Below, in pieces: positions 1 through 64,000 of a stretch of 64,000 nt of DNA; the stretch's first letter is position 1; the number at the start of each line of letters is the position of its first letter. The position numbers were made by a program, and so were the translations under genes. Source of the DNA: Alicyclobacillus acidocaldarius subsp. acidocaldarius Tc-4-1. Lineage in GTDB: Bacteria; Bacillota; Bacilli; Alicyclobacillales; Alicyclobacillaceae. The stretch is from positions 1,423,092 through 1,487,091 of the forward strand of contig NC_017167.1 of NCBI RefSeq assembly GCF_000219875.1, written 5' to 3'. The notes beneath the pieces are model-generated. The model saw only the letters and a list, made by a program, of their open reading frames with translations, did not search any database and had not been told where the DNA came from.

Positions 1-1089
1 TACAACGACATCGATCACCTGTACATTGCGACGGGCATGGGCGTGGATCGAGAGGGACACAGTGTGCGGCTGTCCATGGATCTCGTCCAACCCGGAGGCG
101 CGGACAACCCGGCGACGGGCGAGAACGCTAACTCGCAGGGCAACGCGCCGGATTGGATTGTGTCGGCGGACGCGCCGACGTTTGAAGAGGCCATGAGCAG
201 TCTCCAAGCGAAGCTCTCCCATTCGCTGTACCTGCAGCACAACGCGCTTGTGCTGTTTTCGGAAGATGCCCTTCGCGACTTCGCGCCCATCGCGGACGCG
301 CTCGAGCGAGATCGGCAGTTGCGCCGCAGCCAGCTCTGGGTCATCACGCCGACGTCCGCTGAGTCCGTGCTGCGGGAATCCACGGGGCAGACAGAGCCTA
401 TCTCGCTCGTCATCCGAGATCTCGTGGATGAGGCATCGCGCAGGGAGGCGTGCCTCGCGAGCGACGAGCTCCACGTGGTGAAGGCGCTGCTTCGGCCGTC
501 GGGTGTCGCACCGCTCGCGGCCATCGAAGAGGGACCTGGCGGATCGCCCGAAGTCAAGGGACTGGCTTACCTGCAGCGAGATGGAAAGTTGGCCATCGTC
601 GATCGCGGCCGGTTGCTGGACAACGCCTGGTGGTTGGGGCGCACTTTGGATGTGCGCGAGGTGGTTCCCTGGGCAAAGGGCGGACGCCAGGGCGCCATCG
701 GGGTGCATTGGCTGCGCACTTCGACGCGGCTCGTAGTGGACACTTCCGGTCAATCCCCGAAGGTGCGCGTGGTCTGGCGCGGGACGGGCGAGATTGAGCG
801 TTGGCAAGCGAGCGAGAAGATGAGCGCGAACACGTTTGCGGCACTGGAGCAAGCCATCCGCGAGGACGTCGAACATCGCCTCGCCAAGGCCCTCGACCAG
901 GCCCGAGCCGTCGATATGGACGCCTTTGGCTTGACCAACGCGTGCGCGGAGAAGGGCATCCAACTGCGCGACGGGGCGTGGAAGCGCCTCCAGGTCGAGT
1001 ATGACATCGAACCTCACATCGTTCATGGCCAGCTCGCCAGCACAACCCCGTTTGCCCAGGAGGCGAAGGGAAGGGAGGGCTCTTCATGA
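1..1089 (+). CDS. gerAC: Ger(x)C-type spore germination protein (5' end outside window)
   Basis: This is the C subunit of a GerA-family germinant receptor, normally a lipoprotein on the outer face of the spore inner membrane. The frame is open from base 1, and the motif DIDHLYIATGMGVDREG at the very edge matches the start of the mature GerAC domain. The signal peptide and lipobox therefore lie outside the window, and the ATG at 37 is internal. The remaining 362 codons cover nearly the whole GerAC fold and end in a typical charged tail. It overlaps the next gene by ATGA. The GerB-type and GerA-type subunits that follow confirm the assignment. Which germinant is sensed cannot be read from sequence. 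Confidence 0.88.
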   Translation, partial: YNDIDHLYIATGMGVDREGHSVRLSMDLVQPGGADNPATGENANSQGNAPDWIVSADAPTFEEAMSSLQAKLSHSLYLQHNALVLFSEDALRDFAPIADALERDRQLRRSQLWVITPTSAESVLRESTGQTEPISLVIRDLVDEASRREACLASDELHVVKALLRPSGVAPLAAIEEGPGGSPEVKGLAYLQRDGKLAIVDRGRLLDNAWWLGRTLDVREVVPWAKGGRQGAIGVHWLRTSTRLVVDTSGQSPKVRVVWRGTGEIERWQASEKMSANTFAALEQAIREDVEHRLAKALDQARAVDMDAFGLTNACAEKGIQLRDGAWKRLQVEYDIEPHIVHGQLASTTPFAQEAKGREGSS

Positions 1090-1331
1090 CGAGCGTTTGG
1101 GCCGTCCTGTGGGCCATTCTCGGCGCTGTCGTGGACTTTCGCAGATGGGTGCCCAAGTCGTGGCGCGAGTGGGTGGCGTGGTTCCTGTTGACCGCACTGG
1201 CCATTGGAGTCGCGGTTGCGGCCGATGTCCATCTGTGGCCTCGTCTGGGCCCGCTTCATCTGTTCGATCTCGCATTTTCCGGTCCGAGCTCGTGGTTGTA
1301 CGGGGGGCGGGCCGGGCCGCAGGAGGCGTGA
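1086..1331 (+). CDS. small membrane protein inside germinant receptor operon
   Basis: An 81-residue protein whose ATG overlaps the stop of the GerC-type gene and which has a strong site (GGGAGGG) upstream. It has one hydrophobic N-terminal stretch (about residues 3-17), a basic Trp-rich loop (RRWVPKSWREW), and a second hydrophobic segment (about 31-48). I do not recognise a family by sequence. Some gerA operons carry a small fourth subunit (GerD/GerQ-like 'D' proteins of two transmembrane helices), and the size, topology and position fit such an accessory subunit. That role is inference from context. Confidence 0.6.
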   Translation: MTSVWAVLWAILGAVVDFRRWVPKSWREWVAWFLLTALAIGVAVAADVHLWPRLGPLHLFDLAFSGPSSWLYGGRAGPQEA

Positions 1332-1334
1332 CTC

Positions 1335-2441
1335 GTGATTCAGATCTCACGCTATCAACTCATCCTCATGCTCATCTGGACTGTGCTGGGGACGGGCATC
1401 GTCACCATGCCCGGTACCATCGCTCAATTCACGCTCCGCGACGCATGGATTTCAGGCTTTGGATTGCTCCTGGGCGCCGTGATATGCGCGGTCCTTTCGC
1501 TGGCACACGTGCGCCTGTTTCCCGGGCGAACCCTCACCCAGGCCGCCATCGACGTGCTCGGTCCCACGCTTGGCCGCGCCTACGGGATCTGGTATCTCGC
1601 GTACGGCTTTGTCACGATGGCCACCATCGGCCGCGAGATGAGCGCCTTCATCGGCATCTCCATCTTGCCGAACACGCCGGATTTTCTTCTGAGTGCCATC
1701 GCGTTTGCGGTATCCATGTACCTGGCGTACCTCGGCATCGAAGTGGTGGCGCGCGTGAACGAGTTCATCCTGCCGCTTGCCGCCGTCGTCTCCCCGGTCT
1801 TGTTCCTTCTCGCGGCTCGGTTGTTTGACACGTCGTCCTTTCGACCGCTCCTCGGCGATCCCGCCGGCGCCGCCTGGCGCGCAGCTGTCGTGCCTGCATT
1901 TGCCTACGGCCTGGAGTTTGCCATCGCGCTGCAGTGGGTTCCAGTGCTCCGCTCGCCTCGCACGCTGCCGTGGGACATCCTCGTTGCGGGAGCCATTAGT
2001 GCCTTCGTGCTGTCGGTTCTCGTGACGCTCACCGTGGGCGTCCTCGGCGAACCTGCCAGCTATTTGAACTACCCGGTCCTCGAACTCGTTCGAGCCATCC
2101 GACAAGGCAAGTTCGTCGAGCGCCTCGACACGCTGTACGTCATGGGCGTGTCCATCACGCTCGTCCTGAAGCTCGCAGCCTTTCAACTCGCCGTGGGCGA
2201 GGCGGTGAAGGACATGAGCGGATCGCCCGAGCGGACGTGGATCCCCGTCCCCCTCGCCCTTCTGGGGTGGTCGCTGTCCAATTATCTGTTTCGAAATGTG
2301 TTTGATGTTACAAACTTCATCCTCCGGGATGTCCCGAGCTATTTCCTTGTGACCGTCGTCCTCCTTCCCGGCGCGCTGTATGCCCTTCGCGCTGCGCAGA
2401 TGGTCAGAACCAAACGCCCGGGCGGGTTCCGAAGCACATAA
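1335..2441 (+). CDS. gerAB: GerAB/YndE-type spore germination permease
   Basis: A 368-residue integral membrane protein of the amino acid-polyamine-organocation (APC) superfamily, the B subunit of germinant receptors and the likely germinant-binding component. It begins ISRYQLILMLIWTVLGTGIV, a typical GerB N-terminus with a glycine-rich first helix, and about ten hydrophobic segments follow. The start is GTG, with AGGAGG 8 bases upstream. It lies 3 bases after the small membrane gene, so it is clearly co-transcribed. Length matches the family (about 365). Confidence 0.9.
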   Translation: MIQISRYQLILMLIWTVLGTGIVTMPGTIAQFTLRDAWISGFGLLLGAVICAVLSLAHVRLFPGRTLTQAAIDVLGPTLGRAYGIWYLAYGFVTMATIGREMSAFIGISILPNTPDFLLSAIAFAVSMYLAYLGIEVVARVNEFILPLAAVVSPVLFLLAARLFDTSSFRPLLGDPAGAAWRAAVVPAFAYGLEFAIALQWVPVLRSPRTLPWDILVAGAISAFVLSVLVTLTVGVLGEPASYLNYPVLELVRAIRQGKFVERLDTLYVMGVSITLVLKLAAFQLAVGEAVKDMSGSPERTWIPVPLALLGWSLSNYLFRNVFDVTNFILRDVPSYFLVTVVLLPGALYALRAAQMVRTKRPGGFRST

Positions 2442-2503
2442 AAACGCGAAATCCAAGGCATGGATAGGATGGGACATGTACATCAAGAGACGGAGGAGAT
2501 ACC

Positions 2504-4003
2504 ATGCGACAGTCGGCCGAGCCCCTGGTGAGCCAGCCCATCAGCCGAACACTGGAGCACAACGTCAATTATATTAACCAGCTCCTCGGTATCGGCACCA
2601 CGTGGGACATCATGGCCAAGCCCTTCCGGTACGGTCGCCTGAACATGATGTCGTATGTGACGAACGGCTTCTTTCTCACGATGAACGTCGTCCTCGTGCT
2701 CGACAGCTTTCACCGAAACGTCGAGGCGTTTGAGCGCGAACACGAGGGTCAGGCCTACGACATCGAGGAGCTGGTCTTCTACCTGAATACGCACATCGAC
2801 TTCGTGCAGGTCCAGGTGATCGATCAGATGTCGGACGCGGTCCGCTTCATCCTCTCCGGGCCGCTTGTGACGTTCATCGACGGGTACGACAAGGTGCTCG
2901 TCGTCGACACCCGCGTGTATCCGATGCGCGGGATCGAACCGCCGATGATCGAGCGCGTGGTTCGCGGGAATCACGACGGATTCACCGAGACTATGCTGAT
3001 GAACACGACGCTCATCCGGCGCCGGCTGCGCGATCCTCGCCTTCGCAACGAGCTGTATCAGGTGGGCGACCGCGGCCAGACCGACGTCAGTCTCATGTAC
3101 CTGAAGGACGTGGCCGATGAGGAGACGGTGTCAGCCATTCGCGAACTTCTCCGCAGCGTCAAGACGGGCGGCATGATGATGGGCGAGCAGCAGTTGGTCG
3201 ATCTCATCGGCAAGGTGAAGTGGAATCCGTATCCCATCGTCCGCTACACGGAACGGCCGGACGTTGCGGCCACGGCGCTCATCGAGGGACACGTCGTGAT
3301 CGTCGTGGACGCCACGGCCGAGGTGATCATCGCGCCTACGACCTTCTTTCAACACATTCAGCATCCGCAGGAATACCATTCGTTTCCGCTTGTGGGCACG
3401 TATCTGCGCTGGATCATTGTCATCTCGGTCTTGATGAGCGTGTTTCTGCCGGGCATCTTCATGCTCGCGAATCAGCACCCAGGGTTCCTTCCTTCCTGGG
3501 CGAAGTTCTTCATGGCGAGTCGGAACGATCCGCTCCCGCTCTGGGCGCAACTGCTGTTGGCGGAGTTTGCGCTCGACGTGCTTCGGCTCGCGGTCCTGAA
3601 CGTGCCCGTCACGCTTTCGAATGCCATCGGCATTGTGTCCGCCTTGCTGTTTGGCCAGTTTGCCACGCAGATCCAACTGCTTCAGCCTGAGGTGCTGGTC
3701 TACATGGGCTTCGTGATGCTGGCGCAGTACGCGACCTCGTCCTTCGAGCTGGCGTCCGCCAACCAGATGGCGCGCATTTGGATCATGCTCTGGACCGCGG
3801 CGCTCAATTGGGGCGGTTTCCTGCTGAGCACGGCGTCCTGGTTCCTCCTGCTTCTGACCACCAAGTCCTTCGGCAAGCCCTATTTGTGGCCACTCCTTCC
3901 GTTCACGTGGAGGGACGGGATGCGGGACGTTCTCATTCGCTGGCCGTCGAGCGATTTGGGCGGCGTGCCGACGATTCTCCGCAATCGGCGGCGCGCCCGT
4001 TGA
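2504..4003 (+). CDS. gerAA: GerAA-type spore germination protein
   Basis: The 499-residue A subunit of a germinant receptor: a large soluble N-terminal domain (residues 1 to about 300) followed by four or five membrane segments (about 300-470) and a basic tail. The stretch around RGPRVGFTE in other GerA proteins corresponds here to VVRGNHDGFTETMLMNTTLIRRR, a family landmark. The ATG follows GGAGGAGAT. Subunit order here is C-B-A instead of the classical A-B-C, which also occurs in Bacilli. The gene closes the operon; a weak terminator-like hairpin lies just downstream. Confidence 0.9.
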   Translation: MRQSAEPLVSQPISRTLEHNVNYINQLLGIGTTWDIMAKPFRYGRLNMMSYVTNGFFLTMNVVLVLDSFHRNVEAFEREHEGQAYDIEELVFYLNTHIDFVQVQVIDQMSDAVRFILSGPLVTFIDGYDKVLVVDTRVYPMRGIEPPMIERVVRGNHDGFTETMLMNTTLIRRRLRDPRLRNELYQVGDRGQTDVSLMYLKDVADEETVSAIRELLRSVKTGGMMMGEQQLVDLIGKVKWNPYPIVRYTERPDVAATALIEGHVVIVVDATAEVIIAPTTFFQHIQHPQEYHSFPLVGTYLRWIIVISVLMSVFLPGIFMLANQHPGFLPSWAKFFMASRNDPLPLWAQLLLAEFALDVLRLAVLNVPVTLSNAIGIVSALLFGQFATQIQLLQPEVLVYMGFVMLAQYATSSFELASANQMARIWIMLWTAALNWGGFLLSTASWFLLLLTTKSFGKPYLWPLLPFTWRDGMRDVLIRWPSSDLGGVPTILRNRRRAR

Positions 4004-4004
4004 C

Positions 4005-4042
4005 TGCGAGGGCGAGGCGGGATGGCGATCCGCAGCCTTTTT
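4005..4042 (+). terminator. possible terminator after gerA operon
   Basis: An imperfect GC-rich stem (GCGGGAT ... ATCCGC, one bulge) is followed by AGCC and five T residues. It sits immediately before the galE promoter. The imperfect stem keeps confidence low. Confidence 0.35.
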
Positions 4043-4050
4043 GGTATAGT
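4042..4050 (+). promoter_or_regulatory. extended -10 promoter for galE
   Basis: TGG-TATAGT is an extended -10 element, about 33 bases upstream of the galE ATG. No clear -35 is visible, which is usual for extended -10 promoters. Confidence 0.4.
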
Positions 4051-4082
4051 GGTCGTGGTCCTACTTCGCTGGGGGTGATGCC

Positions 4083-5096
4083 ATGATTTTGGTGACTGGC
4101 GCGGCCGGATACATCGGCTCGCACACCTGTGTGGCGCTCGTCGAGTCCGGTTATGACATCGTCGCCATCGACAATTTTGCGAATTCCAAGCCCGAGGCGC
4201 TGCGGCGCGTCGCCGAGATCACCGGCAAGTCGTTTCCCGTGCACTCGGTGGACATGCTCGACGCCCAGGCGCTCGAGGAGGTCTTTCGCGCCTATGCGTT
4301 TCAAGCCGTCATTCACTTCGCCGGACTGAAGGCCGTCGGGGAGTCGGTGGCGCAGCCCCTTCGCTACTACCGAAACAATCTCGGCAGCACGCTGAATCTG
4401 CTCGAATCCATGCTGCAACACGGCGTGAACAAGATCGTGTTCAGCTCGTCCGCAACGGTCTATGGCGCTTCAAATGACATGCCCTTGAAGGAAGACATGC
4501 CCATCGCTCCGGTGAACCCGTATGGGCAGACGAAGGCGATGATCGAGCAAATCTTGCGCGACGTCGCCGCGGCAACCGAGGGCTTTGGCGCGGCACTTCT
4601 GCGCTATTTCAACCCTGTCGGGGCTCATCCTTCCGGGCGGATCGGCGAAGATCCGCAGGGCATTCCGAATAACCTGGTCCCCTACGTGGCCCAAGTGGCT
4701 GTGGGCAAGCGGCCGGAGGTCGTTGTGTTTGGCGGAGACTATCCGACGCCCGACGGCACGGGCGTGCGCGACTACATTCACGTGATGGACTTAGCGTCCG
4801 GGCACGTGCGCGCACTCGACTGGGTGTTGTCGCACACGGGTGCAGAGGCCTTCAATCTTGGGACTGGAAAAGGTTCCAGTGTACTCGAGGTCATTCAGGC
4901 CTTTGAACGCGCAAGCGGGAGGAACATCCCATATCGCATCGGCCCAAGGCGCCCCGGCGATGCAGCGGTGAGCTACGCCGATCCGTCCAAAGCAGAGCGC
5001 GAGCTCGGTTGGAGGGCCACGCAGGATCTCGACGCGATGTGCCGGGATACCTGGCGCTGGCAGTCGCAAAATCCAAACGGTTACGATCCGGCCTGA
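4083..5096 (+). CDS. galE: UDP-glucose 4-epimerase
   Basis: Interconverts UDP-glucose and UDP-galactose with tightly bound NAD, in the cytoplasm, supplying galactosyl units for surface polysaccharide. The Rossmann motif GAAGYIGSHTC is at residues 6-16, the catalytic SSSATVYG and YGQTK (short-chain dehydrogenase S...YxxxK) lie in the middle, and the substrate-side motif RYFNPVGAHPSG follows. The 337-residue length is standard. The site GGGGGTGA sits before the ATG. It is a single-gene unit with its own promoter, convergent with the flippase gene. A related specificity (UDP-GlcNAc or uronate epimerase) cannot be excluded from sequence. Confidence 0.9.
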   Translation: MILVTGAAGYIGSHTCVALVESGYDIVAIDNFANSKPEALRRVAEITGKSFPVHSVDMLDAQALEEVFRAYAFQAVIHFAGLKAVGESVAQPLRYYRNNLGSTLNLLESMLQHGVNKIVFSSSATVYGASNDMPLKEDMPIAPVNPYGQTKAMIEQILRDVAAATEGFGAALLRYFNPVGAHPSGRIGEDPQGIPNNLVPYVAQVAVGKRPEVVVFGGDYPTPDGTGVRDYIHVMDLASGHVRALDWVLSHTGAEAFNLGTGKGSSVLEVIQAFERASGRNIPYRIGPRRPGDAAVSYADPSKAERELGWRATQDLDAMCRDTWRWQSQNPNGYDPA

Positions 5097-5103
5097 ACCC
5101 GCG

Positions 5104-6693
5104 TCAGCGCGCGCCGAGAAACGGCAATCGGCTCAAGGCGCGCGCCAGCGGTTCACCCACCACGGGGATCCGCGCAATGTCGCCGACGGTGGCAAGCCCG
5201 AGGTACATCGCGGCGAGCACGTATGTGATCATGCCGGCGAGGGTGCAGAGCGCAAACTGGAACCAAGCGGCCTGTAGCGCCGCATGATGCTGCACAGCGC
5301 CCATGGGAAGCCACGCGATGGCGGCGGCTGTGGCCATCTTGACGCTCATCCGGAGATCGAGGTCGAGCTTGTGATACCGCCTCACGGCGAGCATGCCGAG
5401 CACCGCGGCGACGATGCCGCTCGTGGCCACGGCCGAGGCAAGTCCGCGGATCCCTTGATGTCCCACGGCGACGAACTCGTAGATGCACGCCAGGCGAATG
5501 GCGCTGGACAGAAACGTGATGACCGTCGAGACGAACGCTCGGTTTAGTCCCTGGAGGACGGCGAAGAGCGGATCACTGAGGTAAAAGAACAGGCACGAGG
5601 GCGCGAGATATGCGAGCAACTGGCCAGCCGTCGGATTTCGATACAGCGCGGTCGCGGCGTCCTCGCCGGAGGCGATGAACAGCGCAGCGGAAAACAGCGC
5701 GACGAACATGGCGGCGTGGATGGATTGGGCGATGCGGCGCGCGACGAGCCGGTCATCGTGGAGCGCTTTGGCTTCGGAGATGGCTGGCACGATGACGGAG
5801 GAGATGGCGCCGGACAACACGGTCGGCATGAACAGGAGTTCCATGGCCATGCCGAAAGCGCCGTACATCGCGGTGGCTTCGCGCCGCGACACCCCCGCTT
5901 CTAGAAACGCCTGGTACATGACCGTGGGCTCCGCCGCGAACGCGATGACGCCTAAGACATTGGACAGCATCGTTGGCACGGCGACTTGGGCGAGATCGCG
6001 AACGACGCCGCGGGCAGGCCGCGCCATTGGCTGAACGGTCACGAGCAGGCGGCGATGGCGAAGCGCGTAGGTGGCGAGCATGGTGAGATAGCCCGCGAGT
6101 TCGCCCATGCCCCCGCCGATGACAAGCGCGAGAGCGCCGTACCGGACGCCCCAAGGGCTCATCCAGATCATGAGCGGCACCGACGCCGCGGCGCGCACCG
6201 TGGTCTCTACGATCCACGCGAGCGCAGGCGGCGTCTGATTTTGAATCCCCATGTAAAAGCCGCTCAGCACCGAGGAAAGGCACACAATAGGGATGCGGAA
6301 GACCATCACGAAGAAGGCGGGGATGGCTCGAGGGTCCATGAACCGATGCAGGTGGGGCGACAGTGCAAACGCGAGGCACACCATGGCCAAGCCGGAAGCG
6401 GCGCTCCACGCGTTCGCCGTGATCCACGCCTTGCGCGCGCGCGCGACGTCTCCAACGGCGAGATTTTCTGCGATCACCTTGGAGACCGCGGGTGGGAGTC
6501 CAAAGGTGGCCAGGGTGACGAGCAGGAGGTACGGGGGACTGATGGTTTGGAACAGGCCGAAGCCTTGAACTCCCATGGTTCGGGCCATGACCATCTGAAC
6601 GGCGAGTGCCATCGCGCGGGTGACGATGCCGGCAAAGGCGAGCACGGCCGCACCGTGCAAGAACGACTGTCGGCTTCTGGTCATCGTTTCCAC
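5104..6693 (-). CDS. spoVB: SpoVB-like polysaccharide/lipid flippase (MOP superfamily)
   Basis: A 529-residue membrane protein with 13-14 predicted helices, beginning FLHGAAVLAFAGIVTRAMAL and containing GLFQTISPPYLLLVTLATFGLP near residue 50. This is the pattern of SpoVB/MurJ-type multidrug/oligosaccharidyl-lipid/polysaccharide exporters. In Bacillus SpoVB is needed for spore cortex synthesis, probably in lipid-II handling. The GTG at 6693 has GGAG 7 bases upstream; an ATG at 6684 is an alternative start. Several paralogues of this family occur in Firmicutes (YtgP, YkvU), so spoVB is the best but not certain symbol. Confidence 0.75.
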   Translation of the reverse strand: METMTRSRQSFLHGAAVLAFAGIVTRAMALAVQMVMARTMGVQGFGLFQTISPPYLLLVTLATFGLPPAVSKVIAENLAVGDVARARKAWITANAWSAASGLAMVCLAFALSPHLHRFMDPRAIPAFFVMVFRIPIVCLSSVLSGFYMGIQNQTPPALAWIVETTVRAAASVPLMIWMSPWGVRYGALALVIGGGMGELAGYLTMLATYALRHRRLLVTVQPMARPARGVVRDLAQVAVPTMLSNVLGVIAFAAEPTVMYQAFLEAGVSRREATAMYGAFGMAMELLFMPTVLSGAISSVIVPAISEAKALHDDRLVARRIAQSIHAAMFVALFSAALFIASGEDAATALYRNPTAGQLLAYLAPSCLFFYLSDPLFAVLQGLNRAFVSTVITFLSSAIRLACIYEFVAVGHQGIRGLASAVATSGIVAAVLGMLAVRRYHKLDLDLRMSVKMATAAAIAWLPMGAVQHHAALQAAWFQFALCTLAGMITYVLAAMYLGLATVGDIARIPVVGEPLARALSRLPFLGAR

Positions 6694-6906
6694 CCCACAT
6701 CTCCGTCACCGAAAGGGTATGTCACATCGTCTGGACAAAGACCTCGAATTTCGAGGATCGGCGGAAGGCAGGTTCAGTTCCACCAATCGCTTGAAGTGCG
6801 TTTGAACTCGGCGCGCTACCCTCGTACCCGAAGAGGGCGGTGTACGGGCATCCCTTCCGGGCTCCGTACCTTGCCCAGAGGACAAGAGATACGGGGGAAG
6901 CGGAAG

Positions 6907-8403
6907 ATGAAAGCCAAGATGGCGACGATGTCTGCCGCGATTTGGCTCGCGGCAGTGGGTGTCACAGGATGTGGTGCAGCGGGCGGGCCTGAGGCGAAGG
7001 GCGCCGCCGATGTGGCGGTGCGGGCGCTGACCAACGAGGTCCAGACGCCTTCTACGGCAACGTCGACGCCCGCCGAGGAAAGCAACGGAACGTTGACGCC
7101 TGGCGGCCAGTCGGGCAACCCGGCAGCAGCGGAGAGCCAGCCGTATGCCGTGGTCAATACGCACGTGCCTCCGAAAGTGTACGGGATGCGGAAATTCCCG
7201 TACCCGTACGACGCGATGCTCGCGATTTCGTCCGATGCGGACAGCGAAACCTTGCGAAAGTTCAATCTGATTCACGAGTTCATCAATACCACGCAGATGA
7301 CGCCGCTCGGCAAGGGGCTCGGGCTCGACTTCGCGGACTCGTTCTTCATGTACAACGGAGACAACCTGCCCGGCTACGTGGACATCGACCACGAGCCGAT
7401 GTCGGACGAACTGAGTTGGTTTAAGGGCGTGTCGAATCAGCCTTACGCCGCAGCCATCCTGAATCATTACATCCACGTCGGCTGGATCGACACCATGCAC
7501 ACCTTTGGCGACTTCAGCGAGCGGAACCAGAATGAGACGTTGTTTTCCCGCAAGCTCGCCATTCAGGCGATTGACGCGCTGAAAGCGGACGGGGATGTTC
7601 TCACCGTATGGACGGACCACGGCAACAAGTCGAATGTGGACAACTTCGGCGACTACGGGCGAAGCCCATTCTATGACTATCAACAGGGCGCCAATCCGTG
7701 GTCGAAATATTATCACACTGACATCACTATCCCGTATGGCATTCGGTTCGTGTGGCCGGACGGCGCGAGCGACCAGTTCGGCATGAGTTCGATGATCTAT
7801 CCGCTCCGGCTGCCGGATGGTCGGGAGGTGTGGGGATTCTGGCGCTATACGTCCGAGGGATTTAACGCCAAAGGAGATCCGGAGTGGAACTGGACGCCGT
7901 TTGGGCTCGATGAGCAGTTGTCTCCTGCACACCTGGAGGAAATTGAGATTCATCACGATTACGCCATTGTGGCGCAGCACCTCTGCGGAACGACTTATCC
8001 GGGCGTGTTGCCGCAATCCGCGGTGCAGGCGCTCCGGCGTCTGGCGCAGCAGTATTACGAGGGGAAGATTCTCGTGACCCGGACGAGCCGCCTGCTCAAC
8101 TACAACGTGGTTCAACAGTACGTGTCCTACCGCGTGACCTATGAGAAGGGAAAGGCGTACATTCACATCCTGGCCATTCTCGATCCCGTGTTTGGCGCAT
8201 ATGTGCCAACGGTCGACGACGTTCGCGGTCTGACCTTTTACACCTCAAATCCTGCGGAGACGGTCATCGAAATTCGCAACACGCCCATTCCGGCCGATTT
8301 GGTTCAAGAAAACCGCTCAGACGGTGTGGCGCCGAGCATCGGCATCAAGTGGTGGCCTGTCGACACCACCAATTACGTGGAGACCGCCCCAGGCGTTTAT
8401 TAA
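6907..8403 (+). CDS. secreted lipoprotein, possible deacetylase/glycosidase-like barrel
   Basis: A 498-residue protein with a signal peptide and lipobox (VGVTGC, Cys about residue 21), then a low-complexity Thr/Ser/Pro linker to about residue 75, then a large aromatic-rich domain. The ATG at 6907 is preceded by GGGGGAAG and begins a classical KMATMSAAIWLAAVG signal. The frame is open upstream, but the upstream part has no coding character. Features such as YDAMLAISSDADSE and VWTDHGNKSNVDNFG recall the Asp/His-containing strand ends of NodB-like deacetylase or glycoside hydrolase barrels, but I cannot assign a family. It probably acts on extracellular or cell-wall polysaccharide. It stands alone, divergent from the flippase, and ends at a strong terminator. 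Confidence 0.75.
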   Translation: MKAKMATMSAAIWLAAVGVTGCGAAGGPEAKGAADVAVRALTNEVQTPSTATSTPAEESNGTLTPGGQSGNPAAAESQPYAVVNTHVPPKVYGMRKFPYPYDAMLAISSDADSETLRKFNLIHEFINTTQMTPLGKGLGLDFADSFFMYNGDNLPGYVDIDHEPMSDELSWFKGVSNQPYAAAILNHYIHVGWIDTMHTFGDFSERNQNETLFSRKLAIQAIDALKADGDVLTVWTDHGNKSNVDNFGDYGRSPFYDYQQGANPWSKYYHTDITIPYGIRFVWPDGASDQFGMSSMIYPLRLPDGREVWGFWRYTSEGFNAKGDPEWNWTPFGLDEQLSPAHLEEIEIHHDYAIVAQHLCGTTYPGVLPQSAVQALRRLAQQYYEGKILVTRTSRLLNYNVVQQYVSYRVTYEKGKAYIHILAILDPVFGAYVPTVDDVRGLTFYTSNPAETVIEIRNTPIPADLVQENRSDGVAPSIGIKWWPVDTTNYVETAPGVY

Positions 8404-8416
8404 ACGAAGCTCCATG

Positions 8417-8455
8417 GAGGCCGTATCCCCGCTCTTCGCGGGGACGGCCTTTCTT
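8417..8455 (+). terminator. rho-independent terminator after lipoprotein gene
   Basis: A long stem GGCCGTATCCCCGC / GCGGGGACGGCC with a TCTTC loop (one A bulge) is followed by TTTCTTC. It lies 15 bases after the TAA at 8403 and separates the lipoprotein gene from the spoVK run. Confidence 0.85.
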
Positions 8456-8549
8456 CATGCGTTTGGCATGGGCGATCACCCATGCGCCTACCGGCGCATA
8501 CCTTGTGGCGTGGGTCGGCGCTGCCGGCCAAGTGAGGGGTGACACGCGA

Positions 8550-9539
8550 ATGACTCCACAAAACACGGGGCGCAGAACCACGCGAGCGGTGGACACCCGG
8601 AAAGCCGCGGGCGTGATCGACCTGTACGAGCGAGGGCATATCGATCTGAACGATGCGCTCGCGAGGATTTCGGGCGTCGACGACTCAATGAGCTCGGTCG
8701 CGCCGCCGATCGACAAGCGGCGCATGCATGAGCTTCTGCGCGAACTCGACGATCTCGTCGGGCTCGACGAGGTCAAACGGGTGGTGCGCGAGATCTTCGC
8801 GCTCGTATACGTGCAGCGGTTGCGTAAGGAGCATCGGCTCAAGGCCGATGCGACGGTGCTTCACATGATTTTCTACGGGAACCCCGGCACCGGCAAGACC
8901 ACGGTGGCGCGCATCCTCGCGCGCATGTTTCACGAGTGCGGCCTGCTGGAGAAGGGGCATCTGGTGGAGGTGGAGCGCGCGGACCTCGTGGGCGAGTACA
9001 TCGGCCACACGGCGCAGAAGACGAGGGAGCAGATCCAAAAGGCGCTCGGCGGGGTGCTGTTCATCGACGAGGCGTACTCGCTCGCACGCGGGGGCGAGAA
9101 GGACTTTGGCCGCGAGGCCATCGACTGCCTGGTGAAGGCGATGGAAGATCACAAGCACGAGCTCATCGTGATCCTGGCCGGCTACGAGCGCGAGATGCGC
9201 TGGTTTCTGAGCACGAACCCGGGCCTGCCGAGCCGGTTCCCCATCCAGATCCGTTTTCCCGATTACGGCGTGGATCAGCTCGTGCAGATCGCGACAAAGA
9301 CCCTCGCTACGAGAGACTACCGCATGACCGCCGAGGCCGAGTGGGCACTTCGCAACCTGCTCCAGAATGCGCTACGCCAACCTCGGCTCGAGCCGTTCTC
9401 GAACGCGAGATACGTTCGCAACTTGGTGGAGCGGGCCATTCGAAGGCAGGCCGTGCGCCTCTTTGAAGAATCGAGGCCGAAACGGGACGCGCTCATGCTC
9501 ATTGAGGCGCGGGACTGGCAAGGAGATGAGGCGGGATGA
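8550..9539 (+). CDS. spoVK: stage V sporulation protein K (AAA+ ATPase)
   Basis: A 329-residue AAA+ ATPase of the SpoVK/CbxX family, made in the mother cell and needed for spore maturation. Walker A is GNPGTGKT at 110-117, Walker B FIDEAY at 171-176, and a Sensor-1/arginine finger region surrounds GYEREMRWFLSTNPGL and SRFP. The start is placed at the ATG with GAGGGGTGA 8 bases upstream, giving the normal family length (Bacillus SpoVK about 322). The open frame upstream crosses the terminator and is not coding. It is first in a long run and overlaps the GTPase gene by ATGA. Confidence 0.9.
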   Translation: MTPQNTGRRTTRAVDTRKAAGVIDLYERGHIDLNDALARISGVDDSMSSVAPPIDKRRMHELLRELDDLVGLDEVKRVVREIFALVYVQRLRKEHRLKADATVLHMIFYGNPGTGKTTVARILARMFHECGLLEKGHLVEVERADLVGEYIGHTAQKTREQIQKALGGVLFIDEAYSLARGGEKDFGREAIDCLVKAMEDHKHELIVILAGYEREMRWFLSTNPGLPSRFPIQIRFPDYGVDQLVQIATKTLATRDYRMTAEAEWALRNLLQNALRQPRLEPFSNARYVRNLVERAIRRQAVRLFEESRPKRDALMLIEARDWQGDEAG

Positions 9540-10150
9540 GCGACGTCGTCGTAGTCGGCCGGGCCAATGCAGGAAAGACCTCCGCGTGTCTTCGCCTGGC
9601 ACGTGCCCTTGGGGTCGAAGACTTGGTTTGGATGGTCGAGCGGACCGACGGGGTACGAGAGAAGCGCAGGCTGCCCATCCGCGAGGCCGAGCGCTGGCTC
9701 ACGTCTGGGGAGCCCCACTCGACGACGGCGCTCCAGACGCTCACCATTCCAGTGGCGAGGGGGAAAGTGTCCCGTTCGGTCGACATCGTCGACAGCGCTG
9801 GCCTGGCGGAGGGTCACGCCCGGGACGAGAGGGTCCGCCGCGCGATGGGCCAGACGCTGCGCGCGCTGATCTCGGCAAAGGCGGTGCTGCACGTGGTGGA
9901 CGCGGCGGACGTCGGCCGCGCGCTCGAGGCCCGCGAAACACCATTTCACGCGCTCGACGAACAATTGGTGGCCATCGGACGAACCAAGGCGTTTTATCTC
10001 GTCCTCGCGAGCAAGATCGATCTGCCGTTGGCTGAACGAGGCGTGGCGTGGCTGCGGGAGCGCCTGCGCGACGCGCGGGTGATTGCGACGTCCGCCAAAA
10101 CGGGCGCGGGCTTCGACGAGGTGAAGCGGTATGTATGGAAGTTGGCTTGA
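9536..10150 (+). CDS. small Era/Obg-like GTPase
   Basis: A 204-residue P-loop GTPase. G1 is GRANAGKT (8-15), G3 DSAG (86-89), G4 SKID (159-162, with S replacing the usual N) and G5 SAKTG (186-190). The overall plan is close to the G domain of Era/Der without extra domains. It is translationally coupled to spoVK by ATGA, and its end overlaps the next gene by 20 bases. That places it between a sporulation ATPase and HflX, a ribosome-associated GTPase. No named family is certain; a sporulation or ribosome role is inference from context. Confidence 0.75.
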   Translation: MSDVVVVGRANAGKTSACLRLARALGVEDLVWMVERTDGVREKRRLPIREAERWLTSGEPHSTTALQTLTIPVARGKVSRSVDIVDSAGLAEGHARDERVRRAMGQTLRALISAKAVLHVVDAADVGRALEARETPFHALDEQLVAIGRTKAFYLVLASKIDLPLAERGVAWLRERLRDARVIATSAKTGAGFDEVKRYVWKLA

Positions 10151-10757
10151 TCTCGCCCGCCTGTTTGGCGCGCTGCTCCTGACGGGCCTCGCCGTCAAGT
10201 GGATGGACGACGTGCTGGACGTGGATTACGACCTGTGTCAGGGGCAGCGCACGCTTGCCGCGCGCTTCGGCCGCGCGGCTCTCCCGTATGCGATGGTCGT
10301 CATGGCGTGTGCCGTCGCGCTCGCCCAGGCGCCGGCCATTGCCGCGTTTCTGGGCGCGTATGCGGTTGGGATGTTCGCGCGGCCGTTCGAACGATTGCCG
10401 TCCCATCTGCCGGCGTGGGCGGAATGTCTCATCGCCCTCGGCCTATGTGCGCTCATCGTGGGCTGGCGCGGCGCACTTTGGTCAGCGTCCTTCATGCTCG
10501 CCGTGGACTGGCTGGATGATCTCGTCGATCGGTTTCGCGATGCAGAGACGGGCCAATGGAACGCGGTGATTCGCTTTGGCCTCGTGGAGGTGCTACTCAC
10601 GATTCTCGGCGCGATGGCCGTCGCCATCTTTTCTGAGGTGATGTGGAGCCTCGTCGGACTCGTCGCCTTGGCGGCGGTCACCGTTGTCTCCGAAACGACG
10701 ACGGCCAAACTGGTGCCTGAAGACAGGAGGGAAGGGCCATGGTCGCGTCTCTCGTGA
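10131..10757 (+). CDS. integral membrane protein resembling a short UbiA-type prenyltransferase
   Basis: A 208-residue protein with about seven hydrophobic segments and two acidic clusters, MDDVLDVDYD (near residues 24-33) and DWLDDLVDRFRD (near 126-137). UbiA prenyltransferases carry two such Asp-rich motifs on cytoplasmic loops that bind Mg-pyrophosphate. The spacing of about 100 residues fits, but the protein is about 80 residues shorter than the family norm. It overlaps both neighbours, so it is part of the spoVK-hflX run. I call it UbiA-like only by pattern; function is unknown. Confidence 0.7.
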   Translation: MYGSWLDLARLFGALLLTGLAVKWMDDVLDVDYDLCQGQRTLAARFGRAALPYAMVVMACAVALAQAPAIAAFLGAYAVGMFARPFERLPSHLPAWAECLIALGLCALIVGWRGALWSASFMLAVDWLDDLVDRFRDAETGQWNAVIRFGLVEVLLTILGAMAVAIFSEVMWSLVGLVALAAVTVVSETTTAKLVPEDRREGPWSRLS

Positions 10758-10957
10758 TGGGGCTTGTGCTCCTCCTCGTCGCCTTGGTGTATCACGCAGG
10801 GAGGCGCGCGGGATTTAAAGCAGGCCGACAGGTGGGTCGCGCCGAGGCGCCACTTCTTTTGCGCATGCGCTATCAGCTTGATGCGCGCTGCCCAATCTGC
10901 GATGATAGCGAAGGACTAGCGGGCGAGGAGGCAGAACGCGAGCGCTGTGGAAGCTGA
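10739..10957 (+). CDS. 72-residue membrane-anchored protein with CPxC motif
   Basis: A small protein with one N-terminal membrane helix (residues 3-20), a basic stretch (GRRAGFKAGRQVGR), and a short C-terminal tail with CPIC and a further Cys near the end (ERCGS). The start ATG overlaps the previous gene and follows GGAGGGAAGGGCC. The Cys pair could bind zinc or act in redox; nothing in the sequence decides. The end overlaps the GTG of hflX by 11 bases, arguing that it is a genuine operon member. Confidence 0.55.
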   Translation: MVASLVMGLVLLLVALVYHAGRRAGFKAGRQVGRAEAPLLLRMRYQLDARCPICDDSEGLAGEEAERERCGS

Positions 10958-12044
10958 GAAAGCCGTACTCCTGATTTGGCAGCGGGCTGACGAAGCGCCA
11001 GACGACGTGGCGTACCGCGCGGAGGAATTGACGGGGCTCTGCGAGGCGGCCGGAGCTCAGGTGGTGGGAACCATCGTTCAGCGGCGCCGAGCGCCGGACC
11101 CTCGGTGGTACCTGGGGCAAGGAAAGGTCGAGGCTTTAGGCCTCCTGGTCGAGTCGACGAATGCGGACCTCGTGGTGGCGGATGGCGAACTGAGGCCCAC
11201 GCAGGCCCGCAACTTAGAGGATGCCGTTCATCGGCGCGTGGTCGATCGCACCGTGCTCATTCTCGACATCTTCGCGCGCAGGGCCGTGAGCCGGGAGGGC
11301 AAGCTTCAGGTCGAGATCGCCCAACTCAAGTACCTGTTGCCCCGGCTTTCCGGGCGCGGAGCGGAATGGTCTCGGCTCGGCGGTGGCATTGGCACGCGGG
11401 GGCCGGGCGAGACAAAGCTCGAACTTGACCGACGGCGGATTCGGGCGCGCATTGCCAAACTGGAGCGCGATCTCGCCGATCTCTCCGCCCACCGCTCGAG
11501 GCTTCGTCAGCGGCGGGTCCGCGACAGCGCGGTGGTGGCGCTTGTGGGCTACACGAACGCCGGCAAGACGACCGTGCGCGCGAGGTGGGTCGCGGACCGC
11601 GGGCGTGTCGCGGAAGCCTTCGGGCGGGATCGGCTGTTTGACACGCTCGACGTGACGGCGCGGCGCGTGTTTGCGCCAGGCGGCGAGCCTTACGTGGTCA
11701 CGGACACGGTGGGGTTCGTGGAACATCTGCCGCACCACTTGGTGGAGGCGTTCCGTTCGACGCTCGAAGAGGTGACGTACGCGGACGTGATTGTCCTCGT
11801 GGTGGACGCGTCCCGGGTGCCGGATCGGCATCTTCGGGCCACGCGGCAGGTGCTCGCGGACTTGCGCGCGCTGGACAAGCCCATCATCACGTTCTACAAC
11901 AAGATGGATCTCGCGGCCTGGCAGCCGCCGCCGGATCTCGAGGCGCTACAGACGGTGTATGGAAGCGCGGTGGCGGGGGATCTCGAACCGCTCTATCAGG
12001 CGGTGGAAGCGAGGCTGCCTCAAGCGAAGGAGAAGGCGGATTGA
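10947..12044 (+). CDS. hflX: HflX GTPase (ribosome-associated)
   Basis: A 365-residue GTPase that splits or rescues stalled ribosomes. The HflX N-terminal domain (1-180) carries the glycine-rich LGGGIGTRGPGE at 144-155. The G domain has GYTNAGKT (201-208), DTVGF (253-257) and NKMD (318-321). After the P-loop the usual S-T-L-F-N is replaced by T-V-R-A-R, a mild divergence. The start is GTG. Neighbours on the right (ynbB, glnR, glnA) follow in the same order as in Bacillus subtilis. Confidence 0.9.
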   Translation: MEAEKAVLLIWQRADEAPDDVAYRAEELTGLCEAAGAQVVGTIVQRRRAPDPRWYLGQGKVEALGLLVESTNADLVVADGELRPTQARNLEDAVHRRVVDRTVLILDIFARRAVSREGKLQVEIAQLKYLLPRLSGRGAEWSRLGGGIGTRGPGETKLELDRRRIRARIAKLERDLADLSAHRSRLRQRRVRDSAVVALVGYTNAGKTTVRARWVADRGRVAEAFGRDRLFDTLDVTARRVFAPGGEPYVVTDTVGFVEHLPHHLVEAFRSTLEEVTYADVIVLVVDASRVPDRHLRATRQVLADLRALDKPIITFYNKMDLAAWQPPPDLEALQTVYGSAVAGDLEPLYQAVEARLPQAKEKAD

Positions 12045-13315
12045 AGATGGTTGTGGAAGCGAAGCTGGATGACATCCGCGCGTACGTGGAATCGTGTGAG
12101 CGGCAAATCGAGCCTTATCAGCGCCGGTCGGAGGCGATTGCGCTGGCGAATCAGGAGCGCGTGCTCGAGGCGTTTTGGCGCCACGAGGTGGCGCAGCTGG
12201 ATCTCGCCGGTTCCACGGGGTACGGCCTCGGCGACGTGGGGCGGGAGAAGCTGGAGGCCATCTACGCAGACGTGTTTGGGGCTGAGGCGGCGTTAGTGCG
12301 CCCGCAGATTGTCTCAGGCACGCACGCCATCGCCCTCGCGCTGTTTGGCTGCTTGCGGCCGGGAGATCGCCTAGTGGTCGCCACCGGCGTGCCGTATGAC
12401 ACGCTTCACGCGGCGCTCGGGCTCCGACCCGCGGCTGGCTCGCTTGCGGAACTCGGCGTGGAAGTCGAGCTGGCGGAGCTCGGGGAGGACGGGGGCATGG
12501 ACCTTGCGGCCATCGAGCGGGCGGTGCGCGCACCCGCCGTGCGGATGGTGCTGTTTCAGCGATCGCGCGGATACGGCGATCGGCGGTCGTTTTCCATCGC
12601 GGAACTGGAGGCGGCGTTCTCGGCGGTGAAAGAGGCTCGCCCAGACGTGTGGATCGCGGTGGACAACTGCTACGGCGAGTTCGTGGAGGATCGCGAGCCA
12701 TGTCACGTGGGCGCGGATGTCGCGATGGGCTCGCTCATCAAGAACCCGGGCGCGGGGCTGTGTCCGACGGGCGGCTACGTCGTGGGCCGTCGGGACATCG
12801 TGGAGCGCGTCGCCGCGCGGCTTGTGGCGCCGGGCACGGCGGCCGAGTACGGCCCGACGGGCCCCTATCTTCTGACCATGTTCCAGGCGCTGTTTCTCGC
12901 GCCGCACGCGGTGCTTCAGGCTGTGAAAGGCTCGCGGCTCATGGCGGCTGCGCTCCAAGGCCTTGGCTTTCGCGTGTCTCCGGCGCCGGAGGCAGACCGA
13001 ACGGATCTCATCCTGTCGGTCGAACTCGGCACGCCCGATCGCCTGCTCGCCTTCTGCCGGACCATCCAGTCGGTCGCGCCCGTCGATTCGCACGTGCGCC
13101 CGGAACCGGCGCCCATGGCGGGGTACGCGGATCCCGTGGTGATGGCTGCAGGGACGTTTATTCAAGGAGCCTCCCTCGAATTGACCGCCGACGCGCCATT
13201 GCGGCCGCCGTACGTGGCGTATGTGCAGGGTGGACTGACCTATGAGCACGCCGTGCTGGCGGTGCGCCGGGTGGTGGCCGCCATCGCGCCGCTTGCGTCA
13301 AAGAATATCACGTGA
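12041..13315 (+). CDS. ynbB: YnbB-type PLP-dependent lyase (aluminium resistance/Met gamma-lyase family)
   Basis: A 424-residue fold-type I pyridoxal-phosphate enzyme of the family annotated as aluminium resistance protein or cystathionine beta-lyase-like. Typical stretches are STGYGLGDVGREKLE, RPQIVSGTHAIALALFG, and the PLP-lysine region GSLIKNPGAGLCPTGGY. Its true substrate is not established for the family. The TTG at 12041 has AAGGAG 8 bases upstream and overlaps the hflX stop; an ATG at 12047 is an alternative with less ideal spacing. It sits between hflX and glnR exactly as in Bacillus. Confidence 0.85.
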   Translation: MKMVVEAKLDDIRAYVESCERQIEPYQRRSEAIALANQERVLEAFWRHEVAQLDLAGSTGYGLGDVGREKLEAIYADVFGAEAALVRPQIVSGTHAIALALFGCLRPGDRLVVATGVPYDTLHAALGLRPAAGSLAELGVEVELAELGEDGGMDLAAIERAVRAPAVRMVLFQRSRGYGDRRSFSIAELEAAFSAVKEARPDVWIAVDNCYGEFVEDREPCHVGADVAMGSLIKNPGAGLCPTGGYVVGRRDIVERVAARLVAPGTAAEYGPTGPYLLTMFQALFLAPHAVLQAVKGSRLMAAALQGLGFRVSPAPEADRTDLILSVELGTPDRLLAFCRTIQSVAPVDSHVRPEPAPMAGYADPVVMAAGTFIQGASLELTADAPLRPPYVAYVQGGLTYEHAVLAVRRVVAAIAPLASKNIT

Positions 13316-13319
13316 GTGA

Positions 13320-13356
13320 TTGTCGTGGCGCGCCCTCCATGTTACGATAAGTTTCA
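13320..13356 (+). promoter_or_regulatory. sigma-A promoter with GlnR box for glnRA
   Basis: TTGTCG (13320-13325), a 17-base spacer and TACGAT (13343-13348) form a sigma-A promoter. Over the -10 lies TGTTACGATAAGTTTCA (13340-13356), which matches the GlnR/TnrA operator TGTNA-N7-TNACA at nine of ten fixed positions. This fits GlnR repression of its own operon when glutamine is plentiful. Confidence 0.6.
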
Positions 13357-13382
13357 ACAGGTCGCACAGGGAGGGGCGCGCC

Positions 13383-13769
13383 GTGGATTTGGAAGAGCGC
13401 AGGAATATGCCCTTATTTTCAATAGGCACGGTGCAAAAGCTGACGGGGCTGAGCGCACGGCAAATCCGTTACTATGAAGAGCACGGGTTGATCCAGCCGG
13501 CGCGCACGCCTGGAAATCAACGGCAGTTCTCGTTTGCCGACGTGGAGCGGCTGATGCAGATCAGGCAATTGCTCGACGAGGGTCACAATATCGCGAGCGT
13601 CAAGCGCAACCTGCTCGAAAAGGACAGGCGGCCGAGATCGAGTCGTCCGGTGGCGACAAGGGATGTGCCCGATTCCGAAGTGTATCAGTGGCTGGAGCGC
13701 GAGCTGATGGAGCGGCGGCAAACGGGAGAGTTTCAAGGAGACCTGTCTCGGTTCTACCGCCACCGCTGA
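13383..13769 (+). CDS. glnR: MerR-family nitrogen regulator GlnR
   Basis: A 128-residue MerR-type repressor with a winged helix at residues 8-75 ([25 protein letters not shown]). The short C-terminal tail is the region that in Bacillus GlnR is autoinhibitory and contacts feedback-inhibited glutamine synthetase. The GTG start at 13383 follows GGGAGGGG and gives the usual family length; the open frame further upstream overlaps the promoter. It lies 22 bases before glnA in one operon. Confidence 0.9.
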
Positions 13770-13791
13770 ACGAGCCGCGAGGGAGGATCGT

Positions 13792-15129
13792 ATGCGGAAA
13801 GAATACACAAAAGAAGAAATATTGAAACTGGCCGAAGCGAATGACGTGCGGTATGTGCGCCTGCAGTTTACCGACTTGCTCGGGATTGTGAAAAACGTGG
13901 AGATCCCGGTGGATCAACTGCCGAAGGCGCTGGACAACCGCATCATGTTTGACGGATCGTCGATTCAAGGGTTTGTCCGCATTGAGGAGTCGGACATGTA
14001 CCTGGCGCCGGATCGGTCGACTTGGCTGGTCTTCCCATGGGACACGCCGCAGGGGAAGGTGGCGCGGTTGATCTGCGATGTGAACCTTCCGGACGGCACG
14101 CCGTTTGCCGGCGATCCGCGGTCGGTGCTCAAACGCGTCTGCGAGAAGGCCAGGGCCATGGGGTTTTCGGCGTTCAACGTCGGCCCGGAACCGGAGTTTT
14201 TCCTCTTCAAGCTCGACGAAAATGGAAAACCTACGTTGGATTTGAACGATGAAGGGGGTTACTTCGACTGGGCACCGGTCGATCTCGGCGAAAACTGCCG
14301 CCGCGATATCGTGCTCGCCCTGGAGCAAATGGGATTTGAAATTGAGGCCTCGCACCACGAAGTCGCCCCGGGGCAGCACGAGATCGATTTTCGCTACGCG
14401 GAAGCGGTGGAGGCGGCGGACAACCTCACGACCTTCCGGCTGGTCGTCAAGACGGTCGCGCGCGAGCACGGGCTGCACGCCACCTTCATGCCCAAGCCGC
14501 TGTACGGCATCAACGGCTCGGGCATGCACACCCACCTGTCGCTGTTCCGGGACGGCCAGAACGCGTTCTACGATCCGGAAGGCGAGATGGGGCTCAGCGA
14601 GACGGCGCTCCACTTTGTCGCTGGGCTTTTGGAGCACGCCCGGGCGTTCACGGCCATCTGCAATCCGCTCGTGAATTCCTATAAGCGCCTCGTGCCGGGC
14701 TATGAGGCGCCGAGCTACATTGCGTGGAGTGGAAAGAACCGGTCGCCGCTGGTCCGCGTCCCGGCTGCGCGCGGCATGTCGACCAGGGTCGAAGTCCGCA
14801 GCCCTGATCCAAGCTGCAACCCGTACCTTGCCATCGCGTCGCTGCTCGCCGCCGGGCTCGACGGCATCGAGCGCGAGTTGGAGCCTCCGCCGCCGGTGAA
14901 CCGGAACATCTACATGATGACCGAAGCAGAAAAGGAGGAGGCGGGCATTCGAAGCCTGCCGTCTAACCTCAACGAGGCACTGGACGCCTTGATCCGGGAC
15001 CAGGTGATTATGGAAGCGCTCGGCGATCACGTCCTGCTTCACTTCATCGAAGCGAAGCGCATCGAGTGGAACATGTTCCGCACGCAGGTGACGGAGTGGG
15101 AGCGGGAGCAGTACTTCACCATTTACTGA
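13792..15129 (+). CDS. glnA: glutamine synthetase type I
   Basis: Makes glutamine from glutamate, ammonia and ATP in the cytoplasm; the 445-residue length is that of the GSI-alpha class (no adenylylation insert). Signatures include [30 protein letters not shown], the ATP-site block [14 protein letters not shown], and the catalytic-loop sequence around [20 protein letters not shown]. The ATG follows GAGGGAGGA. In the GlnR system the feedback-inhibited enzyme itself signals nitrogen status to GlnR. Confidence 0.97.
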
Positions 15130-15134
15130 TCACG

Positions 15135-15163
15135 TAAGGGGTGGCTGCCAAGGTCACCCCTTA
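15135..15163. terminator. perfect hairpin between convergent glnA and LacI-type gene
   Basis: Arms TAAGGGGTG and CACCCCTTA, 9 bp and perfect, with an 11-base loop, start 6 bases after the glnA stop. The hairpin covers the stop of the opposing gene. There is no good T run on either strand, so termination is plausible but not certain. Confidence 0.45.
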
Positions 15164-16166
15164 CTGGCCATCCGCACAGGTGGAGGTGCCGTGGAACTGC
15201 GCACGACCATCTCCGAATGGAGTACAATCCTCGTCGACGTCTTCCGGACGCCCTCAATCCGTTCCAGCAGAAGTTGTGCGCCAAGCGATCCGTAGTTGTA
15301 CGCCGGTTGAACGGCCGCCGTCGCTATCGAATCGACTGAGGCAAGATCATCGGTGTTGCCAAAGCTGACCACGCTCATGTTCTGGGGGATCGACAGGCCA
15401 AGGCCGCGAAGTCTGCGCACGATGTGCGCGTACTGAAACATGTTGCCGAGAAACAGGGCGGTGGGGGCATCCGAACGCAGGACGAGTGCGTCCACGAAGG
15501 ATGCGTCCATGTCTCTCGTCATGGGCGCCGTGAAGATGAGGCTCTCATCCACGGGTAGTCCCTTATGGAGAAGGGCGTCTCGGTAGCCGTCGAGCCGTTC
15601 TCGGCTCGATGCGCTGTGGAGCGGGCCCACCACGGCTGCGATGCGCTCGTGGCCGAGTTCGAGCAAATGCTCCACGAGCCGACGCGAGGTCTCGCGAATG
15701 TCTCCCTTGACGAGATCAGCGTCGAGTCCCTCAATCTCACGGTCGATGAGCACAAAGGGCACGTGATGTTCCGTGAGCCGCACTAGGTTTTCGCGCGACG
15801 GATCTCCGACGGGCACCACGAGCGCGCCGCGCACCTGATAATCGAGGCACATCTGCACATATTCCTGTTCCTTCTCGAGGTCCTCGTCGGTATTGGCAAT
15901 GAACACCCGAAAACCGTGTTTGCGCGCCACATCCTCCATGCCGCGCGCGATAAAGGTAAAAACGGGTTGGTGATGTCCGGCACGATGAGCATCCACGTGT
16001 CGTGCGGCGAGGATTGCTGCCCTTTCGGAACGTAGTTGAGTTCCTGCATCGCCGCGAGCACTTTTTGCCTCGTCGAAGGTTTCACATACCCGGAGTTGTT
16101 CACGACGCGAGACACCGTCATGATGGACACGCCCGCGCGCTTCGCGACATCCGCCATCGTGGCCAT
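15154..16166 (-). pseudogene. LacI-family repressor interrupted by a one-base frameshift
   Basis: The ATG at 16166, with AAGGG upstream, starts a clean LacI helix-turn-helix (ATMADVAKRAGVSIMTVSRV) followed by VPDITNPF. The reading frame then shifts: the rest of the periplasmic-binding-like domain (FIARGMEDVARKHGF through SSTAPPPVRMASKG) is in another frame ending at 15154. The break falls in a run of five A on the plus strand (15958-15962). One more base there would give ITNPFFTFIARG and a 337-residue protein of normal LacI length. It is divergent from uxaA, so it is probably the local uronate regulator. It is either a young pseudogene or a homopolymer sequencing error. Confidence 0.85.
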
Positions 16167-16214
16167 GCTCGTCACCCTTCTCTCTCGTATCTTCCTGATG
16201 TGAATGATAACACA

Positions 16215-16244
16215 TTGACAATACCTTTTCGAGCGGCGTATACT
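16215..16244 (+). promoter_or_regulatory. sigma-A promoter of the uronate operon
   Basis: TTGACA (16215-16220), an 18-base spacer and TATACT (16239-16244) are close to consensus. Transcription would begin near 16251, leaving a leader of about 120 bases before uxaA that contains two palindromes. Confidence 0.7.
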
Positions 16245-16250
16245 GCACTT

Positions 16251-16273
16251 GAATTGCGAGAGAAATCGCATTC
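16251..16273. promoter_or_regulatory. candidate LacI-type operator
   Basis: GAAT-T-GCGA-GAGAAA-TCGC-ATTC is an inverted repeat with 8-9 base arms placed at the predicted transcription start. This is the usual blocking position for a LacI-family repressor, whose gene is divergent here. The central half-sites GCGA/TCGC are plausible for the family. No binding data are implied. Confidence 0.45.
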
Positions 16274-16301
16274 ATCTCATCCGCTTTTTGTTTGTCTAGA
16301 A

Positions 16302-16314
16302 TGTTAATTTAACA
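16302..16314. repeat. 13-bp perfect palindrome in uxaA leader
   Basis: TGTTAA-T-TTAACA is a perfect palindrome 57 bases upstream of the uxaA start. It could be a second operator for an unidentified factor. It is AT-rich in a GC-rich genome, which makes chance less likely but does not exclude it. Confidence 0.3.
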
Positions 16315-16370
16315 GTTATTCTAACGTTCCGTTGCATGGGGTGAACGGGCGACAAAGGAGGCGGTTCCGC

Positions 16371-17867
16371 GTGGCGCCCAAGGTTTTGCATCTCTCACCG
16401 GTGGACGATGTCATGGTAGCGCTTGAACCGCTCGACGTGGGGGAGGTCGTCGAGACCCCTTTCGGGAAGGTGAGCGCTCGGGCGCCGATTGCTCTGGGCC
16501 ACAAGCTCGCGGTCAAGCCGGTGAAGCGTGGAGAAGCGGTGCACAAATACGGTTTTCCCATCGGCGTCGCAACGCAGGACATCGAGCCGGGGGAATGGGT
16601 ACACACACACAATCTGCGCACGGCGCTCTCGGAGCGCGGCTCTTACGTGTACCGACCGAACACTTCTCCGGCACCTGTGCTTGACGACGGCCTCACGTTC
16701 ATGGGCTATGTCCGGTCGGACGGCCAGGTCGGCGTGCGCAACGAGATCTGGATCCTGAATACGGTCGGGTGTGTGAACAAAGTGGCCGAGCGGTTGGCAA
16801 CGATGGCCGACGCCAAATGGCGCGGAGGCGGGATCGACGGCGTGTACCACTTCGCGCATCCGTACGGGTGTTCACAACTCGGGGACGATCTCGTCTACAC
16901 CCAATCCCTACTTGCGGGGCTCGTCCGACATCCCAACGCCGCAGGCGTTCTCGTGATTGGGCTCGGTTGCGAGAACAACCGGATTGAGGCGTTTCGGGAG
17001 CGGTTGGATCAAACGTCGCTAGAGAAGGTGGCGTTCCTTGAACTTCAGCGCACCACGGACGAGTTCGCGGAGGGCATGCGGCGGTTGGAAGTACTTGTCG
17101 AGCGAGCGCGAGCCTTTGTCCGCCAGCCGGTGCCAGTGGCTCGGCTGAAGTTGGGCCTGAAATGCGGCGGATCCGACGGTCTGTCAGGCGTCACGGCGAA
17201 TCCACTCGTGGGACAGGTGGCGGATCGCGTCGTCGCTCGCGGCGGCACGGCGCTCCTGACCGAGGTGCCCGAGATGTTTGGTGCGGAGACCGTACTCATG
17301 GATCGCGCCGACAGCCCGGAGACGTTCGCCAAAGTCGTGGATCTGATTCAGTCGTGGAAGGACTACTACACGCGCCACGGCCAGCCCGTGTACGAAAACC
17401 CTTCCCCAGGAAACAAGGCGGGGGGCATCACCACGCTCGAAGAAAAATCGCTCGGCGCGGTGCAAAAGGGCGGGCGCCTCTCCCGGGTGGTCGATGTCTT
17501 GAGCTACGGCCATCCAGCCGTGAAACCGGGGCTCAACCTGGTCTCGGCGCCTGGAAACGACATGGTATCGGTGAGCGCGCTCGCGGCGAGCGGTGCGCAG
17601 CTGATTTTGTTCACCACAGGCCGAGGTACACCTTTCGGCGGACCCGTTCCCACGTTAAAGATTGCGAGCAACCACCAGCTTGCGTCGTCGAAACCCGCCT
17701 GGATCGACTTCGACGCGAGCCGGATTGTGCTCGGGGAGTCGATGGACGATCTCGCGGAGGAATTGCTGCACAAGGTCATCCGCGTGGCGTCGGGAGAGGA
17801 ACTCGCTCGGAACGAAGTGAACGGGTATCGCGAGATCGCCATCTTCAAGGACGGCGTCACTCTTTGA
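16371..17867 (+). CDS. uxaA: altronate dehydratase
   Basis: Converts D-altronate to 2-keto-3-deoxygluconate, the third step of galacturonate breakdown. The 498-residue protein has the small N-terminal SAF domain (residues 1-95, GHKLAVKPVKRGEAVHKYG, HTHN) and the large C-terminal domain with HPYGCSQLGDD, GLGCENN, KCGGSDGLSG and ENPSPGNKAGGITTLE. It ends in the family tail AIFKDGVTL. The GTG at 16371 has AAAGGAGG 9 bases upstream; the in-frame ATG further up lacks such a site. It is the first gene of the uronate operon. Confidence 0.95.
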   Translation: MAPKVLHLSPVDDVMVALEPLDVGEVVETPFGKVSARAPIALGHKLAVKPVKRGEAVHKYGFPIGVATQDIEPGEWVHTHNLRTALSERGSYVYRPNTSPAPVLDDGLTFMGYVRSDGQVGVRNEIWILNTVGCVNKVAERLATMADAKWRGGGIDGVYHFAHPYGCSQLGDDLVYTQSLLAGLVRHPNAAGVLVIGLGCENNRIEAFRERLDQTSLEKVAFLELQRTTDEFAEGMRRLEVLVERARAFVRQPVPVARLKLGLKCGGSDGLSGVTANPLVGQVADRVVARGGTALLTEVPEMFGAETVLMDRADSPETFAKVVDLIQSWKDYYTRHGQPVYENPSPGNKAGGITTLEEKSLGAVQKGGRLSRVVDVLSYGHPAVKPGLNLVSAPGNDMVSVSALAASGAQLILFTTGRGTPFGGPVPTLKIASNHQLASSKPAWIDFDASRIVLGESMDDLAEELLHKVIRVASGEELARNEVNGYREIAIFKDGVTL

Positions 17868-17889
17868 GCGAAGCGGAGGTTGGTTGAGA

Positions 17890-18702
17890 ATGTATCTGGT
17901 GCGAGGTAAGGAAGAAAACGGTTATCACGAGTTGGTGCCGCAACAGAACGCGGCCGGGCTCAAGTGGATTTCGTTTGGTCACCTGCGGCTTGGTGGAGGC
18001 GAAGCGCACGAAGCGGAGTTTCAGGGACGAGAGGTGGTGCTCGTTCTCCTGTCGGGCGCCATGCGCGTGTCGGTCGGCCACCATACCTATGGCCCATACG
18101 AGCGGGCAAACGTTTTTGCAGCGCCGGCGACAGCGGTGTACGTGCCGGTGGGCCACCCGTTCCGCGTGGAGAACGCGGGCGACGGCGCGCTCGAGGTCGC
18201 CGTCTGCCAGGCTGTTGCGGAGGAAGTCCATGAGCCGTTTGTCGTCACGCCCGACAAAGTCCAGGTGAAGACCGTGGGGCAGGCCAACTTCGAACGCAAG
18301 GTTCACGATATCGTGGTCCAGCAGGCGGAAGGCCGCGTTCACCGGATCATCGTCGGCGAGACGTTCAATCCGCCAGGCAACTGGTCGAGTTACCCGCCCC
18401 ATAAACACGACGAGTACATTCCGGGCGTTGAGGCGCTCATGGAGGAAATCTATTTCTATCAGCTCGATCCGCCTCACGGCTTTGGGCTTCAATCCATCTA
18501 CACCTCGGATGGCTCTATCGACGAGACCTACCGCGTTCGACACGGCGACGCGTTCATGATCCCGCGTGGGTATCATCCGGTCTGCGCTGCGGGCGGCTAT
18601 CAATTGTACTACCTGTGGCTCATGGCGGGCCCCGTGAATCGCGTGATGATCCCGCACGACGATCCGGCTCATGCCTGGATCCGCGAGCGCTCGTGGGGTT
18701 GA
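17890..18702 (+). CDS. iolB: IolB/KduI-family uronate isomerase
   Basis: A 270-residue bicupin. The second cupin carries the family signature GETFNPPGNWSSYPPHKHDE, with metal-binding His residues, and EEIYFYQLDPPHGFG, as in IolB (5-deoxy-glucuronate isomerase of inositol breakdown). No other inositol gene is nearby. Instead it lies between uxaA and uxaB, where a galacturonate/glucuronate isomerase is needed and no uxaC is seen in this window. An aldose-ketose isomerisation of hexuronate is therefore a reasonable inference. The ATG at 17890 is 9 bases from GGAGGT; a TTG six bases upstream is too close to it. Confidence 0.85.
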   Translation: MYLVRGKEENGYHELVPQQNAAGLKWISFGHLRLGGGEAHEAEFQGREVVLVLLSGAMRVSVGHHTYGPYERANVFAAPATAVYVPVGHPFRVENAGDGALEVAVCQAVAEEVHEPFVVTPDKVQVKTVGQANFERKVHDIVVQQAEGRVHRIIVGETFNPPGNWSSYPPHKHDEYIPGVEALMEEIYFYQLDPPHGFGLQSIYTSDGSIDETYRVRHGDAFMIPRGYHPVCAAGGYQLYYLWLMAGPVNRVMIPHDDPAHAWIRERSWG

Positions 18703-18733
18703 ATCTCGGACATTTCCGTGGGGAGACGAGACG

Positions 18734-20170
18734 ATGCGGTTACACGCAGGCGTATTGGACGGGGAAACTCGCGCGAGCTTCGAGCGCGCGCGAACCATGC
18801 CTATCCGGGTCATTCAAATCGGCGAAGGCATTTTTCTGCGAGGCTTCGTCGATTGGCTTGTGCACCACTTGAATGAGTCCGGTACGTTTCAAGGGCGTAT
18901 CGCCGTGGTGAACCCTCGGCCGAGCGGCGCTCATCACATTCACCAGTTTCAGGAACAAGATGGCCTGTACACGGTGCTCGTGCGCGGCCTGCAGGACGGC
19001 AGGCCCGTGGAAAACATGGAGCTTGTCACGTCGGTAGCTCGCGCCTTGGATTCGACACGGGAGTGGGCGCAGATCTTGCGATTCGCGCGCGATCCGCTCG
19101 TCGAGATCGCCGTGTCGAACACCACCGAACTGGGCGTGCGGTACGAAGCGATGCCGAGACCGACCGCGGATGCTCCGCCTGGGACATATCCGGCGAAGCT
19201 GACGCAGTACCTGCACGAGCGGTATCTCGCGCTTGGCTGGCAAGAAACAGGCCGGATGATCGTCGTCCCGTGCGAGCTCATCGACGACAACGGTCAGCAG
19301 TTGCGGTCCATTGTGGAGCGCCATGCGGCGGATTGGCGGCTCGGGGGCGACTTTATGCGCTGGCTGCACGAGCGCGTCGAATTCTGCGACACCCTCGTCG
19401 ATCGCATCGTGACCCCTTACGCTGGCGATCCGCCGCTTCCCTACGAAGACGCGCTGGCGGTGACGGTTGAGCCGTACTACCTGTTTGCCATCCGCGGCAG
19501 CGAGCGGCTGAAGGCGCTGTGGCCGTTCGAGGACGTAGGACTTTGCGTCCAGTACGCGGACGACATCCGCGACTTTCGGTTGCAGAAGCTTCGTGCCCTG
19601 AACGGCACACACACGGCGCTCGCAAACCTGGGTCTCATGGCGGGCCTCGAAACGGTGCTTGGGGTGATGGGGCACCCGACGCTCTCTCGGTTCGTTCACC
19701 AGCTCGTGCAGGACGAAATCGTGCCGGCCACCGAGTCCCGTGTGACCCGTCCGGAGAGGTTGCGCGATTTCGCGCGTAATGTGCTCGAGCGGTTTCAGAA
19801 TCCGTATCTGGAGCACAATTTGCGCTCAATTGCCACAAACGCCATCTCGAAGGCAAGAATCCGTCTCGTGCCGACGCTCCTGGACGCGGTGGAGAGGTTC
19901 GGAGACGCCAAGAGGCTCACGGCGGCCATCGCGGCGGTGTGCCTGGCGTATCGGCCGGGCATGGAACACGCAGCTGAGCCGGATCCGGCTGGGCCCCGGC
20001 TTAAGGGGTTGTGGCAAGACGACGTCGAGGCCTCAGCGCGCGCCATTCTTTCGGACACCGAGTTGTGGTCCACGGACCTGACCCAGGTGCCGGGCGTGCT
20101 CGACGGATGGACCCGTTTCGTGGACCTTGTATTGCGAGTGGGGCCAGTTCAGGCGGTGGCGTCTTTGTGA
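18734..20170 (+). CDS. uxaB: tagaturonate reductase (altronate oxidoreductase)
   Basis: NADH-dependent reduction of D-tagaturonate to D-altronate. The 478-residue member of the long-chain mannitol dehydrogenase family begins with the Rossmann segment IRVIQIGEGIFLRGFVDW, and shows SNTTELGVRYEA, VPCELIDDNG, CDTLVDRIV and the active-site region KLRALNGTHTALANLG. These match UxaB more closely than UxuB (fructuronate reductase). The ATG follows GGGGAGACGAG. It is third in the uronate operon. Confidence 0.92.
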   Translation: MRLHAGVLDGETRASFERARTMPIRVIQIGEGIFLRGFVDWLVHHLNESGTFQGRIAVVNPRPSGAHHIHQFQEQDGLYTVLVRGLQDGRPVENMELVTSVARALDSTREWAQILRFARDPLVEIAVSNTTELGVRYEAMPRPTADAPPGTYPAKLTQYLHERYLALGWQETGRMIVVPCELIDDNGQQLRSIVERHAADWRLGGDFMRWLHERVEFCDTLVDRIVTPYAGDPPLPYEDALAVTVEPYYLFAIRGSERLKALWPFEDVGLCVQYADDIRDFRLQKLRALNGTHTALANLGLMAGLETVLGVMGHPTLSRFVHQLVQDEIVPATESRVTRPERLRDFARNVLERFQNPYLEHNLRSIATNAISKARIRLVPTLLDAVERFGDAKRLTAAIAAVCLAYRPGMEHAAEPDPAGPRLKGLWQDDVEASARAILSDTELWSTDLTQVPGVLDGWTRFVDLVLRVGPVQAVASL

Positions 20171-20191
20171 CACGCTCATGGCTGAAAGGGG

Positions 20192-21631
20192 GTGAGACCG
20201 GCGTCGGGCGATTCGAGGACGAACCGAAGGCCTCCACTGGCAAAGGATAGGACGAAGGGGATTCCGGCAAATCTGGGCTATGTCGTGACGGTCGTCGTGA
20301 TTGCATCGCTTGGCGGGCTCCTCTTCGGGTATGACACGGGCGTGATTGCAGGGGCGAACGAGTTTTTGAAGTCGGAGTTTCACATGAGCGCCGCGACCAC
20401 CGGCCTCGTCTCGAGCAGCATCGATCTCGGCGCCATGCTCGGCGTGCTGATTGCAGGCTTCCTCGGCGACTCGTTTGGGAGGAAGAAAGCGCTGTCGGTC
20501 GCGGGCGTGATCTTCATCGCATCGAGCCTGATCTCGGCCTTCGCGCCGAGCGTAGGCGTGTTGGTGGCCGGGCGGTTCATCGGGGGCGTCGGCATCGGGC
20601 TGGCATCGCTGTTGTCACCGCTCTACATTGCCGAAATCGCACCACCGCGGATCCGCGGGCGATTAGTCGGGTCGAACCAGTTGGCGATTGTGTCCGGGAT
20701 TTTTATCGTCTACTTTGTGAACGCGGCCATCGTGAGTTCGCATACCACGGCCTGGAACCAGACGACAGGCTGGCGCTGGATGTTTGCCATGGGCGTCATC
20801 CCGGCTGTCATCTTCTTCGCGCTGCTGTTCTTTGTGCCGGAGAGCCCAAGGTATCTGATGAAACGGGGACGCGAAGCGCAAGCCATCTCGATTCTGGAAC
20901 GCGTGAGCGGTCCCGAGCGCGCGCGGTGGGACGTCGAGGAGATTCGCAAATCGCTCGAAGTCGTGCCGGATTCCCTGTTTCAGGAACTGTCGCGCCCGGG
21001 CATTCGAAAGGCGCTCGGCATCGGCATTGTGCTCGCGATTTTTCAGCAGTTCACGGGCACCAACGCGGTGGGCTATTACGCCCCGATGATCTTCAAGGCG
21101 GCCGGCGCAGGCACCAACGCGTCGTTCTACGACACCGTTTGGATTGGCGCCATCAAGGTCATCTTCGTCATTGTGCTCATGCTCATCGTCGATCGCGTCG
21201 GAAGAAAGCGGTTGCTTGTGTGGAACGGGATGCTCATGGCGCTCTTCCTCGTCGTCCTCGGCATCGCCTTTTCGCTGCCGCACATGATCACGTGGCTGGT
21301 TCTCGCGCTCGTGTTTGCGCACACGATTGCGTATGAGCTTTCCTGGGGCGGCGGCGTTTGGATTGTGTTGTCCGAGATCTATCCGACCGCTATCCGCGGC
21401 CGCGCGATGGCTATCGCATCCTTTGCGCTGTGGTTCGCCACGTATCTCGTGGCACAGTTTTTCCCGATTTTGTTGCAGGCGATTGGCGGGACGTGGACGT
21501 TTTGGATCTTCGCGCTCTTCTGCATCGCCATGGCCGTCTTCATGCAGCGGGCCGTGCCGGAGACGAGCAAGAAGACGATGGAGAAGATCCAAAGCGACTG
21601 GCTCCAGTCGGAGCGAGGACGTTCGCTGTGA
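20192..21631 (+). CDS. sugar-porter-family MFS transporter (probable hexuronate uptake)
   Basis: A 479-residue, 12-helix proton symporter of the sugar porter family. Motifs are GGLLFGYDTGVIAGA (helix 1), GDSFGRKK (loop 2-3), the PESPRYLMKRGR loop after helix 6, QQFTGTNAVGYYAP (helix 7), DRVGRKRLL (loop 8-9) and the PETSKKTMEKI tail. The family includes AraE, XylE and IolT, so substrate is set by context: the uronate enzymes just upstream. The GTG at 20192 is closely preceded by GAAAGGGG; the true start may lie a few codons downstream. Confidence 0.88.
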   Translation: MRPASGDSRTNRRPPLAKDRTKGIPANLGYVVTVVVIASLGGLLFGYDTGVIAGANEFLKSEFHMSAATTGLVSSSIDLGAMLGVLIAGFLGDSFGRKKALSVAGVIFIASSLISAFAPSVGVLVAGRFIGGVGIGLASLLSPLYIAEIAPPRIRGRLVGSNQLAIVSGIFIVYFVNAAIVSSHTTAWNQTTGWRWMFAMGVIPAVIFFALLFFVPESPRYLMKRGREAQAISILERVSGPERARWDVEEIRKSLEVVPDSLFQELSRPGIRKALGIGIVLAIFQQFTGTNAVGYYAPMIFKAAGAGTNASFYDTVWIGAIKVIFVIVLMLIVDRVGRKRLLVWNGMLMALFLVVLGIAFSLPHMITWLVLALVFAHTIAYELSWGGGVWIVLSEIYPTAIRGRAMAIASFALWFATYLVAQFFPILLQAIGGTWTFWIFALFCIAMAVFMQRAVPETSKKTMEKIQSDWLQSERGRSL

Positions 21632-21677
21632 CCGCTTGACGTATCTCGATGCCTGGTCTTGTAGAGGTGCTCTGAAG

Positions 21678-21719
21678 ATGCGGCGAAGCAAAAGAGGCTT
21701 GCGCCGCATGTTTTTCTTT
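21678..21719 (+). terminator. terminator of the uronate operon
   Basis: Stem ATGCGGCG-(A)AGC / GCT-(TG)-CGCCGCAT is followed by GTTTTTCTTTC. It lies between the transporter gene and the end of convergent lexA. Confidence 0.75.
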
Positions 21720-22328
21720 CTATCGGATCTGCCGAAAGATCCCGATGACCTTGCCCAGGATGGTTACGTTCGGAAAGTACATCGGAGACATGGCGTCGTT
21801 TTCCGGTTGGAGGCGCACACGGCCATCTTCCCGGTAAAACCGCTTGATGGTGGCCTCGTCTTCATCAGTCATGGCTACGACGATATCCCCGTTATCGGCC
21901 GACGTCTGCCGCCGAACAATGGCGAGATCTCCATCCAGAATGCCCGCATTCACCATGCTCTCACCGATCACGCGCAGCACGAAGACTTCATCGCCTTTCG
22001 CCACGTCGCGAGGCAAAGGCAAGTATCCTTCGATGTCTTCCAGCGCCGAGATGGGAAGTCCTGCCGTGACGCGACCGACGATGGGAGCGAGCACGACATC
22101 CCCCGGTTCCTCGTCGTCCACAAGGAGTTCCAGAGCTCTCGGTTTGGTCGGATCTCGACGCAGATAACCCTTCTGCTGCAGTCGTTCGAGATGCCCGTGA
22201 ACCGTCGAGCTGGACGCCAACCCGACCGCTTCCCCAATCTCTCGCACCGATGGCGGGTATCCTTTTTCGCGGATGTTTTTTCGGATAAACTCGAGAATTG
22301 CGCGTTGACGAGCCGTGAGACCGCTCAC
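21720..22328 (-). CDS. lexA: LexA repressor
   Basis: The SOS-response repressor, with a winged helix at residues 1-65 ([20 protein letters not shown]) and an S24-type autoprotease. The cleavage site is A89-G90 (VTAGLP), with catalytic Ser124 (GESM) and Lys162 (ATIKRF). The GTG start at 22328 has GGGAG 8 bases upstream and gives 202 residues, like Bacillus LexA. The longer frame from 22415 would run through the promoter and operator, so it is rejected. The gene is autoregulated through the SOS box just upstream. Confidence 0.95.
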
Positions 22329-22350
22329 CGTTCCCACTCCCTTCGCACCC

Positions 22351-22390
22351 ATTCTACCACGTCGCGCGGGAAGGTGCAAACACGTGTTCG
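22351..22390 (-). promoter_or_regulatory. lexA promoter with SOS box
   Basis: On the minus strand, -35 TTGCAC (22379-22374), a 17-base spacer and -10 TAGAAT (22356-22351). Overlapping the -35 is CGAACACGTGTTTG (22390-22377), matching the Gram-positive SOS box CGAACN4GTTYG with one deviation. LexA would block its own promoter here. Confidence 0.75.
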
Positions 22391-22401
22391 GAGGTGGGAT
22401 C

Positions 22402-23193
22402 TCAGATGAGCCCAAGTTCGGCCAAAGCGTCCGCTACGCCGCCCTCGTCGGCGCTTGACGTGACGCGTTTGGCCGCGCGCTTGACCTCGTCATTCGCGTT
22501 GCCCATGGCGAAGGAGTATCCCATGGTGCGGAACATGCCGATGTCGTTCCCGCCGTCTCCGATGTGCACGGCGTCCTCAGGTGCGATGCCCAGATACGAG
22601 AGGAGGTGCATCGCGCCGATGGACTTGTCGGACTTCCGTCGCTGGAAGTCGACGGCCTGTTCATGCCAGCGGTACACGTAGCATTCGGGGAACTCGCGTT
22701 CGAACACGTCGTCCCACTCGGCGGTCATGAATGCGTTCAGCTGAAAGACGCCGATCTCGTCCAGCCGATCGGCCATCCTCGGCTCGCAAGCGATGGGCGG
22801 GAAGTCGTAGGACGCGAGGACTGGAAGATATTGCGGTGGAATAGGCCGCAGGCTGAAGGCGTGATCGTGCGTGTGAATGATGGTCTGAATGCCGCGGCGC
22901 TCCGCCGCTTGCAGGATGCCGCGAACCACTTCGCGCGAGAAAGGCAGAGCAAAGATTTCTCGATCTCCGGCCTTTACCAAACCGCCGTTAAAATAGATGC
23001 CGTATGGGATCCCGAGCGAGGCCTGCACGTGCTGCGCATGAATGACGCTCCGACCCGTGCACACGGCGACCGGAATGTGGTTTTCAATGAGTTTGGCGAC
23101 CGCCGCGGCGCTTTTGGGCACGATCCGGCCGTTTACAAACAGCGTGCCATCGATGTCGAGAAACACCATTTTGACGCGTTGCTTGGTTTTCAC
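22402..23193 (-). CDS. Cof-type HAD-superfamily phosphatase
   Basis: A 263-residue HAD hydrolase of the Cof/IIB type, probably a phosphatase of sugar phosphates, nucleotides or cofactor precursors. Motif I is DIDGTLF, motif II TGRS, motif III the Lys near RRKSDKSIG, and motif [12 protein letters not shown]; the cap domain lies between motifs II and III. The GTG at 23193 sits 5 bases after GGGGGGAG; an in-frame ATG at 23208 would put that site inside the gene. It is upstream of lexA on the same strand, but lexA has its own promoter. Confidence 0.85.
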
Positions 23194-23358
23194 GAACTCT
23201 CCCCCCATGCTGCGACCGCTCGCGCCGGTATGAGACCAGTCGGAGTTTCATTATACACAACACCCTGCCAAAATAGGCACAGCGGACGCGCTCCGTTGCG
23301 CATAGGCGCCGGCCTCGGCTATCATAGCCATATTGAGGACGAGCAGGAGGAACAGTCG

Positions 23359-24753
23359 ATGCAGGTCACAATGGACACGTTGGTGTCGCTCGCAAAGCGG
23401 CGAGGCTTTATTTTCCCTGGTTCCGAGATTTACGGCGGATTGGCCAACACGTGGGATTATGGGCCGCTCGGCGCCCAGGTCAAACACAATTTGAAGCGCG
23501 CCTGGTGGCGGTTTTTCATCGAGCAAAATCCGTTGAATGTCGGTCTGGATTCGGCCATCCTCATGAATAAGCAGGTGTGGGTGGCGTCTGGACACGTGGC
23601 AAACTTCCACGACCCGATGGTGGACTGCCGTCAGTGCAAGGCCCGCTTCCGGGCGGATAAACTCATTGAAGAGGCTGCAGAGGCGCAGGGGAAGTCGTTG
23701 GTGGTGGACGGCCTGCCGTTTGCCGAGATGGAGCGGCTGATTGAGGAACTTCAAATCGCTTGCCCTAACTGCGGAGCTCGCGATTTTACGAACGTCCGGC
23801 AGTTCAACATGATGTTCCGCACGTTTCAAGGCGTGACCGAAGACGCGGCCAACGAGGTGTATCTCCGCCCCGAGACCGCGCAAGGCATTTTTGTGAACTT
23901 TAAAAACGTCCAACGCACCATGCGCAAGAAACTGCCGTTTGGCATCGGTCAGTTTGGCAAAAGCTTCCGAAACGAAATCACGCCCGGGAACTTCATCTTT
24001 CGCACGCGCGAATTCGAACAGATGGAGCTCGAGTTCTTCTGCGCGCCAGGCGAAGACGAAAAATGGTTTGCGTATTGGCGGCAGACATGTATGGACTGGT
24101 TGCTCTCACTCGGGATCAAGGCGGAACATCTGCGGTTTCGCGATCACGCAAAGGAGCAACTGTCCCACTACAGCAAGGCGACGACGGACATCGAGTACCA
24201 TTTTCCGTTCGGCTGGGGCGAGCTTTTGGGTGTCGCGAATCGCACCGATTACGACCTCAAGGCACACCAGGAGCACTCCGGGGAGAACATGATGGTGCAG
24301 GAGGAAGGCCGAGAGCCCTTCATTCCCTATTGCATCGAGCCTTCGATCGGCGCTGATCGCCTGTTTCTCGCGGTCTTCGCGGACGCCTACGACGAGGAAG
24401 AAGTGGCGGAAGGCGACACGCGCGTCGTTCTCCGGCTGCACCCGAAGCTCGCGCCTTACCAGGTCGCGGTGTTGCCTTTGTCGAAGAAGCTGAACGAACC
24501 GGCGCACCGTCTCTACCTGGACCTGATTCAGGTGTATAGTGCCGATTACGATGAGACGGGGTCTATTGGGAAGCGATATCGCAGGCAGGACGAGATCGGC
24601 ACGCCCTTCTGCGTGACGTATGATTTCGAGTCGGAATCGGACGGACAGGTGACCATCCGGATGCGCGATTCGATGGAACAGGTCAGAATCCCGATGGAAG
24701 GCGTGCGCGCATGGCTGGATGAACAATTGCGGTCGTCGGGCGCGACGTGGTGA
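23359..24753 (+). CDS. glyS: glycyl-tRNA synthetase (single-chain alpha2 type)
   Basis: Charges tRNA-Gly. The 464-residue class II enzyme is of the archaeal/eukaryotic-like homodimer type, not the bacterial alpha2beta2 GlyQ/GlyS pair used by Bacillus subtilis. Class II motifs are visible: [21 protein letters not shown] (motif 1 area), [17 protein letters not shown] (motif 2) and [10 protein letters not shown] (motif 3). [12 protein letters not shown] is the glycine-site block. Two Cys pairs (CRQC, CPNC) lie near residues 93 and 136. The ATG follows AGGAGGAAC. The long open frame upstream crosses the opposite HAD gene and is not coding. No T-box is seen in the 165-base leader. Confidence 0.95.
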
Positions 24754-24802
24754 AGGCATGAAGCCGGCAGGATGGAGTCATGCTAAGCCGGGGGTGGGCC
24801 AG

Positions 24803-24994
24803 ATGTCAGGTGAACACACGCAACATCACAACGACGACTTCACGTTCGTGGGAGCCCTTAGCCACAACCACGAGGTGGAGGCGTTTGTGGAGCGGCGCAA
24901 CCAGATGTTGAGTTCGCGACTGGATGCGGTGGTTCCCTGGAAAGCATATCACCGGGCGAATGTGCCTCACGGCAAGAGGCAGTCGAACGGGTGA
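24803..24994 (+). CDS. small hypothetical protein after glyS
   Basis: Sixty-three residues from the ATG at 24803 (GGGGGTGGG upstream) or 78 from the ATG at 24758. It is rich in His and Asn (HTQHHNDD, GALSHNHEVE), with a basic tail. I recognise no family. Support is its position between glyS and a strong terminator, and a plausible ribosome site. It could be an operon partner of glyS or a chance frame. Confidence 0.4.
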   Translation: MSGEHTQHHNDDFTFVGALSHNHEVEAFVERRNQMLSSRLDAVVPWKAYHRANVPHGKRQSNG

Positions 24995-25012
24995 CAGGCA
25001 ACCCACGCCCTG

Positions 25013-25042
25013 GGCGGTCCGCTTCGGCGGATCGCCTTTTTT
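25013..25042 (+). terminator. strong rho-independent terminator
   Basis: A ten-base-pair stem GGCGGTCCGC / GCGGATCGCC closed by a TTCG tetraloop is followed by six T residues. It ends the glyS transcript. Confidence 0.92.
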
Positions 25043-25072
25043 CAGCTGGCATGACGTGCACGCTCGGGCATG

Positions 25073-25081
25073 TGGTACAAT
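25073..25081 (+). promoter_or_regulatory. extended -10 promoter of the methionine-cycle gene
   Basis: TGG-TACAAT is an extended -10; an aTGACGT-like -35 lies 18 bases upstream. The leader to the ATG at 25137 would be only about 50 bases, leaving no room for a SAM riboswitch. Confidence 0.45.
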
Positions 25082-25136
25082 GTCGAAAATCTCGTAAACC
25101 TTTTACTTCTGGCGTGGACGAGAGGAAGAATCCGCA

Positions 25137-27062
25137 ATGAGTGATGCAGTGTGGCGCGAGTGGCGTCGACCGCCCCGAGACGTCGAGGGCTCGCTTGGCG
25201 TTTTCGTCATCTTCGATGGCGCGATGTCCACCTATCTACACCAACTGGGCGTTCCCATCGGCACGCCGGTGGAGCAATTGAATCTGACTTCGCCCGATCT
25301 CGTCGCGCGTGTGCATCGCCGTTACGTCGAATCGGGTTGCACCGTCCTGCAGACCAACACGTTCATGGGCAATCGAGTCGCGTTGGAGCGCCACGGTCTC
25401 TCCGTGGACGTGGCGAGCCTCAACCGAAGGGGCGTCGAAATCGCCCGATCCGCCGCTCACGGTGAGGCGAGCGTGTACGGCACGATGGGTCCTGCCATGG
25501 GCGGTTATCGGTACGGCGCCTTATTGCAGGACGACGAGCGCGATTTGCTTGCGCACGTCTACGCCGAACAGGCGGAGGCGCTCGTTAGCGCCGGCATCGA
25601 CGGCTTGATTTTGGAAACATTCCCGGATCTCGAGGAGGCGCTCGTTGCGATTGCGGCCGTGCGCCCCCTCTTAGGGGACCTCCCGCTGGTGGTGAACCTA
25701 TCACCCGAGGAAATTGGGGTGACGCGCGACGGGGTTCCGCTCGCGGAGGCATTCCGGCGCATTAGGGCGGCGGGCGCCGACGTGGTGGGATTGAACTGTC
25801 GCCTCGGACCCTACGGGATCTTGCGCTCCTACGAGCAGGCGGGCCTGTCAGCCGAGGGGCCCTATGCGGCTGTTCCAAACGCTGGGATTCTGCAGCGGTC
25901 GGAGGCGGACGAGATCGCGTACACTGGAGACACAGAGGACTTTTCGCGCCTTATGCTGCGCATTGCGCAACTTGGGGTCCGATGGCTCGGCGGTTGTTGT
26001 GGAACGACGCCGGAATATATTCGGAGCCTTCGCGATGCCCTGATGCGCGCGGACCGCAAACCACACGGGGCCACCGTTCCGGCGGACACCCGCGGGCCGA
26101 GCGGACCGTCCAGAGTGACCCTAGGAGCCGGGGGCTATCACGAAGGCGTGAGTGTTGTCGAGATTGCACGTGAAAAAAAGGCCATCGTCGTCGAATTGGA
26201 TCCACCGAAGCACCTGTCCATTGCTCGCTTTTTAGACGGGGCCGAAGCGCTGGCGCGCGCGGGTGCCGATCTCATCACCATGGCGGACAATTCGCTGGGC
26301 TCGGTTCGCGTCTCCAACATGGCACTGGCGAGCCTCCTCAAACAGCGCGGAATTGAGCCGTTGGTCCACGTGACATGCCGAGATCGCAACCTCATTGGGC
26401 AGCAGTCCCACCTGATGGGACTCGCCGTCCTTGGCATCCGCAACGTGTTGCTTGTGACGGGGGATCCGTCCCGGTATGGAGAGCTGCCGGGGGCCACGAG
26501 CGTGTACGACGTGTCGTCGATGGACTTGACCAAAATGGTCCGCAGGCTCAACGAGGGCATCGGTTTCTCCGGTCAACCGCTCAAACAGCCGTCTCGATTT
26601 GTCATCGGAACGGCGTTCAACCCGCACGTCCACAACTTCCGAAAGGCCGTGGAACGCCTGCAGCGAAAGGTGGAGGCGGGCGCGGATTTTGTGATGACGC
26701 AGCCCGTGTTTGATCCCGACTTGATGGCGGCCATTGCCGAGGCGACGCGAGACCTGGGCGTCCCGGTCTTCGTGGGCATCATGCCGTTGACAAGCGCTCG
26801 AAATGCGGAATTTCTTCATCATCAGGTGCCAGGCATTCGCCTGTCCGAACAGGCGCTGCGCCGCATGCAGGAGGCCGCGCCTGAGGAGGCACCCGCAGTC
26901 GGCGAGGCCATCGCTCGAGAATTGGTCGAGGTGGCCATACGACTCTTCCCGGGCCTTTATCTGGTGACTCCTTTTCTTCGTTACGAGATGACCGTTCGAC
27001 TCACCGAATACGCTCGACGCCTGGAGGCAACGCTTGTCTCCCGCCCGCATGGGCATGCGTGA
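25137..27062 (+). CDS. yitJ: bifunctional homocysteine S-methyltransferase / methylenetetrahydrofolate reductase
   Basis: A 641-residue fusion like Bacillus YitJ. Residues 1 to about 300 form the homocysteine methyltransferase barrel with zinc ligands C221 (GLNCR), C287 and C288 (GGCCGT). From about 345 the MTHFR barrel begins (KAIVVELDPPK, ITMADNSLGSVR, HVTCRDRN, LLVTGDPSRYG, FVMTQPVFDP). The reductase makes 5-methyl-THF with FAD, and the N-terminal half transfers a methyl group to homocysteine. The ATG follows GAGGAAG. It is a single-gene unit. Confidence 0.92.
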   Translation: MSDAVWREWRRPPRDVEGSLGVFVIFDGAMSTYLHQLGVPIGTPVEQLNLTSPDLVARVHRRYVESGCTVLQTNTFMGNRVALERHGLSVDVASLNRRGVEIARSAAHGEASVYGTMGPAMGGYRYGALLQDDERDLLAHVYAEQAEALVSAGIDGLILETFPDLEEALVAIAAVRPLLGDLPLVVNLSPEEIGVTRDGVPLAEAFRRIRAAGADVVGLNCRLGPYGILRSYEQAGLSAEGPYAAVPNAGILQRSEADEIAYTGDTEDFSRLMLRIAQLGVRWLGGCCGTTPEYIRSLRDALMRADRKPHGATVPADTRGPSGPSRVTLGAGGYHEGVSVVEIAREKKAIVVELDPPKHLSIARFLDGAEALARAGADLITMADNSLGSVRVSNMALASLLKQRGIEPLVHVTCRDRNLIGQQSHLMGLAVLGIRNVLLVTGDPSRYGELPGATSVYDVSSMDLTKMVRRLNEGIGFSGQPLKQPSRFVIGTAFNPHVHNFRKAVERLQRKVEAGADFVMTQPVFDPDLMAAIAEATRDLGVPVFVGIMPLTSARNAEFLHHQVPGIRLSEQALRRMQEAAPEEAPAVGEAIARELVEVAIRLFPGLYLVTPFLRYEMTVRLTEYARRLEATLVSRPHGHA

Positions 27063-27165
27063 CGCGCGCCTCCCGAAAGCGACGAATGTCTCCTGTACGC
27101 GATTGCGGCAAACAGCAAGCCGCGATATGGTGACGGAGGACGCGTTTTGTGGAGGGAGGGCGCGT

Positions 27166-27768
27166 ATGCGTCGGACGTGGACGCTCATGTTAGCGGGATG
27201 GATCGCCATGTTGACGGTGGGTTGCGGCGTCATAGGACAATCCCAGGCGAGCGGGGAAGTGGCAAAGACCTCTGGGCGAGATCGCCCACATCCCTTGGTG
27301 TTTCAGAATCTCACGGGAGCCATGAACCAGGGCCAGGATCCGCGGTGGGATCCTCGGCCTGCGTCCGTAGGCTTGTACGGCGCGGTGCCGGTCTGGACAG
27401 CGAGCGGTCGACAGGAAGTGCTCACGCCGGAGCGCCAGCCCCTTCTCTTCGCGGCGTACTGGTGTCCGCATTGCCAGCGCACGCTGCAATTGTTGACGGC
27501 CATCCGGCATCGCCTGAAGCACATGCCGGTGATTGTCAATGTCGGGTATCCGGCCGGCACGTCGCTCCAGACCGCAATCCGGATTGCCCGCGAAGAGGAT
27601 GCGGCACTGCATCTGGCCCCGTTCGAACAGGTGTTTATCCTCACCCCGTCGGCAGGGGACCGGTACGCGCCCCTCGGGTATCCTACCCTAGTCTTTCGCC
27701 AGGGGAGTGCGCTTTGGTCGCTCTATGGCGAGCACCGGGCCGAGATATGGGAAAAGGCTCTGTCCTAA
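27166..27768 (+). CDS. thioredoxin-fold lipoprotein
   Basis: A 200-residue protein with a lipoprotein signal (LMLAGWIAMLTVGC, Cys about residue 20) and a thioredoxin-like domain with active site AAYWCPHCQRT near residues 107-117. The cis-Pro loop is probably GYPTLVFR near 175. It likely acts outside the membrane as a thiol-disulfide or peroxide-linked redox protein. CPHC is more typical of DsbA-like oxidants than of ResA-like reductants. The ATG follows GGAGGGAGGG. A longer frame upstream starts within the previous gene and is not supported. Confidence 0.8.
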   Translation: MRRTWTLMLAGWIAMLTVGCGVIGQSQASGEVAKTSGRDRPHPLVFQNLTGAMNQGQDPRWDPRPASVGLYGAVPVWTASGRQEVLTPERQPLLFAAYWCPHCQRTLQLLTAIRHRLKHMPVIVNVGYPAGTSLQTAIRIAREEDAALHLAPFEQVFILTPSAGDRYAPLGYPTLVFRQGSALWSLYGEHRAEIWEKALS

Positions 27769-27842
27769 ACGCGTTAAAACGCGTACAATCACAGCATAAG
27801 CCCCACCCAAGGCGGTGAGGCAGGCCGGATCGCAGGGTGACG

Positions 27843-28722
27843 ATGCAGATGGACGCGGGATCGCTCAGTGCGCTCTTCCAACATACGCGGACTTGGGGTC
27901 GTGCGCAGCGCGGATTGGAACTGTTTCGGTTTGCCGCTGACGCGCTGAGCCAGTTGGCGGCAGTCAACGGGGGACTCTTCATCTACCGAAAGCGGGACGA
28001 TGGCTGTTGGTCGAGGACATCCCGCATGATGAACTGCGCGCGTGGCTAGCGTCCTTGTCCGTGTTAGAGTTTGGCGTATGGCCCCTCTATTCGCGAGAGG
28101 AAGTGCGCGGTGCCATGGTTGCGGCTCGCACGGAGCCCGTCGTCCACATCACTTGGGAGACGAGTCATGCGCTCATGGAAGCTTGCTCAGCTCAGGTCTC
28201 GTTGGGGCTCGACATGATCATGGCGCTTCGAGTCGCCGAACATGCGAGCCAGCGCGATCTTCTTACGGGCGCTTGGAATCGGCTCGGCATTGAACGGAGG
28301 TGGCCATACGTCCTCGAGGTGGCTCGGGAGGACCGCGCGCGTCACGCGATTGTCGGCATCGTGGACATCGACCACTTCAAGCATATCAATGACACGTACG
28401 GGCATCCGGTCGGAGACCGCGTGCTGCGCCTCGTGGTACAGACGCTCAAGGAGGAGGCACGACCCGATGAGCTCGTGGGCCGTATCGGTGGCGACGAATT
28501 CCTCGTCGTTGCATGGTCCGATTCGCCGGATTGGCGGCCCAGAATGTTTGCTTTGCAGCGGGCCGTTCGGGAACGCTGGAGCGGCACGTGCGCGGTGTCC
28601 GTGGGGGGAGCGTGCTCGGCGTGGATGGCGACAGCTTCGAAGCCTGTTACTCGGCCGCGGACGAGCGCCTGTACGAGAACAAACGCTGGAGAAAGCAACA
28701 CGGAGAAAGCCCCGTTTCGTGA
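27843..28722 (+). pseudogene. GGDEF diguanylate cyclase gene with two frameshifts
   Basis: Three overlapping frames together read as one 293-residue protein: an N-terminal sensory region (MQMDAGSLSALFQHTRTWG ... GGLFIYRKRDDG), a middle containing DLLTGAWNR, DIDHFKHINDTYGH and GRIGGDEFLV, and the usual C-terminus FEACYSAADERLYENKRWRK. The first break is near 28000-28004 (GGCTGTTGG; one base missing). The second is in a run of six G at 28602-28607 (seven restore the frame). The GGDEF catalytic motif is intact in the middle piece, but the protein as read would have a wrong tail. Either decay or sequencing error. Confidence 0.75.
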
Positions 28723-28828
28723 ACCTTCATCGCCCTTCTTCGCGCTGATCTCCTGACAATCGGAATGAAGCCGATGCACGCCGCATACAACTGAACAGAG
28801 GTTTGGGTCCAGCTGGGAGGATCGGCGC

Positions 28829-29170
28829 ATGTTCTCGCTTCGTCGCCGCAAAAAGGAAACCGAGATCCTCGAACAGTTGGCGCGCGTTCTGTCGTTGCTA
28901 GAAGAGCGGCTGGATGCGCCGGCGGATCGCCGGATCGACATCGCGGTCGAGCGCGTGCAGGTGGACCACGTCGATCTCAAGGAGCTCGTCTTTCGACTGG
29001 ATCGGCTGGATGTCAACGAATTGAGCGGCACGCTGACCCTCGGCAACCATATCCGGGTGGACACCAGCCGAACTCCCGAGCCATCGTCCGAAACGTCTGA
29101 ACTCGAAGCGACGTCAAGGGGGTACCGCATATCGTGGAACGAGGAACGACAGGCGCCGAACTGTCCGTGA
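28829..29170 (+). CDS. GerPC-like spore protein (tentative)
   Basis: A 113-residue protein: basic start (FSLRRRKKETE), a coiled-coil-like helix (ILEQLARVLSLLEERL), and a segment LVFRLDRLDVNELSGTLTLG that resembles the SGTLNIG-type landmark of GerPC, a coat protein needed for germinant permeability. The tail is rich in Ser, Thr and Glu. GGGAGGA precedes the ATG. It overlaps the next frame, and the following three genes also look spore-related. GerPC is usually longer (about 200), so this is a resemblance only. Confidence 0.55.
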   Translation: MFSLRRRKKETEILEQLARVLSLLEERLDAPADRRIDIAVERVQVDHVDLKELVFRLDRLDVNELSGTLTLGNHIRVDTSRTPEPSSETSELEATSRGYRISWNEERQAPNCP

Positions 29171-29439
29171 CGCGCGACCTTCATCCTCTCGTACGGCTCC
29201 TGTCTCCCACGTTCGTGATCGGCCAAATCACCGTTCACCAAGTGGCAGGTGCCTCCGTGATGAGCTTGGGGAACACGTGGGCGTCCGACTTTCGTCACCA
29301 AGCGCAAGTGCAACAGGGGTTCGGCAACGTGTACGGAAGTCGTTCCATCGTCGCCAACAATCAGTGGTCACCATCCGCTGGAACCTCTGCGCGCGAGGAT
29401 CGACCTTCGCCGTGGCCGGAGCGTTGGCTGCGCGCCTGA
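29134..29439 (+). CDS. small GerP/coat-like protein with one GN-H-Q-GFG repeat
   Basis: A 101-residue protein from a GTG overlapping the end of the previous gene by 37 bases. The core FVIGQITVHQVAGASVMSLG, then FRHQAQVQQGFGNVYG, matches the pattern repeated twice in the protein at 29986 (…VGD…H-K-N-GFG…). This pattern recalls the GerPA/GerPF-type small spore proteins (short beta-strands, 'SVxxGD', 'GFG'). The C-terminal 25 residues are low complexity. Role inferred only from neighbours. Confidence 0.5.
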   Translation: MERGTTGAELSVTRDLHPLVRLLSPTFVIGQITVHQVAGASVMSLGNTWASDFRHQAQVQQGFGNVYGSRSIVANNQWSPSAGTSAREDRPSPWPERWLRA

Positions 29440-29470
29440 CGCGCGGGTGTTCTGCGTTGGAGGCTGAATC

Positions 29471-29971
29471 ATGAACCAGAAATCCAATCATCCGTTCGAG
29501 TTTCTCAATCAGCTGCAGGAACTCGGCGACGTGCGGAAGTGGCTCGGCCCCGACTTCCTGAAAAACATCCCGATGCCGAATTTTCAAGGCGTCCCTTTCT
29601 TTCAGGACGAATCGACCGCGGCGCCCTTTCCGCCCATCGACTTGTACAACCGGAGCAGTGAGATCGTGGCCGTCATCGCGCTCCCCGGGCTCAAATCCCA
29701 GGGAGACGTCGCACTCACCGTGCGCCCGCGCTTGCTGCGGGTACGAGGTCAGCTGTCGTCGTACTTCGCCGGTGCGCACGATCACGTCCTCTCATCCGAA
29801 CTGTTCCGCGGCGCGTTCGACAGGGAGATGGATTTGCCGGAGCGAGTGAATCCGGATGGCGTGAAGGCCGTCTACCGCAGCGGGCTGCTCATCGTGTACA
29901 TGGCGAAGGATCTCACGCGCGAGACGCCCGGCAACACCGTCGCCATCGAGTTTGCACCCGAAGAAGGCTGA
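29471..29971 (+). CDS. Hsp20/alpha-crystallin-fold protein (spore coat CotM/CotP-like)
   Basis: A 166-residue protein. The N-terminal half (FEFLNQLQELGDVRKWLGPDF) is followed by an alpha-crystallin-like beta-sandwich from about residue 60 (VAVIALPGLKSQGDVALTVRPRLLRVRG) to LIVYMAKD near 145. The usual Hsp20 C-terminal IxI motif is weak or absent. In Bacillus, divergent Hsp20-fold proteins such as CotM and CotP sit in the spore coat, which fits the surrounding genes. GGAGG precedes the ATG. Confidence 0.65.
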   Translation: MNQKSNHPFEFLNQLQELGDVRKWLGPDFLKNIPMPNFQGVPFFQDESTAAPFPPIDLYNRSSEIVAVIALPGLKSQGDVALTVRPRLLRVRGQLSSYFAGAHDHVLSSELFRGAFDREMDLPERVNPDGVKAVYRSGLLIVYMAKDLTRETPGNTVAIEFAPEEG

Positions 29972-29985
29972 AGGGAGGGGGCTCA

Positions 29986-30477
29986 TTGGGCGCATGGCCA
30001 ATGCACCTTCACGTGGGCACCATCGAGCGCTCGTCAGCGCTCCTCGTGGGCGGCTGTAACGTCGTCTATGGGCTCAGTTCGCACGAGAAGTCCAACGTAG
30101 GCTTTGGCGCGGTCGGTTCCCAATCGTGGGTCGCGCAGAATCGCGTGCTACTCTACGATCCCGACGGGATCGACATGCCGGTCGACGATCGCGACATGCA
30201 CGTCCTGCAGACGCGCCAGCAGGCGCCCATCGATACGCGAATCGCATTTCAGAGCCTTGGCGTGAATTCCATGCAGCAAAATGCAGGCGTCTTCGTCGGG
30301 GATGCGCAGATCACAGGCTGGGATCAGCATCAAAAGACCAACAAGGCCTCGGGCGATATCGGAGGCGATCACAACGTCGAGATCGCGGGGCTCCACGTGA
30401 ATTACGACGCGGACGGGATGGACGGCGTCTTCCTGGATAGTGATCACAAAGCGGGCACCTTCGTGCGCCAGGGATAG
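29986..30477 (+). CDS. spore-surface-like protein with internal duplication
   Basis: A 163-residue protein made of two copies of one unit. Copy 1 (about 22-72) reads VGGCNVVYGLSSHEKSNVGF then GAV-GS and YDPDGIDMPVDDRD. Copy 2 (about 102-152) reads VGDAQITGWDQHQKTNKASG then DIGGD and YDADGMDGVFLDSD. Units of this kind occur in small Bacillus spore/germination proteins. The TTG at 29986 lies 6 bases after GGGAGGGGG; an ATG five codons in is an alternative. It is the last gene of the cluster and ends at an inverted repeat. Function unknown. Confidence 0.6.
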   Translation: MGAWPMHLHVGTIERSSALLVGGCNVVYGLSSHEKSNVGFGAVGSQSWVAQNRVLLYDPDGIDMPVDDRDMHVLQTRQQAPIDTRIAFQSLGVNSMQQNAGVFVGDAQITGWDQHQKTNKASGDIGGDHNVEIAGLHVNYDADGMDGVFLDSDHKAGTFVRQG

Positions 30478-30495
30478 CGCAGCGAGGTGCCCGCT
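30450..30495. terminator. 11-bp perfect inverted repeat between convergent genes
   Basis: AGCGGGCACCT (30450-30460) and AGGTGCCCGCT (30485-30495) bracket the end of the spore-like gene and precede the end of etfA. The loop is 24 bases and there is no T run. It could be a bidirectional terminator. Confidence 0.4.
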
Positions 30496-30506
30496 GTTCG
30501 CGAACC

Positions 30507-31490
30507 TCAGGCTCTTGCGGCGGCCATTTTTTCGCGCAGTTTCTCGGTCAACTTCGGCACGATCTCGAACAGATCGCCCACGACACCGTAATCAGCGATC
30601 TCGAAGATGGGCGCTTCGGCGTCCTTGTTGATGGCGATGATGAGCTTCGACTGGCTCATCCCCGCGAGGTGCTGAATCGCGCCGCTGATGCCACATGCAA
30701 TGTAGACGTCCGGCGTCACAACCTTGCCCGTCTGCCCAATCTGCAGGCTGTAGTCGCAGTATCCAGCGTCGCAGGCCGCGCGCGACGCGCCCACCGCAGC
30801 GTCCAAGACCTCCGCGAGCTCGTAGAGCGGCTTGAAGCCCTCTGCGCTCTTGACACCTCGGCCACCGGAAACCACCACGCGCGCCTCGGTGAGATCCCGG
30901 CCAGTGCTCGCCTTCTTCTGGACGTTCACCACCCGGGTTTTGACGTCGGCCGGTTCGTCAAACGCGCGCACGTCGACTTCCGTGGATCCGCCTTGTTCGG
31001 CGTCTGCGGGGAGGTTATTCGGGCGGACCGTCACTACATAGGGCGTCGACAAGACCCGCTTCGTCTCGAACGCCTTGCCCGCGTAGATCGGTCGCTTGAA
31101 CAAAACGTCGCCGCCCTGCACATCGAGGCTCACCACGTCAGAGACCTGTGGTGCATCCAGTGCAGCCGAGATCTTCGGCGCCAGGTCGCGGCCGCCGGCC
31201 GTGTGTCCAAGCACCACCACGTCGGGCTGCACTTCGTCCAAGACAGGGCGCAGGGCGAGGTAATAGTGTTCCGAGTCATAGTTGGCCAGGGAATCGCCTT
31301 CAATGGCAATGACCTTGTCCTGAGGGTGCTGTGCGAGTTCGGCCGCTGCATCCTTCACCTGGCTCCCGATTACGACCGACACAATCGAACCGCCATCCGC
31401 AATCGCGCGCGCGGCCCCAAGCGCCTCCAGGGCGATCTGACGCAGTTTTCCGTCCCGCTGTTCCGCAATGACCAAAACTTTCTTCGGCAT
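30507..31490 (-). CDS. etfA: electron transfer flavoprotein alpha subunit
   Basis: A 327-residue FAD-binding alpha subunit that, with EtfB, takes electrons from acyl-CoA dehydrogenase. The N-terminal domain begins KKVLVIAEQRDGKLRQIALE. The C-terminal FAD domain has VVSGGRGVKSAEGF, GASRAACDAGY, QIGQTGKVVTPDVYIACGISGAIQH and INKDAEAPIFEIADYGVVGD. AGGAGG-like sequence (GGGAGGTAGG) precedes the ATG. It is last in fadR-etfB-etfA. The electron outlet is probably FadF, encoded on the other side of fadR. Confidence 0.96.
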   Translation of the reverse strand: MPKKVLVIAEQRDGKLRQIALEALGAARAIADGGSIVSVVIGSQVKDAAAELAQHPQDKVIAIEGDSLANYDSEHYYLALRPVLDEVQPDVVVLGHTAGGRDLAPKISAALDAPQVSDVVSLDVQGGDVLFKRPIYAGKAFETKRVLSTPYVVTVRPNNLPADAEQGGSTEVDVRAFDEPADVKTRVVNVQKKASTGRDLTEARVVVSGGRGVKSAEGFKPLYELAEVLDAAVGASRAACDAGYCDYSLQIGQTGKVVTPDVYIACGISGAIQHLAGMSQSKLIIAINKDAEAPIFEIADYGVVGDLFEIVPKLTEKLREKMAAARA

Positions 31491-31531
31491 CGTTTCCTAC
31501 CTCCCGTTGTTGTGTGACTCACCGCATGGCT

Positions 31532-32290
31532 TTACCGAAGCGCCTTGACGAGAATCTCGGCCAATTGCTCCGCCTGCTCGTCCGGGGTGCCGGTGATCTT
31601 CTGACCGGCCTGGCGCTTCGGCGGCAGGGTCACCTCGACGCGCTCCACTTTTGGGGCCACGTCGTCGCTCGACAGGCCGAGATCCGACAGCGTGAGGGTG
31701 GTAAGCGGTTTCTTCTTGGCCTTCATAATGTTAGGAAGCGATGGATAGCGCGGCTCGTTCAGTCCCTGTTGAGCCGTGAACAGAGCCGGAAGCGTCGCGG
31801 TCACAGTCTGGACATCGCCGTCAATCTCCCGGACGCCAGTCGCTTGATTGCCCTCGATGGTCAGCTTCGTGACCGCAGCGATGTGGGGGAGACCGAGTTG
31901 ATGTGCGACGCGGATGGCCACCTGACCGGCTCCGTTGTCGACGGAAAAGTTGCCTGCGAGCAGAACATCAAACGACTTGTCCTTCAAATAGGCGACAATG
32001 GCTTTCGCAATCGCGCGCTCATCTGTCAGTTCTGGCGCTTCAATCAGGACGGCTTCGTCCGCCCCCATGGCGAGTGCCGTGCGCAAAGCCTGCGTCGTGT
32101 TTTCATTGCCCACGCTGACCACGGTCACCGTGGCGCCTTGATTTTCTTTCAACTGGATGGCTTCTTCAACAGCGTACTCGTCGTAGGGGTTGATGATCCA
32201 CTTGACGCCATCCTCGGCAATCTTGCCATCCACGAGTCGGATGCGCTCTTCCGTGTCGAATGTCTGCTTCATGAGTACCACGACATGCAT
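31532..32290 (-). CDS. etfB: electron transfer flavoprotein beta subunit
   Basis: A 252-residue AMP-binding beta subunit. Landmarks are HVVVLMKQTFDTEERI at the start, INPYDEYAVEEAIQLKE near residue 37, and the signature VRVAHQLGLPHIAAVTKLTIEG. The ATG follows AGGAGG. It is 41 bases upstream of etfA and 51 bases downstream of fadR, in the same order as Bacillus. Confidence 0.96.
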   Translation of the reverse strand: MHVVVLMKQTFDTEERIRLVDGKIAEDGVKWIINPYDEYAVEEAIQLKENQGATVTVVSVGNENTTQALRTALAMGADEAVLIEAPELTDERAIAKAIVAYLKDKSFDVLLAGNFSVDNGAGQVAIRVAHQLGLPHIAAVTKLTIEGNQATGVREIDGDVQTVTATLPALFTAQQGLNEPRYPSLPNIMKAKKKPLTTLTLSDLGLSSDDVAPKVERVEVTLPPKRQAGQKITGTPDEQAEQLAEILVKALR

Positions 32291-32341
32291 GATGCAAAAC
32301 CTCCTACCAAAATGATGGGTGGTGTCTTGGGCCCCGAGCCG

Positions 32342-32938
32342 CTAGGCGCGGAGACCTCGGAGAAAGAAGTCGACGGTTTTGTCGACTTGGGCCGACAGGG
32401 AATACCGCCTGCCCGAGATCAGCCAAGACGATACGACTTCGTCCATGGCGCCAAAGATCAACAACCGCGTGAGCTTCACGTCTAAGTCGCGGCGGAAGAT
32501 CCCTTGTTCGATTCCGCGCACCAGCACGTCTTCAATCAGCTGAATATAAGGCTTGAGCGCTTTGCTGATCTCGCTGTGCAATTCGCGCGAACTTTGGCGG
32601 AGCTCGAGCTGCGTGACCTTGGCCAGTTGAACATCCTTCTCGAGTTCGGTGAAGTGAAGCTCGCAGATCTTGCGAATCGCTTCATCCGCGCGATCATCTT
32701 CGTGCACATGCTCGTGAAACTTGCGCACGAGGCTGCCGAGCTTCTCCCGAAACAAAGAGATCAAGATGTCCTCCTTGTTTTTAAAGTACAGATAAATGGT
32801 CCCGTCCGCTACGCCCGCCTCGCGGGCAATTTTGGACACCTGCGAATTGAAGAAACCGTGTTCCGCAAACACTTTCAGCGCCGCTTTGAGGATTGCCTCG
32901 TACTTTTCTCTCCTTTTCTCCGCCAATCCACTTGTCAT
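32342..32938 (-). CDS. fadR: TetR-family fatty-acid regulator FadR
   Basis: A 198-residue TetR regulator with helix-turn-helix at about 12-58 (ILKAALKVFAEHGFFNSQVS, GVADGTIYLYFKNKEDIL) and a ligand domain of the FadR/YsiA kind. In Bacillus, FadR represses beta-oxidation genes and is released by long-chain acyl-CoA. GAGGTG precedes the ATG. The gene lies between etfBA and the divergent fad operon, with the FadR palindrome 34 bases upstream of its start. Confidence 0.92.
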   Translation of the reverse strand: MTSGLAEKRREKYEAILKAALKVFAEHGFFNSQVSKIAREAGVADGTIYLYFKNKEDILISLFREKLGSLVRKFHEHVHEDDRADEAIRKICELHFTELEKDVQLAKVTQLELRQSSRELHSEISKALKPYIQLIEDVLVRGIEQGIFRRDLDVKLTRLLIFGAMDEVVSSWLISGRRYSLSAQVDKTVDFFLRGLRA

Positions 32939-32970
32939 GAATTCACCTCGGTGTTAATATCGAGTCAAGC

Positions 32971-32992
32971 AATGAATGAACGCTCATTCATT
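32971..32992. promoter_or_regulatory. FadR operator palindrome
   Basis: AATGAATGA-ACGC-TCATTCATT is a 22-bp palindrome with perfect 9-bp arms. It contains TGAATGAN4TCATTCA, the arms of the Bacillus FadR box. Lying between fadR-etfBA and the fad operon, it could control both directions. Confidence 0.85.
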
Positions 32993-33158
32993 TTCGTACC
33001 CCCATAGTAAATGGCGTGGGCGAGAATGTCAACGATGCAATCGCTTTTTTTACTCATGAGTTGTAAGCGGTTGCGGATGTGCCTCATCGAGACGCTGGCA
33101 TGCTGAGGCCTGATGAGCGAAGCAGACCAACGAAGAAGCAGAAGGGAAGTGAACTGAC

Positions 33159-35327
33159 GTGTTGCTTGCCATCAATGATATCGCCTTCGTGGCAGCGGTT
33201 GCGTATGCGCTTTATCTGTTTGGCACCGTCGTCTATCGGCGATATCGGTATGTCATGTTGGGAAAACCAGTGCCCTTGGACTGGCGTCCGGAATTCGGCG
33301 AGTTCATGGCGCAGGTGTTTGGACAGAAAAAGTTGTTCAAGGACAAGAAGAGCGGCGCGATGCACTTTGTTATGTTCTACGGCTTCATCGTGCTCCAATT
33401 TGGCGCGCTCGACATCATCGTGAAAGGACTCACGCTTGGGCGGCACATTCCTTATCCCGCGTACGAGACGTTCTCGTTCACGCAGGAGTGGGTGGCCATC
33501 CTCGTCCTCGCCGCGACAGCATACGCCGCCTACAGAAGGTACGGTGAGCGTGTCAAGCGGCTGAAGCGCGGATTCAAGCCGAGTATCGTCCTCATCCTCA
33601 TCTCGAGCTTGATGATCTGCGTTCTCATGGATCTGTCGTTCGAACGCGTTTGGCAACAAGAGCCGAGCGCCTGGTGGGCGCCCATCTCGTCGCTCATCGC
33701 GTCGGCCCTGTGGAGTGTCGGCCCGAAGGGCGGAGAAATTGGATTCTATATCTTTTGGTGGCTGCACCTGCTTGTACTGCTGACGTTCCTCGTGTACGTG
33801 CCGCAGTCGAAGCACTTTCACCTCATGGTGGCGCCCATCAACATCTGGCTGCATCGCAAGGGAGCACCTGGCAGGCTCCGTCCTCTGAACCTCGAGGATG
33901 AAAACGCGGAGTCGTTCGGAGTCGGCAAAGTGGAGGACTTCGAGCGCAAGCAGATGATCGACTTCTTTGCCTGCGTGGAGTGCGGGCGGTGTACCAATTC
34001 GTGCCCTGCTTCCAACACGGGCAAGCCGCTCTCGCCGATGCACCTGATTGTTAAGATGCGCGATCACCTCATCGAAAAAGGGATGGCGCAGACCGGCCTG
34101 AACGCCTTCGAACCCAGTTTCCTCTTGCCCAAGCGAGAGGGCATGGCGCACAAGATGGCGTCCGGCGGTGAAAATATCTCCTTTCCTGACGGCGTCGTCA
34201 CGGACATCGAGCCTACCTTCCACTGGCAGCAGGAAGATTGGCGGCTCACGCAGGCCGATCCAACGGAACTGTCGCTCATCGGCGACGTGATCACGGAAGA
34301 GGAGATTTGGGCCTGCACGACCTGCCGCAACTGCGAGGATCAGTGCCCGGTCGGCAACGAGCACGTCGACAAGATCATCGATCTGCGGCGTTACCTCGTC
34401 TTGATGGAGGGCAGCATGCCCAAGGAAGCCCAGCGCGCGATGCAAAACATCGAACGCCAGGGCAACCCGTGGGGACTGAGCCGCAAGGATCGGGCTCAAT
34501 GGATGGAGGGCCTCGACGTTCCGGTCCCCACAGTTCATGAGAACCCAGATTTCGAATACCTGTTCTTCGTGGGTTCCATGGGTTCGTACGACCGCCGGGC
34601 GCGCAAAGTGACGCATGCCGTGGTGCGGTTGCTGCACGAGGCGGGCGTGAACTTCGCAGTGCTCGGCAATGAGGAGAATGGTTCGGGTGATACGCCGCGT
34701 CGCCTTGGCAACGAGATGCTGTTCCAGCAGCTTGCCATGGAGAACATCGCGACGTTTCAACAATATGGGGTGCGCAAGATTGTGACCGCGTGCCCGCACA
34801 CGTTCAACACGCTGAAAAACGAGTACCCGGATTTCGGGCTCGAAGGTGTGGAGGTGTATCACCACACGCAATTGCTCGCCCAACTGGTTCGCGAGGGCAA
34901 GCTCCGCCCGACGCATCCGCTGAACGAGCGGATCGTGTACCACGACGCCTGCTACTTGGGCCGCTACAACGGCGTGTTCGACGCGCCGCGCGACATCCTG
35001 AAGGCCATCCCCGGGGTGGAACTCGTGGAGATGGAGCGGAATCGCGAAAACGCGATGTGCTGCGGCGCAGGCGGTGGGCGGATGTGGATTGAGGAGACCC
35101 GCGGCAAGCGGATCAATCTCGCGCGGACCCAGCAGGCGCTTGCGACGAATCCGACCGTCATTGGCAGCGCGTGTCCGTACTGCCTGACCATGATGGAGGA
35201 CGGGACCAAGCTGACCGAGACGGACGATCGCGTCAAGGCGCGCGACGTGGCTGAGCTGCTCGCCGCGTCGGTCTTCGGAGAAGACCTTCGCCAACCGACC
35301 GAAGATGAGGAGGTTCAAGCCGGATGA
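33159..35327 (+). CDS. fadF: membrane iron-sulfur oxidoreductase FadF (ETF:quinone link)
   Basis: A 722-residue membrane protein. Residues 1-215 hold about six helices with His residues suited to heme b. Two ferredoxin-like clusters follow (CVECGRCTNSCP at 272-283; CTTCRNCEDQCP from 386). The C-terminal half has two CCG-type domains (ACPHTFNTL, HDACYLGRYN, CCGAGGGRMW, SACPYCLTMMEDG) as in heterodisulfide reductase. Bacillus FadF (YwjF) is the homologue and is thought to pass ETF electrons to quinone. GTG start after AAGGGAAG; it overlaps fadN by ATGA. Confidence 0.9.
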   Translation: MLLAINDIAFVAAVAYALYLFGTVVYRRYRYVMLGKPVPLDWRPEFGEFMAQVFGQKKLFKDKKSGAMHFVMFYGFIVLQFGALDIIVKGLTLGRHIPYPAYETFSFTQEWVAILVLAATAYAAYRRYGERVKRLKRGFKPSIVLILISSLMICVLMDLSFERVWQQEPSAWWAPISSLIASALWSVGPKGGEIGFYIFWWLHLLVLLTFLVYVPQSKHFHLMVAPINIWLHRKGAPGRLRPLNLEDENAESFGVGKVEDFERKQMIDFFACVECGRCTNSCPASNTGKPLSPMHLIVKMRDHLIEKGMAQTGLNAFEPSFLLPKREGMAHKMASGGENISFPDGVVTDIEPTFHWQQEDWRLTQADPTELSLIGDVITEEEIWACTTCRNCEDQCPVGNEHVDKIIDLRRYLVLMEGSMPKEAQRAMQNIERQGNPWGLSRKDRAQWMEGLDVPVPTVHENPDFEYLFFVGSMGSYDRRARKVTHAVVRLLHEAGVNFAVLGNEENGSGDTPRRLGNEMLFQQLAMENIATFQQYGVRKIVTACPHTFNTLKNEYPDFGLEGVEVYHHTQLLAQLVREGKLRPTHPLNERIVYHDACYLGRYNGVFDAPRDILKAIPGVELVEMERNRENAMCCGAGGGRMWIEETRGKRINLARTQQALATNPTVIGSACPYCLTMMEDGTKLTETDDRVKARDVAELLAASVFGEDLRQPTEDEEVQAG

Positions 35328-37717
35328 GACAAATTCGCCGAGCTGCCGTCATTGGGTCCGGCGTGATGGGGGCGCAAATCGCCGCTCATCTCGCCAACGC
35401 AGGCATTCCGAGCCTGCTGTTGGACCTCGTTCCACAGGAGTTGACGCCGGAAGAACAAAAGAAGGGTCTGTCGCTCGATCATCCCGCGGTGCGCAATCGC
35501 TTAGCGACGGAGGCCATTCGCAGGCTGCACAAGCTCAGCCCGGCGCCCTTGTTCCGCGCCGACTACGCGAAACTCATCACACCCGGAAACCTGGAGGACG
35601 ACCTGCATCGGATCGCCGAGGTCGACTGGGTGATTGAGGTCATCGTGGAGAGCCTCGAGCCTAAGCGCCAACTGCTCGAGCGTATCGAGCGGTATTGGCA
35701 CGAGGGCATGATTGTGAGCACCAACACGTCGGGTATCTCCATCAACGCGATGGTCGAGGGCCGAGGCGAGGCGTTCCGCCGACACTTCCTCGGCACGCAC
35801 TTCTTTAATCCTCCGCGTTACATGAAGCTGTTGGAGATCATTCCTGGCCGGGATACTGACCCTGCCATCGTGGAGTTCATGCGCGACTTCGGAACGGAGC
35901 GCCTCGGAAAGGGCGTCGTGCTGGCCAAAGACACGCCAAACTTTATCGCCAACCGCATCGGTACCTACGGCCTCTTGGTGACCTTCGAGGAGATGCAAAA
36001 GGGAGGCTTCACGGTTGAGGAGGTCGACGCCATCACCGGCCCGGCCCTCGGGCGTCCGAAGAGCGCGACGTTCCGCACGCTGGATCTCGTCGGGATCGAC
36101 ACGTTTGCCCACGTGGCCAACAATGTGCGTCAGAACGTGACCGATCCAGCGGAACAGCGGGCGTTTGAGGTGCCAGAGGCCATCCAAAAGCTTGTGGAGC
36201 GCGGGTGGCTCGGCGAGAAGAGCGGACAAGGCTTTTACAAGCGCGTCAAGCAAAACGGCCAGCGCCAGATCCTCGTGCTCGATCTCGACACGTTCGAGTA
36301 CCGCGAACAAAAGACCATCGCCTCTTCGGCGCTCGAAGCTTCCAAGCAGGCGAAGGGCGCGGCTGGAAAGGCGAAGGCGCTCCTCCAGGGCGGGGATCGG
36401 TACGCCGAACTCGCGTGGAACATCGTCAAACGCGTGCTCGTGTACTCGGCCGAGAAACTCGGTGAAATCGCGGACACGATTCAGGATATCGACGCCGCCA
36501 TGCGCTGGGGGTTCAACTGGGATCTTGGACCCTTTGAACTCTGGGATGCGCTCGGGCTGGTGGAGACGGCCGAGCGGATGCGGGTGGAAGGACTCCGGGT
36601 GCCCCAGTGGGTCGAGGACTGGATTGCTGCGGGTCACCGCGCTTTCTATGAAGAGGCGGACGGCAAGCGGACCATGCCCGTAAACGGCAAGCCTGAGCCT
36701 GTTCGGGTGCCGGCTGGGGTGATCGATCTCGCCGCGCTGAAGAAGGCGGGCAAAGTCATCGCGCAGAACTCGGGCGCGAGCCTCATCGACCTGGGCGACG
36801 GCGTCGCGTGCCTGGAGTTCCATTCGCAGAACAACGCGATTGGCCCCGACATTCTGACGATGATCGAAAAGAGCGTGGCCATCGCGGAGAAAGACTTCGC
36901 GGGCCTGGTCATCGCGAACCAGGGCAAGAACTTCTGTGTTGGCGCGAACCTCGTGCTCATCCTGATGGCGGCGCAGGAGGGCGACTGGGACGAAATCGAC
37001 TTGTCCATCCGCCAATTCCATCGCGCCATGCTCGCGCTTCGCTATAGCCAGGTGCCAGTGGTGGCGGCGCCGCATCGGATGACGCTCGGAGGCGGGGTCG
37101 AAGTGTGCCTCGCGTCGTCGAGAGTGCTGCCAGCCGCCGAGACGTATTTCGGACTGGTTGAGGTAGGCGTCGGCGTCATTCCTGGCGGTGGCGGCTGCAA
37201 GGAGACGGCTCGCCGCGTGGCGGAATCGGTCGGCCCAGACGACGATCTCGTCCCTGCGCTCGCCCGGATGTTCCAGACGATTGGCACCGCCAAGGTGTCG
37301 ACGAGCGGTGCAGAGGCACTCGCGATGGGCTGGCTGCGCGAGACGGATCGCATCGTCGTGAACGACGACCTGCGCATTTCGGCCGCAAAGGCGGAGGTCC
37401 TACGCATGGCTGAGATCGGATACACCCCGCCGCCAAAGGCGAAGGACATCCGGGTCGCGGGCCGCGATGGCAAAGCTACGTTGCAGATGGCCGCGCGCGG
37501 CATGTGGAACGGTGGCTACATTACGGATTACGACCTCCACATCGCCTACAAGCTCGCGCATGTGCTGGCGGGTGGCGACGTGCCGGCGGGCTCCCTCGTG
37601 AGCGAGGACTACCTGCTCGATCTCGAGCGCGAGGCGTTCCTCAGCCTGTGCGGAGAGCCGAAGACCATCCAGCGCATGCAGCACATGCTCGCCACCGGAA
37701 AGCCGCTTCGCAACTGA
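35324..37717 (+). CDS. fadN: 3-hydroxyacyl-CoA dehydrogenase / enoyl-CoA hydratase FadN
   Basis: A 797-residue bifunctional beta-oxidation enzyme. The dehydrogenase is at the N-terminus (AAVIGSGVMGAQIAAHLANAG, NTSGISI, HFFNPPRYMKLLEI, NRIGTYG). The hydratase domain is in the C-terminal part, about residues 480-700 (ANQGKNFCVGANL and VVAAPHRMTLGGGVEV give the oxyanion hole; FGLVEVGVGVIPGGGG the catalytic Glu region). Dehydrogenase-first order matches Bacillus FadN and is opposite to E. coli FadB. The start overlaps fadF. Confidence 0.95.
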   Translation: MRQIRRAAVIGSGVMGAQIAAHLANAGIPSLLLDLVPQELTPEEQKKGLSLDHPAVRNRLATEAIRRLHKLSPAPLFRADYAKLITPGNLEDDLHRIAEVDWVIEVIVESLEPKRQLLERIERYWHEGMIVSTNTSGISINAMVEGRGEAFRRHFLGTHFFNPPRYMKLLEIIPGRDTDPAIVEFMRDFGTERLGKGVVLAKDTPNFIANRIGTYGLLVTFEEMQKGGFTVEEVDAITGPALGRPKSATFRTLDLVGIDTFAHVANNVRQNVTDPAEQRAFEVPEAIQKLVERGWLGEKSGQGFYKRVKQNGQRQILVLDLDTFEYREQKTIASSALEASKQAKGAAGKAKALLQGGDRYAELAWNIVKRVLVYSAEKLGEIADTIQDIDAAMRWGFNWDLGPFELWDALGLVETAERMRVEGLRVPQWVEDWIAAGHRAFYEEADGKRTMPVNGKPEPVRVPAGVIDLAALKKAGKVIAQNSGASLIDLGDGVACLEFHSQNNAIGPDILTMIEKSVAIAEKDFAGLVIANQGKNFCVGANLVLILMAAQEGDWDEIDLSIRQFHRAMLALRYSQVPVVAAPHRMTLGGGVEVCLASSRVLPAAETYFGLVEVGVGVIPGGGGCKETARRVAESVGPDDDLVPALARMFQTIGTAKVSTSGAEALAMGWLRETDRIVVNDDLRISAAKAEVLRMAEIGYTPPPKAKDIRVAGRDGKATLQMAARGMWNGGYITDYDLHIAYKLAHVLAGGDVPAGSLVSEDYLLDLEREAFLSLCGEPKTIQRMQHMLATGKPLRN

Positions 37718-37757
37718 AGCGGGCCCACGACGGATACGACGATAGGGAGTGAAACCC

Positions 37758-38942
37758 ATGCGGGAAGCTGTGATTGTTTCGGTTGCACGCACGCCGGTCG
37801 GAAAGGCCAAGCGCGGTGTGTTTCGCCATACGCGGGTGGAGGACCTCGGGCGCGCCGCGGTGCGCGCGGCGGTCGAGCGCGCGAAAGGGCTCGATCCCGC
37901 CGAGATTGAGGATGTCGTCATCGGCTGCGCCATGCCGGAGGGCGAACAGGGGCTGAACGTGGCACGCATCATCTCCCTGTACAGCGGGTTGCCGGAGACC
38001 GTGCCCGCGATGACCATCAACCGCTTCTGTTCGTCCGGCCTTCAGGCCATTGCCATTGCTGCCGAGCGCGTGATGCTTGGACACGTGGAGGTCGCGCTCG
38101 CGGGCGGCGTCGAGACGATGAGCCACGTCCCGATGAGCGGCTTCAAGCCGTCCCCGCACCCGGACATTTTGCTCGAGATGCCGGACATCTACATCTCCAT
38201 GGGCCACACCGCGGAGAACGTGGCCAAGCGGTTCGGCGTGAGCCGCGAAGATCAGGATCGGTTCGCGTATGAGAGCCATCAGAAGGCGTATGCGGCGCAG
38301 CAGGCGGGCAAGTTTGACGACGAGATCGTCCCCGTGGAGACGAAGGTGTGGGACATCGACGAGGAGGGACGCCCGCACGAGAAGACCATTCGGGTCACGC
38401 AGGACGAGGGCGTTCGGAAGGACACGACGCCCGAGGCCCTGGCGTCGCTCCGACCCGCGTTTTCGGTCAACGGCACCGTGACCGCAGGCAACGCCTCGCA
38501 GATGAGCGACGGCGCGGCGGCCGCGGTCGTCATGACGGCGGAAAAAGCGCAGCAACTGGGCCTGAAGCCGCTCGCCACCTTCAAGAGCTTCGCGGTCACG
38601 GGCTGCGATCCGGCCATCATGGGTATCGGGCCGGTAGGCGCCATCCCAAAGGCGCTGAAGCTGGCGGGCCTTTCGCTCGCGGACATCGATCTCTTCGAGA
38701 TCAACGAGGCTTTCGCGTCGCAGTGCCTGCAGGTGATCCGGTCGCTCGACATCGATCCGGCCAAGGTCAATGTCAACGGCGGCGCCATCGCGCTCGGGCA
38801 TCCGCTCGGCTGCACAGGCGCGAAGCTGACGGCCACCCTGATCCACGAGCTGCGGCGGCGCGGCGGCGGCTACGGCGTCGTGTCGATGTGCATCGGCGGC
38901 GGCATGGGCGCGGCCGGCGTGTTTGAAGTTCATCAACCCTAA
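37758..38942 (+). CDS. fadA: acetyl-CoA C-acyltransferase (thiolase)
   Basis: A 394-residue thiolase that cleaves 3-ketoacyl-CoA. The nucleophile Cys is in NRFCSSGLQAI (near residue 93), the acid-base residues in NVNGGAIALGHPLGCTGA (His and Cys near 350-383), and the tail in CIGGGMGAAGVFE. The ATG at 37758 lies 8 bases after AGGGAG; an upstream in-frame GTG overlaps that site. It forms the FadN-FadA pair. Confidence 0.95.
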   Translation: MREAVIVSVARTPVGKAKRGVFRHTRVEDLGRAAVRAAVERAKGLDPAEIEDVVIGCAMPEGEQGLNVARIISLYSGLPETVPAMTINRFCSSGLQAIAIAAERVMLGHVEVALAGGVETMSHVPMSGFKPSPHPDILLEMPDIYISMGHTAENVAKRFGVSREDQDRFAYESHQKAYAAQQAGKFDDEIVPVETKVWDIDEEGRPHEKTIRVTQDEGVRKDTTPEALASLRPAFSVNGTVTAGNASQMSDGAAAAVVMTAEKAQQLGLKPLATFKSFAVTGCDPAIMGIGPVGAIPKALKLAGLSLADIDLFEINEAFASQCLQVIRSLDIDPAKVNVNGGAIALGHPLGCTGAKLTATLIHELRRRGGGYGVVSMCIGGGMGAAGVFEVHQP

Positions 38943-38970
38943 AATGAGTGCAAAGAAGGAGTGAGCTGAT

Positions 38971-40752
38971 ATGGAAAACAAGACCATCGTCAAGGGTGGC
39001 GCATTCATCATTGAGGAACTGGAGCCGTCTGCTGTTGTAACGCCGGAGGGCTTCACCGAGGAACAGAAGATGATCGCGGAGACGACGAAGAACTTCATCG
39101 AGTCGGAGGTCGTGCCACATCACGAGGAGATTGAGTCCCTGAACTACGAGCTCACGGTGAAACTGTTGCGCAAGGCGGCCGATCTCGGCCTTTTGTCCGC
39201 TGAAGTGCCAGAGACATACGGGGGACTCGGCCTTGACAAGGTGAGCGCGACGCTCATCAACGAGCACGTGTCGCGCGGCGGATCGTTCGGCCTTTCGTTC
39301 GGCGCGCACACCGGCATTGGCACGCTCCCGATTGTCTACTTCGGCAACGAGGAGCAGAAGAAGAAGTACCTGCCGAAGCTCGCGACCGGTGAGTGGATTG
39401 GCGCGTACTGCCTCACGGAGCCCTCGTCTGGCTCGGACGCGTTGGGCGCCAAGACGACGGCGAAGCTGTCGGAAGACGGGAAGTACTACATCCTGAATGG
39501 CACGAAGCAGTTCATCACCAACGCGGGTTTCGCAGACGTGTTTGTGGTGTACGCCAAAGTTGATGGCCAGCACTTCAGCGCCTTCATCGTGGAGCGGACC
39601 ATGCCTGGCGTGAGCTTGGGACCCGAGGAGCAGAAGATGGGTATCAAGGGATCGTCCACGCGCCAGGTCATCCTGGAAGACGTGAAGGTGCCCGTAGAGA
39701 ACCTCTTGTTTGAGGTGGGGAAGGGGCACCAAATCGCGTTTAACATTCTCAACATCGGCCGCTTCAAGCTGGGCGCGGGTGCCCTCGGCGGGTCGAAGAT
39801 TGCCCTTGAGACGTCGGCGAAGTACGCGAACGAGCGCAAGCAATTCGGGAAGAAGTTGTCCGAATTTCCGCTGATTCAGCGCAAGCTGGCGCGGATGAAT
39901 ACGCAGATTTACGCGCTGGAGAGCGTCGTATACCGCACCGCCGGACTACTTGACGCCATCCTCGAGACGGTGGACGTGACCAAGCCCGATGCCGGCGTTC
40001 AGTCGGCCAAGGCTATCGCGGAGTACGCCATCGAGTGCTCCATCAACAAGGTCTTCGGGTCGGAGGTTTTGGACTACGTCGTGGACGAGGCTGTCCAGAT
40101 TCACGGCGGCTACGGCTTCATCAAAGAATACGGCGTCGAGCAGATGTATCGGGATTCGCGCATCAACCGGATTTTCGAGGGCACCAACGAGATCAACCGG
40201 ATGCTCATCCCCGGCACGATGCTGCGGCGCGCGATGAAGGGCGAATTGCCGCTGTTCCAGAAGGCGCAGGCGCTGCAGGCGGAGCTCATGCAGATGGTCC
40301 CGGGCCTGACGCCGCCCGAGGGCGTGTTGGCCGAAGAGAAGCAGCTCATCGAGAACATGAAGAAGGTCTTCCTCATGGTGGGTGGCCTGGCTGCGCAGGC
40401 TCTGCAGGCGCGCGTAAACGACGAACAGGAGATTCTGGCGAATCTGGCGGACGTCGCGATTCTGGCGTTCGCGGCGGAGAGTGCATACCTGCGGGCCATG
40501 CAGCAGGTGGAGTCGGCGGGCGAGGCGCAGGCCGCACTGAAGATCGCCATGACGCGCGCGTTTGTGCAGGACGCCGTGGCGAAGGTGGAACAGGCGGCGA
40601 AGGAGAGCTTGGCGCACGTGAGCCAGGGAGATGCGCTGAAGATGCAGTTGTCCATCCTGAAGCGGCTGACGCGCCGTTCCGAGGTCGACGTGATCGCGCT
40701 GGATCGCGAGATCGCCAAGCGCGTGGTGGAAGCCGAAGGGTACGTGTGCTGA
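38971..40752 (+). CDS. fadE: acyl-CoA dehydrogenase
   Basis: A 593-residue FAD enzyme of first-step beta-oxidation. It has the usual dehydrogenase core ([109 protein letters not shown]). An extra C-terminal helical region of about 180 residues follows, as in Bacillus FadE (YusJ) and VLCAD-type enzymes. AAGGAG precedes the ATG. Confidence 0.95.
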
Positions 40753-40782
40753 ACGATAGCCGCGAAGGGAAGGTGACCCTAG

Positions 40783-42447
40783 ATGGAGAGGCCGTGGTTG
40801 AAGCATTATCCGCCGGAGGTGCCGAGCACCTACGAGTATCCGCGCGAGAACCTGGCATCGTTTTTGTTGCACTCGGCGGAGGCTTATCCGAATCGGCCTG
40901 CCCTGTGGTTCTTCGGGTATAAGATGACCTACCGCGAGCTCTTGGACGCCTGCTGTCGCTTTGCCAACGCGATGCGAGCGATTCCCCTGAACAAGGGGGA
41001 TCGCCTCGCCATCATGTTGCCGAACTGCCCGCAGGCCGTCATCGCATATTATGGAGCGCTCTTGGCGGGCCTGACGGTGGTCCAGCACAACCCCATGTAT
41101 ACCCCGCGCGAGTTGAAGCATCAGTTGGAGGATTGCGGTGCCCGGGTGTTGGTGACGCTCGATGAGCTGTGGCCAAGGGTGGAGGCAGTGGAAGGCGAGC
41201 TGCCGGTCGAGTATTACGTGGTGACGTCCATTCGAGACTATCTGCCACCCTTGAAATCGCTTTTGTATCCCTTGCAGATGAGCCGTCAGGGGGGCGTGCC
41301 AAAGGTGCCATATGGCCCGCGCGTGCTGGCGTGGAAGCACTGCCTCGCGAGCGCGTCGGCCGACTTGCCGAAGATCGAGATGGATCCAATGGAGGATATC
41401 GCCCTCATCCAGTACACCGGCGGCACCACGGGCGTTCCGAAGGGCGCGATGCTGACGCATTACAACCTCGTGGCCAACGCGATTCAAAGCGCACTCTGGA
41501 CGTACAAGTTGCAACGAGGCAAAGAACGGTATCTCGCCGTGCTGCCCTTCTTCCATGTATTCGGAATGACCGTACTTATGAACCAGTCCATATACACGGG
41601 CGGAATGTTGATTCTTGTCCCACGCTTTCAAGCGGAGCAGGTGTTGAAGCTCATTCACGAGTTCAAGCCGACCGTCTTTCCGGGCACGCCGACCATGTAC
41701 ATCGCGCTGATGAATCATCCGAATCGATCTCGCTACGATCTTTCGTCCGTCGAAGTTTGCGTGAGCGGCGCGGCGCCACTTCCGCACGAGGTTCAGGATC
41801 AGTGGGAAAAGCTCACGGGCGGCAAGCTCGTCGAAGGCTACGGCTTGACCGAAGCGTCGCCCATCACGCACGCAAACAACTTCTGGGCCGAGCGCAAGCC
41901 CGGTTCCATCGGCATCCCTTTTCCGGACACGGATGCGCAGGTGGTCGATCCCGACGGAAACCCGCTCCCTGTCGGCGAAATTGGCGAACTCGCGGTGCGG
42001 GGCCCGCAGGTGATGAAGGGCTATTGGAATCGCCCGGATGAAACCGCTTCGGTGCTGCGAAACGGGTGGCTGTTCACCGGAGACCTTGCGAAGATGGACG
42101 AGGACGGATATTTCTATATTGTCGATCGCAAGAAGGACATCATCATCGCGGGCGGCTACAACATCTACCCCCGCGAGGTCGAAGAGGTTTTGTACGAACA
42201 TCCCGCCGTCGCGGAGGCGGCTGTGGTCGGTGTGGAAGATCCGTATCGCGGCCAGACGGTGAAGGCGTTTATCCAGCTGAAACCGGGCATGCAGGTCACG
42301 GAACAGGAGCTCGACGACTGGTGCCGGGCCAATTTGGCCGCATACAAAGTCCCGCGGGCATACGAGTTCCGAGACAGTCTGCCCAAATCGGCCGTGGGAA
42401 AAATCCTCCGCCGTGCGCTCACGGAGGAGACCACGCGACAGGCGTGA
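40783..42447 (+). CDS. lcfA: long-chain acyl-CoA synthetase
   Basis: A 554-residue AMP-forming ligase that activates fatty acids. The P-loop-like motif is YTGGTTGVPKGAMLTH (about residues 209-224). Other motifs are GYGLTEASPITH, TGDLAKMDEDGYFYIVDRKKD and the C-terminal lysine motif PKSAVGKILRR. Best symbol by context is lcfA/fadD. It lies 30 bases after the dehydrogenase in the same operon. Confidence 0.94.
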   Translation: MERPWLKHYPPEVPSTYEYPRENLASFLLHSAEAYPNRPALWFFGYKMTYRELLDACCRFANAMRAIPLNKGDRLAIMLPNCPQAVIAYYGALLAGLTVVQHNPMYTPRELKHQLEDCGARVLVTLDELWPRVEAVEGELPVEYYVVTSIRDYLPPLKSLLYPLQMSRQGGVPKVPYGPRVLAWKHCLASASADLPKIEMDPMEDIALIQYTGGTTGVPKGAMLTHYNLVANAIQSALWTYKLQRGKERYLAVLPFFHVFGMTVLMNQSIYTGGMLILVPRFQAEQVLKLIHEFKPTVFPGTPTMYIALMNHPNRSRYDLSSVEVCVSGAAPLPHEVQDQWEKLTGGKLVEGYGLTEASPITHANNFWAERKPGSIGIPFPDTDAQVVDPDGNPLPVGEIGELAVRGPQVMKGYWNRPDETASVLRNGWLFTGDLAKMDEDGYFYIVDRKKDIIIAGGYNIYPREVEEVLYEHPAVAEAAVVGVEDPYRGQTVKAFIQLKPGMQVTEQELDDWCRANLAAYKVPRAYEFRDSLPKSAVGKILRRALTEETTRQA

Positions 42448-42466
42448 CGGCAAGGAGGGTCGCGGC

Positions 42467-42886
42467 GTGTCCATGTATCCAGGGGGAAATGCAGAAGCAG
42501 CGACGGACGCGAGCGTCCGCACGTTCGCCGATTTGATTGGGGCGAAACTGGTGAGCGCAGACGATGACGAAGTGGTGGCCGAGTTAGTCATCCAGCCGCA
42601 TCACTGGAATCTGGCGCGCATCGTGCACGGAGGCGTGTACATGTCGCTGCTCGATTCGGCCATGGGGCTCCTCGTCAGCCTCCACTATCCGAACCGGCCC
42701 GTGGTGACGACGAACCTCAACATTCACTTCACGGAGCCTGCGAGCGAAGGTACGCTCGTCTGTAGAGCGAAGTTCATCCATCGAGCGCGAAGCACCATGA
42801 CCGTGGAGGGGCGCGTGTACCTGGGAGAGGACAGGTTGTGCGCGCACGCCACGGGATCGTTTCGCGTCCTGAAGCTACCTTCTTGA
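42467..42886 (+). CDS. PaaI-type acyl-CoA thioesterase
   Basis: A 139-residue hotdog-fold thioesterase. The active-site helix is HGGVYMSLLDSAMG (about 50-63), followed by NLNIHFTEPASEG and the edge strands. It probably hydrolyses stalled acyl-CoA intermediates. The GTG at 42467 is 7 bases from AAGGAGGGT; an ATG two codons in is less well spaced. It ends the fad operon, just before a strong terminator. Confidence 0.88.
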   Translation: MSMYPGGNAEAATDASVRTFADLIGAKLVSADDDEVVAELVIQPHHWNLARIVHGGVYMSLLDSAMGLLVSLHYPNRPVVTTNLNIHFTEPASEGTLVCRAKFIHRARSTMTVEGRVYLGEDRLCAHATGSFRVLKLPS

Positions 42887-42906
42887 AAGGATTTCGGTAT
42901 CGAAAC

Positions 42907-42948
42907 AAGGCCGTCTGCGGGCACATGTTCGCTGCAGACGGCCTTTTC
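42907..42948 (+). terminator. terminator of the fad operon
   Basis: A perfect 12-bp stem AAGGCCGTCTGC / GCAGACGGCCTT is followed by a TTTT run. It lies 20 bases after the thioesterase stop. Confidence 0.92.
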
Positions 42949-42992
42949 ACAGGTTTTTCGCCCATATCTGATGTGTTTTTTGAGAGAAGGGC

Positions 42993-43021
42993 TTGTCAAA
43001 CACTATATCTAGTGTTACGCT
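42993..43021 (+). promoter_or_regulatory. nrdAB promoter with NrdR box in the spacer
   Basis: TTGTCA (42993-42998), a 17-base spacer and TACGCT (43016-43021). The spacer holds ACACTATATCTAGTGT (43000-43015), which matches the NrdR box ACACWATATATWGTGT almost fully, so NrdR bound there would cover both promoter elements. A degraded second copy (CGCCCATATCTGATGT, 42959-42974) lies 41 bases upstream, about four helical turns, consistent with paired NrdR boxes. Confidence 0.75.
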
Positions 43022-43051
43022 AATGCCTGTCCAAAGCATGTGATGTGTCAA

Positions 43052-43237
43052 GGGAATGGGTGCCCGCCACGGGGCGGGTGAAAAGGGAATCCAGCGGAAA
43101 TCTGGAGCGGTCCTCGCCACGGTGACGCGGATCGCGGCGGCATGGGAACTTTCCAGCCACTCGGATGTCGAAAGACGTCGACACCGGGGAAGGCGCCGTC
43201 CGCGGATGAAGCGAAGCCCGGAGACCTGCCCATTCTC
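43052..43237 (+). ncRNA. cobalamin (AdoCbl) riboswitch aptamer
   Basis: The conserved elements of the cobalamin riboswitch appear in order: GGTGCC near 43059, GGTGAAAAGGGAATCCAG (43077-43094), a hairpin CCAG-CGGAAAT-CTGG, GAGCGGTCCTCGCCAC, and a B12-box AAGCCCGGAGACCTGCC (43214-43230). The enclosing P1 stem is GAATGGG (43054-43060) with CCCATTC (43229-43235). It sits in the 5' leader of nrdAB and is followed by a terminator, so high cobalamin should switch nrdAB off. Confidence 0.9.
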
Positions 43238-43321
43238 GAAGGATCCGACGCTCACGAGGGATTGAGAAGTCGGCGGACCGAGGACAGTTGCGCACTTCGA
43301 CTGATCCGTCTTCCGCCGTCT

Positions 43322-43355
43322 GCTCATCCGGGTGAGCGCCCTGGATGAGCTTTTT
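43322..43355 (+). terminator. riboswitch-controlled terminator upstream of nrdA
   Basis: Stem GCTCATCC / GGATGAGC is followed by TTTTT, 47 bases before the nrdA start. Just upstream, GGCGGA (43275-43280) can pair with TCCGCC (43312-43317), a plausible alternative structure in the expression platform. Confidence 0.8.
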
Positions 43356-43402
43356 GTGGGCGAAACTCAAGGTTTCAGGACGAGGTGCGGGGAGTGAATG
43401 CG

Positions 43403-45754
43403 ATGGTACACCCAACTGACACGTCGACAGGACTGATGGAGCGGACGAGTGAGGATGAACGCCGTGTGGGGCGCGCGAGCCATGCGCTAGAGGAATGGCG
43501 CGATCGCGTCAAGACCTTCACAGTGGAAAAGCGAGATGGGCGGATCGAGCCGCTGTCTCTGGACAAAATCTTCGCATTTTTAAAGCGCGGCTGCGAAGCG
43601 GCCGAGGGATGCGATCCGGAACGCCTGGCGGCGGACGTGTGGCCTCAGCTCCGGGACGGCATGCGGACGTCGGAGATTGCGCGCGTCGCGATTCAAGCGG
43701 CGGTGGAAAAGACGAGCGTCGCCGAACCCGGGTGGCAGTTTGTCGCGGCTCGGTTGTTGCTCTTCGATGCGTACAAGCAAGCGTCGCGCAATCGGGGTTA
43801 TCGTCATTTGGGTTACGGGGACTTTTATCAGTTGATTGTCGAGCTGGAGCGAATCGGGCGGTACGGCACGTACATACGACAGCACTACAGCGAGGACGAG
43901 ATCGCCGAACTGGCCGCCTACATCAAGCCGGAGCGAGATTACCTGTTTAACTACGTGGGTCTGAAGCAACTGCTGGATCGGTACACCATTCGCAATCTGG
44001 ACAACGAGATCATGGAACTGCCGCAAGAGTTGTTCATGGGCGTGTCCATGCACCTCGCCATGAAGGAAAAGGAGAAGGTCGCCTGGGCGAAGCGATTCTA
44101 CGACATGCTGTCCACGCTGCAGGCCACGGTGGCCACGCCCACACTGAGCAACGCGCGCAAACCGTTCCACCAGCTGAGCTCTTGCTTCATCGACATGCCA
44201 GAGGACGATCTCGTCAGCATCTACGCCACAGACGAAGCCTTCGCGCGCGTCTCGAAGTTCGGCGGCGGGATGGGCATCTACGTGGGCAAGATCCGGGCTC
44301 GCGGATCGGCCATCCGCAATCATCCGGGGGCGTCGGGCGGCGTGGTGCCTTGGATCCGCAACTTCAACAACACGGCTGTAAGCTGCAACCAACTCGGTAT
44401 GCGAGCCGGCGCGGCGGCCGTCTACCTCGACGTGTGGCACAAGGACATTCTGGACTTCCTGCAGCTGCGCACGAACAACGGCGACGAGCGGATGAAGGCG
44501 CACGACATCTTCCCGGGCGTGTGCATTCCGGACCTCTTCATGCGGCGCGTAGAGGAGCGCGGCATGTGGTACCTGTTCTGCCCGTACGAGGTCCGCAAGG
44601 TCATGGGCTTCTCGCTGGAAGACAGCTGGGGCGAAGAGTTCGAGCGGCGGTATCAGGCGTGCGTGGAGAATCCAAAGCTGCCGCGCGTGGAGATCCCGGC
44701 CATCGAAATCATGAAGCGGATCATGCAGTCCGCGTTCGAGACGGGAACGCCGTTCATCTTCTTCCGCGACACGGCCAATCGCCTCAACCCGAACAAGCAC
44801 GCGGGCATGGTCTACTGCAGCAACTTGTGCACGGAGATCATTCAAAATATGAGCCCGTCGCGCAGAATCGAAGAGACGGAAGAGGGCGGGATCATCACCA
44901 CGAAGACGGAGGCCGGTGATTTCGTCGTCTGCAACCTGTCCTCGCTGAACCTGGGGCGGTGCCGCGATCTCGACAGCATTCGCGAGACCGTGCGCCGGCA
45001 GATTCGCGCGATGGACAACGTGATCGACCTAAACCATTATCCGGTGCCCCAGGCCGCCGTCACAAACCGCAAGTATCGGGCGGTGGGCCTCGGCGTGAGC
45101 GGTTATCACCAATATCTCGCGGAGAAGGGCATCGCGTGGGAGTCGGAGGCCCACGTGAAACACGCCGACGAGCTGTTTGAGTGGATCAACTTCTTTGCCA
45201 TCGAGGCGTCCATGGAGCTGGCGCGCGAAAAGGGGCCGTATCCGCTGTTCGAAGGCTCCGATTGGCAAACCGGGCGGTACTTCGATCTGCGCGGGTACCG
45301 GACGCGCCCAGGTGGTCCAGACTGGGACGGCCTGCGCCGCAAGGTGGCCGAGTACGGCGTGCGCAACGCGTATCTGGTGGCCATTGCGCCGACCAGCAGT
45401 ACGAGCCTGATTGCGGGCAGCACGGCAGGCATCGATCCCGTGTACGCGCGCTTTTTCCTCGAGGAGAAGAAAAACGGCGTCGTACCTCAGACCGCGCCCA
45501 ATCTGAACGACAAGACGTTCTGGTACTACAAGGAGGCGCACACCATCGATCAGCGCTGGAGCATCGAAGCGTGCGCGGCACGGCAGCGGCACGCGGATCA
45601 GAGCCAATCGTTCAATCTGTACATCACGCCAGGCATCAGCGCACGGCAGTTCCTGGATCTTTACCTGTTGGCGTGGAAGCGAGGCCTGAAGACCGTGTAT
45701 TACGTCCGCAGCAAATCGGTGGAAGTTGAGGATTGCGTCGCGTGTACGTCATGA
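43403..45754 (+). CDS. nrdA: class I ribonucleoside-diphosphate reductase, large subunit
   Basis: Reduces ribonucleotides to deoxyribonucleotides with the NrdB radical. The 783-residue protein has an N-terminal ATP-cone (about 38-128), substrate-reducing Cys261 (LSSCFID) and Cys510 (VVCNLSS), radical-site N474/C476/E478 (SNLCTEI), radical-transfer Tyr766-Tyr767 (TVYYVR) and a C-terminal Cys pair 778/781. The ATP-cone and length indicate a NrdA-like type rather than the short NrdE usual in Bacilli. The ATG at 43403 is 8 bases from GGGGAG. Expression is under NrdR and the cobalamin riboswitch. Confidence 0.96.
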   Translation: MVHPTDTSTGLMERTSEDERRVGRASHALEEWRDRVKTFTVEKRDGRIEPLSLDKIFAFLKRGCEAAEGCDPERLAADVWPQLRDGMRTSEIARVAIQAAVEKTSVAEPGWQFVAARLLLFDAYKQASRNRGYRHLGYGDFYQLIVELERIGRYGTYIRQHYSEDEIAELAAYIKPERDYLFNYVGLKQLLDRYTIRNLDNEIMELPQELFMGVSMHLAMKEKEKVAWAKRFYDMLSTLQATVATPTLSNARKPFHQLSSCFIDMPEDDLVSIYATDEAFARVSKFGGGMGIYVGKIRARGSAIRNHPGASGGVVPWIRNFNNTAVSCNQLGMRAGAAAVYLDVWHKDILDFLQLRTNNGDERMKAHDIFPGVCIPDLFMRRVEERGMWYLFCPYEVRKVMGFSLEDSWGEEFERRYQACVENPKLPRVEIPAIEIMKRIMQSAFETGTPFIFFRDTANRLNPNKHAGMVYCSNLCTEIIQNMSPSRRIEETEEGGIITTKTEAGDFVVCNLSSLNLGRCRDLDSIRETVRRQIRAMDNVIDLNHYPVPQAAVTNRKYRAVGLGVSGYHQYLAEKGIAWESEAHVKHADELFEWINFFAIEASMELAREKGPYPLFEGSDWQTGRYFDLRGYRTRPGGPDWDGLRRKVAEYGVRNAYLVAIAPTSSTSLIAGSTAGIDPVYARFFLEEKKNGVVPQTAPNLNDKTFWYYKEAHTIDQRWSIEACAARQRHADQSQSFNLYITPGISARQFLDLYLLAWKRGLKTVYYVRSKSVEVEDCVACTS

Positions 45755-45812
45755 GGTCACCGGCAGGCGTTGCCGCGCACAGGCGGACGAGGATCGACAG
45801 GAGGATTAGGTC

Positions 45813-46850
45813 ATGCAACTGAAACGGACGAGGCTATTCAACGCAGAGGGCGATCGCGACTGGGGTAAGCGTCGAATTATCGGTGGGAATACCACCAACA
45901 TGATTGAGCTCAACAACATCAAGTACGAGTGGGCCTACAAGCTTTATCGGGCCATGATGAACAACTTCTGGATTCCAGAAGAAATCCCCTTGGCCGACGA
46001 CGCTCGCCAATACGATTTGCTGAGCGAGGACGAACGCAGGAGCTATAACAAGGTCCTGTCCTTTCTGATCTTCATGGACAGCCTGTTGACGCACAATCTA
46101 CCGAATATCAACGAGTACATCACCGCGCCCGAGGTCAACCTGTGCCTCACCGTACATGCCTTCCAGGAGGCGGTGCATTCGCAGTCCTACGGCTACGTGC
46201 TGGATTCCGTCGTCAACCCGGCGACGCGAGACCAGATCTACAACGAATGGCGAAATGATGACCACCTGCTTCGGCGAAATCAGTTCATTACGGACCTGTT
46301 CGAGGAATTCATCGAGAACCCGACAGACCGGAATTTGATGAAGACCATCGTTGCCAACTACATCCTGGAGGGCGTGTACTTCTACGCGGGGTTCGGCTTT
46401 TTCTTCGTGCTGGGGCGCCAGGGCAAGATGCTCGGAACGGTTTCGGAGATCAAATTCATTCAACGAGACGAGCTGACGCATCTCGCGATTTTCCGCAACC
46501 TGTATCACGAGATCATCCGCGAAAACCCAGGCATCGTCACGCCCGACATGGAAGAAGAGTTCGTAGAGATGATGCGCACGGCCGTGCAGCACGAAATCGC
46601 GTGGGGACAGTACGTGACGCAAGGGAAGATCGTGGGACTGACCGACGCGCTCATCGACGCGTACATCAAATATCTCGCGAATCTGCGACTTCAGTCGCTG
46701 AACTTGCCCGTCCTTTACCCGGAAATCAAAGAGCATCCGATGCCGTGGATGGACAGCTTCGCTGCCATCAACTCGCACAAGACCGACTTCTTCGAACAGC
46801 GCGTGACCAACTACACGAAAGCTGGCAATCTCAACTGGGACGACCTATAA
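45813..46850 (+). CDS. nrdB: class I ribonucleoside-diphosphate reductase, small subunit
   Basis: The 345-residue ferritin-like radical-generating subunit. All metal ligands are present: D89, E119, H122, E186, E220 and H223. The radical tyrosine is at Y126 (EAVHSQSY). The C-terminal tail NLNWDDL would dock into NrdA. No nrdI is found nearby, so a class Ib manganese system is less likely. GGAGG precedes the ATG, and it is 58 bases after nrdA in the same operon. Confidence 0.96.
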   Translation: MQLKRTRLFNAEGDRDWGKRRIIGGNTTNMIELNNIKYEWAYKLYRAMMNNFWIPEEIPLADDARQYDLLSEDERRSYNKVLSFLIFMDSLLTHNLPNINEYITAPEVNLCLTVHAFQEAVHSQSYGYVLDSVVNPATRDQIYNEWRNDDHLLRRNQFITDLFEEFIENPTDRNLMKTIVANYILEGVYFYAGFGFFFVLGRQGKMLGTVSEIKFIQRDELTHLAIFRNLYHEIIRENPGIVTPDMEEEFVEMMRTAVQHEIAWGQYVTQGKIVGLTDALIDAYIKYLANLRLQSLNLPVLYPEIKEHPMPWMDSFAAINSHKTDFFEQRVTNYTKAGNLNWDDL

Positions 46851-46863
46851 GAACTGCTTCGCG

Positions 46864-46888
46864 GGGCCGCCTGATGGCGGCTCTTTTT
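46864..46888 (+). terminator. terminator of nrdAB
   Basis: Stem GGCCGCC-TGAT-GGCGGCT is followed by CTTTTT, 14 bases after the nrdB stop. Confidence 0.9.
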
Positions 46889-46965
46889 CATCCGCATGTC
46901 TGTGACGGTTCCGGGAAACCTTTGGTTGAAAAGCCCTTGGCTCGTCCTCCAGCACATCGCCGCAA

Positions 46966-46993
46966 TTGCTTTTTTACGGCACCAGATTACAAT
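46966..46993 (+). promoter_or_regulatory. sigma-A promoter of kimA
   Basis: TTGCTT (46966-46971), a 16-base spacer and TACAAT (46988-46993). The leader to the ATG is only about 70 bases, too short for the c-di-AMP (ydaO) riboswitch that precedes this gene in Bacillus. Confidence 0.5.
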
Positions 46994-47071
46994 AAATCAC
47001 GTCTGACGACATCCTCGTGTCCTAATGGTTTGCGATGAAATCCGTCGAGAAATGAGGAGCGCTTCCGTATC

Positions 47072-48982
47072 ATGCGTGGACATGACTGGTCCTGGTTGCA
47101 TCCTGTCATTATCTGTGTCATCATCGCTGCGGTCGCCTATGCCATGTTTAACTTCGGCAGCGTGAAGCGGCTCGTGGTCGGCAAGCCGATGCGGACGCGC
47201 GATCTCCGCGAATCTCGCAACTTACTCGTCTGGTGGATGGCGCTGCCGGTGCTCTCCGCAGACCTGTACTCGTCGGTCGCGTACGGGCCGGAGGCGGGCA
47301 TCACGGAACTGGCTGGCCTGGGGGAGAACGCGAAGTGGTTGATTCTGCCCATCACGGCCATGACGGTTCTGTTGCTGATCATTCTCATCACGTCTTATAT
47401 CATGGGCGTGATTGCCTATCCGAACGGCGGCGGAGCGTACGCCATCAGCAAGGACAATTTCCAGCGTGCATGGGTTCCGCTGCTGGCGGCGAGCGCTTTG
47501 ATGGTCGACTACGTGCTCACTGTCGCGGTGTCCGTCGCCTCGGGCATTCAGAACCTGGCGTCGTCGTATCCCGTTTTGCAAGGGCACGAGACATCGCTCT
47601 CGCTCTTGTGCGTGCTCATCATCCTGCTCGTCAACCTGCGCGGCATTTCAGAGTCGTCCAAGGTGTTCGCGTATCCGACGTACGTGTTCATGGCGTGCAT
47701 GTTGGTGATGATTGGTGTCGGCTTCTGGGATGAGCTCCGCCATGGCTTTGTTCAGCCGCACACGCCGCCATTCGGCGTCGTGCCGCAGGGGCTGACCCTG
47801 ATGCTGCTGCTCAAGGCGTTCAGTTCGGCTTGCTCGGCTCTGACGGGTGTCGAAACGATTTCGAACGCCGTCCCTATTTTTCGCGAGGGCAAGAACGGCG
47901 CCATCAAGGCATACATCGCCCTCGGCCTCGTGACGGGCGTCACGCTGCTCGGCTTCGCGTATCACCTGTACGTGAGAGGGATCAGCGTCAATCCGAACAA
48001 CACGATGCTGTCTCAGTTGGCAGAAAGCTATTTCGGCCACGGCTTCATGTATCAATTCATCATGTGGAGCACGCTCGTCGTGCTGATCCTGGCCGCCAAC
48101 TCGACCTTCACCGGCTTTCCGCAAGTGGCCGCCCTGCTCGCGACGGACGGGTATTTGCCCAGGGCACTTCGGCTGCGCGGCGACAGGCTGGGTTACTCGA
48201 ACGGCATGATTGTGCTTGCGGCCCTGGCGTCGTTGTTGATCGAGGTCTTTCACGCGCAGACGAACAACCTGATTCCGCTCTATGCCATCGGCGTGTTCGT
48301 GGCGTTCACGGTGGCCCAACTGGGCCTCATCAAAAGGTGGGCGCGGGTCAAGGGGCGTCTGTGGCGCCTGAAGGCGGGCATCAACGCGTTTGGCGCGTTC
48401 ATCACGGCTCTGGTGTCGGTCATCTTCGCGGTGACCAAGTTCACGAGCGGCGCTTGGATTGTTTTGGTTGTTATCCCGCTCATGATTTATCTGGCCATGA
48501 AGGTGCACAGGCATTATCAGGACGTCGCGGACGAGCTTCGCATCGATCTCAAGGTGGACCGCCCGCAACAACATCGCATCGTCTCTGTGGTCCTCGTTTC
48601 TGGCATTCACCGCGTGGTGCTCGACACGATTTCGTTTGCCATGAGTTCGACGCCGAACGTGCTCGCGCTGTACATCGGTTTCGACGACGAGTCCATTGAA
48701 AAGATGGAGGAGAAGTGGGAAGCGTGGGGCAATCCATGCCGGCTGGTGACGGTGAAGAGCGAATACCGCTCTCTGTTGCAGCCCTTGTCGAAGTTCATCC
48801 GGCGCCTTGAGACGTATGAAGGCGGCAAACCGGACCACATTCAGCTCTTCATCGCGCAATTCGTGCCCAAAAAGTGGTGGCACAATCTGCTTCACAACCA
48901 GACGTCTTTGCTCATTCGCGCGTGGATGTTGCGGCACAAGGATGTGGTTGTGACGACGGTGCCGTATCACCTGAAGAAGTGA
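47072..48982 (+). CDS. kimA: KimA-type potassium importer (APC superfamily)
   Basis: A 636-residue proton-coupled K+ importer like Bacillus KimA (YdaO). About twelve helices contain ADLYSSVAYGPEAGI, AYPNGGGAYAISKDN, LLVNLRGISES, LLKAFSSACSALTGVETISN and ANSTFTGFPQVAALLA. The C-terminal cytoplasmic domain (from about 490) ends RHKDVVVTTVPYHLKK, as in KimA. The family is inhibited by c-di-AMP. GAGGAG lies 13 bases before the ATG. It is followed closely by the FUSC gene, with which it may be co-transcribed. Confidence 0.88.
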   Translation: MRGHDWSWLHPVIICVIIAAVAYAMFNFGSVKRLVVGKPMRTRDLRESRNLLVWWMALPVLSADLYSSVAYGPEAGITELAGLGENAKWLILPITAMTVLLLIILITSYIMGVIAYPNGGGAYAISKDNFQRAWVPLLAASALMVDYVLTVAVSVASGIQNLASSYPVLQGHETSLSLLCVLIILLVNLRGISESSKVFAYPTYVFMACMLVMIGVGFWDELRHGFVQPHTPPFGVVPQGLTLMLLLKAFSSACSALTGVETISNAVPIFREGKNGAIKAYIALGLVTGVTLLGFAYHLYVRGISVNPNNTMLSQLAESYFGHGFMYQFIMWSTLVVLILAANSTFTGFPQVAALLATDGYLPRALRLRGDRLGYSNGMIVLAALASLLIEVFHAQTNNLIPLYAIGVFVAFTVAQLGLIKRWARVKGRLWRLKAGINAFGAFITALVSVIFAVTKFTSGAWIVLVVIPLMIYLAMKVHRHYQDVADELRIDLKVDRPQQHRIVSVVLVSGIHRVVLDTISFAMSSTPNVLALYIGFDDESIEKMEEKWEAWGNPCRLVTVKSEYRSLLQPLSKFIRRLETYEGGKPDHIQLFIAQFVPKKWWHNLLHNQTSLLIRAWMLRHKDVVVTTVPYHLKK

Positions 48983-49051
48983 CGCGTTGGGCCGCGCCCC
49001 TCACATGGTGGCTGCGGCCCGCTTTGCCGAGCGAAGGAAGAGGGGGTCCAT

Positions 49052-51196
49052 TTGATTCGCAGGCGGACGTGGCGAACGCTGCACAGCGTGCTCGAGCGAG
49101 ACCGCACGTCTCTGCGCGTGCTCCCGGGCCTGCGCAACGGTGTCGGAATCCTCATCCCGCTCGTGTGGGGACTCCAGTCGGGGCATCTGCTGTCCGGCAT
49201 AGGCGTCGCCGTTGGCGCGTTGGTCGCCGGGTTTGCGGGCAACACGGGAACTGCGCGACGCCGCCTGCGCACCATGATGTTCGCCACGGCGTGGATGAGC
49301 GTCACCACATTCGTCGGCGCTTTGGCCGGTCATCGCGCATGGCTCATCGTATCCGTAGCCGCGTTGAGCAGCTGGCTGGCAGGCATGATGCTCGGCGTCA
49401 GCCAACCGAGCGGACAGGTAGGGCTCCTCGCCACCAATGCGCTCATCCTCATCTCCACAAGCCCGCAGTCGATGTCCGGCGCGCTGTACCGCGCGTGTCT
49501 CGTCGCATGCGGCGGGTTGCTGCAAACCACCCTCATGTTAGCGGTCGATCTCGTCAGCCCTCAAAGCGCCGAAGCTCAGTCCGTTTCCAACGTGTATCGG
49601 AAGCTCGGCGCCTACGCCGCGTCCCCTTCGCGCCAGTCGGACCTCGAGTTGGCCGCGTCGCTCGTCGAGGCGAACGATCTGCTCCGCGACTCGTATATGC
49701 CGAAGCGACATCGTTCCCGCCTCTACCGACTCCTCGATGGCGCAGAACAAATTCGCATGTACGTCGTGGCGCTCGCCGAGATCGCGCGAGGCAGGGCGTA
49801 CGCGCAGGAATTGGGTGACACCGCATTCGCCAGAGACATCTTGCGGCAGTGCGCGCCGATTTTTTCCGCCCTGGGCGATCACGTGTGGCTCATTGCTCAG
49901 GGAGACCAGCGGGCTCAACCGCTGATGTACATCCTGGAGCGAGCATCTGAAGAACTATCTTCCATCGCGCATGCGGCTCAGGGCGTCGAGCGCAAGGAAG
50001 AGACGGCGGCGCACGTCGAGGCTGTGGCGCGCTCGCTGATGGCTCTCAGGGCCGATCTCGTCCAACCGGGCGCGCTCACCTTGCCATCCGAAGCACTCGA
50101 GTCGGCCGCTTCGAAGATCAAGCAGGCCTGGCAGGCACTGAAGAGCCACCTGACGTGGGACTCCGCCATCTTTCGCCACGCGATGCGCGTCGCCATCGCC
50201 GTGGGCATCGGCGAAACGCTGGCCAAAGCGTTGCCCTGGCCGCACGGGTACTGGGTGCCGCTCACGGCGAATATCATTCTCCGCCCGGACTTCACAAGCA
50301 CATTCACGCGGGGTATCGCGCGCGTGCTCGGGACGATGGCGGGGCTTCTGCTCGCGACCCTGCTGCTGACGGCCGTGCCGGACCGGACGGGGGTGTTTGC
50401 GAGCGCGTGCGTCGTGGTCTTCGGATCACTCATGTACATGTGGGTGACGTACAATTACGCGCTCTTCAGCTGTGCGCTGACCGCGCTGATGGTCGTGTTG
50501 CTGTCCATCTTCGAGCAACAGGCACCAATTCCCACGATGGCGGACCGGATGCTTGCGACACTCGCCGGCAGCGCGCTTGCCGTTTTCATCTACTTGATGT
50601 GGCCGACCTGGCAGCACGAGCAGGTGAACCGCGCGCTCGCGCAGGCCGTCGAGCGGGAACGAGACTACTTTCGCGGCGTCTTACGCGTGTTCGCAGAGGG
50701 AGGCAAAGGATCGCCGCGCAGGCTCGCGCGCGAGCGCCAGGCGGTGCGCGTATCGAGGACGAACGCAGCCGCGGCCGTCCGCCAGGTGCTGGCGGAACCC
50801 GTTGCACCGCCCATGAGCGCGCACATCATGGTCGCCATTTTGGTCGGCATGCACCGCTTTTCGGACACTTTGTTGTCGCTCGAGGCGTACACGTGGGAGG
50901 GACGTGCAGCGCGGTCCTTGACGCAGGAGGAAGAGGAAATCGCGCGGTGGGTCGATCGCGCCTTGTCCTCACTGGCGGACGGACTGCGACGTGGAGCAGG
51001 GGACATGGTGATTGATCCGACGGGTGAACTGTGGCACCAAGCGCGCGTTCGCAGCCACGTCGAGACGATGGAGGTGAACTGGCGCGCGTTGGACGTGATC
51101 GCCCGGGCGGTGGTTCGCCTCTACAACGTGATTCAGACACTAGCTCGTGTGACGCATGAGATCGATGCCGATCCGCCGCAGTCCTCGCCGTCCTAG
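49052..51196 (+). CDS. FUSC-family membrane protein (aromatic acid exporter-like)
   Basis: A 714-residue protein with two bundles of about six helices (about 25-170 and 375-520) separated and followed by helical cytoplasmic regions. This is the layout of the FUSC/YccS/AaeB family of putative exporters. HGYWVPLTANIILRPDF followed by GTMAGLLLATLLL is the FUSC landmark of the second bundle. The TTG start follows GGGGGT. Substrate is unknown; export of aromatic or organic acids is the usual guess and would be useful to an acidophile. Confidence 0.78.
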   Translation: MIRRRTWRTLHSVLERDRTSLRVLPGLRNGVGILIPLVWGLQSGHLLSGIGVAVGALVAGFAGNTGTARRRLRTMMFATAWMSVTTFVGALAGHRAWLIVSVAALSSWLAGMMLGVSQPSGQVGLLATNALILISTSPQSMSGALYRACLVACGGLLQTTLMLAVDLVSPQSAEAQSVSNVYRKLGAYAASPSRQSDLELAASLVEANDLLRDSYMPKRHRSRLYRLLDGAEQIRMYVVALAEIARGRAYAQELGDTAFARDILRQCAPIFSALGDHVWLIAQGDQRAQPLMYILERASEELSSIAHAAQGVERKEETAAHVEAVARSLMALRADLVQPGALTLPSEALESAASKIKQAWQALKSHLTWDSAIFRHAMRVAIAVGIGETLAKALPWPHGYWVPLTANIILRPDFTSTFTRGIARVLGTMAGLLLATLLLTAVPDRTGVFASACVVVFGSLMYMWVTYNYALFSCALTALMVVLLSIFEQQAPIPTMADRMLATLAGSALAVFIYLMWPTWQHEQVNRALAQAVERERDYFRGVLRVFAEGGKGSPRRLARERQAVRVSRTNAAAAVRQVLAEPVAPPMSAHIMVAILVGMHRFSDTLLSLEAYTWEGRAARSLTQEEEEIARWVDRALSSLADGLRRGAGDMVIDPTGELWHQARVRSHVETMEVNWRALDVIARAVVRLYNVIQTLARVTHEIDADPPQSSPS

Positions 51197-51327
51197 TGCC
51201 GCGATCGCTCGGAGCGCTTCGTTTCGGTACAATAGACGCGAGAGAATCGCGCGCGGCCCGGCGTTGAACGGAGTCGCGTTGTCCTTCGTCTATAACGCCG
51301 GAAACCAGGATGCAGGGAGGGACAGCG

Positions 51328-52344
51328 TTGGATCGGAGACCTCATCGGACCGCCCGCATTCAAGAGTCGAAGACCAAGGACAAGCCGAGACGCCGCGGCG
51401 GATGGCTAGGCGTGTTGATAGCCACGGCGCTGTATGCGTTCGTGTCGGCGTCACTCTTGGTCTTCCACGGGCCCTTTCCTGCGCTGCGCACCTACGTGAT
51501 CGACACGCTGGATGAGACGCGGCACGGGTATCTACTTCGCCCGCTGTCGCTTTTCACGCTTCCTGAGTCGGTCATCGCGGACCACGCCTTGAGCGGCAGC
51601 CTTGTGTCGGACACGCTGCCCATCTCCGACATTGTGACCCGCGACTTCAACGATGCAGACAACTCGATGCACCTCTATACCTATCACGGCAACACGTTCA
51701 CGGCCTACATTCTTGTTGTGGACAACCCGAAGCGCGTGCGGGTTGCGGTGACGAAATATCTCGGCGAGCGCGGGGAGACGGTGCCGCAGCTCGTCCAGGA
51801 CGCGGGCGCCGTGGCCGGCATCAACGGCGGCGCGTTTGCGGACAACAATCAGCAGGGTACCGGCGCTCAACCCCTCGGCATCACGATCGTCGACGGACGC
51901 GTCATCACAGGGGCAAACAGCACGGCCAAGTATCCCGAAATCGGGTTTACGAGCGGCGGCCAGATGATCGCTGGCGATTACTCTCTGGCCGATCTCGAGA
52001 AGCTGCATGTCACAGAGGCCCTCAGTTTCGGCCCGGTGCTCGTGTTGAACGGGCAGCCTGTAGAGGTTCCGGATCAGGGGCTCAATCCGCGCACCGCCAT
52101 CGGGCAAACGGCCGACGGGAAGGTGATTATGGTGGTGACGGACGGGCGAGGGCAATTTGGTCACCTCGGCGCTTCCATGTCGGACATCACGGCCATCATG
52201 CTCCAGTATCACGCCGTGATCGCAGCGGATTTGGACGGCGGATCGTCCACGACCATGGTGTACAACGGGCGCATGGTCAACACGCCCGTGGACCTCACGG
52301 GCCCGCGCAGCGTGGCGACGGCATTTGTCGTCATGCCGAATTGA
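51328..52344 (+). CDS. membrane-anchored phosphodiester glycosidase-like protein (NAGPA domain)
   Basis: A 338-residue protein: basic N-terminus, one membrane anchor (about 27-47), and an extracytoplasmic NAGPA/YoaR-type domain with VAGINGGAFADNN, NPRTAIGQTADGKVIMVVTDGR and the metal-site region AADLDGGSSTTMVYNG. The family may remove exposed phosphodiester-linked sugars from cell-wall polymers. TTG at 51328 lies 6 bases after GGGAGGG; an ATG six codons upstream would overlap that site. It pairs with the next gene (19-base gap). Confidence 0.85.
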   Translation: MDRRPHRTARIQESKTKDKPRRRGGWLGVLIATALYAFVSASLLVFHGPFPALRTYVIDTLDETRHGYLLRPLSLFTLPESVIADHALSGSLVSDTLPISDIVTRDFNDADNSMHLYTYHGNTFTAYILVVDNPKRVRVAVTKYLGERGETVPQLVQDAGAVAGINGGAFADNNQQGTGAQPLGITIVDGRVITGANSTAKYPEIGFTSGGQMIAGDYSLADLEKLHVTEALSFGPVLVLNGQPVEVPDQGLNPRTAIGQTADGKVIMVVTDGRGQFGHLGASMSDITAIMLQYHAVIAADLDGGSSTTMVYNGRMVNTPVDLTGPRSVATAFVVMPN

Positions 52345-52363
52345 GCGATGGGGAGGGAAGCCG

Positions 52364-53353
52364 ATGATCCAAATGGAACAGAAGCCCAGAGGCAGGCGGG
52401 TGGGGCGCCGTTTCCTCGCGCTGGCGGCTCTCTGCACCGCGTGTGAATCGCTCTTCTTCTACCATCTCAACCATCTCCTCGTCTCCCAGCAAACGGCCTC
52501 TCAGCGCGAGATCCAGGCCGCTTTGCATCGCCGAGCGCAGCTGGAACTTCTGCAGCTCAAACGCGAGTACGAGGGCGTCACCGTTTCGCCGAACGGCGAA
52601 TATGCCACCTACGTCACATCGGATTCGAGTGGGTGGGATACCGTTCACGTGGTGCAATTGGAGACGGGGGCGCAGGTCAGCGAAGCGACCGACTTGTACC
52701 CGGTGCAATATGTGGACTGGCTCGGCAACGCCGAGGTGTTTGTGGGGGAGGAGCGCTCGCCTGGCAACTTGGAACTGAACACATTTTACGTGTCGAATGG
52801 GCTCCAGGCCGACGAGACCGCCGCAAGCGTGCCCGTGTTTTCCAACTTGTCGCCAGATGCGCGGATTGTGAAAGTGACGTACAGCACGGCGACAAACGAC
52901 ATCTTTGTGCTCATCGAAGCGGACGGATCGAGTGAGGTCTACCACGTGGGCACCATGGAGACCGTTCAGCCGGTCACCGTACCGGCTGGTTATATCAAGA
53001 ATATCGCGATGACCGAGACCGGAGATAACCTGTACCTCGAGATCAATCAAGGCGGCCAGTGGAACGTCGTTCGCCTCTACCAGACCCCTGAGACGAGCAG
53101 CTATACGCCTGAGTTTCAAATGGACTGGCAACTCGTGAAGTCCAATGCGGCGCTCCTCGGCGTCGTCGGCAACACGCTCTACTACGGCACGGTCAACGCC
53201 GACGGTTTGGTGACGGCCGTGTATCGCCAGACCTCAGACGGCGATCAACTGGTCCGGCAGCTCGCACAACCGGCTCTCGCGAGCGACATCGCCATCTCGT
53301 CGTCGGGTTCCATTGCCCTCAATCCGCCGGCCATGACGAATGTCGAGGTGTGA
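52364..53353 (+). CDS. membrane-anchored propeller-like protein of unknown function
   Basis: A 329-residue protein with a basic N-terminus (EQKPRGRRVGRRF), one membrane helix (about 18-38), a coiled helical linker (about 45-70), and a long beta-rich region with TolB/WD-like repeats (GVTVSPNGEYATYVTSDSSG, NLSPDARIVKVTYS, DIAISSSGSIALN). I recognise no named family. GGGAGGGAAG precedes the ATG. It follows the phosphodiester glycosidase gene closely, suggesting a joint envelope function. Confidence 0.7.
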   Translation: MIQMEQKPRGRRVGRRFLALAALCTACESLFFYHLNHLLVSQQTASQREIQAALHRRAQLELLQLKREYEGVTVSPNGEYATYVTSDSSGWDTVHVVQLETGAQVSEATDLYPVQYVDWLGNAEVFVGEERSPGNLELNTFYVSNGLQADETAASVPVFSNLSPDARIVKVTYSTATNDIFVLIEADGSSEVYHVGTMETVQPVTVPAGYIKNIAMTETGDNLYLEINQGGQWNVVRLYQTPETSSYTPEFQMDWQLVKSNAALLGVVGNTLYYGTVNADGLVTAVYRQTSDGDQLVRQLAQPALASDIAISSSGSIALNPPAMTNVEV

Positions 53354-53470
53354 AGTCGAGCTGCGCACAAGGGAAGTGCCAGTGGCTGTCGAGAGGCGAC
53401 CGGCCTCGATTTTAACTTGACATAATATCTATTATCGGACGAAAAAGAGGAACAAAAAGGCCGCGCGCCG

Positions 53471-54358
53471 TCACGCCGGCGCCACCGCCATACTCGCGAC
53501 AATCAAAAGTCCTCCGACGATCCCCGGCCACGTCATCGCCTCGCCAAGGACCACCCAGCCAATCGCCGCTGCGAAGACGGGCTCAAGCGCAAACGCAATG
53601 GCCGTCTGCGCAGACGACAGACGCTCCTGGGCCCAATTTTGCGCCCAGAGCGCAAACGCCGTGCCAAGCAGGCCGTTCACCAGGACAGCCGCCCACGTGA
53701 CAGGCTGCATCCATAAGCGCACGTCCGCGAGCGGCGCCCATTGTCGGGCGACAAGGGCGGCAACCCACGTGAGGAGCGCTGTGACCCACACTTCCACCGC
53801 GGCAACGGCGAACGCGTCCAGCCCTTTCGCCCACCTATCCACGACGACAATCTGCAGGGCAATGCACAGCGCGCAGAGAAAGGTCTCCGCGACGCCTAGG
53901 AATCTCCCGGCAAGTGGTGTCCCGGCGCACATGCAAAGAAGCCCGATGCATGCCAGAACGACGCCCCACCAGGTGCGGGCGTCCGGCCGCCGCTTCGTGA
54001 TTGCACTCGCGAGAATGGGCACCATGACGACATTCAGGCCCGTGAGAAACCCGCTGAGCCCGGGCGTGATGGTGCGAAGTCCCTGCGTCTGCAGGAGAAA
54101 GCTCGCCCCGAGCGGGATACCTGCCGTCGCACCAACGGCCCATGTGCGCGCATCCTTCCAAGCCGAGCCGCGGCGAGACAAAAAAGCCAGGCCCAGCGTG
54201 GCGAAGGCCGCCGCGGAGAAGCGAAGGGAAAGAAAGGCGTACACTGGCAAGATGGCAAGCGCCTGTTTGGTCAACGTGAACGTGGCGCCCCATACGAGCG
54301 TCACGAAGACGAGCAGCCCGCGGGCTGCCCAGACGCTCGCGTCTCGGGAACGCTGCAT
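53471..54358 (-). CDS. EamA/DMT-family exporter
   Basis: A 295-residue, ten-helix transporter of two repeated EamA domains. The first repeat has LVFVTLVWGATFTLTKQAL, the second ends FALEPVFAAAIGWVVLGEAM, the family signature. The ATG at 54358 follows AAAGGATGG; the longer frame (to 54442) is less likely. Substrate unknown (metabolite or amino acid export). Downstream of ppsR on the same strand, with a gap of 90 bases. Confidence 0.85.
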   Translation of the reverse strand: MQRSRDASVWAARGLLVFVTLVWGATFTLTKQALAILPVYAFLSLRFSAAAFATLGLAFLSRRGSAWKDARTWAVGATAGIPLGASFLLQTQGLRTITPGLSGFLTGLNVVMVPILASAITKRRPDARTWWGVVLACIGLLCMCAGTPLAGRFLGVAETFLCALCIALQIVVVDRWAKGLDAFAVAAVEVWVTALLTWVAALVARQWAPLADVRLWMQPVTWAAVLVNGLLGTAFALWAQNWAQERLSSAQTAIAFALEPVFAAAIGWVVLGEAMTWPGIVGGLLIVASMAVAPA

Positions 54359-54448
54359 GATTCCATCCTTTCTGCCGACGGGCGGTAGCCCGTTTGAAGA
54401 GATCAGATCTCTCATTTCACCATTGAAATGTTGAGAGGGCAAGGTGTC

Positions 54449-55297
54449 CTACGGCTGCCTGTGCCCTTCCCTCTCCCGATCCTTCGCTACGAGCTCCAGT
54501 ATCCGCTGCGCCGTTTCCTCGATGGCCCGGTCCGTGACGTCGATGAGTGGACAGCCGAGATCGCGCACAATCGATTCGGCGTACAGCAACTCTTCCTCAA
54601 TCCGCTTGCGATCCGCGTACTGCGCGAGCACGGGCAGCCCCATGTGCTTGAGGCGCTGACTGCGGATCCGCATCATCTGTTCCACGCCCATCGTGAGGCC
54701 CACAATGCGCGATCGCGGCACCTGATACAACTCCGCGGGAGGCTTGACCTCGGGCACGAGCGGCAGGTTGGCCACGCGAAGGCCCTTGTGGGCGAGGAAG
54801 ATGCTGACCGGGGTCTTGGAAGTGCGGGAGACGCCGATGAGGACGACGTCGGCCTGCAAGAGCGCCCGGGGATCGCGCCCGTCATCCGCTTTGACCGCGA
54901 ACTCGATGGCGTCGACGCGCCGGAAGTAATCCTCATTCAAGACGTGAAGAAGTCCCGGCTTCTGCTTCGGGTGGTCGTGAAACGTATCGATGAAGGCCTG
55001 CATCATCGGACCCATGATGTCGACGACGCGCACGCCCAGCCGGATGCTCTCCATCTTCATCATCTCGCGCAACTCGGGCTGCACGAGCGTGTACGCGATG
55101 AAGCCGCCCGTCTGCTTGGCCGCCTCCACGATTTCGCGGATCTCGTCTTCCGTGCGCACTTGCGCATACCGGACGATCTTCACGCGCCGCATGTCAAACT
55201 GATGAATCACCGCGTGAACCACGGCCTCGGCTGTATCGCCCAGCGAATCGGAACAGATGTAGATGGTGCGCGTGTCCTGAACGTTCGATTCGGTCAT
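54449..55297 (-). CDS. ppsR: pyruvate, phosphate dikinase regulatory protein (bifunctional kinase/phosphorylase)
   Basis: A 282-residue PPDK regulatory protein (YqfL/PpsR family, DUF299) that inactivates PPDK by ADP-dependent Thr phosphorylation and reactivates it by phosphorolysis. The P-loop is GVSRTSKT at 155-162, preceded by SDSLGDTAEAVVHAV at the N-terminus. The ATG at 55297 overlaps the ccpN stop by ATGA. Its target, ppdK, lies two genes upstream on the same strand, so regulator and target are co-encoded. Confidence 0.92.
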   Translation of the reverse strand: MTESNVQDTRTIYICSDSLGDTAEAVVHAVIHQFDMRRVKIVRYAQVRTEDEIREIVEAAKQTGGFIAYTLVQPELREMMKMESIRLGVRVVDIMGPMMQAFIDTFHDHPKQKPGLLHVLNEDYFRRVDAIEFAVKADDGRDPRALLQADVVLIGVSRTSKTPVSIFLAHKGLRVANLPLVPEVKPPAELYQVPRSRIVGLTMGVEQMMRIRSQRLKHMGLPVLAQYADRKRIEEELLYAESIVRDLGCPLIDVTDRAIEETAQRILELVAKDREREGHRQP

Positions 55298-56049
55298 CGC
55301 CAGTTGGTCCCCCATTCTGCCACCAGGCGCGCCAGCGTCGTCTTGGTGATCCGGCCGACGACAATCGGCGGTTTGCCATCCTCGCTTGAGGGTTCGACGA
55401 CGGGCAGGCTGTCGACTTTGTACTCGATCATCCGCTTCGCCGCGTCGATCACGAGATCATTCGGTGTCACCGTTTCGATGTGCGGGTAGCGAGTCATGAT
55501 CATGCCCACGGGAAGCGAGGTTGCGCTGGCATTTCCCAGCGTAAATTTCAGAAAATCTTTGCGCGAGACGACCCCCTGCAGCCGCCCCTCTTCATCCGCC
55601 ACGATCAGGCCTCCCACGTCCTCCAGGAACATCGTGATCACGGCGTCGTGAACCGTCGTGGTTTCCCGCACAATCACGGGAAGGGATTGAACCTCACCCA
55701 CGCGCAGATCGCGCCATGGGACGGGCGTGGCTGGCTCGGCTGGCTCGGCTGGCTCGGCTGGCTCGGCCGGATCGGCAAGAAATAGCCCCACCCGCGGTTT
55801 CGCGTCCAGCTGTCCTAGCATGACGAGCAACGAGAGATCCGAACGAATGGTGGGCCGGCTGACGCCAAGCATTTCCGCGATTTGATCGCCGGTGATGGGT
55901 TGATGTGCCTGCACGAGTCGCAAAATTTCCTTCTGACGAGGTGTGAGTTCGATGGGCCTCTCCCCCAGCAAGAGGCGGCCAGGCGGACACTCGACCGCCT
56001 GGCCGCGAATCGCATCGCGTGTGTCTCTATTGTACATCAATATCCGCAT
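55294..56049 (-). CDS. ccpN: CcpN-like repressor (HTH plus two CBS domains)
   Basis: A DNA-binding HTH at IELTPRQKEILRLVQ to VSRPTIRSDLSLLV, followed by an (AEP)n linker and two CBS domains (MFLEDVGGLIVADEEG, GVVSRKDFLKF, MIMTRYPHIETV, DSLPVVE). This matches CcpN of Bacillus, which represses gluconeogenic genes and responds to the ATP/ADP balance. Homologues start near residue 34 here (about 55950). The 33 codons before it overlap a TACAAT element and have no ribosome site, so the true start may be inside, possibly a non-standard codon after GGGGGAG at 55966-55960. Confidence 0.85.
   Translation of the reverse strand: MRILMYNRDTRDAIRGQAVECPPGRLLLGERPIELTPRQKEILRLVQAHQPITGDQIAEMLGVSRPTIRSDLSLLVMLGQLDAKPRVGLFLADPAEPAEPAEPAEPATPVPWRDLRVGEVQSLPVIVRETTTVHDAVITMFLEDVGGLIVADEEGRLQGVVSRKDFLKFTLGNASATSLPVGMIMTRYPHIETVTPNDLVIDAAKRMIEYKVDSLPVVEPSSEDGKPPIVVGRITKTTLARLVAEWGTNWR
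55733..55768. repeat. four 9-bp tandem repeats in ccpN
   Basis: Four units of GGCTCGGCT (the last GGCTCGGCC) encode A-E-P repeats in the linker between the HTH and CBS domains. Being in-frame triplet multiples, copy changes would alter linker length without breaking the protein. Confidence 0.9.
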
Positions 56050-56092
56050 CTCATCTTGTTTCCATTTGTCCCCCTGGGTGCCTACCGCCTCA

Positions 56093-58780
56093 TCAACCCG
56101 TCATGCGTTTGCGCACCGCTGCCTGCGCCGCGGCAATCCGCGCGACTGGGATGCGGAACGGCGAGCAGCTGACGTAGTCGAGTCCGATGTCCTCGCAGAA
56201 CGCGATAGAAGCCGGATCGCCCCCGTGCTCGCCGCACACGCCGGTCTTCAAATCCGGACGGCGCTTGCGCCCGGCTTCGACCGCCCATTGAATCAGCTTG
56301 CCGACGCCCTCCGTGTCCAGCGTCTCAAACGGGTTGTACGGCAAGATCTCCCGATCCAGATATACGTTTAGGAATTTGCCCTCGGCGTCGTCTCGGCTGA
56401 AGGCGAACGTCATCTGCGTCAGGTCGTTCGTGCCGAAGGAGAAAAATTGAGCATCCTCCGCAATCTGATCCGCCGTCAGCGCGGCGCGCGGCACCTCAAT
56501 CATGGTGCCGATGCGGTATGTGATCTCAACGCCCGCGCGCTCCATGGTACGCTTCGCGATTTCCTCCATGCGTTCGCGCAACACACGAAGCTCCTTCGGC
56601 GATCCGATGAGCGGCAACATCACTTCCAGCTCGACGGCGATGCCTCGGCGTTTCGCCTGCGCTGCGGCCGTGATGATGGCTTCCATTTGCATGTCGTAGA
56701 TCTCCGGATACACAATACCCAGCCGAGACCCTCGGAGCCCCATCATGGGATTAGCCTCCCGCAGGTAGCGGGCTTGCCGGAGCAACTGTTCCGTCTCGGC
56801 GATCTCGTCCTGCGACGCGCCCTGCGCGCGAAGTGCTTCCAGCCTCTCTTCCAGCTCTTCCTCTCGAGGCAGGAACTCGTGCAGCGGCGGATCCAGCAGG
56901 CGTATGGTGACCGGCAGGCCGTCCATCGCTTCAAAGATAGCAGTGAAATCCGAGACCTGGAGCGGCAACAGTTTCGACAGCGCCGCTTGTCGTTCCGCCG
57001 ACGTGGTCGCCAAAATCATGCGCTGCACGAGCGGGACCCGGTCTGGCGACAAGAACATGTGCTCCGTGCGGCAAAGGCCAATCCCTTCGGCGCCGAACTC
57101 TCTCGCCCGCCGCGCGTCTTCCGGCGTATCCGCATTGGCGCGGACCTTGAGGCGCCGCACTTCGTCGGCGATAGACAACAATTCCTTCAACTCGTCCGCC
57201 ATTTTGGCTTCTTCCATCTGGGCCTCGCCGACGTATACCGTCCCGGTTCCGCCGTCCACCGAGATGACGTCGCCTTCCTTCAGCACGACGCCGTTCGATT
57301 CGACCTGCCGCGCCTCGAAGTCGATATGCACGCCGTCGCAGCCGCAGACCGCCGGTTTGCCAATGCCGCGGGCCACGACTGCCGCGTGACTCGTCATTCC
57401 TCCGTGCGTCGTGACGACGCCTTCTGCGGCCAACACGCCGTGGATGTCCTCGGGCGTCGTTTCGGGCCTGACGAGGACGACCTTTTCACCGCGCTGCGCC
57501 CACTCCACTGCCGTGTCCGCGTCCAGCACCATTCGCCCCACGCTCGCGCCTGGAGACGCCGGAAGACCCTTGGCGAACACCTGCAGCGCATCGGTTCCCT
57601 GGAGGCGACGGTGCAAGAGCTGGCGAAGATGTTGGGCATCGACGCGCAGGAGCGCCTCTTCCGGCTGAATGAGACCTTCGTGCAGCATGTCAATGGCGAT
57701 GCGGACGGCCGCTTGCGCCGTGCGCTTCCCGCTCCGCGTCTGCAGCACGAACAGCTTGCCCCGCTCCACGGTAAATTCGACGTCCTGCATGTCCCGGAAG
57801 CGCGTCTCCAACTGCTTCGCGAGGGCCACGAGCGACTCGTACACGTGCGGCATCGTGTGGGCGAGATCGGCAATGGGTTGAGGCGTGCGGATGCCCGCAA
57901 CGACATCTTCACCCTGCGCATTCGACAGGAACTCGCCAAACAACACCGGTTCACCTGTCGACGGATGGCGGGTAAAGATGACCCCCGTGCCGCTGTCGTC
58001 ACCCATGTTGCCAAACACCATGGCCTGGACGTTCACCGCCGTGCCGAGCGTCTCTGGGATGCCATGTGCCTTACGATAGACGATGGCTCGCGGGCTGTTC
58101 CAGGAGCGGAACACAGCTTCGATGGCGAGCTCCAATTGCACGTTTACGTCCTGTGGGAACGGCTGCCCGACGTGCTCGGCAAACAGTTTCAGGTACGTCG
58201 CCACGAGCTCCTTCCACGCGTCGGCCGGAAGGTCGCGATCGCGCTCGACGCCATGCTTCGCCTTGGCGGCCCTCAGCGCGTGTTCAAACGGCTCAAGGGA
58301 TACATTGAACACCACGTTTGCGAACATTTGAATCAGGCGGCGGTAAGAGTCGTACGCGAACGCGGGGTCCTGCGACTGGTTCGCCAACGCCCGCACGGTC
58401 AGATCATTCAGGCCCAGATTCAAAATGGTGTCCATCATGCCCGGCATCGAGACGGGCGCGCCGGAGCGGACCGACACGAGAAGCGGCTGAAACGCATCGC
58501 CGAATCGCTTCCCGGCCGTGCGCTCGAGCCGAAGAATGGCGAGCGCCACCTCGTCCATGAGCCCCTCGGGAAACTTGCCTCCCCGCGCCCAATATTCGTT
58601 GCAAGCCTCCGTTGTGATGGTGAATCCAGGCGGGACCGGGAACCCCCATTGAACCATCTGCGCCAAATTGGCACCTTTGCCGCCCAGAAGGCTTCGATTT
58701 TTCGGATCGGCCTGATCAAAGGAATAGACCCACCGGTTCGTGAGTGCCTGCTGGCGCTCGACATCCTGCACCTGTGCCAT
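56093..58780 (-). CDS. ppdK: pyruvate, phosphate dikinase
   Basis: Interconverts pyruvate, ATP and phosphate with PEP, AMP and pyrophosphate. The 895-residue protein has the ATP-grasp domain (NRSLLGGKGANLAQM, FTRHPSTGE), the phospho-His domain with T463-S464-His465 (GGMTSHAAVVARG), and the C-terminal PEP/pyruvate barrel with Cys849 (GVCGEHGGDP). Thr463 is the expected PpsR target. The ATG at 58780 follows GGGGGATG; the longer frame to 58921 crosses the promoter. It heads ppdK-ccpN-ppsR. Confidence 0.96.
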   Translation of the reverse strand: MAQVQDVERQQALTNRWVYSFDQADPKNRSLLGGKGANLAQMVQWGFPVPPGFTITTEACNEYWARGGKFPEGLMDEVALAILRLERTAGKRFGDAFQPLLVSVRSGAPVSMPGMMDTILNLGLNDLTVRALANQSQDPAFAYDSYRRLIQMFANVVFNVSLEPFEHALRAAKAKHGVERDRDLPADAWKELVATYLKLFAEHVGQPFPQDVNVQLELAIEAVFRSWNSPRAIVYRKAHGIPETLGTAVNVQAMVFGNMGDDSGTGVIFTRHPSTGEPVLFGEFLSNAQGEDVVAGIRTPQPIADLAHTMPHVYESLVALAKQLETRFRDMQDVEFTVERGKLFVLQTRSGKRTAQAAVRIAIDMLHEGLIQPEEALLRVDAQHLRQLLHRRLQGTDALQVFAKGLPASPGASVGRMVLDADTAVEWAQRGEKVVLVRPETTPEDIHGVLAAEGVVTTHGGMTSHAAVVARGIGKPAVCGCDGVHIDFEARQVESNGVVLKEGDVISVDGGTGTVYVGEAQMEEAKMADELKELLSIADEVRRLKVRANADTPEDARRAREFGAEGIGLCRTEHMFLSPDRVPLVQRMILATTSAERQAALSKLLPLQVSDFTAIFEAMDGLPVTIRLLDPPLHEFLPREEELEERLEALRAQGASQDEIAETEQLLRQARYLREANPMMGLRGSRLGIVYPEIYDMQMEAIITAAAQAKRRGIAVELEVMLPLIGSPKELRVLRERMEEIAKRTMERAGVEITYRIGTMIEVPRAALTADQIAEDAQFFSFGTNDLTQMTFAFSRDDAEGKFLNVYLDREILPYNPFETLDTEGVGKLIQWAVEAGRKRRPDLKTGVCGEHGGDPASIAFCEDIGLDYVSCSPFRIPVARIAAAQAAVRKRMTG

Positions 58781-58868
58781 CTTGCATCCCCCTTGTCGCG
58801 GCTTTCGTGTCGCCCATCCGGCGAAGCGCTTGCACATCTGTCGCCGTGCGCTTGCCGCGAGCTCGCCA

Positions 58869-58882
58869 TGTGACACATCACA
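58869..58882. promoter_or_regulatory. TGTGA-CACA-TCACA palindrome before ppdK
   Basis: A near-perfect palindrome with 5-bp arms. Read on the minus strand, its flank AATTGTGATGTGTCACAT shares ATTGTGATGT with the motif at the glpX promoter. It would lie in the ppdK leader, downstream of the predicted promoter. Confidence 0.4.
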
Positions 58883-58920
58883 ATTCGAAATCCCTGTATT
58901 TTGTTCATACCACAGAACCA

Positions 58921-58937
58921 ATTATGACGCAATAATT
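58921..58937. promoter_or_regulatory. repeat motif 1 over ppdK -35 (candidate CcpN-type operator)
   Basis: ATTATGACGCAATAATT matches the motif at 58964-58980 in 13 of 17 positions. On the minus strand it contains TTGCGT, a -35 followed after 17 bases by TATGAA, so a bound repressor would block ppdK. It partly fits the Bacillus CcpN consensus TRTGHY...ATAYW with a three-base insertion. Confidence 0.45.
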
Positions 58938-58949
58938 TTCGTGAATCCA

Positions 58950-58980
58950 TTGACGAAACCGGGATTGTGATGTCATAATT
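58950..58980 (+). promoter_or_regulatory. glpX promoter with repeat motif 2
   Basis: TTGACG (58950-58955), an 18-base spacer and CATAAT (58974-58979) form a promoter. The repeat ATTGTGATGTCATAATT (58964-58980) covers the -10 and lies 43 bases, about four helical turns, from motif 1. A repressor bound here would shut off fructose-1,6-bisphosphatase. Confidence 0.5.
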
Positions 58981-59089
58981 CTGTTGAAGGTGAGTCTGCG
59001 CGTACCAATCGACGGGTCGCCGCGCAGTCGGGAACACCACGCGATGGAAGCCGGTTGCAGCCGACGGAGTTACCAAGGAGGGATCGCCG

Positions 59090-60055
59090 ATGGATCGAGA
59101 GCTCGCTCTCGAACTCGTTCGCGTCACGGAAGCGGCCGCGCTTGCCGCCAGCAAGTGGGTAGGCCGGGGTGATGCGGACGGCGCGGACGGTGCAGCCACG
59201 GAGGCGATGCGCAACATGTTCCGCACCGTCAATATCCGCGGCGTCGTGGTCATTGGCGAAGGCGAGATGGACGAAGCGCCCATGCTCGCGCAGGGGGAAG
59301 AGGTCGGGACGGGACGCGGGCCGCGCGTCGATGTGGCCGTCGATCCCATTGAAGGCACGTCCATGGTGGCCAAGATGCTGCCGAACGCCCTTTCGGTCGC
59401 GGCCATCGCCCCACGAGGACATTTGTTGAAGGCCCCGGACATGTACATGGAGAAGCTCGCGTGCGGCCCTCGCCTGCGCGGTATCCTCTCCCTCGACGAC
59501 CCGCTGGAGACCACGCTGCGGAAGGCGGCCGAAGCGCTCGGCAAGCCTCTGTCGGAGCTCTCGGTGGCCATGCTCGAGCGCGATCGCCACAAAGCCCACC
59601 TCGAAGTGGCTCGGCGCTTAGGTGTGCGGATCAAGTTGCTGAACGCGGGCGATGTGCTGGGCTCTATCGCCACGGCGCTGCCTCGCGGAGGCACCGACCT
59701 GTACATCGGTTCCGGTGGTGCGCCGGAAGGCGTCCTCGCGGCGGTGGCCTTGCGCTGCTTGGGCGGCGACTTCCAAGGCCGATTGATGCCGCAGACTCCC
59801 GAGCAGCGCGAGCGCTGCCAGCAACTCGGCCTCGACGTCGCCAAGACCCTCACCCTGTCTGATCTCGCCGGCGATGACGACGCCATCTTCGCGGCGACGG
59901 GCATCACCGATGGGGATTGGCTCGAGGGCGTGCGTCGCGAAGGCGACTACCTGCACACGCATTCGGTCGTCATGCGGGTTCGCACGGGCACGGTCCGCCA
60001 TGTCAATGCCACGCATTATCGGCCGCTCGAACTTCGGCTCGCGCAGACGGTGTGA
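59090..60055 (+). CDS. glpX: class II fructose-1,6-bisphosphatase
   Basis: Dephosphorylates fructose-1,6-bisphosphate in gluconeogenesis. The 321-residue protein has metal-binding GEGEMDEAPM (56-65) and DPIEGT (85-90) and the substrate region IGSGGAPEGVLAA. AAGGAGGGATCGCCG precedes the ATG. It is divergent from ppdK, and both are gluconeogenic steps in an organism with a CcpN-like repressor gene next door. Confidence 0.95.
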   Translation: MDRELALELVRVTEAAALAASKWVGRGDADGADGAATEAMRNMFRTVNIRGVVVIGEGEMDEAPMLAQGEEVGTGRGPRVDVAVDPIEGTSMVAKMLPNALSVAAIAPRGHLLKAPDMYMEKLACGPRLRGILSLDDPLETTLRKAAEALGKPLSELSVAMLERDRHKAHLEVARRLGVRIKLLNAGDVLGSIATALPRGGTDLYIGSGGAPEGVLAAVALRCLGGDFQGRLMPQTPEQRERCQQLGLDVAKTLTLSDLAGDDDAIFAATGITDGDWLEGVRREGDYLHTHSVVMRVRTGTVRHVNATHYRPLELRLAQTV

Positions 60056-60105
60056 CCCTGTCCGAGGTCGGTGTTGATGCTTCATCCTCTCCACACGTTC
60101 CTAAC

Positions 60106-60138
60106 TCAAAAGGCCGCCCTGAGGGCGGCCTTCCTTTT
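60106..60138. terminator. bidirectional terminator after glpX
   Basis: AAGGCCGCCC-TGA-GGGCGGCCTT is flanked by AAAA on the left and TTCCTTTT on the right. It can serve glpX on the plus strand and the converging operon on the minus strand. Confidence 0.9.
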
Positions 60139-60145
60139 AGGCGTC

Positions 60146-61060
60146 TTAGGCGTCTTTCGAGCGTTCGCTCGCCGCGACGCCGTTCGCTTTCCCCGGGACT
60201 GCCTCGGCCCTGGCGAGCGCCCTGAGCCACGCCCCGACACCGTCTGGCCGTTCGCCCATCGCGGCGCGAACCTCAGCCGCGCGCGTCAAGCGGCGGTACC
60301 CGCCCTCGGCGACCAACGGCTTGACGGAAATGGAGCGAAGGGTCTCCACCACCTCGCCGAGTTCATGCGCGCGCCGCTCCGCGTGCTCCAAGTTACGCCC
60401 CACCAGATACAGGGCCAGATCTCGCAGGTGATGATCTGGAAACGACGCGTCGAGCGAGTCAAGGACGCGATCGGCCAGCCCCATCTTTTCGGCGGCCAAC
60501 AAAGCTTCCAGAAACAGCGCCTCGAGTCCCTTCAACACCGCGGAGCGGCACATCTTGAGAAGTGCGGCCCCACCCACCTCGCCGTCCAACACCTCGATCT
60601 GGCAGCCGTACGGCGCGAAGGTTTCCTGGAACCTGTGCGCGCCGTCGCCGTCCACTACGAGGGGCACCCGATGGCCGTGCGGCTTGACTGCTGACATCAC
60701 TGCGACGGCAGCGTATTGCACCGACGGACGGTTCTGCGAGATGACTTCTCCGATGGCTCGCTTGACGGCCGGCGAGCACGAGGTGAAGTCGGCGTACAGC
60801 GCCCCATCGCTCAGATGCGGAGCGGCTTGTTTCGCTACCTCGAGCGCAGCCTGCGCCGGGACCAAGGAGAAGATGACGTCAGATTCGACGGCCACTTCCG
60901 CCACCGACGCCTTACATGAAGCGCCAAGATCCTGCGCCCTTGTCTTCCAGGTATCAGAAGGCGCGGCGTCGTACACCAACAGGTCGAGGGTGCCTGCCTG
61001 CCGAAGACCTGCCGCAATGGCGCTCGCGGCTTCTCCGAATCCGATGAACCCCAGTTTCAT
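60146..61060 (-). CDS. NAD(P)-binding dehydrogenase of the 3-hydroxyisobutyrate/6-phosphogluconate type (DUF1932)
   Basis: A 304-residue protein with an N-terminal Rossmann motif (KLGFIGFGEAASAIAAGL), a DFTSCSP segment in the usual substrate-site position and an all-helical C-terminal domain (GAALLKMCRSAVLKGLEAL, with the expected Lys). The closest pattern is the DUF1932 subgroup of phosphogluconate dehydrogenase-like proteins. The ATG at 61060 follows GGGAGGGCG. It is last in an operon with an aldolase and a GalB-like hydratase, so a hydroxy-dicarboxylate or tricarboxylate is a possible substrate (inference). Confidence 0.78.
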   Translation of the reverse strand: MKLGFIGFGEAASAIAAGLRQAGTLDLLVYDAAPSDTWKTRAQDLGASCKASVAEVAVESDVIFSLVPAQAALEVAKQAAPHLSDGALYADFTSCSPAVKRAIGEVISQNRPSVQYAAVAVMSAVKPHGHRVPLVVDGDGAHRFQETFAPYGCQIEVLDGEVGGAALLKMCRSAVLKGLEALFLEALLAAEKMGLADRVLDSLDASFPDHHLRDLALYLVGRNLEHAERRAHELGEVVETLRSISVKPLVAEGGYRRLTRAAEVRAAMGERPDGVGAWLRALARAEAVPGKANGVAASERSKDA

Positions 61061-61094
61061 GCCGCTCGCCCTCCCGTTGTTCTGGTACCGCACC

Positions 61095-61769
61095 TCAAAT
61101 CCATGTCACACCGAGTTCCCGCAGCTTGTCCCGCAGTCCGTACAAATCGATGCCGAGTTCCCCAGCCGCGAGTCGCGCCCGAGTCGCTTCTTCCTTCTCG
61201 ACTCGGACGTCGGCCTGTGCCGCAACGTCCAACGCGCGCTCCTGGGGCACGCAGACCACCCCGTCCATGTCCGCGACGATCACGTCGCCCGGCCGAACGC
61301 AGATTCCCGCGCACACGATGGGCACGTTCACACACCCCGGGGTTGCTTTGACGGTGCCGCGAGCCGAGATGGCGCGAGACCAGACCGGGAAGCCCATCTT
61401 CTCGAGTTCTGCCACGTCGCGCACGCCTGCCTCAATCACAAGCCCCGCCACGCCGCGCGCCTGGAGCGAGGTCGCGAGGAGTTCACCGAACATCCCGTCG
61501 GTCGACGGTGAAGTCGTGGTGACTACCAAGACGTCTCCTGGTTGGCACACCTCGACGCTGGCGTGAATCATGAGGTTGTCCCCAGGCTGGCACAGGACTG
61601 TGACGGCGGTGCCAAACGCGCGCGCGCCTCGGTAGATGGGCCGCATGTAGGGCAACATCAGCCCGTCGCGCCCCATCGCCTCGTGAAGCGTCGCGACGGA
61701 GTGGCGGCCCAGATGTTCGACGAGCGCGCGCTCCGGTCGCTCAACCTTCGTGACGATGACCGGCCTCAC
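61095..61769 (-). CDS. ligK: RraA-fold aldolase, 4-carboxy-4-hydroxy-2-oxoadipate (CHA) aldolase type
   Basis: A 224-residue class II (divalent metal) pyruvate aldolase of the HMG/CHA family. It has GELLATSLQARGVAGLVIE followed by AGVRD, the family's catalytic motif (G-E-L-L...R-D), and IVADMDGVVCVP. It splits CHA into pyruvate and oxaloacetate at the end of the gallate/protocatechuate 4,5-cleavage pathway. The GTG start overlaps the preceding gene by GTGA. RraA-type RNase E inhibitors share the fold but lack this context. Confidence 0.8.
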   Translation of the reverse strand: MRPVIVTKVERPERALVEHLGRHSVATLHEAMGRDGLMLPYMRPIYRGARAFGTAVTVLCQPGDNLMIHASVEVCQPGDVLVVTTTSPSTDGMFGELLATSLQARGVAGLVIEAGVRDVAELEKMGFPVWSRAISARGTVKATPGCVNVPIVCAGICVRPGDVIVADMDGVVCVPQERALDVAAQADVRVEKEEATRARLAAGELGIDLYGLRDKLRELGVTWI

Positions 61770-62482
61770 ACGAATTCACCTCCGACAGAAGGAAACACGC
61801 GCTGATACGCCTCTGCGTAGACGATGGGTTGCCCGGAATTGCGGCCTGCCTGCACACCGCGGCGCTTCGCAAGATCCGTGTAATACGCCCAGAGATGCTC
61901 CTGGGCCTCCATGCATTCCATCGCCTGCCGCTTCTTCTCGAAGACCGGGGTGATGTCCAGCAGGAGATCGATCCGGAACTGGCACTGTTCGGGTTGATGA
62001 GGTTCGAACGAATAGAGCTGAGGGGCGCCGATGGGCGGGTATTCAGACGGATACCCGTGCGCCTGCGCGAGAATCCTTGCCTCACGGACGAGTTCGGCCG
62101 TGCGCGGATGGTCGGCATTGTAGGGATCCACGAAGGTATGCGACAACAGCACATCCGGGCGATACTTGCGAAACTCCTGCACAAGCGCATCTCGCAAGTC
62201 CGGCGTCACCTCGATGGGGTAATCTCCAACATCGAGGAAGCGGACCTCCGCGCCCAGGATGTCCGCAGCCCGCTCGGCCTCCTCGCGCCGAATGCGCTTG
62301 ATTTCATCGAGCGACTTGCCCTCCTTCCACAGGCGCGCAGACTCTCCTCGCTCGCCGTACGTCAGACACAGGACGCGCACCGTCCAGCCACGATCGCTGT
62401 ACAAGGCGATGGCTCCGCCAGCCCGCCACACGAAGTCGGCGGCGTGCGCGCTCACGACCATCAACGTTCCCCGATTCTGCAC
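61766..62482 (-). CDS. galB: PIG-L-family protein, GalB (4-oxalomesaconate hydratase)-like
   Basis: A 238-residue zinc protein of the PIG-L/LmbE fold. The usual HPDD motif is replaced by SAHAADFVWRAGG, the form I associate with GalB-type 4-oxalomesaconate hydratases. YGERGESARLW and SHTFVDPYNADHPRTAE are the other landmarks. A hydratase making CHA would feed the aldolase encoded next. GTG at 62482 lies 7 bases after GGAGAGG; the longer frame to 62509 lacks a site. It overlaps the aldolase by GTGA. A deacetylase role is the alternative. Confidence 0.75.
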   Translation of the reverse strand: MQNRGTLMVVSAHAADFVWRAGGAIALYSDRGWTVRVLCLTYGERGESARLWKEGKSLDEIKRIRREEAERAADILGAEVRFLDVGDYPIEVTPDLRDALVQEFRKYRPDVLLSHTFVDPYNADHPRTAELVREARILAQAHGYPSEYPPIGAPQLYSFEPHQPEQCQFRIDLLLDITPVFEKKRQAMECMEAQEHLWAYYTDLAKRRGVQAGRNSGQPIVYAEAYQRVFPSVGGEFV

Positions 62483-62539
62483 GTGACAACCTCTCCTTTC
62501 ATCCCACACGTCTCGAATTCATCTCATGCGAAGCGCATC

Positions 62540-63451
62540 TCACGCCTCGCGTCCCATCAACTTGCGCGGGTTGTCCACCCACATCGTTCGCAGGGCATCG
62601 GGCGAAAAGCCGGCGTCGAGAAGGCGCGCGGTGAAGTCCACGATGCCATCGACGACGCTCGGATTGGACTTCTGACCGAGATCCGTGGAAAGGAGTGTGC
62701 GCTCTGGCCCCACGGCGCGGATGGCCTCAAAGAGCACGCCCCAATCGCACTTCTGGGTGTAAAACGTGGTGTAGCAGTGTTCGATGAAGGCCCCGAGATC
62801 GGCGAGCTTCACCTGGTCTTCAATCGACAGCGCTTCGGAAGGAAACAGCGCGTGCGTCACGATGATCTTTTGAATCCCAAGCGCCCGCGCGCGCTCCACC
62901 ACGGCGAAAATTTCGTCTCGCGCCAGATGCCCGGTCGCGATTGCCATTTGATGGTGACGAGCCCGTTCAAGGCATTGGGCGAGGTCGGAACGGAAGCGGC
63001 CCTGTTCGTCCCATATCGACAGCAGCTCGAGCCCGATGCCTTCTGCCCGCACCTCCGATTGGATGCGCGCCCAAAACGGAAGGTGGGATTGGCCGCGGGC
63101 GGCCTGTCTTTCGGGGCTTTCGTTCGCCGCGTCGACGGTGGGCAGCCACACGATGCGCCCCCCCGCTCGGCCGGCGATGTCCACGGCGACGGGGTTGAAC
63201 CCGCCGACGGCGTGATTTAGCACGAGGGCTCCGATCACGTCGACTTCGGGAAAGACGCTGGACACCACTTTCGCTCGTTCAACCGTGGGAAAGTAGTGAG
63301 ATTTGAGGGCAAAGCCTGACCAACCGAGGTCTCGGAACTGGCGGGCCAACGACACGTCGTCGATGCTGCGCTCGACGAGGTCCGGCCAGACGTGCACATG
63401 CAGGTCGTAGAGGCCGCTGAGAAGCGATATGATGTCCTCCCGTTGTCCCAT
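62540..63451 (-). CDS. DUF6282/amidohydrolase-like metal-dependent hydrolase
   Basis: A 303-residue TIM-barrel hydrolase with the metal motif DLHVHVWPD (His18, His20) and later probable ligands in ATGHLARDE, IVTHALFPSE and LSTDLGQKSNP. It is the first gene of the operon. In the 4,5-cleavage pathway an amidohydrolase (LigI) opens the lactone 2-pyrone-4,6-dicarboxylate. This protein is not clearly LigI, but a similar lactone-opening or isomerising step is an attractive inference. GAAAGGACGCGAGCCC precedes the ATG. Confidence 0.78.
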   Translation of the reverse strand: MGQREDIISLLSGLYDLHVHVWPDLVERSIDDVSLARQFRDLGWSGFALKSHYFPTVERAKVVSSVFPEVDVIGALVLNHAVGGFNPVAVDIAGRAGGRIVWLPTVDAANESPERQAARGQSHLPFWARIQSEVRAEGIGLELLSIWDEQGRFRSDLAQCLERARHHQMAIATGHLARDEIFAVVERARALGIQKIIVTHALFPSEALSIEDQVKLADLGAFIEHCYTTFYTQKCDWGVLFEAIRAVGPERTLLSTDLGQKSNPSVVDGIVDFTARLLDAGFSPDALRTMWVDNPRKLMGREA

Positions 63452-63487
63452 GGGCTCGCGTCCTTTCTGTCAAGAACGAATTCATGA

Positions 63488-63507
63488 TTGTCTTACAAAA
63501 TAGACAA
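63488..63507. promoter_or_regulatory. candidate GntR operator before the hydrolase operon
   Basis: TTGTCT-TACAAAAT-AGACAA is a perfect inverted repeat with 6-bp arms and an AT-rich centre. It lies 37 bases upstream of the hydrolase gene, just after the regulator gene. The form is typical of FadR-subfamily GntR sites. Confidence 0.5.
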
Positions 63508-63547
63508 CAATCGAAAACGCAGCGACGCCTGGGCCTTCACCCTTGCG

Positions 63548-64000
63548 TCAAAATCCCTGGCGCATGTTGCGGAGCGTGTCACAGACATGGCTGAGATGCA
63601 CGCGCATGGCCTGCTCGGCCGCGTCCGGATCTCCCAGGCGAATCGCATCCACGATGTTTTGGTGCTCTTGCATGGACGCGGCCGATCGATTCGGTGCCAA
63701 GATGGTGCGGTATTGGTATCGAACGCTTTGCGAGTTGAGCGTGTCGAGCAGTCGCCGGGCCGTGTGGTGACGGGAGATCTCCGCGATGGTCCGGTGGAGT
63801 TGCGCGTTGCCGTCCGAGTACGCCAACAGATCGTTCCCCTCATACTGACGGCGCATCCACGCGAGGATGTCATCCAGCCGGCGCACGTCCTCGTCCGCCG
63901 CCCTTAGCGCCGCGTACCGCGCGATGAGGCACTCCAGCGCCATGCGAACCTCCAAGATCTCCACGGCTTCCTCGTGGGAGACGTGGCGGACGCGGGCACC
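63548..64000 (-). CDS. GntR-family regulator, FCD domain (5' end outside window)
   Basis: The frame is open to the right edge. The visible 150 residues are the FCD ligand-binding domain of the FadR subfamily, starting in the wing/linker (ARVRHVSHEEAVEILEVRMA). Metal-binding features are the D/N-rich helix (SDGNAQLHRTIAE) and His residues in EHQNIVDAI and AMRVHLSHV. The DNA-binding winged helix lies outside the window. It is on the same strand as, and upstream of, the operon it probably controls. Confidence 0.88.
   Translation of the reverse strand, partial: GARVRHVSHEEAVEILEVRMALECLIARYAALRAADEDVRRLDDILAWMRRQYEGNDLLAYSDGNAQLHRTIAEISRHHTARRLLDTLNSQSVRYQYRTILAPNRSAASMQEHQNIVDAIRLGDPDAAEQAMRVHLSHVCDTLRNMRQGF

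Follow-up and report, generated by a model that had tools for sequence, protein, structure and literature searches.

The class I ribonucleotide reductase operon nrdAB in the window (the whole 64,000-nt stretch of DNA that was analysed, with every feature described below on its + strand) appears to be governed by a two-input OFF switch on a B12-independent enzyme, a reading to which we assign a probability of about 0.86. Computation places an NrdR box at a conserved position in the promoter, with a cobalamin riboswitch and an intrinsic terminator following it ahead of nrdA, and it finds nrdR and nrdJ in the same genome. From these elements we infer how the switch would work. When dATP is plentiful, NrdR would take the box in the promoter spacer together with a weaker box that lies upstream by four helical turns; NrdR bound to these nrdAB promoter boxes would block RNA polymerase. 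With ample coenzyme B12, the leader would bind it while being transcribed, loop L5 would kiss loop L13 and P13 would be held shut, leaving the 3' strand of P13 unavailable for an antiterminator, so that the terminator would form and nrdAB would not be transcribed. The operon would thus be expressed when dNTPs and B12 are both short, while NrdJ would serve when B12 is present.

The identity of the operon is clear from its two adjacent genes, in which both class I subunit families are present. The large subunit gene nrdA (43403-45754) encodes a protein with an ATP-cone and matches TIGR02506 at 633 bits as well as PF02867, PF00317 and PF03477; its best start is the ATG at 43403, with the Shine-Dalgarno-like sequence GGGGAG read at 43389-43394. 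The small subunit gene nrdB (45813-46850) matches NF007184 at 492 bits, above the cutoff, and PF00268. On the upstream side, direct reading of the sequence identifies an inverted repeat, GGCCGTCTGC...GCAGACGGCC followed by TTTT (42909-42947), as a terminator-like end of the preceding unit. The terminator scan does not list this repeat, the loop being too long for that scan.

The initial annotation described a near-perfect NrdR box filling the 17-base spacer of the nrdAB promoter (42993-43021), and our analysis bears this out. The main box, ACACTATATCTAGTGT at 43000-43015, agrees at 16/16 positions with ACACWAKATVTWGTGT, taken as the consensus for scoring NrdR boxes. It fills the 17 bp between a -35 element TTGTCA (42993-42998) and a weak -10 element TACGCT (43016-43021), both assigned by sequence reading and family comparison. 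The -10 element matches at just 3/6 positions, though a TG precedes it, and because of this the promoter is absent from the promoter scan of the window. A search of the 64,000-nt window for the NrdR box pattern with up to three mismatches returned six matches (three sites, both strands) against 1.08 expected, and 43000-43015 is the sole site in the window with fewer than three mismatches. In the Alicyclobacillus family, class I nrdA is found in 27 copies in 26 of 41 genomes, and every copy has a spacer box, whereas a best box score of at least 13 was reached in 2.2% of resampled upstream regions, and the riboswitches that are not linked to nrdA have a best score of at most 12 in 40/41 cases. 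The mismatch scan of the window, the conservation in the family and the comparison with unlinked riboswitches together rule out a chance match for the main box.

The degenerate second copy proposed at 41 bases upstream is also present, as CGCCCATATCTGATGT at 42959-42974. Its position is backed across the family. A score of at least 10 at an offset of 41-43 bp occurs in 19 of the 26 nrdA copies compared, whereas control offsets yield 0.5 such copies on average and never more than 3. Chance therefore does not account for the position. That the upstream copy itself scores just 10/16 is what favours a different view, namely that the riboswitch is the sole real control and that NrdR does not use the palindromic promoter box since its partner is too degenerate. 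We regard this as quite unlikely. The spacer box is perfect here and scores 13-16/16 in 27/27 copies while the flanks diverge, a partner at 41-43 bp recurs in most of the copies compared, the layout is matched at the nrdRJ promoters, and nrdAB of P. acnes is likewise described with a single box (PMC3848588). The nrdRJ promoter of the same genome carries a box pair too, and in the family 36 of the 39 regions upstream of nrdR have their best pair spaced at 41-43 bp. Two points added by the present analysis, both drawn from sequence comparison, are that class I and class II promoters appear to share the box-in-spacer layout and that the family's box pairs lie at what would be a four-helical-turn spacing, elsewhere called atypical.

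The second input of the proposed switch begins with the aptamer. A covariance search confirms the cobalamin aptamer that had been claimed for the nrdA leader, with a match to RF00174 at 43041-43247 that is full length (model positions 1-189) and scores 103.1 bits (E 1.1e-24) against a cutoff of 31.5. The segment UCCUCG of L5 (43111-43116) is complementary over 6 bp to the loop L13, CGAGGG (43255-43260), of a P13 hairpin at 43245-43273, and the hairpin is supported by folding and by 54/54 paired cells in six sequences. This complementarity, observed at the level of sequence only, is intact and unchanged in 6/6 close sequences, and as these pairs are invariant no covariation can come from them. 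It could be argued that the leader holds a decayed or chance aptamer which has lost B12 sensing, as the RF00174 alignment flags some pairs as non-standard, those in P1 among them. Against this stand the full-length match, the intact kissing loop and P13, and the pattern in the family, where all 27 nrdA copies found for class I have a riboswitch lying 156-686 nt ahead of the matched start. We consider a chance or decayed aptamer extremely improbable, and the RF00174 match and the 27/27 conservation lead us to treat it as ruled out.

The terminator that had been noted ahead of nrdA is found by both the scan and folding at 43322-43355, as GCTCATCCGGG...CCTGGATGAGC with the hairpin at 43322-43350 followed by TTTTT. 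In six close sequences 72/72 of its cells are paired, with one double change, which was equalled in 75 of 500 shuffles. Covariation support within the expression platform is thin. The proposed antiterminator (43259-43329) would pair GGAUUGAG (43259-43266) with CUCAUCC (43323-43329), closed over a hairpin at 43271-43318; folding gives it -35.6 kcal/mol, and in the six close sequences 136/150 of its cells are paired and 14/150 are broken. Plain energy folding ranks the terminator above the antiterminator even when no ligand is bound, and the switch therefore has to be assumed to work co-transcriptionally (kinetically). The duplex between P13 and the terminator was considered as a general proof of the antiterminator and was dropped, since it is better than 95% of shuffles in just 7 of the 24 leaders tested (out of 27 in the family); the leader of the window genome is outside these seven, with 8.5% of shuffles as good.

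These folding results leave some room for the riboswitch to act mainly on translation or mRNA decay instead of transcription termination, which we judge unlikely, though less so than the alternatives above. The antiterminator is not favoured by plain folding, and one relative (G028) has no terminator in the scan of its leader, while another (G012) gives a weak fragment only. Against this view, a hairpin with a T-run is present in 25 of the 27 family leaders (in a scan run without a shuffled control), the ribosome site lies 33 nt past the T-run and is outside the proposed switch, and among 38 cobalamin riboswitches found functional when tested in B. subtilis, 37 had predicted terminators (PMC9600662).

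The regulatory logic also depends on the rest of the genome, where the initial annotation had suggested looking for nrdJ and nrdR. Both are there: nrdR (TIGR00244, 195 bits) is directly upstream of nrdJ, the B12-dependent class II enzyme gene, at G000:C1:1887669-1890866, and apart from nrdJ the only barrel-domain ribonucleotide reductase found in the genome is nrdA. Of the three findings that the initial annotation named as refuting it, two, the absence of a covariance-model match and of a class II gene, are contradicted by the strong match and by the nrdJ placed behind nrdR. The proposed regulatory logic therefore stands, and the idea that a backup enzyme would be turned off when B12 is present is well supported. 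Two cobalamin riboswitches were found in the genome; the second lies ahead of an ORF for a binding protein, and further transport-like and cobalamin-salvage-like ORFs were identified by eye in that region. A wider NrdR regulon was also considered and rejected. A scan of the genome with two mismatches gave 31 matches per strand against 44 in the reversed control, so we claim an NrdR regulon for nrdAB and nrdRJ only. A second site with zero mismatches to a looser NrdR pattern occurs at C1:2890060.

One claim of the initial annotation did not survive, which is that the combination of box and riboswitch is unusual in a Firmicute. It is contradicted within the family by all 27 nrdA copies and is weakened beyond it by some other Bacilli and by published cases. 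In a few other Bacilli the same module lies ahead of nrdA, nrdIE or nrdD. A search of 398 genomes for the box-in-spacer pattern gave 56 matches against 11 with a reversed control pattern, from which some of the single matches outside the family are due to chance. All six genomes outside the family set with a riboswitch before a B12-independent reductase have a class II enzyme, where the nrdJ match is interrupted in two (G158 and G050) and a TAG lies inside one of the G158 pieces. A strict coupling outside the family set is nevertheless broken by five nrdJ genomes (G155, G410, G412, G413 and G415) in which the scan of the nrdA locus found no RF00174 match upstream, so a genome with nrdJ need not have the riboswitch.

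In one family member that has a class II enzyme only (G038), the module precedes a NicO-family Ni/Co transporter, and its aptamer is closest to the nrdA-type aptamers. Tentatively, and at somewhat less than even odds, the spacer box and the riboswitch may form a portable Bacilli cassette that can be attached to any B12-independent reductase, whether class Ia, Ib or III, in genomes that have a class II enzyme, and that can outlive its operon as in G038. If this were true, dNTP status would gate cobalt uptake for B12 through NrdR in that genome, and the demand for DNA precursors would be tied directly to the B12 supply.

The arrangement of box and riboswitch before nrdAB is real, known in kind and well conserved. 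The scheme described in actinobacteria, in which NrdR and a B12 riboswitch control a backup reductase, is predicted for all class I copies found in this Firmicute family, and some other Bacilli share it. This offers non-pathogenic hosts for testing how a DNA repressor in the promoter spacer acts together with a leader riboswitch.

Among known systems, the nrdABS operon of Streptomyces coelicolor reportedly has a B12 riboswitch (Borovok 2006, as cited in PMC4342826). As in our case, a class I operon there is under NrdR and a B12 riboswitch, and the class II gene lies behind nrdR in one operon, nrdRJ, with NrdR binding both promoters (PMC9110341). S. coelicolor belongs to another phylum. In the Alicyclobacillus family the box fills the -35/-10 spacer and has its partner 41-43 bp away. 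Propionibacterium (Cutibacterium) acnes, with its nrdAB and nrdDG operons, is a second actinobacterial comparison. PMC3848588 describes one nrd-box at the promoter of nrdAB together with an nrdRJ operon, as here, and a leader cobalamin riboswitch with early transcript ends, the riboswitch being shared with Alicyclobacillus; its section 11 does not say where the box lies with respect to -35 and -10. Closer in phylogeny, Bacillus methanolicus MGA3 nrdAB is a Firmicute class I operon with a predicted AdoCbl riboswitch, in passages of PMC4342826 that do not discuss an NrdR box. The Streptococcus pneumoniae operons nrdHEF and nrdDG are class Ib and III, and PMC12051234, which describes them, makes no mention of a B12 riboswitch. 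Their NrdR boxes are 24-26 bp apart, about one helix turn above the usual, which that paper terms atypical. It also reports that S. coelicolor NrdR binds best with 15-17 bp between boxes, compared with 25-27 bp here, and that four tested NrdR proteins have a second optimum at 24-27 bp, within which the spacing here falls. The spacing called atypical in S. pneumoniae is common in the Alicyclobacillus family, which thus offers the four-turn arrangement as a common form.

The nrdAB leader, inspected over 42880-43420, combines an NrdR box inside the promoter with a cobalamin riboswitch behind it. The 17-base spacer between the -35 element TTGTCA (42993-42998) and the -10 element TACGCT (43016-43021) holds a single A plus the 16-bp palindrome ACACTATATCTAGTGT (43000-43015), which fits 16 of 16 positions of the NrdR consensus used for scoring. 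A weaker copy of the box starts at 42959, 41 bp upstream. RF00174 then matches 43041-43247 over its whole model length with 103.1 bits, L13 (43255-43260) is complementary to its kissing partner L5 (43111-43116), and an intrinsic terminator (43322-43350) is followed by five T. The nrdA ATG is at 43403 with GGGGAG eight bases 5' of it, and gene family matches downstream of the leader identify a class I nrdA, which carries an ATP-cone, and nrdB. The initial annotation had claimed the box in the spacer, the degenerate second copy, the aptamer and the terminator, and all four are found where it placed them, the aptamer now by covariance search.

The window's genome is a single contig of 3,124,048 bases, in which a search with the RNR barrel domain finds two genes, the nrdA of the window and a B12-dependent nrdJ at C1:1887669-1890866. 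The repressor gene nrdR (C1:1890975-1891412) immediately precedes nrdJ, in the same orientation, so that the nrdJ and nrdR suggested for look-up elsewhere in the genome are both present and adjoin each other. Two cobalamin riboswitches are found, the window copy included; the second precedes a binding-protein ORF in a region with permease-, ABC-, cobT- and adenosyltransferase-like ORFs, as judged by eye from the translations. The nearest named matches to nrdA are from Alicyclobacillus species, with A. sendaiensis at 95%, which suggests a relative of A. acidocaldarius. Two further weak small-subunit family matches, at C1:170206-170790 (90.7 bits) and 807735-808346 (61.9 bits), are R2lox-like and probably R2-like oxidases.

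Class I nrdA occurs as 27 copies in 26 of the 41 genomes of the family, 25 of them at 70-100% identity and two at 34%. Each of the 27 is preceded by a same-strand RF00174 match, at 156-686 nt from the matched nrdA start. Within 130 nt of the aptamer the top-scoring NrdR-like box reaches 13-16 of 16, and in every copy it has TTG seven bases ahead and TA immediately behind; the pattern TTGnnnn-box-TAnnnT fits exactly in 25, with TATAAC in the remaining two. A best score of at least 13 was reached in 2.2% of Markov resamplings (400 per upstream region). Among 41 control cobalamin riboswitches with no nrdA link, the best box scored at most 12 in 40 and 16 in one. This control consists of 40 of the 41 riboswitches listed for the 14 genomes with no class I nrdA match, one near a contig start being dropped, and, from nrdA-bearing genomes, only the second riboswitch of the window's genome. 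The gene nrdJ is found in 40 of the 41 genomes and nrdR in 39; completeness is 62% for the genome with neither and 82% for the one lacking nrdR alone. One family genome (G005) carries nrdA, box and riboswitch a second time, on contig C2 (L098, 148985 bases), where an Alicyclobacillus dauci plasmid record also matches; the match score of this second nrdA equals that of the chromosomal copy.

A second box scoring at least 10 lies 41-43 bp upstream in 19 of 26 nrdA copies (the second copy of one genome, with the same score, being left out), whereas control offsets average 0.5 such copies and reach 3 at most. Of the 39 upstream regions of nrdR (L111-L149), 36 have their best box pair at a distance of 41-43 bp, in a search open to offsets of 29-33 and 39-45. 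The pattern TTGnnn-16 bases-n-TATAAT is also found in 36, not exactly the same set, when its 16 bases need to score at least 9 of 16, a loose threshold. Because the nrdA and nrdR promoter counts both show the box in the spacer, this layout is mostly common to the class I and class II operons. The partner box is upstream of the spacer box in nrdAB and downstream in nrdRJ. The start-to-start distance of 41-43 bp corresponds to a 25-27 bp spacer between boxes. The 25-bp box spacer of S. pneumoniae is described as about one helix turn above the common length, and four NrdR proteins as having a second binding optimum at about 24-27 bp, weaker than the first in some (PMC12051234).

Outside the family set, 42 of 51 nrdA loci (16 + 18 + 8) were scanned with Rfam. 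The riboswitch is present in all five Alicyclobacillus loci, which belong to the last batch of eight, and upstream of nrdA in two of the 37 others, some of which have little upstream sequence; these two are from Paenibacillus alkalitolerans (L037) and a Bacilli MAG (L034) that is possibly close to the family. When 398 Bacilli genomes were searched for the box-in-spacer promoter pattern, 56 matches turned up in 50 genomes, of which 16 belong to the family; the reversed control pattern matched 11 times. RF00174 lies beside the box in five of 15 scanned loci, taken from 30 listed (one of the family, L164, and 14 outside). The gene behind box and riboswitch is nrdA in G158 and G050, nrdI-nrdE in G262, a NicO-family transporter gene in the family member G038, and in G194, of another Bacilli family (f5), class III nrdD (L222:993-3374, minus strand), a riboswitch resembling that of P. 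acnes nrdDG. Beyond the family set, six genomes have the riboswitch ahead of a B12-independent RNR, and each of them also has a class II enzyme: RTPR in G262 and nrdJ in the other five, with the nrdJ of G158 and G050 interrupted. Five genomes outside the set have nrdJ, yet no riboswitch upstream of the scanned nrdA locus.

Two side observations can be added. In the pattern search, 18 f5 genomes have in common a promoter of the TTTACA type whose spacer contains an NrdR-like box; of three f5 loci scanned, L178, before nrdD, has RF00174, and L179 and L184, before nrdA, have none even at E<=1. NrdJ matches fall into at least two pieces with large insertions at G030:C1:3187657-3192021, G025:C85:6125-10471, G158:C111:1550-6560 and G050:C10:136469-140156, the pieces sharing one open frame of 1479-1490 aa in two cases, and these insertions appear intein- or intron-like.

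The module may also outlive its gene. The family member G038 has nrdJ and nrdR, and a search of its genome gave no class I nrdA and no small-subunit match. It carries a 16/16 NrdR box in a promoter spacer and a riboswitch (L180:2840-4470, contig C66, minus strand), with a strong hairpin but a poor T-run after the aptamer, as seen by eye. The ORF starting 340 nt past the aptamer matches PF03824 NicO with 312 bits. The aptamer has a mean identity of 0.62 to the 27 nrdA-linked aptamers versus 0.51 to 38 others (the 40 others minus two left out), and the eight nearest to it are all nrdA-linked. We read this single case as a probable former nrdA leader that now stands ahead of a metal transporter.

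In the proposed expression platform the 3' strand of P13 would pair with the terminator arm to form the antiterminator. Plain folding gives -10.4 kcal/mol for P13, -35.6 for the antiterminator stretch and -20.4 for the terminator, and the terminator together with the intervening hairpin wins over the antiterminator; it must therefore be assumed that the switch would work co-transcriptionally. In six close sequences pairs are kept in 72/72 cells for the terminator, 54/54 for P13, 36/36 for the kissing loops and 136/150 for the antiterminator. The terminator shows one double change, which is equalled by 75 of 500 shuffles, and the duplex of terminator arm and P13 region beats 95% of shuffles in seven of the 24 family leaders compared. 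A scan run with no shuffled control detects a terminator in 25 of 27 family leaders; one is visible by eye in G012, and the scan shows none in G028. Given these folding, pair-conservation and shuffle results, control by transcription termination is likely, and the antiterminator detail is what we infer.

The observation of an NrdR box with a cobalamin riboswitch at nrdAB is right, and control by both is the best-supported reading of the mechanism. A literature search of titles and abstracts, mostly judged without full text, returned nothing on this combination in Alicyclobacillus. Such control is of a kind already known: P. acnes nrdAB is reported to have a single nrd-box on the promoter, a cobalamin riboswitch and early transcript ends, and nrdDG a riboswitch (PMC3848588). 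An AdoCbl riboswitch has been predicted for B. methanolicus nrdAB (PMC4342826), in a paper that refers to Borovok 2006 on nrdABS of S. coelicolor. In S. coelicolor, NrdR is described as bound to both the nrdAB and the nrdRJ promoter when dATP is combined with ATP (or ADP), and not with ATP alone or dATP alone (PMC9110341). To these systems we add the family-wide conservation, the common promoter geometry, the four-turn box spacing and the transporter case of G038.
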